NCBI RefSeq assembly: GCF_029937855.1
Contig: NZ_JAPYPC010000034.1
Coordinates: 1-38,431 of the forward strand
DNA from: Christiangramia sp.
GTDB taxonomy: Bacteria > Bacteroidota > Bacteroidia > Flavobacteriales > Flavobacteriaceae
Direction: 5' to 3'
DNA: 38,431 nucleotides
The notes under the pieces are model-generated. The model was not told the origin of the DNA and made no database searches. It was given only the letters and a program-made list of their open reading frames with translations. Below are positions 1 through 38,431 of the stretch, piece after piece. Every line of letters starts with the position of its first letter. The stretch's first letter is position 1. The position numbers and the translations under genes were made by a program.

Positions 1-12
1 GCCTTCTTCTTG

Positions 13-47
13 AAAACCCTTTATCTCAACAGATAAAGGGTTTTTTT
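13..47 (+). terminator. Intrinsic terminator
   Basis: A 12-base perfect stem (AACCCTTTATCT, loop CAAC, then its complement) runs straight into a run of T. It must end a plus-strand transcript whose gene lies left of the window. Confidence 0.85.
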
Positions 48-138
48 ATGCGGTAATTTTAGGGTTTAATAATTATTCTTTCAGTGCGCAACCTTTTCTT
101 AGGTATGGTATCTATCAAATAGATTAAACCGTCTATTT

Positions 139-597
139 ATGAATTTTAAATTTTTCTTTTCCGTTATAAGTATTTCTTTATTTTCCTGTTCTAATCAAAA
201 TACAGATGAGATTGTTTCCTTGGATCTTGCAACTATGGAATATCCCCAAAAATGGGAGCTGTTTAAAATGAGTGTTGGTATGTTAACTGGTTCAGAAGTT
301 TCTGGGGATGATATGAACTACCAGGAATATTATATTTTCAATGTTGACAATACTTTTTCTAAGACTCGTATTGAAGATCAAACTGAAACTACGGTGAAAG
401 GAATTTATTCAATAGAAATTAAAGAAAATGAACAGGGATTTTCGCTTGTGTATGATCAGGAAAATGGCTTAATAGGTAATTGTAGTTTGGAACCTACGGA
501 ATATCTTTACATAGGCTCCGATCACCACACACTTTTAAACAGCTGGTGGGCATGTGATGGGCCAGGTTTATTTTATAAGAAAGTGGAAATTCAATAG
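139..597 (+). CDS. Small putative lipoprotein, unknown function
   Basis: This 152-residue protein opens with a short basic and hydrophobic leader ending in LFSC, so Cys17 is the likely lipidated residue and the protein probably sits on an envelope membrane. The remainder is soluble and acidic and has several aromatic residues. Its pattern, with a strand-rich middle (YYIFNVDNTFSKTRI) and a C-terminal WWACDGPGLFYKK, is compatible with a small lipocalin-like beta fold, but that is a guess from shape only. I do not recognise the family. It stands alone: a terminator lies upstream, and the next gene, 7 bases downstream, points the other way. Confidence that it is a real gene is good; its function is unknown. 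Confidence 0.7.
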   Translation: MNFKFFFSVISISLFSCSNQNTDEIVSLDLATMEYPQKWELFKMSVGMLTGSEVSGDDMNYQEYYIFNVDNTFSKTRIEDQTETTVKGIYSIEIKENEQGFSLVYDQENGLIGNCSLEPTEYLYIGSDHHTLLNSWWACDGPGLFYKKVEIQ

Positions 598-604
598 GTC
601 TATT

Positions 605-826
605 TCAGTCAAACAAGGCTTTTACAACAGTCATAATTCCTTTGAACATTAAGAAAATTGCCGCAAACGTTGCAATTATCCCAAGAATTAGTACTGCGAT
701 ATAAAGTGGGTGATCCTGATTATTAAATGCAGTGAATAATATAGAAGGGCCAATCAATACCAGAGGTAATGCTCCAGCCAAATATTTAATGCCAGTAGAT
801 AATATTTTTTTATTTGTATGCTTCAT
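605..826 (-). CDS. Small two-helix membrane protein, DUF6095-like
   Basis: This 73-residue protein has two strongly hydrophobic segments, roughly residues 14-34 and 41-64, joined by a short polar loop containing NNQDHPLY. That gives a small hairpin in the inner membrane with a basic N-terminus (MKHTNKK). The size and the loop motif resemble the small flavobacterial family I know as DUF6095; I assign this from memory with moderate confidence, and no function is known to me. Its ATG overlaps the stop of the DUF4249 gene by 4 bases, so it is the last gene of the receptor operon and translationally coupled to it. Confidence 0.7.
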   Translation of the reverse strand: MKHTNKKILSTGIKYLAGALPLVLIGPSILFTAFNNQDHPLYIAVLILGIIATFAAIFLMFKGIMTVVKALFD

Positions 827-1632
827 TCTACTATATATGTGGTTGAATCTACTTCAGATAATCGAAAATAGCCAAATGGATAGTTGTCCAAATTTGTTCT
901 GTTAACAATATTCCCCTTTACTGTCGCCGGCATAGTTTCAAAAGGGCCTCCCTGGTTTGTGCCTACCTGGGAACGTAAGATAAAAAGAAATTCGTAATAG
1001 CTTTTGGAGATTCCCTGGATTTCAATTCCAATTTTATCACCGGGCTTTATATCTTCCGAGGAATAATAGCCAAAAATCCGGTTTCCGTTTGTAAACTCAT
1101 CTTCATAAAGTTCCAGACGAATATCCTCATCCTTAAATTTAAACAGATAGTAATCTTCTGTTTCAGAAGGATCTGTATAAAAAGCTTTAATTTCTATATC
1201 TTCTCCTGTAAAACCACCTGAAGCCAATTGTTCAATATCATCTATTGGAACTACCGGATTCAAAGTTTCTGTTGCCATATATTTTTCATCGTCTACAATG
1301 ACTTCAAGAGTATAGGTGCTGTTTATTTCAGGTTGAAAATTGTTATTGATATAAATTCCTTCCTGCTGATGTATAAATTCAAATTGTGATCCATCTTCAG
1401 AAGTTACAGTAACCTGGGCATTTTCCACACCTGGTGTCCCCTCTTCATAAAAGGAAGAAGTTTTCGAAATCCGTATGCCCTGATTTTGTCCCGACGTTCC
1501 CTTAAACCATTCAATGGAAGCATCTATTACCAGCCTGGGCTCACTTTCTTGTAAAGGAATATCAACCACTTCTTCGCAGGAAGTCATTCCCAAAATCAAA
1601 AATATAATTATATAAACCTGAAAACTCTTCAT
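823..1632 (-). CDS. DUF4249 family outer-membrane-associated lipoprotein
   Basis: This 269-residue protein has a lipoprotein signal ending at MTSC (Cys19), followed by EEVVDIPLQESEPRLVIDA, the typical opening of DUF4249 proteins. The rest is predicted beta-rich, with repeated GxYxxxxxFxxxxxxTYxLEV-like stretches. In Bacteroidota, DUF4249 genes regularly lie next to TonB-dependent receptors, and the product is thought to be a surface partner of the receptor; the ligand is unknown. Its ATG overlaps the last base of the receptor stop codon (TAATG), so the two are translationally coupled and probably made in fixed proportion. A role as a substrate-binding or lid lipoprotein is inference from that pairing. 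Confidence 0.85.
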   Translation of the reverse strand: MKSFQVYIIIFLILGMTSCEEVVDIPLQESEPRLVIDASIEWFKGTSGQNQGIRISKTSSFYEEGTPGVENAQVTVTSEDGSQFEFIHQQEGIYINNNFQPEINSTYTLEVIVDDEKYMATETLNPVVPIDDIEQLASGGFTGEDIEIKAFYTDPSETEDYYLFKFKDEDIRLELYEDEFTNGNRIFGYYSSEDIKPGDKIGIEIQGISKSYYEFLFILRSQVGTNQGGPFETMPATVKGNIVNRTNLDNYPFGYFRLSEVDSTTYIVE

Positions 1633-4019
1633 TAAAATTTAAAATTATAGGTTATTGAGGGTATGATCCCAAATAGGGATAATCTCACCGCTTCATTCTG
1701 ATTAGTGTCAGAATTCTCTCTAAAACTTATGGAATAAGCGTTTTGACGATTAAAAACATTATAAATTCCAAAATTCCACGACGATTTGAACTTGCTATCC
1801 TTATTTTTTTGAGGAGTTAGTGTTGCTGAAAGATCAAGACGGTGATACTCTGGCAATCTGTTAGCATTTCTTTCCCCATAAACAGGAACGGTGATGCCCT
1901 GAAATTCATATTGGGCAGTTGGAAAAGTGGTGGCAAGTCCGGTTTGAAAGATAAAATTAGCGTTGAACTGCCACTTTCTATTCAACTCATAGCTGCCAGT
2001 TATACTTAGATCATGAGTTTTGTCATAATTGGAATTATACCATTCTCCATTGTTTATTCCCGGTTCAAAAGCTGTTCTACCCGGTGTTCGCTGTTCAGAT
2101 CTTGATAGTGTATATGCTAACCACCCTGTAAATTTACCCGTATTCTTTCTAAGAAGTAGTTCTACCCCATAAGCTCTGGATTCCCCATTTAGAATTACCC
2201 TTTCTATGGCTGTATTGGCTATTAAGTTAGCACCGTCTATATAATCTATTCGGTTATCTATTTGCTTGTAAAAGCTTTCTACTTCGAGAGAATAGGCCCT
2301 ATTTTGGAAATATCTGAAATATCCAATGGCGTACTGATCCAGTAACTGGGGCTTGATATATTCTCCGCTGGGAGCCCATACATCCAGAGGTGTGGGAGAA
2401 CTGGTATTTGAGATAAGATGTAAATATTGTGACATCCTATTATAGCTTGCTTTTATAGATTCATTATCATTCAAAGCATATGAAATAGCAATTCGAGGTT
2501 CGAAATTATTATAAGATTTTAAAATTTCGCTTCGTGAAATAGAATTAGTTTCAAGAATTTCTGCCTCACTGTAAATGTCGGTTTCGGGATCATAATTCAC
2601 AGGGTTATCGTTCTCATACTGATTTACTTCATCCTGCCCAAGCCGAAAAAAATTACTCCATCGTAAGCCGTATTCCACAGAAAACTGGTCATTTAACCTA
2701 TGTTCAGCAGAAATATAAACAGCATTTTCCAGAGCATATTTATTGCTAAGCTTAAAATAATTAATTCCTGAATCTTCATCTATAGGTTCAATTTCTCCAG
2801 GATTGAACTCATAATACGTATTGTGAAGACCATATTTCAGTTGAAAATCTTCATTGATATAATGATTGAAATCATACTTTAAATTCAGGTTTTTTATACC
2901 GCTGTCCCAATTAAATCCTACAAAGTTCAAATTTAAACCGTAATAATAATCACTGTAAATGGCTGAAAGGTTGGAGAATATATTATCTGAAAAAATATGA
3001 TTCCATCGTAAATTAACTACTGCATTTCCGTAGGTATTTTCAAAATTCTGACTAATATTGAAAACGTCCCTTCCAAAATAACCGGACAGAAGAAGCTTAT
3101 TGCTCTCATCTAATTTGTAGCTTAACTTAGTATTGAGGTCATAGAAATAAGCAGAGTTTTCATTATCTGTTAATTTTAGGAAAAGATGGGCATAGGAACT
3201 TCTGGCGCCAATTAAAAAGGAACCTTTATCTTTTACTATAGGACCTTCAGCCAGTAACCTGCTTGAAATAGCTCCAATGCCGCCCTGCACTTTGAATTCT
3301 TTGCTGTTTCCATCTCTTTGGTAAATATCGAGCACTGAAGAAACTCTTCCTCCATATTCAGCAGGAATACCGCCTTTGTAAAGTTTAAGGTCTTTGATCG
3401 CATCCGGATTAAAAACTGAAAACAGACCAAATAAATGGGAACTATTAAAAATTGTAGCTTCATCCAGAAGTATCAAATTTTGATCTACTGCACCGCCACG
3501 AACATTAAATCCGGAAGAACCTTCACCGGCATTGGAAACTCCTGGTAATAACAAAAGTGATTTTACTACATCTACCTCACCAAAAACTACCGGTAACTTT
3601 TGAATTGTATTAATTGAAAGTCTGTTTACACTCATTTCAGGCTTTCTAATATTTAAACCTTCAATATTACTGGTGACCAAAACTTCTTCCAGGTTTTCTG
3701 AAACTTCGGTCAATTGAAAATCCATTTTTTTATCGGAATCCAGATTGATGGTTTTTCGAATGCTTTGATACCCGATATATGAAATTTGAAGCTCATAATT
3801 TCCTTCAGGTAACTTAATGGAATAATAGCCATAATCATTGGTGACTACCCCGGTCTTGGCTTCAGGAAAGATTACGTTAACACCAATTAAGGTCTCATTG
3901 CTCGAAATATCACTAATAGTGCCATTTAGTGTATATAATTCCTGTCCCGTTGCCTGGAGATGAAAGAAAAAAATGCCTAGAAGGCTAGCTAGAAAGCGGG
4001 TTTTCAATTTTTTATTCAA
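1632..4019 (-). CDS. TonB-dependent receptor with carboxypeptidase-like N-terminal domain
   Basis: This 795-residue outer-membrane transporter starts with a signal peptide (about residues 1-25). A carboxypeptidase-regulatory-like beta-sandwich follows (about 28-110, with GVVTNDYGYYSIKLPEG), then the plug (about 130-240, with FNVRGGAVDQNLILLDEA and GGIPAEYGGRVSSVLD), and a long beta-barrel rich in aromatic residues that ends in ITYNFKF. It would take up a scarce substrate using TonB energy; nothing in the sequence identifies the substrate. It lies 30 bases after a Bcr/CflA exporter gene and is coupled to a DUF4249 gene. The frame has no usable ATG. It opens with TTG at 4019, and a second TTG at 4007 also leaves a good signal peptide. 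A TAnnTTTG-like element overlaps the first TTG, which slightly favours the second. Confidence 0.93.
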   Translation of the reverse strand: MNKKLKTRFLASLLGIFFFHLQATGQELYTLNGTISDISSNETLIGVNVIFPEAKTGVVTNDYGYYSIKLPEGNYELQISYIGYQSIRKTINLDSDKKMDFQLTEVSENLEEVLVTSNIEGLNIRKPEMSVNRLSINTIQKLPVVFGEVDVVKSLLLLPGVSNAGEGSSGFNVRGGAVDQNLILLDEATIFNSSHLFGLFSVFNPDAIKDLKLYKGGIPAEYGGRVSSVLDIYQRDGNSKEFKVQGGIGAISSRLLAEGPIVKDKGSFLIGARSSYAHLFLKLTDNENSAYFYDLNTKLSYKLDESNKLLLSGYFGRDVFNISQNFENTYGNAVVNLRWNHIFSDNIFSNLSAIYSDYYYGLNLNFVGFNWDSGIKNLNLKYDFNHYINEDFQLKYGLHNTYYEFNPGEIEPIDEDSGINYFKLSNKYALENAVYISAEHRLNDQFSVEYGLRWSNFFRLGQDEVNQYENDNPVNYDPETDIYSEAEILETNSISRSEILKSYNNFEPRIAISYALNDNESIKASYNRMSQYLHLISNTSSPTPLDVWAPSGEYIKPQLLDQYAIGYFRYFQNRAYSLEVESFYKQIDNRIDYIDGANLIANTAIERVILNGESRAYGVELLLRKNTGKFTGWLAYTLSRSEQRTPGRTAFEPGINNGEWYNSNYDKTHDLSITGSYELNRKWQFNANFIFQTGLATTFPTAQYEFQGITVPVYGERNANRLPEYHRLDLSATLTPQKNKDSKFKSSWNFGIYNVFNRQNAYSISFRENSDTNQNEAVRLSLFGIIPSITYNFKF

Positions 4020-4049
4020 AAATAGAATTAAGTAAGCTAATAAAAAAGC

Positions 4050-5276
4050 TTAAGTTGCACTTAGACTAAGACTTTTCTTCTCTTTTTTAGAGAAAAGATA
4101 TAATAACAAAAAGCTTATAAATAAGCAGGTGAGAAGAATTACAGCCAGAGGTATCGCACTGGAGGTAGGAAATAAACTAATTATAAATGAGGTAAGCGCA
4201 CCCAGAATCATTTTTAAGCTACCAATGAGTGCAGAGGCCCTGCCGGCTTTTTTTTTAAAAGGTTCGAGAGATAGCGCAGTAGTGTTAGGATTTTGAAAGC
4301 CTAACAGGAATAATATGAGGAAAAGTAAAATTACCGTAGTAAAAAAACCTCCCCCAAAAATAGAATTCAGCAGAAAAAGACCGGCTAGTCCTACTAGAAT
4401 AACACTGTTGAAAAGGGTTATTTGTAAAGTGGTAAATTTCCTCAGGAATAATCTGTTAATCTGACTTCCTAAAATGAGGCCACCGGCATTTAACCCGAAT
4501 AATATCCCAAACTCCTTTTGACTCAGGTCAAAATTGCCCATAAAAAGCTTTGGAGCATCAGATATATATGCGAACATGGCACCGATATCAAAACTTCCGG
4601 AGAAAGCAAAGCTTGAAAATTTAGGATGAGTCAGTATTCCGAAATATTTAATGGCAACCTGTTTTGGTTTAAGGTCTACTTTCCTGTCTGGGACAATACT
4701 TTCCGGTAGAAATTTGGTGACACTAATGATCATTAAGGCGCAAAATATAGCCAGAAACAAAAAAATCATTTCCCAGCCAAAAGAATCGATAATAAGGCTA
4801 CCCACGGTAGGTGCTATAATTGGAGCCCCTCCCATAATAAGCATTAATACGGAAATTGCCCCAGCCACTTCATTTACAGGGAAGATATCACGCACAATTG
4901 CTTTTGCGGCCACCATTCCGGCAGCTGCGCCAACTGCGAGAAAGAATCTGGAAATGATTAACCACTCCAGGTCTGGAGAAAACATGCAACTTATTGCGGA
5001 AAGCAAATAAATACCGAGGCCAATTAATAAAGGCTTCTTCCTTCCGAATTTATCCATGATGGGACCATAAGCAAGCTGCCCAAGGGAGATCCCAACAAAA
5101 TAACTGGTAAGGGTAAGACCAATCTGGCTGATGGAGGTATTAAAATCCATGGCAATACTCTCAAAGCCTGGTAAATATGCATCTATAGAAAATGGTCCTA
5201 AAGCGATCAAAGTACCCAGAACCAAAAGAATAATATATTCCTGTTTTTTATTTCTTCCTTCGGAATTTTTTATCAT
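4050..5276 (-). CDS. Bcr/CflA family MFS multidrug efflux transporter
   Basis: This 408-residue inner-membrane protein has about 12 hydrophobic segments. Family marks are GPFSIDAYLPGF in helix 1 and motif A in the loop between helices 2 and 3 (YGPIMDKFGRKKPLL, about residues 69-83). The helix 5 region GGAPIIAPTVGSLI is typical of drug/proton antiporters. Members of this family export antibiotics or small metabolites; the substrate here cannot be read from sequence. The gene is first in a minus-strand cluster with the TonB-dependent receptor. An exporter placed before an outer-membrane importer could mean a released carrier molecule that is retrieved later, but that is inference. Its start is ATG, 151 bases from the divergent DEAD-box gene. 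Confidence 0.9.
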   Translation of the reverse strand: MIKNSEGRNKKQEYIILLVLGTLIALGPFSIDAYLPGFESIAMDFNTSISQIGLTLTSYFVGISLGQLAYGPIMDKFGRKKPLLIGLGIYLLSAISCMFSPDLEWLIISRFFLAVGAAAGMVAAKAIVRDIFPVNEVAGAISVLMLIMGGAPIIAPTVGSLIIDSFGWEMIFLFLAIFCALMIISVTKFLPESIVPDRKVDLKPKQVAIKYFGILTHPKFSSFAFSGSFDIGAMFAYISDAPKLFMGNFDLSQKEFGILFGLNAGGLILGSQINRLFLRKFTTLQITLFNSVILVGLAGLFLLNSIFGGGFFTTVILLFLILFLLGFQNPNTTALSLEPFKKKAGRASALIGSLKMILGALTSFIISLFPTSSAIPLAVILLTCLFISFLLLYLFSKKEKKSLSLSAT

Positions 5277-5323
5277 TACGCAAATTTCAGGAAACCGGCA
5301 GTCCTGTTCTAATTTAATTAAGT

Positions 5324-5342
5324 GTTTAACGAAAGATTAAAC
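5324..5342. promoter_or_regulatory. Short inverted repeat, possible operator
   Basis: GTTTAA and TTAAAC flank a 7-base centre in the 151-base space between the divergent exporter and DEAD-box genes. The arms are AT-rich and could arise by chance. No regulator gene is adjacent, so an operator role is speculative. Confidence 0.25.
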
Positions 5343-5427
5343 TATTTCGATTTAGTTTTTAATAGGATGTTACAAAGGCATGCAAACAAATTTTAATATT
5401 CGATCTTTGTTCTGAAAATTATTATAC

Positions 5428-6045
5428 ATGTCCTTCAAAAAATTGAATACTCCTCTTAAAGAGGCTCTGGACCATCTTGGTTATTCTACTCCCGGTTTAT
5501 TTCAGAAAAAGGTTTTACCAAAAATCAAGAGCGGAGCAGATTTTTATTGTCTGGCTCCGAAAGGAGCAGGGAAGACCACGGCTATGATCATTGGGGTTAT
5601 TCAGAAATTAAACTCCGAAGCCTTTGAAGATTCTCCCAGAGCCCTGATCTATGTAAAAGATAAAGAAGCTGCCCTGGAACTTGAGGAAAAATTTAAGCAG
5701 TTTACTGCAGAAATGGATTTAAGAATTTATTGTGCGTACGAGGAAAAGAATATTGATGATCAAAAAGATGAAATTTACTATGGTGTGGATATCGTAATTG
5801 CGACACCCAAAAGACTGGGCAAACTTTTTTCAATGACGGGAATTCATTTAGGACAATTACAGCTTTTTATTATAGAAGATGCTGAATTCCTTTCGAAATC
5901 TGAACTATATGATCAGGTAGTAAGGATACCTTTGAGTATTAGTAAATGCCAGTACCTCGTTTTCGCTGAAAAAATGCTGCCTAAAATGGAAAGGTTACGT
6001 GAGATGTTTATGGAAAGAGCTCAGGTATTGCAGCTTAAGAAGTAG
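5428..6045 (+). CDS. Degenerate one-domain DEAD-box-like protein
   Basis: This 205-residue protein covers only the first RecA-like domain of a DEAD-box helicase. A Q-motif-like start is present (GYSTPGLFQ, Gln26), followed by a good Walker A (APKGAGKT, 43-50) and a motif Ib-like ATPKRL (125-130). Motif II is EDAE (150-153) instead of DEAD, and the usual SAT motif III is replaced by VFAEK (178-182). The second helicase domain is absent, and the frame ends in a normal stop with a terminator 1 base later, so this looks like a settled short form and not a fresh truncation. It may bind nucleotide or RNA but is unlikely to unwind duplexes by itself. It stands alone, convergent with icd. Confidence 0.85.
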   Translation: MSFKKLNTPLKEALDHLGYSTPGLFQKKVLPKIKSGADFYCLAPKGAGKTTAMIIGVIQKLNSEAFEDSPRALIYVKDKEAALELEEKFKQFTAEMDLRIYCAYEEKNIDDQKDEIYYGVDIVIATPKRLGKLFSMTGIHLGQLQLFIIEDAEFLSKSELYDQVVRIPLSISKCQYLVFAEKMLPKMERLREMFMERAQVLQLKK

Positions 6046-6046
6046 A

Positions 6047-6075
6047 AAAAGCCCTGGGAAACAGGGCTTTTCTTT
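6047..6075. terminator. Bidirectional intrinsic terminator
   Basis: The stem AAAAGCCCTG, a 5-base loop, and the complement CAGGGCTTTT are followed by TCTTT on the plus strand. The A-run on the other side gives a T-run on the minus strand. It lies between the convergent DEAD-box and icd genes and can serve both. Confidence 0.88.
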
Positions 6076-6094
6076 AATATTTCAACAATTTTAA

Positions 6095-8413
<2,319 letters not shown>

Positions 8414-8465
8414 TTATCCTAAGTTTAGGGGCTTTCTCACTTGTTAAGAAATCATAAAAAGTGAA

Positions 8466-8508
8466 ATAAAAAAGCCATTTCATCTTAATTGCTAAAATGA
8501 AATGGCTT
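8466..8508 (-). terminator. Minus-strand intrinsic terminator without an obvious gene
   Basis: AAGCCATTTCAT (8472-8483) pairs perfectly with ATGAAATGGCTT (8497-8508). Read on the minus strand, the hairpin is followed by a run of T. The nearest upstream gene, rplS, already has its own terminator at about 8840-8868, so this one either is a backup or ends a small RNA. Confidence 0.75.
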
Positions 8509-8837
8509 CAGAAAACAGCATATAATCACTTTGAGTGATAAAAAGCGCTTTAAGCTTAGGAATGCTGCTTCAAATGATTCAATTTTATAGGATCTAAAAA
8601 TGAATCAAACTAGTTTTTATCTTTCAAACGAATTTTGATAATACAAAATATTGAATGTTATATAGAAGATAAAAACCTAAAATTGTAAAGAACTTTGCTT
8701 TACCTCCTTATCGTCATCATTAAAAATTCTTTTGTCATTTTAATCGCTGCGATAATTCCAAATAAATATAATAAGAAAACATTTTAAAATGAAAATTTTT
8801 AACATTTTAAAAATCTGTTTTTTAGGGTGTTAGTAAT

Positions 8838-8868
8838 AAAAAAAGCCCCAAAGAATTGGAGCTTTAAG
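8838..8868 (-). terminator. rplS terminator
   Basis: On the minus strand AAAGCTCC pairs with GGGGCTTT (one G-U pair) around a short loop, followed by eight T. It lies 20 bases beyond the rplS stop codon. Confidence 0.8.
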
Positions 8869-8887
8869 ATGTGTTTTTAAAGAAAAA

Positions 8888-9241
8888 TTATTTTCTAATC
8901 GCTTCTTTAATACGGGCTTTTTTACCAGTAAGACCTCTAAAGTAGAAAATTCTAGCTCTACGAACATTTCCTTTCTTGTTGATCTCAATTTTCTGGATTG
9001 CAGGAAGGTTGATTGGGAAAATTCTTTCTACTCCAACAGTTCCACTCATTTTTCTAATGGTGAAAGTTTGAGAAGAACCTGTTCCTCTCTTTTGTATTAC
9101 AACGCCTCTAAAGAACTGAGTTCTTGTTTTCTGGCCCTCTTTAATTTCGTAATACACAGTAATAGTGTCACCTGCAGCAAATTCTGGTAGGTCCTTTCTT
9201 TCTACGAATTCGTCCTGAACGTATTTTACTAACGATTCCAT
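8888..9241 (-). CDS. rplS: 50S ribosomal protein L19
   Basis: This 117-residue protein matches L19 over its full length. It has FAAGDTITVYYEIKEGQKTRTQ followed by FFRGVVIQKRGTGSSQTFTIRK, then GVERIFPINLPAIQKIEI and the basic tail RRARIFYFRG. L19 lies at the interface of the two ribosomal subunits. In many bacteria rplS directly follows trmD. Here the order is kept, but 351 bases separate them, and rplS has its own promoter-like sequence with both elements and its own terminator. It is therefore probably transcribed separately. The ATG start fits the family. Confidence 0.98.
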   Translation of the reverse strand: MESLVKYVQDEFVERKDLPEFAAGDTITVYYEIKEGQKTRTQFFRGVVIQKRGTGSSQTFTIRKMSGTVGVERIFPINLPAIQKIEINKKGNVRRARIFYFRGLTGKKARIKEAIRK

Positions 9242-9592
9242 TTTTAATAATTTTAAGTAAAATCCAAAACAACATTCACGATGATCGCCAGAGGTTATTC
9301 TAGAATGAGTGCAAAATTAATCAATTTATATTATTGTACAAGGCTGTTAGTAAAAAAATCCCTTATGCCCGGATAAAGAAGCTAGACCGCTTCGCTTTTA
9401 GATATAAGAAATTAAACTCGAACTTAACTAACTAATAAACAAAAAAATTTGGGAATTGTTGTTTTCGAAAGATACTACAATTCAAAAAAATTGTAAAAGC
9501 AGGGTATAGATAGTAGGAAAATGCTTTGAAATTTTGAAAATATTGGGTTCAGATTAGTTCTTTAAAATTTTCATCAAACACCACTGTAAAAA
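9242..9592. other. Intergenic region between trmD and rplS
   Basis: These 351 bases hold no protein gene. They contain the rplS promoter (9312-9341), a weak 5-base-stem hairpin with arms GAAGC and GCTTC (9379-9394), and an AT-only 7-base inverted repeat (TACAATT/AATTGTA, 9476-9495). Neither hairpin is a convincing trmD terminator. Confidence 0.6.
9312..9341 (-). promoter_or_regulatory. rplS promoter, Bacteroidota type
   Basis: On the minus strand TTG (9341-9339) is followed after 19 bases by TAATTTTG (9319-9312). This fits the Bacteroidota -33 TTG / -7 TAnnTTTG consensus with normal spacing. It would give a leader of roughly 60-70 bases before rplS. Confidence 0.65.
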
Positions 9593-10273
9593 TTAATCTT
9601 CTTCTAAAAGATCTGGCCTTAGCTCTTTTGTTCTTTCATAGGCCTGGTTTTCGCGCCATTCTTCGATCTTTGGTAAATTTCCTGAAGTTAATATTGATGG
9701 TACTGCCCATCCTTTATATTCTGCTGGCCGGGTGTAAACCGGAGGAGCCAGTAAATTATCCTGAAAAGAATCTGTAAGGGCCGAAGTTTCATTTCCCAGA
9801 ACTCCTGGAATTAATCTAATAATTGAATCACATAATACCGCAGCCCCCAATTCACCTCCGGAAAGGACATAATCTCCAATGGAAATTTCTTTGGTAATGA
9901 ATTGATCCCGCACTCTTTGATCTACTCCTTTATAATGTCCGCAGAGAATGATGATATTTTCAGAAAGGCTCAAACTATTCGCTGTTTTCTGATTTAAAGT
10001 AGCGCCATCTGGCGTCATGTAAATCACTTCGTCATAGTTCCTTTCAGCCTTTAATTTCGAAATACATTTATCTATAGGTTCTATCATCATGACCATCCCA
10101 GCGCCACCACCAAATTGATAATCATCTACCTGTTTGTAATTATCCGTGGTGTAATCACGTAAATTATGTAGATGGATTTCCACTAATCCCTTTTTTATCG
10201 CTCTCTGAAGTATGGAAGCTTCAAAAGGACTCTTTAGAATATCGGGAACCACCGTAATAATATCAATACGCAT
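9593..10273 (-). CDS. trmD: tRNA (guanine-37-N1)-methyltransferase
   Basis: This 226-residue SPOUT-family enzyme methylates G37 next to the anticodon, which prevents frameshifting. Conserved blocks are [14 protein letters not shown] (50-63), [11 protein letters not shown] (110-120) and the knot segment [13 protein letters not shown] (129-141), followed by [12 protein letters not shown]. Length is normal. It lies 35 bases after the coiled-coil membrane protein gene on the same strand, so the two are probably co-transcribed. The start is ATG. Confidence 0.97.
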
Positions 10274-10308
10274 CGGGTAGGATTTAAGTTAAAATAGCTC
10301 TGGGCTAA

Positions 10309-10902
10309 TTATGTAGTGCCACTGGCTTTATTTTTTTCATCTTGCAGCATTCTTCCCAGGCGTTGTTCTTTTTCAAGTGCTTTAGTGCGATAGGCATCAA
10401 ATTCTTTCTCGGTTTCGCTTAGTTTTTGCCTTGCATCGCGGGTAGCAGCATGTGAACTCTTATATCTAAAGAATATTATTAGGAGCAGGGCGATCAAAAC
10501 TCCAACGATTCCCCACATCATTGTTTTATAACCCCCTTTAGAAAAAGGCATCCCCAGAAACATTAAGGCATCTTTCTCTTCTGAAACCCGGTTCAGGTCT
10601 TCCTGGGTGGCAGCAAGATCAGATTTTAATTTTTGAATCTCATCATTTTGCTGATCTACCGTATTCTTCTGAACAACAATTTCTTCTTTTAATTCTGTAA
10701 TATAATTCCGGGTGGTATTTCTTAATTCTATCAGCTTGTCATAATCTACTACTTTATAACCCTGGTAGTTGTTAGATTCCTGAATTAGTGCTGAAAACTC
10801 ATCCTGTATTGGTGTGTTGTTTTGAAGACTGTCTGTCTGGCCATTCATCTGAAATACACTGGCAATAATAATAGCCGCTGCAACGTAAAATTTGTTACTC
10901 AT
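10309..10902 (-). CDS. Exported coiled-coil protein with one membrane helix
   Basis: I do not recognise a named family. The protein has an N-terminal signal or anchor (MSNKFYVAAAIIIASVFQMNGQ) and a long heptad-rich segment (about residues 50-120, with ITELKEEIVVQKNTVDQQ and LKSDLAATQEDLNRVSEE). A clear membrane helix follows (about 130-148, GIVGVLIALLLIIFF), then a second charged helical tail. Both ends could therefore bracket the inner membrane, with the first coiled coil outside. The open frame extends to a TTG at 10941, and an in-frame ATG lies at 10932. I chose the ATG at 10902 because it gives the most normal signal sequence (197 residues). It sits directly before trmD. Function is unknown. 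Confidence 0.75.
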   Translation of the reverse strand: MSNKFYVAAAIIIASVFQMNGQTDSLQNNTPIQDEFSALIQESNNYQGYKVVDYDKLIELRNTTRNYITELKEEIVVQKNTVDQQNDEIQKLKSDLAATQEDLNRVSEEKDALMFLGMPFSKGGYKTMMWGIVGVLIALLLIIFFRYKSSHAATRDARQKLSETEKEFDAYRTKALEKEQRLGRMLQDEKNKASGTT

Positions 10903-11033
10903 TTTCCTGGGAATTGAATTTGTTTGGTTCATTAAAAACAACGAGCGAATGGATAGGTTAGTATATTTCAGATTTTCGGGAGGAAATTCGCTTCTTGTAA
11001 AATTAATTAGTTTTTATATTTTATAAAGTGGTG

Positions 11034-11041
11034 CAAAAATA
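11034..11041 (-). promoter_or_regulatory. Possible -7 element for the coiled-coil gene and trmD
   Basis: TATTTTTG on the minus strand matches TAnnTTTG and lies just after the gap terminator. No TTG is found at the expected distance. Single -7 matches also arise by chance in DNA this AT-rich. Confidence 0.4.
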
Positions 11042-11073
11042 AAAAAACCCGGCCAATGGCAGGGTCTTTTTTT
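11042..11073 (-). terminator. gap terminator
   Basis: On the minus strand GACCC-T-GCC pairs with GGC-C-GGGT(T) around a short loop, with one internal mismatch, and is followed by a long T-run. It lies 14 bases beyond the gap stop codon. Confidence 0.8.
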
Positions 11074-11086
11074 AAAATATTTGATC

Positions 11087-12535
11087 TTAATAATATGTGT
11101 ATCGTCTTACCTTTGCGATGTATTTTGCCAGTCTTATTACCTGATGGCTATACCCGTATTCATTATCATACCATATATAAAGTATCACATTCTTACCATC
11201 AGCAGATACGATTGTTGCATTGCTGTCATAAATTGCAGGAGCTGAAGATCCAATAATATCTGATGATACCAGCTCGTTGTCTACAGAATACTGAATTTGT
11301 TCTACCAGTTCACCTTCCAGGGCATACTTTTTAAGTATAGCATTTACATCTTCAAGGCTGGTTTCTTTTTCAACCTCAAGGTTTAAAATCGCTAAAGAAC
11401 CATTTGGAACTGGAACTCTAATCGCATTTGAAGTCAGTTTTCCTTCAAAAACAGGAAGTGCTTTAGAAACTGCCTTGCCTGCACCGGTTTCAGTAATTAC
11501 CATATTTAATCCTGCAGCACGACCTCTTCTGTATTTGTTATGCATATTATCTACCAGATTCTGGTCATTGGTATATGCATGAATAGTCTCAAGATGTCCG
11601 TGAACCACTCCAAGGGAATCCTGAACAGCTTTTAATACCGGAGTAATGGCATTGGTGGTACAGGAAGCCGCAGAAAAGATGTCTGTATCATCTGGATTAT
11701 GTTCTTTTTGGTTCACTCCATGCACGATATTTGGAACTCCTTTTCCTGGTGCAGTAAGTAGAACTTTTGCCGCTCCTTTTGAAGCAAGATGCCTGCTTAA
11801 AGCTTCCTTATCTCTAAATGCGCCTGTGTTGTCTATAACCAAAGCATTATTAATGCCGTATTGTGTATAATCTATATCTTCCGGCTGATTAGCCGAAATC
11901 ATATGCACCGTAGTTCCATTAATGATCAATGCTGAATTTTTTACATCCACATTTACGGTTCCGCTGAAGGGTCCGTGAACTGAGTCACTTTTTAAAAGCG
12001 ATGCTCTTTTTTCTAAAACACTTTGATCTACTTTACCACGGGTTACCACTGCACGAAGTCTAAGCTGATTTCCCTTTCCTGTTCTTGTCATAAGTTCACG
12101 GGCAACCAGTCTTCCAATACGTCCAAAGCCATACAACACAACATCTTTTGGTGTAACAGCTTCATTTTCTTTTGCATCGCTTAGCTTGCTGGAAACAAAA
12201 GCCATGGCATTGCTGTGAGGTTGTCCGTCTAAATGATATTCATACGTAAGTTTCCCAATATCTAGCTTTGCCGGTGGCAGGTTAAGATCCTGGATAGCTT
12301 TAGCGATCTCTACAGAATCAAAGATAGAAATGGGTTTACCTACAAATTCCCCGGCGTATTCATGAAGATCCAGGATGTCACTAACATTTCTATTAATGAG
12401 TTGATTTCTAAAAAGTACCAGTTCAATAGATTTATCATACCATAGATCACTGACGATATTGATGAATTCTACGGTAGCTTTCCGGCGATCTGCCTGAAAA
12501 GAAAGTTCTTTTTCGTAAACTTTATTAAAGTCCAT
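11087..12535 (-). CDS. gap: Glyceraldehyde-3-phosphate dehydrogenase, long form
   Basis: This enzyme interconverts glyceraldehyde 3-phosphate and 1,3-bisphosphoglycerate with NAD(P). At 482 residues it is about 150 longer than the common enzyme. A helical extension of about 130 residues precedes the Rossmann start (VVLYGFGRIGRLVARELM, with GFGRIGR at 136-142). The catalytic block is SAASCTTNAITPVL with Cys292, and the C-terminal domain has IRVPVPNGSLAILNLEV and WYDNEYGYSHQV. Long forms of this kind are familiar in Bacteroidota and some Proteobacteria. Whether this copy works in glycolysis, gluconeogenesis or both cannot be told from sequence. It is a single gene with its own terminator and a possible promoter. 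Confidence 0.95.
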   Translation of the reverse strand: MDFNKVYEKELSFQADRRKATVEFINIVSDLWYDKSIELVLFRNQLINRNVSDILDLHEYAGEFVGKPISIFDSVEIAKAIQDLNLPPAKLDIGKLTYEYHLDGQPHSNAMAFVSSKLSDAKENEAVTPKDVVLYGFGRIGRLVARELMTRTGKGNQLRLRAVVTRGKVDQSVLEKRASLLKSDSVHGPFSGTVNVDVKNSALIINGTTVHMISANQPEDIDYTQYGINNALVIDNTGAFRDKEALSRHLASKGAAKVLLTAPGKGVPNIVHGVNQKEHNPDDTDIFSAASCTTNAITPVLKAVQDSLGVVHGHLETIHAYTNDQNLVDNMHNKYRRGRAAGLNMVITETGAGKAVSKALPVFEGKLTSNAIRVPVPNGSLAILNLEVEKETSLEDVNAILKKYALEGELVEQIQYSVDNELVSSDIIGSSAPAIYDSNATIVSADGKNVILYIWYDNEYGYSHQVIRLAKYIAKVRRYTYY

Positions 12536-12564
12536 GTTTAGTTGTGTTGTTATAAAATTTTCGG

Positions 12565-12572
12565 CAAAAGTA
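12565..12572 (-). promoter_or_regulatory. Possible gap -7 promoter element
   Basis: TACTTTTG on the minus strand matches TAnnTTTG, 29 bases before the gap ATG. I see no TTG at the usual spacing, so the support is its position and the -7 match only. Confidence 0.45.
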
Positions 12573-12603
12573 TATATTTCAAACGTTTTCGTAAAAGTTT
12601 TTG

Positions 12604-12636
12604 AAAAGAAAAAACCCTTCCGTAGGGAGAAGGGTT
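12604..12636 (-). terminator. htrA terminator
   Basis: On the minus strand AACCCTTC and GAAGGGTT form a perfect 8-base stem around an 8-base loop, followed by TTTTTTC. It lies 22 bases beyond the htrA stop codon and separates that gene from gap. Confidence 0.88.
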
Positions 12637-12658
12637 CGTTTTATTGAGTAAGATTTGA

Positions 12659-14056
12659 TTATCTCCAGATCATGCGCTGCTTTTCACCTCTTTGATTGTA
12701 GTAAGTAATTACAATAGAGTTTGATCTCGTTCTGGATTGCATGATTTCTTCTACTTCACGAATGGAAGAAACTTTCTGATTATTTATTTCAGCAATGATT
12801 CCGCCCACAAGATCTGCTGAAGGAAGATCATCATTTAAAGTCCGGTTAATTCTAACTCCATTTGGAGCATTATAAGCCTCCAATTCTTCAGAACTTGCAT
12901 TGGCAACTTCAAGGCCAAGAATCGGAATCGCCAGTACATTGAGTTTAGTAAGTTTTACATTTACTTCCCTCTCTTTCCCATTCCGTAGTAACTTAACCAT
13001 TACTTTGTCTCCGGGTCTCTTAGAATTAATATAACCGGTAAGGTCTGAGAATTTATTGATCTCAATATTATCTATTTGCCGTATAATGTCATTTTGTCGA
13101 ATTCCTGAATCGGCAGCGCCACTTCCCGGAGTCACTTCGGCAACCATTACTCCCTGGGAGGTAGATAAGTCGAACTCTCTAATCACTTCATTGTTAATGC
13201 TCCTTCCTCTAATACCTAATATTCCCTGTTGTACATCACCAAATTCCATAATGTCTTCTACAATTTTTCTTGCATTATTAGAAGGCACGGCAAAGGCATA
13301 GCCTATATAGCTTCCACTTGGAGAACTAATCGCTGTATTAATGCCAATAAGCTCACCATTAATATTTACCAGGGCACCACCGCTGTTTCCAGGGTTGATG
13401 GCTGCATCGGTTTGTATAAAAGACTGAGGGGAATTATCGCGCATATTAAGGTCTCTTGCCTTCGCACTGATGATACCTGCCGTTACGGTAGATTTGAGAT
13501 TAAACGGATTTCCAACCGCCAGCACCCATTCTCCCAGTTCAAGATTGTTCGAGTTTCCAAAAGGAATGTATTCGAGCTCCTCATCAGCATCTACTTTAAT
13601 AAGAGCGATATCTGATATTGGATCGCTCCCAATCACCTCTGCCTTATATGTTTTATTATTATTCAGTGTTACTTCAATTTCACTGGCACCATCAATAACG
13701 TGATTATTAGTAACGATATACCCATCTGGGGTTATGATTACACCGGAACCTGCGCCTTGTAGTGCCCTTCCGCCACTATTGCCGTAAGGGGTGTATTCCC
13801 AAATACTTCGAGGACCAGATTTAAAAACCGCGACATTCTTAACGTGAACCACGGCATGAACGGTTTTTTCAGCAGCTTCGGTAAAATCTACATTTGTGCC
13901 GTAAATTTTTGAATTGTTAACAGGTATAAAAGAAGAATTTTGTGTTTGCTGAGGTAAAAACTGCTCAGGCTCTTCATCAAAAAAAAGTTTGTAACTACCT
14001 AAGGTTATTGCTCCTCCAAGGATAGAAACAAATAGTAAAAGTGCTATTTTTCTCAT
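12659..14056 (-). CDS. HtrA/Deg-family periplasmic serine protease
   Basis: This 465-residue protein is a protease and chaperone for damaged envelope proteins. An N-terminal hydrophobic segment (about residues 3-22) exports or anchors it. The trypsin-like domain shows the full triad: His119 (VTNNHVID), Asp149 (SDIALIKVD) and Ser225 (NPGNSGGALV). A complete PDZ domain follows (about 265-370, with GVMVAEVTPGSGAADSGIRQ and RPGDKVMVKLLRNGK). The last 90 residues (GVRINRTLNDDLPSADLVGG) resemble a second PDZ. It is a single gene, ended by its own terminator and divergent from dapF. Degradative activity is likely because all triad residues are present. Confidence 0.95.
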   Translation of the reverse strand: MRKIALLLFVSILGGAITLGSYKLFFDEEPEQFLPQQTQNSSFIPVNNSKIYGTNVDFTEAAEKTVHAVVHVKNVAVFKSGPRSIWEYTPYGNSGGRALQGAGSGVIITPDGYIVTNNHVIDGASEIEVTLNNNKTYKAEVIGSDPISDIALIKVDADEELEYIPFGNSNNLELGEWVLAVGNPFNLKSTVTAGIISAKARDLNMRDNSPQSFIQTDAAINPGNSGGALVNINGELIGINTAISSPSGSYIGYAFAVPSNNARKIVEDIMEFGDVQQGILGIRGRSINNEVIREFDLSTSQGVMVAEVTPGSGAADSGIRQNDIIRQIDNIEINKFSDLTGYINSKRPGDKVMVKLLRNGKEREVNVKLTKLNVLAIPILGLEVANASSEELEAYNAPNGVRINRTLNDDLPSADLVGGIIAEINNQKVSSIREVEEIMQSRTRSNSIVITYYNQRGEKQRMIWR

Positions 14057-14160
14057 TTTCGGATATTATTTAATTATTAAACATTTTAGATCATTCGATT
14101 ATTATACTTTGCATATCATTTAACGACCATTTAACAGCCCGAAATTCTGCTTCAAAATTG

Positions 14161-14168
14161 TATATTTG
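14161..14168 (+). promoter_or_regulatory. Possible dapF -7 promoter element
   Basis: TATATTTG matches TAnnTTTG on the coding strand and ends 19 bases before the dapF ATG, a spacing shared by other promoters in this window. No TTG is seen at -33. Confidence 0.5.
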
Positions 14169-14187
14169 TGCCACTTTTAAATGATTT

Positions 14188-14979
14188 ATGAAGCTCACTT
14201 TTTTTAAATATCAGGGTACCGGGAACGACTTTGTTATGGTCGATAATCGGGATAATAAATTAACCAAAAATGATACCAAATTGGTGAATCACCTATGTGA
14301 CCGGAAATTTGGTATAGGTGCTGACGGCCTGATACTTCTGGAGAATTCTGAAGATCCTGAAGATGATTTTAAAATGGTGTATTTTAATGCCGACGGAAAT
14401 GAAAGTAGTATGTGCGGAAATGGCGGCAGATGTCTGGTCGCCTTTGCAAAATCTCTCGGGATTATTGAAAATTCAGCAAGATTTACCGCGATAGATGGCT
14501 CTCATGAAGCTACCGTCAATGAAGAAGGTATTGTTAGTCTGAAAATGAAGAACGTAGAAGAAATTTCAGAAAATGAGGATTTTATTTTTTTGGATACCGG
14601 TTCGCCCCACCATGTAATATTCACCAAAAATATTAGTGAGATCAATATTAAAAATATAGGTTCTGAAATAAGATATTCAGAAAGGTATAAGTTAAATAAA
14701 GGTACCAATGTTAATTTTGTAGAGCCTATTTCTACAGACACATTTTCCGTCCGCACTTATGAAAGGGGAGTGGAAGATGAAACGCTTTCCTGTGGAACTG
14801 GGGTTACCGCGGTGGCTTTGGCCGCATTCAGAGCTTCAATGACAAATTCCAATACTGTTAAATTGGTCACTCCTGGCGGAGAACTTTCAGTAAATTTTAA
14901 AAATACCGAAAATGGATTTTCTGACGTTTGGCTATCGGGACCCGCAGAATCTGTATTTAAAGGAGAGATTGTATGTTAA
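14188..14979 (+). CDS. dapF: Diaminopimelate epimerase
   Basis: This 263-residue cytoplasmic enzyme converts LL- to meso-diaminopimelate, the precursor of lysine and of peptidoglycan crosslinks. Both catalytic cysteines are present in their motifs: Cys76 in NADGNESSMCGNGGRC and Cys202 in YERGVEDETLSCGTG. The start FFKYQGTGNDFVMVDNR is also diagnostic. Its stop overlaps the start of the GNAT gene by 7 bases, and mltG follows, so it heads a three-gene cell-wall-related operon. dapA, of the same pathway, lies 17 kb away in this window. Confidence 0.97.
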   Translation: MKLTFFKYQGTGNDFVMVDNRDNKLTKNDTKLVNHLCDRKFGIGADGLILLENSEDPEDDFKMVYFNADGNESSMCGNGGRCLVAFAKSLGIIENSARFTAIDGSHEATVNEEGIVSLKMKNVEEISENEDFIFLDTGSPHHVIFTKNISEINIKNIGSEIRYSERYKLNKGTNVNFVEPISTDTFSVRTYERGVEDETLSCGTGVTAVALAAFRASMTNSNTVKLVTPGGELSVNFKNTENGFSDVWLSGPAESVFKGEIVC

Positions 14980-15503
14980 CATTAAAAGGGAAGAAAGTAT
15001 TTTTAAGAGCTGTAGAACCCGAAGATCTTGATTTTGTTCATCAAATCGAAAACAATGAAGACTTTTGGGAAATAAGTGCCACCCAATCCCCTTATTCCAA
15101 ATTTCTTATCAGGCAGTATATAGAAAATGCCCATCGTGATATTTATGATATAAAGCAATTACGTTTGGTTATTTGCACTAAAAGAGGCAGGCCCTTAGGT
15201 CTTATAGATGTTTTTGATCTCGAACCCCGGGACAAACGTGCTGCGATTGGCATTTTGATCGCAAATAAAAAAGATCGTAAAAAAGGTTTTGGTTCTGAAA
15301 GTTTATCCCTCCTTTGTAATTATTGCTTCACTCATTTGGGTCTTCATCAGGTGTATGCAAATGTAAATGCAAATAATAAAGAAAGTATGAGGGTTTTTGA
15401 GAGTAACGGGTTTCGGAAAGTAGGCTTGAAAAAAGACTGGACACTTTTCAACGGAGATTATAAAGATGAATGGCTTTATCAATTAATAAGTAATGTACAT
15501 TAG
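14973..15503 (+). CDS. GNAT-family N-acetyltransferase, RimL-like
   Basis: This 176-residue protein opens with LTLKGKKVFLRAVEPEDLDFV, the usual first strand and helix of RimJ/RimL-type acetyltransferases. The acetyl-CoA loop is at about 98-108 (NKKDRKKGFGSESL), and the motif B region YANVNANNKESMRVFESNGF follows. The substrate is not known; relatives modify protein N-termini, antibiotics or small amines. It overlaps dapF by 7 bases and mltG by 11. An AGGAG, rare in this genome, lies 7 bases before its ATG inside dapF, which could help re-initiation at the overlap. Confidence 0.88.
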   Translation: MLTLKGKKVFLRAVEPEDLDFVHQIENNEDFWEISATQSPYSKFLIRQYIENAHRDIYDIKQLRLVICTKRGRPLGLIDVFDLEPRDKRAAIGILIANKKDRKKGFGSESLSLLCNYCFTHLGLHQVYANVNANNKESMRVFESNGFRKVGLKKDWTLFNGDYKDEWLYQLISNVH

Positions 15504-16536
15504 AAAAATACTTGTAGCTGTTTTAATACTGGGAATAATAGCTTTTGGAATATTTGGCTATTACGTCTATAACTGTGTATTCTCATCAAACACCGCTTTC
15601 GATTCTAAGCAGGAGGTTATATATATTCCTACAGGTGCAAATTTCCAAACGGTCATCGATTCTTTGCGGCCAATGGTGAAAGATCTTGAATCATTCTCTT
15701 TGGTTGCACAAAAGAAAGGATATGCTGAAAGGGTAAAACCAGGTAGATATATTTTGGAGAAAGGGATGAACAATAATGAACTGGTAGATAAGCTTCGAAG
15801 CGGAAATACGCCGGTAAAAGTTATTTTCAATAACCAGGAAAGGCTGGAAGATTTGGCAGGAAGAATCTCAACTCAGATTGAAGCTGATAGTTCAGCCTTG
15901 CTGGAATCTTTCAAAAATGCGGAGTTTCTTAATGAAAATGAGCTCGACACCCGGAATGCTTTAGGACTCTATATCCCTAATCAATATGAATTTTACTGGA
16001 ATACTTCAGCAGAAGAATTTCGGGAAAGAATGAAGAAAGAATACGATAGATTCTGGAACGAAGCAAGGCTTAAAGAAGCAAAAGAAATCAATTTAACGCC
16101 GCAGGAAGTAACTGTAATCGCATCTATTGTGCAAAAGGAAACGGCAAAAGTTGATGAGCGTCCCAGGGTGGCTGGCGTTTATATGAACCGTTACAGGAAT
16201 GGATGGAAACTTGATGCAGATCCCACCGTGATCTACGCTATAAAGGAGAGAACTGGAAATTACGATACGATTATTAAAAGAGTGCTTTACAAAGATCTTA
16301 AACTAGACTCTCCTTATAATACCTATAAATATAGACAACTTCCTCCAGGACCTATAGCAATGCCTGATATTTCATCTATTGATGCCGTATTAAATTATGA
16401 AGATCACGATTTCTACTATTTTGTTGCCGATGTAGAGAATTTTGGATATCATAAATTTGCTAAAAATCTTGCCCAACACAACCGGAATAAGCGTGAATAT
16501 ATACGTTGGATCAATAAACAGGGAATTAAACGATAA
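15493..16536 (+). CDS. mltG: Endolytic murein transglycosylase MltG
   Basis: This 347-residue protein cuts nascent glycan strands near the inner membrane and is thought to release growing peptidoglycan. One N-terminal membrane helix (about residues 5-27) anchors it. A LysM-like region (about 43-105) is followed by the YceG catalytic domain. That domain holds SIVQKETAKVDERPRVAGVY (211-230), with the likely catalytic glutamate in QKET, and LDADPTVIYAI plus SPYNTYKYRQLPPGPI. Length is normal. It overlaps the GNAT gene by 11 bases and ends the dapF operon. No strong terminator follows. Confidence 0.95.
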   Translation: MYIRKILVAVLILGIIAFGIFGYYVYNCVFSSNTAFDSKQEVIYIPTGANFQTVIDSLRPMVKDLESFSLVAQKKGYAERVKPGRYILEKGMNNNELVDKLRSGNTPVKVIFNNQERLEDLAGRISTQIEADSSALLESFKNAEFLNENELDTRNALGLYIPNQYEFYWNTSAEEFRERMKKEYDRFWNEARLKEAKEINLTPQEVTVIASIVQKETAKVDERPRVAGVYMNRYRNGWKLDADPTVIYAIKERTGNYDTIIKRVLYKDLKLDSPYNTYKYRQLPPGPIAMPDISSIDAVLNYEDHDFYYFVADVENFGYHKFAKNLAQHNRNKREYIRWINKQGIKR

Positions 16537-16656
16537 GTATATTTTTGTTTAGAAAAGTTTAAGTTTTTGAATATCAATAAGTTATCTTTTCGTTAAAACG
16601 GAAGCAACTTTAAATAATCATTAACATCCTGTAATTCAGATTATTAAAATTTGTTA

Positions 16657-16664
16657 TACATTTG
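16657..16664 (+). promoter_or_regulatory. Possible promoter of the lysozyme-like gene
   Basis: TACATTTG, followed by CGCC, matches the -7 consensus 68 bases before the next ATG. There is no clear TTG at -33. It would separate this gene from the mltG operon. Confidence 0.45.
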
Positions 16665-16732
16665 CGCCGCGAATATGAAAGGGGTACAACTTATAATATA
16701 AGTCTACCATAAACCTTTCAAAAACAAAAGCA

Positions 16733-17401
16733 ATGAGAAAGAAAATTGCAAAATTTTCAATCTTGCCTCTTGTAGCGGGCTCCATTTTTTTTAGTTTTTC
16801 AACTAAGAAAGCTGCAAATATAGATTTGGAAGCGTATTCCACTTTTAATCTTGATTTGGATTATACAGTACCAGATCTTAGGGATGAGATTGTTCCCGAC
16901 TATGAAATCTCTCAAACATCTCCTTTTCTAGGGAAATCCTATGTTGGTTTTAAGGAAGCTCTTGCCTTTAAAGAATCAAGAGGTGATTATAAGACTGTGA
17001 ACGAATATGGATATCTCGGAAAATATCAATTTGGAAAGGGTACATTAAAACTTGTAGGTATTTATGACAGCATTGGCTTTCTAAATTCTCCTGCCCTTCA
17101 GGAAGCCGCATTTTATGCGAATGCTTCCAGGAACAAATGGATACTTCAAAGAGATATCAAACGATTTGTTGGTAAAACAATAAATGGAGTGGAGATTACC
17201 GAATCAGGTATACTAGCCGCCGCACATCTGGCAGGTCCGGGAAGTGTGAAAAAATATCTTCGTAGCTGGGGTGCCCAGGCATTTAGTGATGCTTTTGGGA
17301 CAACTATTAAAACCTATATGAAGCGTTTTGGTGGGTATGATGTTTCTTTTGTGAAAACCAAAAAGAACGCAAGAGTAGATTTTGATCGTCTTTCAGCCTA
17401 A
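16733..17401 (+). CDS. Exported lysozyme-like (transglycosylase-fold) protein
   Basis: This 222-residue protein has a basic hydrophobic leader (MRKKIAKFSILPLVAGSIFF). The central domain carries a lysozyme-superfamily pattern: a glutamate at residue 81 in ALAFKESRGDY, then YGYLGKYQFGKGTL, and further on ILAAAHLAGPGSVKKYL. Flavobacterial relatives are often labelled peptidoglycan-binding or LysM proteins, but I see no LysM repeat here. The likely action is cleavage or binding of peptidoglycan in the periplasm, which suits its place after mltG. The stop overlaps the stop of the convergent methylase gene by 4 bases. Confidence 0.82.
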   Translation: MRKKIAKFSILPLVAGSIFFSFSTKKAANIDLEAYSTFNLDLDYTVPDLRDEIVPDYEISQTSPFLGKSYVGFKEALAFKESRGDYKTVNEYGYLGKYQFGKGTLKLVGIYDSIGFLNSPALQEAAFYANASRNKWILQRDIKRFVGKTINGVEITESGILAAAHLAGPGSVKKYLRSWGAQAFSDAFGTTIKTYMKRFGGYDVSFVKTKKNARVDFDRLSA

Positions 17402-18126
17402 AGATCTTTCTGAATAATAAAAATTGCCGGTCTCTTATGTAGATCGGTTTTTATATTCTTCCATTCTGAAGCAGTGGCGGTTTTGATAAATTCAGTAGGT
17501 AGAGTAAGATCACAGGCTACACAGATTCTGGTGGTTGGATATAGATTCTGAATAAGATCTTCCAAAAACTTTATATTTCTATACGGTGTCTCAATAAAGA
17601 TTTGTGCCTGATTTTTCTCTAAAGAAACTCTTTCCAGCTGTTTTATTTCGTGCTTTCTTTCCTTCTTATCTATAGGTAAGTATCCATTAAAAGTAAAGCT
17701 CTGTCCATTCATGCCGCTAGCCATCATAGCTAATAAAATTGAAGAAGGACCTATTAATGGAACTACCTGGATGTTGTAGCGATGGGCGAGTTTAACGATT
17801 TCAGCACCGGGATCTGCCACTCCGGGACAACCGGCTTCACTTAATAATCCTATATTATTACCTTCTTTCGCAGCATTCAGGAAAGTTGGAATTTCAGAAG
17901 CTTCTGTAAATTTGTTAAGGCTTTTTAGTCGAAGGCTTTGCTGTGATTTATCTGGAAGGATTTGTTTAATAAATTTCCTGGCAGATTTTTCGTTTTCCAC
18001 AATAAAATCTTCAATTTCCTCTATTATTCTGGAATTTATAGGAGGAAAGACTTTTTCGGGATGGGAATCGCCTAAGCCTACCGGAATTAAATAGAGCTTG
18101 CCATAATTATGAGGGTTTGAACTCAT
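17398..18126 (-). CDS. RsmI-like SAM-dependent methyltransferase (tetrapyrrole methylase fold)
   Basis: This 242-residue protein has the tetrapyrrole-methylase fold used by RsmI, the enzyme that 2'-O-methylates C1402 of 16S rRNA. Marks are LYLIPVGLGD near the start, GLLSEAGCPGVADPGAEIV (about residues 92-110), VVPLIGPSSILLAMMASGMNG (about 116-136) and FIETPYRN. The first motif lacks the usual PTPIGNL, and the chain is shorter than classical RsmI, so it is probably a related rRNA methylase subgroup common in Bacteroidota; the target is inference. It overlaps the phosphatase gene by 4 bases (ATGA) and is the last gene of the dnaA cluster. Confidence 0.85.
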   Translation of the reverse strand: MSSNPHNYGKLYLIPVGLGDSHPEKVFPPINSRIIEEIEDFIVENEKSARKFIKQILPDKSQQSLRLKSLNKFTEASEIPTFLNAAKEGNNIGLLSEAGCPGVADPGAEIVKLAHRYNIQVVPLIGPSSILLAMMASGMNGQSFTFNGYLPIDKKERKHEIKQLERVSLEKNQAQIFIETPYRNIKFLEDLIQNLYPTTRICVACDLTLPTEFIKTATASEWKNIKTDLHKRPAIFIIQKDL

Positions 18127-18590
18127 AAAGTTCCTTTTTCCAGCTTTTTTGCAATAATCTCACAGGCTTCGTTCAGCATCTGGTATACATTTTCAAAGCC
18201 CTGTTCCCCACCGTGATATGGATCTGGAACATCCACATTTTCAGAAGGGAAAATTTCCTCAAGGATTAAATGGACTTTTTGACGTTCTTCATCGGTTTCG
18301 GCCATAGCCATAATATCTTTGAAATTGGAATTATCCATGGCAAAGATATAATCAAAATCCTCAAAATCTTTTTTCGAAAATTGCCTCCCGCGTTGCTGAG
18401 TAATATCAAGATCGTATCTCTTAGCGGTAGCAACAGATCTTCTGTCTGGTTCAGAACCTATATGCCAGCTCCCCGTACCTGCAGAGTCTACAAATACTTT
18501 GTTTGGGTCTACTTTAGATTTAAGAATACCTTCGGCTAGTGGTGATCTGCAAATATTGCCGAGGCACACCATCAATACCCTGGTTTTCAT
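18123..18590 (-). CDS. Low-molecular-weight protein-tyrosine phosphatase
   Basis: This 155-residue enzyme has the CX5R active site at its N-terminus: Cys9 and Arg15 in VCLGNICRSP. The general acid lies in the DPY motif (Asp123, VPDPYHGG). All catalytic residues are present, so activity is likely; the phosphoprotein substrate is unknown. No tyrosine kinase or capsule gene is nearby, unlike the Wzb-type enzymes of capsule clusters. It lies 10 bases after dnaA and overlaps the methylase gene by 4 bases. Confidence 0.93.
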   Translation of the reverse strand: MKTRVLMVCLGNICRSPLAEGILKSKVDPNKVFVDSAGTGSWHIGSEPDRRSVATAKRYDLDITQQRGRQFSKKDFEDFDYIFAMDNSNFKDIMAMAETDEERQKVHLILEEIFPSENVDVPDPYHGGEQGFENVYQMLNEACEIIAKKLEKGTL

Positions 18591-18600
18591 AAATTATACT

Positions 18601-20028
18601 TTATAGTGTTAGTTTCTTGTTGAGGTCTTCAACAAATTTTTTGAATTGCTTATCTGTAGAAGCAAGATTATCTACTGTTTTACAGGCGTGTAATACGGTG
18701 GCATGGTCACGGCTTCCAATTTGAGAACCTATACTTGCCAGGGATGCTTTCGTAAATCTTTTTGCAAAGAACATAGCAAGTTGTCTTGCCTGTACAATAT
18801 GTCTTTTTCTTGTTTTAGATTGTAACGTATCTACATCCATCTGGAAATAATCACTAACCACTTTCTGAATATAGTCTATAGAAACTTCACGCTTGGTATT
18901 CTTAACGTAGTTGTCAACAATTTTTTTGGCGAGTTCCAGCGTAATATCTTTTTTGTTGAAAGAAGAATGCGCGATAAGCGAAATAATAGCCCCTTCCAAC
19001 TCTCTTATGTTTGTTTTGATGTTATTGGCAAGAAACTCCACAATATCTTCAGGCATTTCAACACCATCGCGATAAAGCTTATTTTTAATGATAGAAACGC
19101 GGGTTTCAAAATCGGGGTTTTGTAATTCAGCTGAAAGCCCCCATTTGAACCTGGATAGCAAGCGCTGTTCAATATCCTGCATGTCTACAGGAGCTTTGTC
19201 ACTGGTGAGGATTACCTGCTTTCCATTTTGATGAAGGTGGTTAAAGATGTGGAAAAACACATCCTGTGTACCGGCTTTACCTGAAAGCAACTGAATATCA
19301 TCTACTACCAGTACATCAATGATTTGGTAAAAATGAATAAAATCGTTACGATTATTCTTTTTTACAGACTCTATATATTGCTGCGTGAACTTTTCAGCGG
19401 AAATATATAGAACTGTTTTTTCCGGATATTTATCTTTTATTTCAACTCCAATAGCGTGAGCCAAATGGGTTTTTCCCAATCCAACGCCGCCAAATATCAG
19501 AAGCGGATTAAAGGAAGTTCCTCCGGGCTTGTTCGCTACAGCCAGCCCTGCTGATCTTGCGAGCCTATTGGATTCACCTTCCAGGAAATTTTCAAAATTA
19601 TAATTAGGATTAAGCTGTGATTCTATCTTTACATTCCTAATTCCGGGAATAATAAAGGGATTCTTGAGCTCCGGGCTTTTATTTTTTATAGGCACATCTA
19701 CTTCCTGGGAAGACATTTGTGCTCTCTGCGTACTTGGAATTCTCTCGGTGAACGGTAACTTATTACCGTAAGTGTTCTCCATTTTGATCACATAGACCAG
19801 CTTCGCTTTATCACCAAGTTCGCGGGTAAGTGAAACTTTTAGTAGTTTAACATAATGTTCCTCTAACCACTCATAGAAAAACTTGGAAGGCACCTGTATG
19901 CTTAAGGCACAATCTGTAAGTTTCACTGCTTGGATAGGTTCAAACCATGTTTTATATGCTTGAGGTGTAATGTTATCCTGAATAAATGACAGACAGTTAT
20001 TCCAAACCGATTGCGCAGTTTTTGACAT
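18601..20028 (-). CDS. dnaA: Chromosomal replication initiator protein DnaA
   Basis: This 475-residue AAA+ ATPase opens the replication origin. Domain I is about residues 1-85 (SVWNNCLSFIQDNITPQAYKTWF). A variable linker runs to about 138. The ATPase core has Walker A GGVGLGKT (180-187) and Walker B VLVVDDIQ (239-246). The DNA-binding domain ends with the signature SRDHATVLHACKTVDN (439-454). It heads a minus-strand cluster with the phosphatase and methylase genes and not with dnaN, an arrangement usual for Bacteroidota. I saw no DnaA boxes in the 204 bases upstream. Confidence 0.98.
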   Translation of the reverse strand: MSKTAQSVWNNCLSFIQDNITPQAYKTWFEPIQAVKLTDCALSIQVPSKFFYEWLEEHYVKLLKVSLTRELGDKAKLVYVIKMENTYGNKLPFTERIPSTQRAQMSSQEVDVPIKNKSPELKNPFIIPGIRNVKIESQLNPNYNFENFLEGESNRLARSAGLAVANKPGGTSFNPLLIFGGVGLGKTHLAHAIGVEIKDKYPEKTVLYISAEKFTQQYIESVKKNNRNDFIHFYQIIDVLVVDDIQLLSGKAGTQDVFFHIFNHLHQNGKQVILTSDKAPVDMQDIEQRLLSRFKWGLSAELQNPDFETRVSIIKNKLYRDGVEMPEDIVEFLANNIKTNIRELEGAIISLIAHSSFNKKDITLELAKKIVDNYVKNTKREVSIDYIQKVVSDYFQMDVDTLQSKTRKRHIVQARQLAMFFAKRFTKASLASIGSQIGSRDHATVLHACKTVDNLASTDKQFKKFVEDLNKKLTL

Positions 20029-20204
20029 TATTAGTTAGACGTTAATTTAGATTAGTAGTAAGTTCAATTGGCAGCTGGATGAACTTGGTTCTCCAACTTG
20101 AGCGGAACAAATATGTGAACAAAAAATGTAAAAAAAAAACCATTTAAGGGTTGAATTTTAAGAAAAATTTATGCATACTTACTTCCGAGCCTGAATATAA
20201 AAAA

Positions 20205-20229
20205 CCTTTCCCAGAAAGGCTATTTTTTT
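20205..20229. terminator. Terminator-like hairpin just before the thioesterase start
   Basis: CCTTTC, a CCA loop and GAAAGG form a perfect 6-base stem flanked by A-runs and T-runs, so it resembles an intrinsic terminator on both strands. It ends only 3 bases before the ATG at 20233, in the space between divergent genes, where no transcript needs ending. It may be a leader attenuator or may end an unseen upstream RNA. Confidence 0.5.
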
Positions 20230-20232
20230 CTT

Positions 20233-20631
20233 ATGAAATCACACGAAACTTTTGTTAAAGTACGATATGCCGAAACCGACCAGATGGGGGTGGTGCACCA
20301 CGGAAACTATCCGCAATACCTTGAAATAGCCCGACTTGACTGGTTAGATTCTTTGGGGGTCTCTTACAAAAGTATGGAAGAGGAGGGGATAATGTTGCCG
20401 GTATTCGAATTAAATTTAAAATATCACAAACCAATTACATTCAATGAAAATTTAAGGATAGAAACGCGATTACGGGAAACCCCAAATGTTAAAATCATAT
20501 TCGATTACGCGATATACAATGAAGCTGGGGAAAAGGTGACTTCAGCCACTTCAGTTTTAGTTTTTATGGATTCAAAAACAAGAAAACCTATACGCTGTCC
20601 TGAATATATTCAGAAAAAACTGAAGGCTTAA
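20233..20631 (+). CDS. YbgC-like acyl-CoA thioesterase
   Basis: This 132-residue hot-dog-fold protein carries the 4-hydroxybenzoyl-CoA thioesterase signature RYAETDQMGVVHHGNYPQYL, with Asp16 as the likely catalytic residue, then EIARLDWLDSLG. It should release CoA from short or medium acyl groups in the cytoplasm; the true substrate is unknown. The classical tol-pal neighbourhood of ybgC is absent. It is transcribed away from dnaA, and its stop overlaps that of yigZ by 4 bases. Confidence 0.92.
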   Translation: MKSHETFVKVRYAETDQMGVVHHGNYPQYLEIARLDWLDSLGVSYKSMEEEGIMLPVFELNLKYHKPITFNENLRIETRLRETPNVKIIFDYAIYNEAGEKVTSATSVLVFMDSKTRKPIRCPEYIQKKLKA

Positions 20632-21236
20632 TCATCGAATTTTGATATTGCCACTTTGTAGGTATTGTCAAATTTGGAATAGGTAGATTCAGCATCTTTT
20701 TTTCTAACCGCAATAAATATTTTACAGTCTATTTCCAGTTTTTGATCTATCACATTGAGGTTATTTTTTTTAATTACCAGCATTACTTTATTCATTTCAG
20801 GATAATCAAATTTCACCACGAAAATTTCATCTATGGTCCTTTTAAGAATATCTGAAGCCTCCAGAGCCATTTGAGCAGCAGTCTTGTATGCGTTAATAAG
20901 TCCGCCCACTCCAAGCTTTACTCCGCCGAAATACCTAACCACGACAATTAGAATATTGGTGACATCAAAAGACTGGATCTGGCCATAGATTGGCATTCCT
21001 GCAGAGTTGGAAGGTTCGCCATCGTCATTTACGCGATATTGAAATTCTTCTTTTCCAAGTTGCCAGGCATAACACCAGTGCCTTGCTTTATGATGTTTAG
21101 CTCTCAACTCTTCCAGATGTAAATTCGCTTCTTCCTCTGTTTTAATAGGAAAAGCGTAGCCGAAAAATTTTGAATTCCGGTCTTTAAAGAGAACTTCCGG
21201 AGAAGCTTTGGTAATACTCTGGTAGGTATCTTTCAT
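20628..21236 (-). CDS. YigZ/IMPACT family protein (UPF0029)
   Basis: This 202-residue protein has the IMPACT N-terminal domain with its signature DDGEPSNSAGMPIYGQI (about residues 72-88), followed by VVVRYFGGVKLGVGGLINAY (about 96-115). A C-terminal ferredoxin-like region (DUF1949-type) follows. Bacterial members are linked to translation or nucleic-acid binding, but their biochemical role is not settled. It is the last gene of the ribD operon, overlapping the transporter gene by 4 bases. Confidence 0.92.
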   Translation of the reverse strand: MKDTYQSITKASPEVLFKDRNSKFFGYAFPIKTEEEANLHLEELRAKHHKARHWCYAWQLGKEEFQYRVNDDGEPSNSAGMPIYGQIQSFDVTNILIVVVRYFGGVKLGVGGLINAYKTAAQMALEASDILKRTIDEIFVVKFDYPEMNKVMLVIKKNNLNVIDQKLEIDCKIFIAVRKKDAESTYSKFDNTYKVAISKFDD

Positions 21237-22105
21237 AGTACTGAATTTGCTACAAGAATTATACTAATAACTGCCAAACCAAGACCTATCCAATTCTTTT
21301 TAATCAATTTTTCATTAAATAGCAATATACCAACCAGTGTTGAAACTGTTACGATGGCTACATGATTCATGGTAAAGATCGTGGAGCTGTCAAAACCTTT
21401 GGTTCTTAGCGCCATAACCAGAAAATAAATAGAGTAGTAATTGGGAATACCCAGCGCAATCCCTCCAAGGATATTTTTGAAGCTGATCTTCAGTTTTCCC
21501 ATAAATGCCTGAATAATAAGGATTATTATGCCCACGCAGCCAGCGGTAGCGAAAATAGTGGAAGAGAAAAGACCTACATCTGTTTCTGAAACATAGCTTG
21601 TTTCCAGATATTTAATACTGGTATCTATTATTCCGCTGCCCAGGAATACCAAAAGCGGAAAAATTAGGTTCTCTTTTTTTATACTGATGCCTTCTTCCGT
21701 TTTTATGGAAGTAAGATAGACTGCGACCAGAGCAAGCAGTATGCCTATAATTTTCAATATCCCCGTGCTTTCATTATAAAGGAAAATTCCGAAGAGAACA
21801 GGAATGGCTACCGACATCTTTGTGGCCACGGCAACGACCGAAAGTCCGCTTTTTTGTGTGGTAATGGCGGCAAGGTTAAATACGGTAATAAATAATATCC
21901 CAAGCATTAAAGCTCCGGGAAACCAATTTTCAGAAGGGACATGTGTAAAGTCTGATCCTTCTATATATCCGAAAAAGCCTACGGTACAGGCTATAAAATA
22001 GTTGACGATGATCGCCTGCAGTGTGTTGATGCCGAATTTTTTATAGAGCCTGAACACTACAAATATTATCGTTGAAGAAAGGACACTTAGGAGCAGGTAG
22101 ATCAA
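21233..22105 (-). CDS. EamA/DMT-superfamily transporter
   Basis: This 290-residue inner-membrane protein has about ten hydrophobic helices arranged as two five-helix EamA repeats (about residues 1-140 and 150-290). The first repeat ends in GIFLYNESTGILKIIGILLAL and the second in GILLFNEKLIKKNWIGLGLAV, the matching FxxE ends typical of this superfamily. The substrate is unknown. The start is TTG at 22105, overlapping the HAD stop as TTGA; no in-frame ATG lies near it. The overlap with the neighbours on both sides indicates translational coupling. Confidence 0.9.
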   Translation of the reverse strand: MIYLLLSVLSSTIIFVVFRLYKKFGINTLQAIIVNYFIACTVGFFGYIEGSDFTHVPSENWFPGALMLGILFITVFNLAAITTQKSGLSVVAVATKMSVAIPVLFGIFLYNESTGILKIIGILLALVAVYLTSIKTEEGISIKKENLIFPLLVFLGSGIIDTSIKYLETSYVSETDVGLFSSTIFATAGCVGIIILIIQAFMGKLKISFKNILGGIALGIPNYYSIYFLVMALRTKGFDSSTIFTMNHVAIVTVSTLVGILLFNEKLIKKNWIGLGLAVISIILVANSVL

Positions 22106-22710
22106 AATAAATCACTTTTAGCAGTAAAAAGATCTATCACATCTTCTCGCGTGGGTTCTATATTCCAGGTGTGGAATCCAAGTTTTTCAGCAGCTTCAGT
22201 ATTTTCTAAAGTATCATCAATAAACAGACATTCTTCGGCTTTTAGATCGTGCTGTTCCAGGATGTATTCAAAAATTTCTGGATCTGGTTTACGCATCCCC
22301 ATTTCATGAGAAAGATAAAAAGCATCAAAGCAACTTTTGAAATCTTCAAAGAAGTTCACCTTATCCTGAATATACCTAATATGGTGATCATTGGTATTGC
22401 TCAACAGGATTAACTGAAAGTCTTTTTCTTTGGCCAGTTTCTGAATAAACTTAAACCGGTATTTGGGAAACTCCAGTAACATGGAATTCCAGGAGGAAAC
22501 AAATTTTTCCTGATCTAACTGCGGAAAATGAGTTCTGTAATTTTCTGATATTTCATCTGAAGTTACAAATCCCTGTTCATAATCACGATTTTTAGCTATA
22601 ATAGCTTCCGGAAGTTCATCAATATTTAATTCTTTTAGCTTCCTGTTCGTGCCTTCTTTATCTAAATTTATAAAGACATCCCCAAAGTCAAATAGTATCG
22701 TCTTAATCAT
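22102..22710 (-). CDS. HAD-superfamily hydrolase, YihX-like
   Basis: This 202-residue phosphatase-fold protein has motif I at FDFGDVF (Asp8), motif II at LLSNTND and motifs III-IV at KPDPEIFEYIL and CLFIDDTLEN. Motif I is DxGD instead of DxDx; a Gly at that place is shared with YihX-type sugar phosphatases, so it does not prove loss of activity. The gene overlaps ribD by 8 bases. Bacteria need an extra HAD phosphatase to remove the phosphate between RibD and the later steps of riboflavin synthesis. Its position directly after ribD makes that role attractive but unproven. Confidence 0.9.
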   Translation of the reverse strand: MIKTILFDFGDVFINLDKEGTNRKLKELNIDELPEAIIAKNRDYEQGFVTSDEISENYRTHFPQLDQEKFVSSWNSMLLEFPKYRFKFIQKLAKEKDFQLILLSNTNDHHIRYIQDKVNFFEDFKSCFDAFYLSHEMGMRKPDPEIFEYILEQHDLKAEECLFIDDTLENTEAAEKLGFHTWNIEPTREDVIDLFTAKSDLF

Positions 22711-23743
22711 TCTTATAAATTTTTAAAGTGTCATCAGTGATTTTCTTTTCCTCTATAATGCGTCCTGAAATTTCCGGAGCTTTTATACCTTCTTTAAACT
22801 GAACTCTACCCGTGAAAATTCTTGCTTCATCCCAGAGATTTTTATCTATAAATTGCTGAAGAATTTTGCTTCCACCTTCAATAATTACCGATTGGAGTTC
22901 ATTTTTAAATAAGATCATACAGATTTGCCCTGCAATATTTTCAGAAAAATCGATCTGTTTAAAAATTAGATTTTTCAGGTTTGAATTTTCTGTATGTTGA
23001 CAAAGCACTATTGTTTGCTGTTTACCATCCAAAAGGGCATAATCTTCCGGAATTTTACGCTCGCGATCTATCACAATTCTTACAGGATCATTGCCGGTCC
23101 AATTTCTAACATTTAGTGAGGGATTGTCTTTTATAGCAGTATTGGTTCCCACAAGGATGGAAGCTTCTTCACTACGCCACTTATGCACTAATTGTCCCGA
23201 ATATTTATTGGTGATCCAAACCGGTCTTTTTTCGTTTCGCTCTTTAGGCGCAATAAAACCATCTTCAGTTTGTGCCCATTTCAGGATAATATAAGGGCGT
23301 TGTTTCTTATGATAGGTGAAAAAGCGCTTATTGAGTTCAAAACATTCCTCTTCCAGGATTCCAACTTTTACTTCACAACCGGCATCCATTAATTTTTTTA
23401 TTCCGCGGCCGGCGACTTTTGCAAAAGGATCCATTGTGCCAATAACCACTTTTTTAATTCCTTTTGCAATAATAAGATCGCTACAGGGAGGTGTTTTGCC
23501 AAAATGGCTGCAGGGTTCCAGGCTAACATAGATAGTAGCCTGTTTTAAAAGCTTTTCGTCTTTAACCGAATTTATTGCATTTACCTCTGCATGAGGCTCA
23601 CCCGCTTTTTGATGCCAGCCTTCTCCAATAATTTTTCCGTTATGGACAATTACACTGCCCACCATCGGGTTCGGATAGGTGTTTCCAAGGCCGTTTTGCG
23701 CCAGTTCTATACAGCGTTTTATGTATTTTTCGTGTATATTCAC
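22703..23743 (-). CDS. ribD: Bifunctional riboflavin biosynthesis deaminase/reductase RibD
   Basis: This 346-residue enzyme carries out two consecutive steps of riboflavin synthesis. The N-terminal zinc deaminase domain (about residues 1-145) has His51 and Glu53 in HAEVNAI and the ligands Cys78 and Cys87 in EPCSHFGKTPPCSDL. The C-terminal reductase domain (about 146-346) has RPYIILKWAQTEDGFI and IIEGGSKILQQFI. The start is GTG at 23743; an in-frame stop lies six codons upstream, and the first ATG is inside the deaminase domain. It heads the operon with the HAD, EamA and YigZ genes. Confidence 0.96.
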   Translation of the reverse strand: MNIHEKYIKRCIELAQNGLGNTYPNPMVGSVIVHNGKIIGEGWHQKAGEPHAEVNAINSVKDEKLLKQATIYVSLEPCSHFGKTPPCSDLIIAKGIKKVVIGTMDPFAKVAGRGIKKLMDAGCEVKVGILEEECFELNKRFFTYHKKQRPYIILKWAQTEDGFIAPKERNEKRPVWITNKYSGQLVHKWRSEEASILVGTNTAIKDNPSLNVRNWTGNDPVRIVIDRERKIPEDYALLDGKQQTIVLCQHTENSNLKNLIFKQIDFSENIAGQICMILFKNELQSVIIEGGSKILQQFIDKNLWDEARIFTGRVQFKEGIKAPEISGRIIEEKKITDDTLKIYKND

Positions 23744-23747
23744 CCCA

Positions 23748-23755
23748 CAAAAATA
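23748..23755 (-). promoter_or_regulatory. Possible ribD -7 element, near-leaderless
   Basis: TATTTTTG on the minus strand matches TAnnTTTG but ends only 4 bases before the GTG start. If real, it implies an almost leaderless mRNA. No TTG is seen at -33. Confidence 0.35.
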
Positions 23756-23771
23756 GAATTAATTAAGCAGA

Positions 23772-24257
23772 ATGAACACATGGAAAATTCGGGAAATAAA
23801 ACCCGAAGACAATCAGCAGGTTAAAGAATTAGTAAGAAATGTTCTTGTTGAAATGGGAGTGCCAAAAGTAGGTACCGCTTATGAAGATAAAGCGCTGGAT
23901 GATATGACCCAGACCTACAAGAACGACAAAATGATTTATCTGGTAGTCGAAGAAGATTCTAAAATTATTGGAGGTGCCGGGATTGCACCACTTCGGGGAG
24001 AAGAAGATAAGATCTGTGAGCTACAAAAAATGTATTTCCTTCCGGAGGCCAGGGGACGTGGCATCGGCATGAAAATGATCACAAAATGTATTGAATTTGG
24101 CCGGGAACAGGGCTTTGAAAAATGTTATATTGAAACATTGCCTTACATGGAAAATGCCAGAAAACTTTACCATAAGAATGATTTTGAAGTCATTGAAAAA
24201 CCTCTGGGAGATACAGGACATTATAATTGTACGGTTTTTATGGTCAAAGATTTGTAA
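23772..24257 (+). CDS. GNAT-family N-acetyltransferase
   Basis: This 161-residue protein carries the acetyl-CoA loop ARGRGIG (93-99) after the strand LQKMYFLPE, and a typical ending ARKLYHKNDFEVIEKPLG. The substrate is unknown. It is the first gene of a six-gene plus-strand run and lies 28 bases from the divergent ribD start. The next gene, prmC, starts 17 bases later. I saw no exact TAnnTTTG for this gene; TATTTTTC inside the ribD coding start is the closest match. Confidence 0.9.
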   Translation: MNTWKIREIKPEDNQQVKELVRNVLVEMGVPKVGTAYEDKALDDMTQTYKNDKMIYLVVEEDSKIIGGAGIAPLRGEEDKICELQKMYFLPEARGRGIGMKMITKCIEFGREQGFEKCYIETLPYMENARKLYHKNDFEVIEKPLGDTGHYNCTVFMVKDL

Positions 24258-24274
24258 ATACTTCACCTTAGTGT

Positions 24275-25123
24275 ATGTTGCTTTCTCAATTAAAAAATGA
24301 ATTTGAAAATGCTTTAAAGGATGAATATCCTTCAACCGAGATCTTTTCTTTTTTTTATACACTAATAGAAGAGTATTTGCATTTAAGACGCGTGGATGTG
24401 GCATTGGATCCCCACCGAGAATTATCTGAAAGTGACCATACCAGGTTTTTACATGCTTTGGAACGTTTGCAAACTTATGAGCCCATTCAGTATATAACCG
24501 GTAGCACTGAATTTTTCGGAAGAAAATTCCTGGTCAATAAAAATGTTCTGATTCCAAGACCTGAAACTGAAGAACTGGTGGAATGGATCCTTCTGGATCA
24601 TAAGAGTAAAAAGGCTAATATAAAGATCCTTGATATTGGGACGGGTTCAGGGTGTATACCCATTAGCCTCAAAAAAGAGATTAAAAATTCTGAAGTCCAT
24701 TCTTTCGATATTTCTTCGGAAGCCCTGCTGTTGGCACAAAGAAATGCAAAGATAAATAACGCTGAAATAGCTTTTAGAAAGGCAGACATACTGGAAACGG
24801 AAACTCTTCATGATCATTTTGATATTATTGTTTCAAACCCGCCCTATGTAAGGGAGCTTGAGAAAAAAGATATGCATAGGAATGTTCTAAACCATGAACC
24901 AAAGCTTGCGCTATTTGTAAAAGATGAGAATGCCCTTATTTTCTATAAAAAAATAGCAGAACTGGCGGTGAAAATATTGAACGAACATGGTGTTCTTTAT
25001 TTTGAATTAAATCAATATCTCGCTGAAGAAACAAAATCTTTGGTTGAAGAATTAGGTTTTAAAGCCCAGCTTAAAAAGGATATTTTTGGAAACTATCGTA
25101 TGTTAAGGGCCACTAAAAAATAG
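24275..25123 (+). CDS. prmC: Release factor glutamine methyltransferase PrmC
   Basis: This 282-residue enzyme methylates the Gln of the GGQ motif in peptide-chain release factors and so speeds up termination. An N-terminal helical domain (about residues 1-85) binds the release factor; LIPRPETEELVEW (92-104) follows. The SAM loop is LDIGTGSGCIPI (119-130), and the catalytic NPPY is at 188-191 in IIVSNPPYVRELE. Length is normal. It lies 17 bases after the GNAT gene and 3 bases before the LOG gene. Confidence 0.96.
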   Translation: MLLSQLKNEFENALKDEYPSTEIFSFFYTLIEEYLHLRRVDVALDPHRELSESDHTRFLHALERLQTYEPIQYITGSTEFFGRKFLVNKNVLIPRPETEELVEWILLDHKSKKANIKILDIGTGSGCIPISLKKEIKNSEVHSFDISSEALLLAQRNAKINNAEIAFRKADILETETLHDHFDIIVSNPPYVRELEKKDMHRNVLNHEPKLALFVKDENALIFYKKIAELAVKILNEHGVLYFELNQYLAEETKSLVEELGFKAQLKKDIFGNYRMLRATKK

Positions 25124-25126
25124 AGC

Positions 25127-25729
25127 ATGGATGAAGAATTAAATCATATAGAAAATCTGGCTGTCTTCTGTGCGAGCAGTGATGGCAATGATCAGCTTAT
25201 TTTTGATACAGCCTATGAAGTTGGAGAGAAAATGGCCAAAAATAACCTTCGATTAATCTATGGCGGTAGTAAGCTGGGATTGATGGGACAGGTAGCAAAA
25301 GGAATTATGGATCATGGAGGAAAGGCTACCGGGGTGATCCCTGATTTTTTAAAAACCAAAGAGGTGGTACATACTGGATTGGATAAACTCATCACTACTC
25401 AAGATATGCATGAGCGTAAACTAACCATGAATGATCTAAGCGATGCGTTCCTAGCGTTACCAGGAGGTTTTGGAACTTTTGAAGAGCTTTTTGAAATCGT
25501 AACCTGGGCGCAATTAGGTTTGCATAGAAAGCCAATCGGCCTTCTTAATACTAACGGGTTTTATGACGATCTCATAAATATGCTGGATAAAATGACGGCA
25601 AAAGCTTTATTAAAAAAGGATAATCTGGATATTTTACTGGTTTCCGATAACTTTGAAGATCTGCTTGCAAAAATGAAGAACTTTCAACCGAAACCGGTTC
25701 CTAAATGGATGAATAAAAATCAAACCTAA
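25127..25729 (+). CDS. LOG-family nucleotide phosphoribohydrolase (TIGR00730 type)
   Basis: This 200-residue Rossmann-like protein has the family motifs GGSKLGLMG (46-54), MHERK with Arg97, and LPGGFGTFEELFE (111-123). Plant and bacterial LOG enzymes split cytokinin or purine ribotides into the free base and ribose 5-phosphate. In bacteria without cytokinin genes the role may lie in purine turnover. The start lies 3 bases after prmC and the stop 2 bases before the next gene, so co-expression is clear. Confidence 0.93.
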   Translation: MDEELNHIENLAVFCASSDGNDQLIFDTAYEVGEKMAKNNLRLIYGGSKLGLMGQVAKGIMDHGGKATGVIPDFLKTKEVVHTGLDKLITTQDMHERKLTMNDLSDAFLALPGGFGTFEELFEIVTWAQLGLHRKPIGLLNTNGFYDDLINMLDKMTAKALLKKDNLDILLVSDNFEDLLAKMKNFQPKPVPKWMNKNQT

Positions 25730-25731
25730 AC

Positions 25732-26403
25732 ATGAAGATCAATAAACTTACTGTCTATACTTCAAATATCGAAGGACAATTGAGATTATATCGCAATCAG
25801 CTTGATTTTCAGGTTAGAAATCAATCTGAAGATAGTTTCGAGTTGGAAATTGGGTATTCCATTTTAAGGTTTGAGCAAAAGTTGAATTGTACACCTTATC
25901 ATATCGCATTTCATATTTCAGACAGGCAGGAGGAAGAAGCTGTTGCGTGGCTGAAGGGAAAACGAGCTATTCAGCAATTTAACGGAGAAGATATAGTAGA
26001 TTTTAGTAACTGGCAGGCAAGATCTGTCTATTTCTACGATGAGGGCCAAAATATTATGGAACTTATTTCCCGGAGGGATTTCAGCAAGCCAAAATCTGCG
26101 ATTTTCAGTGCCTCTAATATCGTAGGTATAGCTGAAATTGGTCTTGCAACCAATAATGTTCAGCAGAAATTTGAAAAAATGAAACTGGAATGTGGTTTAA
26201 ATCAATTTGATGGTGATCTTGAAAGATTTTGTGCGGTAGGGGAAGATGCAGGATTGATCATTACTATCAATAAAAATGAAAAAGACTGGTTTCCTACCGA
26301 GGACAAAGCCTATGCTTCCAGTTTTCAGCTTGAATTTGAACATGAATCCAAGCATTATAAAATGGATTTCAGCAATGATGTGCTGGAAATTTCAGAAATA
26401 TAA
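25732..26403 (+). CDS. VOC-superfamily (glyoxalase-like) protein
   Basis: This 223-residue protein begins with KLTVYTSNIEGQLRLYRNQLDF, the strand-helix opening of a VOC module. PYHIAFHISD and YFYDEGQNIMELISRRD complete a first module (about residues 1-118). The second part (VGIAEIGLATNNVQQKFEKM onwards) looks like a second module without its own strong signature. At the usual first metal position the His is replaced (NKLTVY), while a His in PYHIAFH and a Glu in IMELIS remain. Metal binding is therefore uncertain, and so is its reaction. It lies within the operon, 2 bases after the LOG gene. Confidence 0.82.
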   Translation: MKINKLTVYTSNIEGQLRLYRNQLDFQVRNQSEDSFELEIGYSILRFEQKLNCTPYHIAFHISDRQEEEAVAWLKGKRAIQQFNGEDIVDFSNWQARSVYFYDEGQNIMELISRRDFSKPKSAIFSASNIVGIAEIGLATNNVQQKFEKMKLECGLNQFDGDLERFCAVGEDAGLIITINKNEKDWFPTEDKAYASSFQLEFEHESKHYKMDFSNDVLEISEI

Positions 26404-28413
<2,010 letters not shown>

Positions 28414-28422
28414 CTTCAGCAT

Positions 28423-29118
28423 ATGCCAGATTTTATCAGGATTTATTTTTCAGGAATTGGTTTGTTTTTTCTTCTGTTTTCAACAGTTTCGCATACACAG
28501 GAAATTCCGGCAGGTTTTACCTATATCGATGAGGTGATTCCAGATATTGTATATGAAATACGATATGCCGGCCACAATAATTTTGTGGGCACATCGATTT
28601 CAGGTTATGAAAATCCGCAGGCTATTTTGAGTAAGCCGGCTGCAAAGGCATTGGCTAAAGTTCAGGAGGAACTTATTCAAAAGGACTATATGCTAAAGGT
28701 GTTTGATGCTTACCGACCCCAGCGCGCGGTAAATCATTTTATGGAATGGGCGAGAGATTCGGATGATACTCTTATGAAAAAAGAATTTTATCCAGCAGTC
28801 GCCAAAAAAGATCTTTTTCAGTTAGGTTATATTGCAACTAAATCCGGACATTCCCGGGGGAGTACAGTAGATCTAACACTGATAAGAGTTTCAGATTGTA
28901 AAGAGGTAGATATGGGAGGCTCTTATGATTTTTTCGGGGAAATATCCCATCATAATAGTTCTCAAATTACTCCGAAGCAAAAGGCAAACAGGGAACTCTT
29001 GAGATTAAGTATGCGTAAAAACGGCTTTAGGTCCTATTCCAAAGAATGGTGGCATTATACCTATGATAGGGAGCCTTACCCAGATACTTATTTTGATTTT
29101 CCAGTACAGAAAAATTAG
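28423..29118 (+). CDS. Exported D-alanyl-D-alanine dipeptidase, VanX/DdpX type
   Basis: This 231-residue M15-family zinc peptidase has an N-terminal hydrophobic leader (about residues 5-22). Its zinc site is complete: His143 and Asp150 in SGHSRGSTVDLT, and Glu208 and His211 in EWWHYTYD. Their spacing equals that of VanX, and Arg98 in DAYRPQ matches the VanX transition-state arginine. It would split D-Ala-D-Ala in the periplasm. No VanS, VanR, VanH or VanA partners are present, so recycling of wall peptides is likelier than vancomycin resistance. It is the last gene of the ligA operon. Confidence 0.9.
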   Translation: MPDFIRIYFSGIGLFFLLFSTVSHTQEIPAGFTYIDEVIPDIVYEIRYAGHNNFVGTSISGYENPQAILSKPAAKALAKVQEELIQKDYMLKVFDAYRPQRAVNHFMEWARDSDDTLMKKEFYPAVAKKDLFQLGYIATKSGHSRGSTVDLTLIRVSDCKEVDMGGSYDFFGEISHHNSSQITPKQKANRELLRLSMRKNGFRSYSKEWWHYTYDREPYPDTYFDFPVQKN

Positions 29119-29119
29119 A

Positions 29120-29180
29120 CGTCATTCTGAACTTGTTTCAGAATCTATAAATTAGACCCTGAAATAAATTCAGGGTGACG
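29120..29180. repeat. 61-base double-hairpin palindrome
   Basis: Layout: CGTCA, hairpin TTCTGAA/TTCAGAA, TCT, a 7-base linker, AGA, hairpin CCCTGAA/TTCAGGG, TGACG. The ends and the TCT/AGA segments pair with each other, so the element can fold as two hairpins or one large palindrome. It sits between convergent genes and resembles a REP or small palindromic repeat. No other copy is present in this window. Confidence 0.8.
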
Positions 29181-29220
29181 AAGGGATCTTTGGACAGAAA
29201 ATGGATAAGCAAAAATGTTC

Positions 29221-30135
29221 TTAATTTATCGCGATCTTTACACCTTCAGCTTCTATATTATTTTCAGAATCCAGGAAGAAATCAATTCGGCCTAAATAAA
29301 GTCCGTAGCAACCAACCTGGTTCACTAAAACTTTTTTACCGGCTTTGTTTATTTCAGTTGTAGGTTTCTCAAGAAAAGTATGTGTATGGCCGCCAATGAT
29401 GAGGTCTATATTTTCAGTGGATTTTGCCAGTTTAATATCAGAAATTGTTTTGCTACTGGAGTATTCATAACCTAAATGGGAAAGGCAAATTATCAGGTCA
29501 CAGTTTTCTTCTTCTTTTAAAATGCGGGTTTTGTCTGTAGCGATCTCAACAGGATCGAGATATTTTGTCTCCTTATAAAGATTTTTGTTTACTAATCCAT
29601 TTAGTTCAATTCCGAGTCCAAAAATTCCAATTTTCACGTCATCTTTAATGAAGGTTTTATAATCTTTTACATGACCCTCCATGAGGGTATTGCTAAAGTC
29701 GTAATTAGAACTGATAAACGGGAATTTCGCATGGGGCAGCTGAGCGTAAAGTCCGTCTATACCATTATCAAAATCATGGTTTCCAATAGTGGCAGCATCA
29801 TATTTTAGCATGCTCATGAGTTTGAACTCCAGTTCACCCCCATAAAAATTGAAATATGGTGTACCCTGAAAAATATCACCGGCATCTAAAAGCAAGGTAT
29901 TAGGATTCTCTTTTCGGATTTTTTCAACAAGGCTAGCCCTTCTTGCTACACCACCCATATTAGCATTTCTTCCAGCCTCAGGGCCAAAGGCTTCAATATG
30001 GCTATGCACATCATTGGTATGCAGAATGGTAATATGTTTTCTCTTTTCAGGATTTAACGAAAAGACTGAGAATCCGCCAAAACCTAGAAAAGCTGTAGCT
30101 GCCGCGGTATTATGAATAAAATCTTTTCTTTTCAT
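29221..30135 (-). CDS. Exported 5'-nucleotidase, metallophosphatase domain only
   Basis: This 304-residue protein is the catalytic half of a UshA-type 5'-nucleotidase. The two-metal site motifs are all present: TILHTNDVHSH (Asp42, His44), LLLDAGDIFQGTPY (82-94), ATIGNHDFDNG (115-125), ICLSHLGYE and IGGHTHTFLEKP. The leader MKRKDFIHNTAAATAFLGFGG resembles a Tat signal with one Arg replaced by Lys. The C-terminal substrate-binding domain is missing and is encoded by the preceding gene, 4 bases upstream. Together they should remove phosphate from nucleotides in the periplasm. Confidence 0.92.
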   Translation of the reverse strand: MKRKDFIHNTAAATAFLGFGGFSVFSLNPEKRKHITILHTNDVHSHIEAFGPEAGRNANMGGVARRASLVEKIRKENPNTLLLDAGDIFQGTPYFNFYGGELEFKLMSMLKYDAATIGNHDFDNGIDGLYAQLPHAKFPFISSNYDFSNTLMEGHVKDYKTFIKDDVKIGIFGLGIELNGLVNKNLYKETKYLDPVEIATDKTRILKEEENCDLIICLSHLGYEYSSSKTISDIKLAKSTENIDLIIGGHTHTFLEKPTTEINKAGKKVLVNQVGCYGLYLGRIDFFLDSENNIEAEGVKIAIN

Positions 30136-30139
30136 ATGC

Positions 30140-30895
30140 TTATTCTCTAATATAACGATCGTCTATTTTCGCCTGAACAGTATCTATTTTAGTAAAATAA
30201 TCTATCATGGCATTTCTAACTTTATAGTCTGTTCTATAAATATTCACCGGATTTTTAAAAAAGGCCATATTATCACCGCCGTTAGACAAATAATCTGAAG
30301 TAGCTACAAAATAAGTCTTATTATCCTGTATTTCTTCTCCATCAATAGAAGCTTGAATAATATTGAAATTTTTATCTGCCCTTATTTTTATTCCGCTCAC
30401 CGGATGAGCTGTTTTTGCCTGTTCCAAATATTTCAACATTGCTTTTAATTTGACTCCCGTGAGTTCAGCAATTACGATCTCATTTTCAAAAGGCATTATT
30501 TGGTAAGCTGTTCTGGCGGAAACATTGCCGGCAGGAATTTCAGCACGAATCCCACCATGGTTCAGCAATACCATATCCAAGTTTTTTCCGGTTTGTTTTT
30601 TAAATAAAGGATTCGTTTGAATATAAACCGCGTCAGCCATCAGATTTCCTATAGCGGTATTTAGATCGCCATCACTTTTAGATAGGAGCGTAGGATTGTA
30701 AGCCAGAGTAGAATCTAAAGTCGCGTTCAGGTGTTCTTTGTAGGGTTTTATAAATTCTGAAATTTGTTTATCTGCTTCGATCGAGTTATCAATTGCAATA
30801 CGTTCCGAAGCAATCCTGGTAACTCCTGGTTTTTCAGTCTTACACGAGTAAAAAACTACTAAAAAACCAAGTATCAAAAAATTGGAGAATTTCAT
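30140..30895 (-). CDS. Lipoprotein with 5'-nucleotidase C-terminal domain
   Basis: This 251-residue protein starts with a lipoprotein signal ending at FYSC (Cys18). The body is the UshA substrate-binding domain: NAIGNLMADAVY, VLLNHGGIRAEIPAGNVSARTAYQIMPFENEI and YFVATSDYLSNGGDNMAFF, the last being the nucleobase-stacking loop. It has no metal site, so it cannot hydrolyse alone and presumably works with the phosphatase-domain protein encoded 4 bases downstream. The gene order is opposite to the domain order in fused UshA. Lipidation would tether the pair to a membrane. Confidence 0.92.
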   Translation of the reverse strand: MKFSNFLILGFLVVFYSCKTEKPGVTRIASERIAIDNSIEADKQISEFIKPYKEHLNATLDSTLAYNPTLLSKSDGDLNTAIGNLMADAVYIQTNPLFKKQTGKNLDMVLLNHGGIRAEIPAGNVSARTAYQIMPFENEIVIAELTGVKLKAMLKYLEQAKTAHPVSGIKIRADKNFNIIQASIDGEEIQDNKTYFVATSDYLSNGGDNMAFFKNPVNIYRTDYKVRNAMIDYFTKIDTVQAKIDDRYIRE

Positions 30896-30912
30896 ATTCT
30901 GAAAATATGTTG

Positions 30913-30920
30913 CAAATATA
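30913..30920 (-). promoter_or_regulatory. Possible promoter of the nucleotidase genes
   Basis: TATATTTG on the minus strand matches TAnnTTTG, 17 bases before the ATG, the spacing shared by dapF, bamD and the DUF6913-like gene. No TTG at -33. Confidence 0.5.
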
Positions 30921-31174
30921 GAATGCTTTTTAAATCTCGCGAAAATCCTTTTGACTAATATTCAGGTTATTCCTGTTAACTCTTTACGGCATATCTGGCT
31001 ATATGTTTTTTAGAGCATTCCGAAAATTTATGAATTAAATTCTTATTCAAAGATTTGCCACGGAAGAGAAAAAATTGATATTGAAAAACCTCCTTTAAAT
31101 ATTCCGCATTTAACAAAAAGTATAAACCTGTTAGATTCCAATATACACGAAGGTTTCCGGGTACATAATCTTCT

Positions 31175-31203
31175 TTGATACTGCTGGAAATTATTTACAT
31201 TTG
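31175..31203 (+). promoter_or_regulatory. Promoter of the DUF6913-like gene and dapA, Bacteroidota type
   Basis: TTG (31175-31177), an 18-base spacer and TACATTTG (31196-31203) match both consensus elements. The -7 ends 18 bases before the ATG at 31222, giving a leader of roughly 10-15 bases. Confidence 0.72.
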
Positions 31204-31221
31204 CGCCACCTAATTTGAATT

Positions 31222-31734
31222 ATGATCGCTGGAAAACTGAAAAATATAATCCATTCGAAAAAGATTAGAAGGTCTATGTTGAATGGAAAACTTTCCAGGG
31301 AAGGAAATTCCGGTAAGATTGGCTTGATCATCGATGATGAGAAATTTGAATCGGGGCAAAAACTTACAGAGTTTTATAAGTTCACTGGAGTAAGTAAAAG
31401 TGATTTTAAAGTAGTGTTTTGCGGAAATTCGGATAAAATTCCTGAAAATCTGGAAGCCGACGTATTAACTATCAAAGACATTTCCCTTTTAGGTGATTTT
31501 AAAAACGAATCGATACGCCGTTTTGCCAGTGAAGACTTTGACTTTCTTATCTGTTATTTTTCAGAAAACAATACAGCTGGATACCTGCTAGCCGCTGAAA
31601 GCCTGGCCAATATTAAAATTGGAAATTCTCCAGATTCCTACGGAATTTTTGATGTGGAGATCCATGCAAAGAAAATAGATGTTTTTCAGCAGGAAGTTTT
31701 AAAATATTTAAAAATCTTAAAAAAGAATAATTAA
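31222..31734 (+). CDS. DUF6913-like protein of unknown function
   Basis: This 170-residue soluble protein has a basic start ([16 protein letters not shown]). It then alternates strands and helices: [49 protein letters not shown] recall this type being labelled DUF6913 and found beside dapA in flavobacteria; the label is from memory. There is no signal peptide and no catalytic motif that I recognise. It has a good promoter, and its stop overlaps the dapA ATG by 1 base (TAATG), so it is translationally coupled to lysine and peptidoglycan precursor synthesis. Confidence 0.78.
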
Positions 31735-32609
31735 TGGAAGCCTTTGTAGGAACCGGAGTAGCACTAATTACTCCATTTAAGGAGGATTTATCTATAGATA
31801 TCAATGCCCTTAGCAATCTTGTGAAAAACCAGGTTGAAAATGGGATAGAATACCTCGTGGTTTTAGGTACTACTGCTGAAAGCGCTACGCTTACTAGAGA
31901 CGAAAAAGAACTGATTAAGAAAACCGTTAAAGAAGCAAATGCAGGTAAGCTCCCTTTAGTACTTGGTGTTGGAGGGAATAATACCGCCGGTGTGGTGGAG
32001 GAGCTGGAAACTAATGATCTTGATGGATTTGATGCCATACTTTCAGTATCTCCATATTATAACAAACCAACACAAGAAGGGATTTACCGTCATTTTGAGG
32101 CAATTTCCAGGGCATCTCCATTGCCAATCATTTTGTATAATGTTCCCGGGAGAACTTCTTCCAATGTTTTACCTGAAACCATCAATAGAATTGCCAGAAA
32201 TTTAGAAAATGTGATCGGCGTGAAAGAAGCTGCAGGAGATATTGTGCAGGCGATGAAATTAATCAGCTTGGTGCCTGAAGATTTTAAAGTTATTTCCGGG
32301 GATGATATGATCACTTTGCCTATGACCCTTGCCGGGGGCAAAGGAGTGATTTCTGTTATAGCACAGGGCTTTCCTAAAGAATTTTCAAATATGGTTCGAG
32401 CCGGACTAGAAGGAAAAGTTTCTGAAGCATATAAAATACATTACAAAATAGCGCCTTCCATAGATCTTATTTTTGCGGAAGGAAATCCTGCCGGGATCAA
32501 GGCTTTACTCGCCAAAAAAGGAATGATCACTAACTCTCTAAGACTTCCGTTGGTAGAAGCCAGTGAAAACTTGCAGAGCAGGATCAATAGTTTTGTAGAT
32601 AATTTTTAG
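31734..32609 (+). CDS. dapA: 4-hydroxy-tetrahydrodipicolinate synthase
   Basis: This 291-residue aldolase-fold enzyme condenses pyruvate with aspartate semialdehyde, the first step of the diaminopimelate and lysine branch. Marks are GTTAES (45-50), SPYYNKP (106-112), LYNVPGR with Tyr135, and the Schiff-base Lys164 in IGVKEAAGD. Length is normal. The ATG overlaps the stop of the DUF6913-like gene by 1 base. A possible terminator lies 19 bases after the stop. Confidence 0.97.
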
Positions 32610-32627
32610 CGAATATTTTACTTAAAG

Positions 32628-32692
32628 AACTTTCTTACTACAATAAAAGCCTGATTATAGGGTTATTTGAGTAGTTTAGGAAAGTTTTTTTT
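32628..32692 (+). terminator. Possible dapA terminator
   Basis: AACTTTCTTA (32628-32637) pairs with TAGGAAAGTT (32677-32686) at 9 of 10 positions counting one G-U pair, followed by a T-run. The 39-base loop is unusually long, so confidence is moderate. Confidence 0.4.
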
Positions 32693-32708
32693 ATAGTAAC
32701 AAAAAATG

Positions 32709-32716
32709 TATTTTTG
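32709..32716 (+). promoter_or_regulatory. Possible bamD -7 promoter element
   Basis: TATTTTTG matches TAnnTTTG and ends 19 bases before the ATG at 32736. It overlaps the earlier in-frame ATG at 32706, which argues against that start. Confidence 0.5.
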
Positions 32717-32735
32717 CCAGATGTTTTTACGTATC

Positions 32736-33545
32736 ATGAAAAAAGGAATTCTCATTTTAGGTGTCCTATTGGTAACGCTCTCCTGTAGCGAATATCAAAA
32801 GCTGCTTAAAAGTGAAGAAACTGCTCCAAAATATACGGCAGCAGAGGAGTTGTATAACGAAGGTAAAGAAGAGGATAGTAATAAAAAGCTCAGAAAAGCT
32901 TTAAGATTATTAGAGCAGGTTGAGCCGGAATTCCGTGGAAAACCTCAGGGGGAAAGACTGGTGTTTTTATTGGCAGATACGTATTACCAGTTAGGAGATT
33001 ATTTTAATGCTCCATTTCAGTTTGAAAGATTTTTACAATTATATCCAAATAGTCAAAAGGCAGAAGAAGCTTCATATAAATCGGCTGCATCTTATTTTTA
33101 TCGTTCACCGCGATATGATCTTGATCAAACCGATACCCGTAAAGCCATTGAAGAACTTCAGGTTTATTTAAATAAATATCCGGAAGGGGAATTTCAGGAA
33201 GAAGCAAATACAATGGCTACAGAATTGCGAATCAAGCTGGAAAAGAAAGCTTACGAGATTGCCAAGCAATATCACCATACTGAATATTACAAGGCTGCAA
33301 TTGCTTCTTTCAATAACTTTATAGCGAATTACCCGGGATCTCCTTTTAGAGAAGCTGCTTATTATTACAGGTTCGATTCAGCTTATAAACTTGCCATTAA
33401 TAGTTTTGAAGTTTTAATGGAAGCACGGTTAAAAGAGGCCCAGGAGTTTTACAAATCATATAATAAATATTATCCTGAGGGGGAATATGTTCCACAACTG
33501 GAAGAGTCTTCCTTAGAGATAGATAATAGGTTACAGAATTTTTAA
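32736..33545 (+). CDS. bamD: Outer membrane assembly lipoprotein BamD
   Basis: This 269-residue lipoprotein works with BamA to insert beta-barrel proteins into the outer membrane. The leader MKKGILILGVLLVTLSC has its lipidated Cys at residue 17. The rest is tetratricopeptide-like helices: LADTYYQLGDYFNAPFQFER followed by FLQLYP, then AAIASFNNFIANYPGSPFREAAYYYRF. The frame opens at an ATG at 32706 with ten extra residues, but that ATG lies within a -7-like element, and only the ATG at 32736 leaves a normal lipoprotein signal. It heads the operon bamD, rpoZ, coaBC, DUF4835 gene, recN, with gaps of only 8-58 bases. Confidence 0.93.
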   Translation: MKKGILILGVLLVTLSCSEYQKLLKSEETAPKYTAAEELYNEGKEEDSNKKLRKALRLLEQVEPEFRGKPQGERLVFLLADTYYQLGDYFNAPFQFERFLQLYPNSQKAEEASYKSAASYFYRSPRYDLDQTDTRKAIEELQVYLNKYPEGEFQEEANTMATELRIKLEKKAYEIAKQYHHTEYYKAAIASFNNFIANYPGSPFREAAYYYRFDSAYKLAINSFEVLMEARLKEAQEFYKSYNKYYPEGEYVPQLEESSLEIDNRLQNF

Positions 33546-33553
33546 TTATAGGA

Positions 33554-33886
33554 ATGATGGATTTTAAGAAAATTGATGCGCCGGTAAACACTACTACTAT
33601 TAACAGGAATAAAGTAGATGCTCCAACCGGAAATATTTATGAAGCGATCTCGATAGTTGCTAAAAGAGCAGGACAGATCAATGGCGAAATCAAAAAAGAA
33701 TTATTGGAGAAGCTTGATGAATTTGCTACTTATAACGACTCTCTTGATGAAATCTTTGAGAACAAAGAGCAGATCGAAGTTTCTAAATTCTATGAAAGAT
33801 TGCCAAAGCCGCAATCACTTGCAATTCAGGAATGGTTAGAAGATAAGATCTACTACCGTAACACCAAAGAAGACATCGCAGAATAG
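33554..33886 (+). CDS. rpoZ: RNA polymerase omega subunit, Bacteroidota type
   Basis: This 110-residue protein has the omega motif in PTGNIYEAISIVAKRAGQI (about residues 24-42), where the helix packs against the beta-prime subunit of RNA polymerase. The remainder is longer and more acidic than proteobacterial omega, as usual in this phylum. It helps assemble and stabilise the polymerase. Two ATG codons stand side by side (33554 and 33557), and either could be used. It lies 8 bases after bamD and 14 before coaBC; an omega gene beside coaBC is a familiar pairing in many bacteria. Confidence 0.88.
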   Translation: MMDFKKIDAPVNTTTINRNKVDAPTGNIYEAISIVAKRAGQINGEIKKELLEKLDEFATYNDSLDEIFENKEQIEVSKFYERLPKPQSLAIQEWLEDKIYYRNTKEDIAE

Positions 33887-33900
33887 ATTTCGAAACAAAT

Positions 33901-35109
33901 ATGTCTGTACTTAAAGGCAAAAAAGTTTTATTAGGTATTACCGGAGGTATTGCCGCATACAAAACTGCCGCATTAGTACGTTTATTTGTAAAAGCAGGTG
34001 CCAATGTTAAAGTTGTGATGACCCCTGCTGCTAAAGAATTTATCACTCCGCTTACACTTTCCACACTTTCTAAGAATGAAGTATTTTCTTCATTTACAGA
34101 TGAGGAAGATGAAAATGAAAAATGGAATAATCACGTTGAACTCGGCCTCTGGGCCGATTTCATGCTTATAGCCCCCGCTACTGCCAGCACACTCTCCAAG
34201 ATGGCATCGGGGAACAGCGATAATTTCCTGCTGGCCACGTATCTTTCAGCTAAATGCCCGGTCTTTTTTGCTCCCGCCATGGATCTTGATATGTATAAGC
34301 ATCCCTCTACCAAAAACAGCTTTGAAAAACTTCAGGAATTTCAAAATATTATGATTCCTGCTGGTGATGGTGAATTGGCAAGTGGATTACACGGAGAAGG
34401 AAGAATGGCTGAGCCTGAAGAGATCATTCAATTTCTAGAGCATCATTTTACTGAAAACCTGCCCTTGAAAGGGAAAAAGATATTAATTACTGCAGGGCCC
34501 ACATACGAAGCTATAGACCCGGTTCGTTTTATAGGAAATCATTCCAGCGGAAAAATGGGATATGAAATTGCTGAAAATGCCGCAAAACTGGGTGCTGAGG
34601 TAATTCTTATTTCCGGTCCCACTCATTTGATTATCGATGATAAAGATATAAACCTGATAAGAGTTACAAGTACAAGGGAGATGTATGAAGCTGCTCACTC
34701 TCATTTTGAGAATATAGATGTTTTTATCGCTGCTGCTGCGGTAGCTGATTATAAACCGAAAGTGGTTGCAGATCAAAAGATTAAAAAGAAGGACGATTCC
34801 CTAACTTTAGAACTGACTAAGACCGAAGATATTCTGGCAAGTTTAGGCTGTAAAAAAGCGAATCAGAAACTCGTTGGATTTGCCCTGGAAACCAATAATG
34901 AGGTGGAAAATGCCAGAAAAAAACTTAAAAAGAAGAATCTTGACTTTATTGTTTTAAATTCCCTGAACGATAAAGGAGCCGGTTTCAAAAGTGAGACCAA
35001 CAAAATAAGTATTATCTATCCAGATAAGAAGAAAGATTTTGATCTAAAGTCAAAAAAAGAAGTGGCCGAAGATATTTTAACCGAAATTATAGAATTGCTG
35101 AATGCATAG
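33901..35109 (+). CDS. coaBC: Phosphopantothenoylcysteine decarboxylase / phosphopantothenate-cysteine ligase
   Basis: This 402-residue bifunctional enzyme carries out two consecutive steps of coenzyme A synthesis. The N-terminal flavin decarboxylase domain (about residues 1-180) has GITGGIAAYK, active-site His78 in NHVELG, and PAMDLDM (125-131). The C-terminal ligase domain (about 185-402) has ILITAGPTYEAIDPVRFIGN followed by HSSGKMG, and AAAVADYKP. In the loop where E. coli Dfp has the catalytic Cys158 (ACG), this protein has ASG with Ser161. It overlaps the next gene by 8 bases. Confidence 0.96.
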   Translation: MSVLKGKKVLLGITGGIAAYKTAALVRLFVKAGANVKVVMTPAAKEFITPLTLSTLSKNEVFSSFTDEEDENEKWNNHVELGLWADFMLIAPATASTLSKMASGNSDNFLLATYLSAKCPVFFAPAMDLDMYKHPSTKNSFEKLQEFQNIMIPAGDGELASGLHGEGRMAEPEEIIQFLEHHFTENLPLKGKKILITAGPTYEAIDPVRFIGNHSSGKMGYEIAENAAKLGAEVILISGPTHLIIDDKDINLIRVTSTREMYEAAHSHFENIDVFIAAAAVADYKPKVVADQKIKKKDDSLTLELTKTEDILASLGCKKANQKLVGFALETNNEVENARKKLKKKNLDFIVLNSLNDKGAGFKSETNKISIIYPDKKKDFDLKSKKEVAEDILTEIIELLNA

Positions 35110-35992
35110 AATAGTTACAATTTTAGTATTCGTTTTTGGCTTGCAGCTAGGTTCTGCACAGCAAATTAATTGTGAGATTATTGTAAATGCAGAGCAAACC
35201 GGCCAGACCAACTTATCTGTTTTTAAGACGCTGGAGCGGGCTTTAAATGAATTTGTAAATCAAACCACCTGGACAGATAAGAATTTCAAAAATCATGAGC
35301 GTATTAACTGCAGTATGTTCATCACGATAAACAGTTTTGAGGGCGAGACTTTTAACGGCACAATTCAGGTGCAATCTTCAAGACCTGTTTACGGGACTTC
35401 TCTGATCACTCCTATATTTAATTTTAATGATGAACAATTTGGCTTTAGTTACAGGGAATATCAGCCACTTAATTACAGTCAGAATAGCTATACCTCCAAC
35501 CTGGTTTCTGTAATATCTTTTTACGTTTATACTATCCTGGGGATGGATGCAGATACATTCGCTCCTGAGGGTGGAACAGTGTATTACGAAGAAGCCAATA
35601 GAATTGTTACAAACGCACAGCAAGGCAATTCTCAGGGCTGGCGTGGATCAGATGGGCAGCGTTCCAGGTTCAGGCTTAATGCAGACCTCCTGGCGAATAC
35701 TTATGCGGAATATAGAACAGCACTCTACAAATACCATCGTTTAGGACTGGACGTGATGCATGATGATATTTTAGCTGGAAAAAATACAATTGCTGAAGTG
35801 ATAAATGATCTTGAAGTGATGAACAATCGAAGAAACAATTCTTTATTACTTAGAGTATTTCTGGATTCCAAGGCAGATGAAATCACTTCTATCTATTCGG
35901 AAGGGCCGCCGGTTGGAAATAAAGCAGAACTCCTAGAATCCCTGAATAATATCGCTCCCAGATACGCCAGGAACTGGAGGAATATTCAGTAG
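35102..35992 (+). CDS. DUF4835 family exported protein
   Basis: This 296-residue protein has a signal peptide ending near GSAQ and then INCEIIVNAEQTGQTNLSVFK, the typical start of DUF4835. Further family-like stretches are FTGTIQVQSSRPVYGTS-type sequence (about residues 80-98), FYVYTILGMDADTFAPEGG and QGWRGSDGQRSRFRL. The molecular function is unknown. It regularly lies between coaBC and recN in Bacteroidota, as here. It is probably periplasmic or surface-associated. It overlaps coaBC by 8 bases, so it is tightly co-expressed. Confidence 0.92.
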   Translation: MHRIVTILVFVFGLQLGSAQQINCEIIVNAEQTGQTNLSVFKTLERALNEFVNQTTWTDKNFKNHERINCSMFITINSFEGETFNGTIQVQSSRPVYGTSLITPIFNFNDEQFGFSYREYQPLNYSQNSYTSNLVSVISFYVYTILGMDADTFAPEGGTVYYEEANRIVTNAQQGNSQGWRGSDGQRSRFRLNADLLANTYAEYRTALYKYHRLGLDVMHDDILAGKNTIAEVINDLEVMNNRRNNSLLLRVFLDSKADEITSIYSEGPPVGNKAELLESLNNIAPRYARNWRNIQ

Positions 35993-36001
35993 GCATTTAG
36001 G

Positions 36002-36032
36002 TTGATTTCAATATTTTTCTCACGTATATTTA
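36002..36032 (+). promoter_or_regulatory. Possible recN promoter
   Basis: TTG (36002-36004), a 20-base spacer and TATATTTA (36025-36032) resemble the Bacteroidota consensus with the last base changed. It would let recN respond to damage apart from the operon. This support is weak. Confidence 0.35.
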
Positions 36033-36050
36033 GCACAAATTTTAATCGAT

Positions 36051-37703
36051 TTGCTTACATCTCTTTCCATTAAAAATTATGCGCTTATTGAAGATATCAA
36101 TATTGGTCTTCAATCTGGATTTACAATAATCACTGGCGAAACCGGCGCGGGTAAGTCTATTATGTTGGGCGCATTAGGCTTGTTGCTGGGTGATAGGGCC
36201 AATTTCAGTTCTATTCGGGATACGGAAAAGAAATGCGTAATAGAAGGAGTTTTTAGTATTTCTAATTATAAACTGGAGGATTTCTTCAAAAAAGAAGAAC
36301 TGGACTATGAGAAGCAAAGCATCATTCGAAGGGAGATTTTACCTTCAGGGAAATCGAGGGCTTTTATAAACGATACTCCCGTTAAGATTACCGCACTTCA
36401 AAAACTCGGTTCTTATCTAATCGATATCCATAGTCAGCATGAAACCCTAAGCCTGGGGAATGCCGATTACCAGTTTAATGTGATAGATACAATCGCTAAA
36501 AATGAATCGGTCATTATTCAATATAAAAAGGAACTAAAAGATTATAAACAACTTTTAAAACGCTTTGAGGAATTAAAAGAACAGCAATCACAGGCGGCTA
36601 AAGAGTATGATTATAACCTGTTTCTACTGAAGGAGCTTGAGGAAGCAAATTTAAAGGCCGGGATGCTTGAAGAGCTTGAAGAGCGTTACGAAGAGCTGAA
36701 CAATGTAGAAGAACTTACTGAAAATTTGAGCTCGGCCATTAATTTATTACAGCAGGAAGAAATTGGAAGTCTGGAAAGTTTAAAAGCCGTAAGGGCTAAC
36801 CTCTCCAGGATTTCGAAATTTTCTGCAAGTTATGAGAATTTCCATAATCGCATCCAAAGTGCAATAATAGAACTTGATGACCTTGAAGCTGAAATGACTG
36901 ATGCCCTGGAAAGGGTGGAAGCTAATCCTGAAGAACTGGAAATAGTAAATCAAAAGCTTCAGCTGATATATAATCTTCAGAAAAAACATAACGCTGAAAA
37001 TGTAGAAGAACTACTCGAAATAATAAATTCCCTTCAGGAAAAAGTTTCGGTAACCGAAAATGCGGAAGCTGCATTGACAGAAATTCAGGCTTCCATAAAA
37101 GATCAGGAGCAATTACTGGAGCAAACCTCGGAGAAACTTCATAAAAATAGAGAAAAGATCATCCCTGTTTTTATTGAGCAAACCGAACAAATTCTAAATG
37201 ATCTGGGAATGCCAAATGCCCGTCTCAATATTGAATTGGAACAGGGAATAGAGTTTCTTGCAAATGGCCGGGACAGGCTGGAATGGTATCTTGCCGCCAA
37301 TAAGGGAGGAAGTTTTAAGGAGGTAAAAAAAGCTGCTTCGGGAGGTGAATTATCAAGAATTATGCTGGCTGTAAAAAGTATTCTTGCCGCACAAAGTCAA
37401 CTGCCAACCATTATTTTTGATGAAATAGATACGGGAGTTTCTGGGGAGATCGCCAGGAAAATGGGGGAGATCCTGCAAAAAATGGGTGCGAATATGCAGG
37501 TAATTGCCATAACCCACTTACCTCAAATTGCGGGTAAAGGAGTTACACATTTTAAGATTTTCAAAGAGGATAACGAGGTAGCAACCCAAACGAAAATTAT
37601 CCAACTCGCAGAAGAGCAAAGAATAGAAGAACTGGCGTTAATGCTGGGAGGAAATACCAAAAGTGATTCGGCCAGGGCGCATGCCAAAGCATTGTTAAAT
37701 TAG
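36051..37703 (+). CDS. recN: DNA repair protein RecN
   Basis: This 550-residue SMC-like ATPase acts in double-strand break repair. The N-terminal half-site has LTSLSIKNYALIEDINIGL and Walker A GETGAGKS. A long coiled coil runs from about residues 150 to 375. The C-terminal half-site has the signature KKAASGGELSRIMLA, Walker B PTIIFDEIDTGVSGEIARKMG, and VIAITHLPQIA. The frame has no upstream ATG: an in-frame stop lies at 36003, and the family start MLxxLxIxNYALI aligns with the TTG at 36051, so I take TTG as the start. It is last in the bamD operon; a 214-base tandem repeat follows directly. Confidence 0.96.
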   Translation: MLTSLSIKNYALIEDINIGLQSGFTIITGETGAGKSIMLGALGLLLGDRANFSSIRDTEKKCVIEGVFSISNYKLEDFFKKEELDYEKQSIIRREILPSGKSRAFINDTPVKITALQKLGSYLIDIHSQHETLSLGNADYQFNVIDTIAKNESVIIQYKKELKDYKQLLKRFEELKEQQSQAAKEYDYNLFLLKELEEANLKAGMLEELEERYEELNNVEELTENLSSAINLLQQEEIGSLESLKAVRANLSRISKFSASYENFHNRIQSAIIELDDLEAEMTDALERVEANPEELEIVNQKLQLIYNLQKKHNAENVEELLEIINSLQEKVSVTENAEAALTEIQASIKDQEQLLEQTSEKLHKNREKIIPVFIEQTEQILNDLGMPNARLNIELEQGIEFLANGRDRLEWYLAANKGGSFKEVKKAASGGELSRIMLAVKSILAAQSQLPTIIFDEIDTGVSGEIARKMGEILQKMGANMQVIAITHLPQIAGKGVTHFKIFKEDNEVATQTKIIQLAEEQRIEELALMLGGNTKSDSARAHAKALLN

Positions 37704-37721
37704 AAGTGAAAAGTGAGAAGA

Positions 37722-37935
37722 GTCACTGCGAGCGCAACGCAGAGTAGCGCGGCAGTCTAATTTAATTCCAAAGCAAACACGAGATTGCTTCGCTTCGCTC
37801 ACAATGATTTCTGTTATAAGAACCTATGAACTCCACACTCCAAACCACGAACTCCGAACTACACGAGATTGCCAAGTTTCGTTTCACTCCACTCGCAATG
37901 GCAGGTAGAAGAGAAAAGTGAAAAGTGAAGAGTAA
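37722..37935. repeat. Composite repeat unit 1
   Basis: R1 is at 37723-37758, R2 at 37781-37807, the heptamer block at 37828-37862, R3 at 37865-37902 and the AAAAGTG linker at 37907-37935. It differs from the other units in R3 (GCCAAG in place of GCGTCG) and in GGCAGG near the R3 end. Confidence 0.9.
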
Positions 37936-38149
37936 GTCACTGCGAGCGCAACGCAGAGTAGCGCGGCAGTCTAATTTAATTCCAAAGCAAATACGAGATT
38001 GCTTCGCTTCGCTCACAATGATTTCTATTCTAAGGACCAATGAACTCCACACTCCGAACTCCGAACTCCGAACTACACGAGATTGCGTCGTTTCGTTTCA
38101 CTCCACTCGCAATGACAGGTAGAAGGGAAAAGTGAAGAGTGAAAAGTAA
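37936..38149. repeat. Composite repeat unit 2
   Basis: R1 is at 37937-37972, R2 at 37995-38021, the heptamer block at 38042-38076 and R3 at 38079-38116. Its heptamer block is the most regular, with GAACTCC three times unbroken apart from one ACACTCC. The middle (ATTCTAAGGACCAATG) differs from units 1 and 3. Confidence 0.9.
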
Positions 38150-38340
38150 GTCACTGCGAGCGCAACGCAGAGTAGCGCGGCAGTCTAATTTAATTCTAAA
38201 GCAAACACGAGATTGCTTCGCTTCGCTTACAATGATTTCTGTTCTAAGAACCTATGAACTCCACACTCCAAACCACGAACTCCGAACTGCATGAGATTGC
38301 GTCGCTTCGTTTCACTCCGCTCGCAATGACAGGTAGATGT
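38150..38340. repeat. Composite repeat unit 3, incomplete
   Basis: R1 is at 38151-38186, R2 at 38209-38235, the heptamer block at 38256-38290 and R3 at 38293-38330. The middle resembles unit 1, whereas R3 resembles unit 2. The AAAAGTG linker is replaced by unrelated sequence after about 38340. Confidence 0.88.
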
Positions 38341-38389
38341 GAGAAGTTTTCAACATTGTTTTTTTGAGAGCAATGAAAATTTTAATTTC

Positions 38390-38431
38390 TGATAACTGAT
38401 AACTGATAACTGATAACTGATAACTGATAAC
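38390..38431. repeat. Heptamer microsatellite (TGATAAC)6, running off the window
   Basis: Six perfect tandem copies of TGATAAC end exactly at the window edge and may continue. The reverse strand has no stop codon in any frame, because 7 is not a multiple of 3, and would read as a VISYQLS peptide repeat. Confidence 0.95.

Follow-up and report, generated by a model that had tools for sequence, protein, structure and literature searches.

Three tandem copies of a 214-bp composite of REP-like hairpins and heptamers behind recN in Christiangramia sp.

Introduction

How can a tandem repeat hold an exact long period when each of its units is itself a mosaic that contains slippage-prone heptamers? 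This question is raised by the DNA immediately behind recN in a draft genome of Christiangramia sp., for which the original prediction, made from the sequence alone, described three copies of a 214-base composite and proposed either recent duplication of the whole unit or a length under selection. The window analysed here is the whole contig C9 (38,431 bp) of this 3.9-Mb draft, which comprises 80 contigs.

Results

Anatomy of the array

TRF describes a tandem array at 37704–38337 that repeats a unit of 214 bp 2.96 times without indels (92% matches, score 1093), and a repeat search of the window placed the repeat starts at 37721, 37935 and 38149, i.e., 214 bp apart twice in a row. The three tandem copies and the exact period were thus confirmed, as was their position directly behind recN, whose product exceeds the cut-off of TIGR00634 (441.9 bits vs. 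407.85) and whose stop codon, ending at 37703, is immediately followed by the array. The features are as follows.

36051–37703, + strand: recN, DNA repair protein RecN (open reading frame; TIGR00634, PF02463)
37704–37720, + strand: first AAGTGAA-type heptamer tract and left end of the cassette described below (TRF array start, sequence)
37721–37934, + strand: unit 1, 214 bp, in the order REP A (+), REP B (−), GAACTCC-type tract, REP C (−), AAGTGAA-type tract
37935–38148, + strand: unit 2, 214 bp, 93% identical to unit 1
38149–38337, + strand: unit 3, truncated before the final AAGTGAA tract
37722–37758, 37936–37972 and 38150–38186, + strand: REP A, with an ACTGC/GCAGT stem, identical in all three units
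37782–37808, 37996–38022 and 38210–38236, − strand: REP B, of ATTGC/GCAAT type (27.0, 27.0 and 19.8 bits)
37866–37902, 38080–38116 and 38294–38330, − strand: REP C (29.4, 44.5 and 48.2 bits)
37906–37934, + strand: AAGTGAA-type tract at the junction of units 1 and 2 (sequence)
38120–38148, + strand: AAGTGAA-type tract at the junction of units 2 and 3 (sequence)
about 38338–38346, + strand: remnant of an AAGTGAA-type tract after unit 3 (sequence)
38042–38078, + strand: GAACTCC heptamer tract of unit 2 (TRF), its counterparts in units 1 and 3 being less regular
38345–38388, + strand: core, 44 bp (about 32 bp at contig C25), flanked by the AAGTGA tract and the TAACTGA array, with related sequences at further loci and in further species
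38389–38431, + strand: (TAACTGA)n array, at least 6.1 copies with 100% matches, running off the contig end (TRF)

Both unit junctions and the left end of the array lie within AAGTGA-type tracts, and the right end abuts the tract remnant. Over the first 190 bases, which were compared among the three units, the pairwise differences amount to 12, 12 and 14; the 19 variable sites are all singletons, with 5, 7 and 7 private changes per unit. None of them falls in REP A (37 of the 190 bases, p = 0.016) and three fall in the stretch from A over the spacer to B (88 of the 190 bases, p = 0.006). With a partition chosen post hoc and adjacent changes that may be single events, this sparing is at most a hint of constraint or conversion.

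As noted, no ordinary terminator is visible behind recN: between 37500 and 38431 the search returned none on the + strand and two terminator-like sites on the − strand, compared with a mean of 1.1 in shuffles. Unusual structure of the complete unit, as RNA or as DNA, was considered and rejected, its fold being no better than that of shuffles (z = −0.31 as RNA, 0.00 as DNA). At the Rfam gathering cut-offs, the sole match in the whole window is an L19-Flavobacteria ribosomal protein leader (RF03130, 43 bits) at 9270–9297 on the − strand, outside the array.

A family of REP-type hairpins

The unit had been described as three hairpin elements with two heptamer tracts, and both model hits and sequence agree with this. 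All nine hairpins of the array match one REP-like covariance model (GTCAYTGC...GCARTC), built from 20 variants, in the order A+ B− C− three times over; in every unit A and B form a pair with their tags outward. The composite is therefore a tag-outward REP pair with a third REP and heptamer linkers of GAACTCC and AAGTGAA type.

The REP stem consists of a 5-bp outer stem, a mismatch loop and a 2-bp apical stem, and its pairing is kept by compensatory change. Among 79 elements, the second pair of the stem is T-A 46 times and C-G 33 times, with no mixed pair, although the search pattern would have permitted one; these elements are not independent, since 33 of them come from the arrays of a single genome (G010). 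The remaining outer stem appears invariant because the pattern demanded those bases. In the apical pairs, which lay outside the pattern, changes on both sides were seen in sets of 15 and 17 sequences: seven both-side-changed cells in the former (0 of 500 shuffles as high) and four in the latter (17 of 500). The number of pairs changed on both sides was not above that of the shuffles (150 and 313 of 500 as high). The base before GTC gives CGTC in 28, AGTC in 20, TGTC in 19 and GGTC in 12 of the 79 elements, GTCA itself being part of the search pattern.

This short palindrome is repeated often and mainly between genes. At E ≤ 0.001, at least 64 matches were found in this genome (150 of 817 candidates were scored), and the family occurs in at least 19 of 24 genomes of the genus, with 0 to 111 matches per genome among those listed, and in at least 52 of 120 sampled genera of the family, each represented by one genome; all counts per genome obtained with the model are lower bounds. 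Orientation alternates and tandem reiteration is found, here as A+ B− C− three times and in G010 as a 96-bp array. Elsewhere in the genome, four of six gaps with exactly two REPs, of opposite orientation, read +−, and two (L216, L217) read −+.

Twenty REP-bearing gaps were examined in this genome, of which eight are codirectional, seven convergent and five open on one side, and all 20 adjoin a gene 3′ end. Divergent gaps are absent among them, as opposed to 46 of 223 background gaps (p = 0.012), and convergent gaps are enriched (7/15 vs. 26/223, p = 0.0015); these p-values are rough because the limits for open reading frames differ (at least 70 amino acids for background gaps, at least 100 for REP gaps) and because some of the REP loci were chosen for their likeness to the unit. 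A location at gene 3′ ends was likewise described for other REPs (Di Nocera et al., PMC3733652), and it fits tolerance at 3′ ends as well as a function there.

Heptamer tracts across the genome

A strong heptamer tract is present in three of four REP gaps and in two of 219 other gaps (p = 2e-5; denominators assembled by hand, two weak model matches in L171 excluded). When 13 gaps picked by the model are added, the count becomes 3 of 17 (p = 0.003); as none of the 13 gaps picked solely by model score carries such a tract, the link between REPs and heptamers is limited to some loci. A general 7-base periodicity of intergenic DNA was rejected, the mean at lag 7 (0.301) lying among those of the other lags (0.284–0.306). 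The tracts are discrete: in 438 kb, 14 windows have period 7 and eight have period 14, compared with 0–3 for any other period from 4 to 15, and no period-7 window was found in 47 loci of Winogradskyella and others. In Salinimicrobium, heptamer tracts of the GATCAGT, CTCAGTA and CTAATTG type occur without REP matches (L042, 3383–3951; L043, 3494–3964).

A dispersed cassette

The array lies in the leading part of a cassette of the form AAGTGA heptamers – core – (TAACTGA)n, which is dispersed over several loci. A 70-bp probe covering the AAGTGA tract, the core and the start of the TAACTGA array matches in 12 of 24 genomes, many of these matches being to the heptamers only; at least 60 of the 70 bases are matched in six genomes (G000, i.e., the present one, G003, G007, G011, G017 and G023). 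TAACTGA forms direct repeats between genes, with at least three in a row in 9 of 24 genomes. Our survey covered 20 places with three or more consecutive copies (19 fetched and the window). At 16 of them the upstream gene is in view and always points in the direction of the array; these represent eight distinct upstream genes, each codirectional with it. Among them are recN, prfA (before pyrF), a metZ-like gene (O-succinylhomoserine sulfhydrylase-like, before an rrf2 regulator), an aldehyde dehydrogenase gene and a DUF4199 gene; the other three, by sequence likeness, we take to be yqeY, an asnC-like gene and a gene before a gldF-like gene.

The 60 bases before the array were compared for 14 of the 16 flanks; the two dropped belong to the gldF-like locus (G003 and C23 of G011), where the flank of the cassette differs from that of other loci. 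Identity between loci within one genome averages 0.82 (n = 8; 0.67, 0.88, 0.67, 0.80, 0.80, 1.00, 0.98 and 0.72), compared with 0.70 (highest 0.82, n = 17) for the same locus between genomes or species, 0.67 (n = 66) for different loci of different genomes and 0.62 for shuffles. Loci of one genome being more alike than one locus across species, the comparison suggests within-genome copying or conversion of the cassette. The pattern is weaker for C25 of the present genome, whose flank identity to C9 and to C40 is 0.67, no higher than between species, and which reaches 0.82 with G007. Long stretches are shared between loci of G002 (247 bp at 96% and 89%), between loci of G007 (234 bp at 95%) and between C9 and C40 of the present genome (138 bp at 93%), and their edges are REP ends, heptamers or contig ends. 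REPs stand beside all three flanked copies here (C9, C25, C40) and beside all three in G002, and beside none of the ten copies in G001, G003, G007, G011, G013, G017 and G023.

Ten contig ends lie in TAACTGA arrays (C9, C10, C27 and C40 of the present genome; C5, C12, C13, C14 and both ends of C17 in G002). The arrays are thus probably longer than assembled, and they break drafts of the genus.

The recN-fabI gap in relatives

In the original prediction recN closed a core operon, for which the relatives give no support: there, fabI comes next on the same strand. In the present genome fabI lies on contig C10, the end of which is the same kind of TAACTGA array as that of C9. From these two ends and from the gene order of the relatives, we infer that C9 and C10 are very probably neighbours and that fabI follows the recN array. 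By eye, the sequence before the fabI start is similar here and in the relatives.

The gap measures 45–49 bp in nine loci of Salinimicrobium and 68–158 bp in nine of Salegentibacter, all 18 being devoid of REP matches. The Christiangramia gaps span 87–782 bp (13 of 15 loci, those where fabI was found), and five of the 15 recN loci have REPs in the gap, one of them weak (L026, E = 0.0014). Within these 15 stretches, each of at most 9.65 kb, all 12 REP matches and all eight strong heptamer windows lie behind recN, which makes the gap a gathering place of repeats in those stretches. At the recN loci L020 and L021 of other Christiangramia, REPs occur with a short TAACTGA stretch of fewer than three repeats.

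RecN matches assign the window to Christiangramia (formerly Gramella). Among the records compared, from which some very close to the window may be absent, the best RecN relative is that of C. sediminis (91%). At the recN locus of this species (L016), AAGTGA tract, core and TAACTGA array are all present, without a REP match; the AAGTGA tract has therefore either acquired REPs or lost them. Between the two recN genes 108 of 175 four-fold sites are changed, so that the array, with a divergence of 6–7%, is much younger than the split of the species.

Composites of other lengths

The search of this and related genomes with one 214-bp unit that the original prediction had suggested returned the full unit at this locus only, with no second locus among 24 genomes of the genus, and pieces of it in 8 of the 24. 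Absence of any related elements elsewhere, which would have counted against the prediction, does not apply, the REP relatives being numerous.

Other amplified composites have other periods. In the same genome, C40 carries two copies of a 151-bp composite, likewise with AAGTGA-type tracts at its junctions and ends, and C62 carries 2.2 copies, at 98%, of a 260-bp composite (L012, 680–1265; C62:130679–131264) without strong heptamer tracts (best 12 of 21). The content of the latter is other hairpins (GTCAT.TCGACCAAAGGGAGAGATCTC type) and one +/− REP pair. In G010, REPs of ATTGC and ACTGC type alternate with a period of about 96 bp (C20:4220–5896, L137; TRF rows of 3.2 and 14.4 copies, double period 189). 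Composite periods of 93–96 bp were found in G004, 86 bp in G009, 97 bp in G013 and 103 bp (4.0 and 2.5 copies) in the single-contig genome G063.

With periods of 151 and 260 bp in the same genome and 86–97 bp in relatives, no common length is kept, and 214 bp is therefore not a selected length: this half of the original prediction had to be abandoned. The exact long period is as expected from duplication of the whole composite. Here the prediction is supported, with a unit unique to this locus in the 24 genomes and copies 6–7% apart; its word "recent" holds in a relative sense, each copy having collected 5–7 private changes.

Discussion

Taking these results together, we favour, with a rough probability of 0.62, an explanation in which a BIME-like composite was amplified to three tandem copies between heptamer tracts, inside a dispersed cassette that is tolerated at gene 3′ ends. 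If the bounding AAGTGA tracts misalign while the DNA is replicated or recombined, the whole stretch that they enclose would be duplicated or deleted, which could yield exactly 214 bp. Such unit duplication could proceed by unequal recombination or by replication slippage, aided by hairpins that stall replication, and the locus of C. sediminis is what a deletion between the tracts would leave. Heptamer tracts are not always required, since the composite on C62 was amplified without strong ones. The cassette itself may spread or be homogenised via copying or gene conversion and would persist where gene 3′ ends tolerate insertions. Should the array influence the recN mRNA or read-through to fabI, this would be a by-product.

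A functional 3′ element is the next option, though a doubtful one. In place of a terminator, the transcribed hairpins could block exonucleases or reduce transcription that continues from recN into fabI, an essential gene. The constant position of REPs at gene 3′ ends in the gaps examined, the lack of a terminator-like site on the + strand, the covarying stem pairs and the sparing of REP A and of the A-spacer-B stretch (post hoc) would all be in line with such a role. However, ten of the 15 Christiangramia recN loci, that of the nearest relative included, have no REP match, nor have the 18 loci of Salegentibacter and Salinimicrobium; the unit folds no better than shuffles, and the similar sequence before the fabI start is retained (by eye) here and in relatives.

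It appears unlikely that a transposase of RAYT (Y1) type moved and multiplied the REP units. Alternating REP pairs and tandem BIMEs are proposed RAYT products (PMC2817692), and across 24 genomes the numbers of REP and Y1_Tnp matches correlate (Spearman 0.58, p = 0.003). Yet, unlike RAYT-associated REPs, which flank a Y1 transposase gene, no REP of the present family (E ≤ 0.01) was found near any of the 11 Y1_Tnp genes, which are distributed over 8 of the 24 genomes (2.2–3.6 kb around each), so that RAYT as a neighbour of these REPs was rejected. Moreover, the most REP-rich genome (at least 111 matches) has no Y1_Tnp match, and CGTC repeats without a RAYT neighbour are likewise described (Di Nocera et al., PMC3733652). 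One Y1_Tnp gene of the present genome (C59:203454–203663, in C59:202000–204166, L142) is flanked on both sides, by eye, by a CGCGATNNNATCGCG-like palindrome, which looks like a separate REP family.

Equally improbable is a reading in which the cassette as a whole is a mobile element that encodes no protein. It would insert after stop codons, always in the same direction, would extend its heptamer tail with every move, perhaps via an RNA copy transcribed in the same sense as the upstream gene, and would carry the REPs as passengers, among which the 214-bp array would have been amplified within the cassette.

An assembly artefact, i.e., a wrong copy number or a false join, is very improbable: the draft has 80 contigs and contig ends in TAACTGA arrays recur in it and in G002, but 19 of 190 sites vary among the copies, the contig runs on beyond the array and breaks later, in the perfect TAACTGA repeat, and composite arrays occur in other assemblies, including the single-contig G063, although further identical copies may have been collapsed.

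Comparison with known systems

The array itself is of a known kind. With the BIMEs of E. coli it shares the mosaic of oppositely oriented REPs in tandem, those elements, described as binding sites of gyrase, IHF and Pol I, belonging to another REP family (PMC2817692). CGTC-tagged REPs, which have CGTC, TGTC or CCTC at their terminus and among whose hosts the Bacteroidetes are named, form dimers that mostly have their tags outside (HH), as A+/B− do in all three units; their stem of 8–9 bp with a loop of 4–5 differs from the 5 bp with an internal mismatch loop found here, the post-stem bases are CCA rather than CTC/CTA (by eye), and the heptamer linkers set the Christiangramia array apart from the CGTC REPs as described in the sections compared (Di Nocera et al., 2013; PMC3733652). 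Since its stem departs from this definition, we term the family CGTC-like and do not count it as a member. REP candidates in Bacteroidota, including two Flavobacterium species, were reported with RepRanger, in the part compared as counts, with no cassette or heptamers (PMC12306157).

The heptamer of the cassette is identical to the TAACTGA repeats of MacGregor (2015; PMC4679880). Gramella forsetii was described there with two TAACTGA sets, alongside other heptamers and forward relative to the downstream gene, and Elizabethkingia anophelis with two nearly identical repeat regions; a role in rearrangement was suggested, and no mechanism of transfer was evident. A shared core, REP content and within-genome homogenisation in Gramella are not described with these repeats in the sections of that paper compared here. 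Heptameric repeats of Xanthomonas and Nostoc are likewise intergenic, have exactly 7 bases and vary in length and sequence between relatives; unlike the present ones they are G-rich and quadruplex-forming, with no REP composites described in the text compared (PMC4692102). Another non-coding repeat of the Bacteroidota with an internal tandem array, from Porphyromonas gingivalis, is a MITE with a minisatellite and terminal inverted repeats (PMC4596501).

The less familiar part is the surrounding cassette: for AAGTGA – core – (TAACTGA)n, the available text of the open-licence literature searched gave no description. REP arrays and TAACTGA heptamers, which the publications compared describe apart from each other, are here joined in one cassette at several gene ends. 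The array exemplifies how an exact long period can arise by duplication of a composite and not by selection on length, and the cassette gives the TAACTGA arrays a concrete unit that can be traced between strains.
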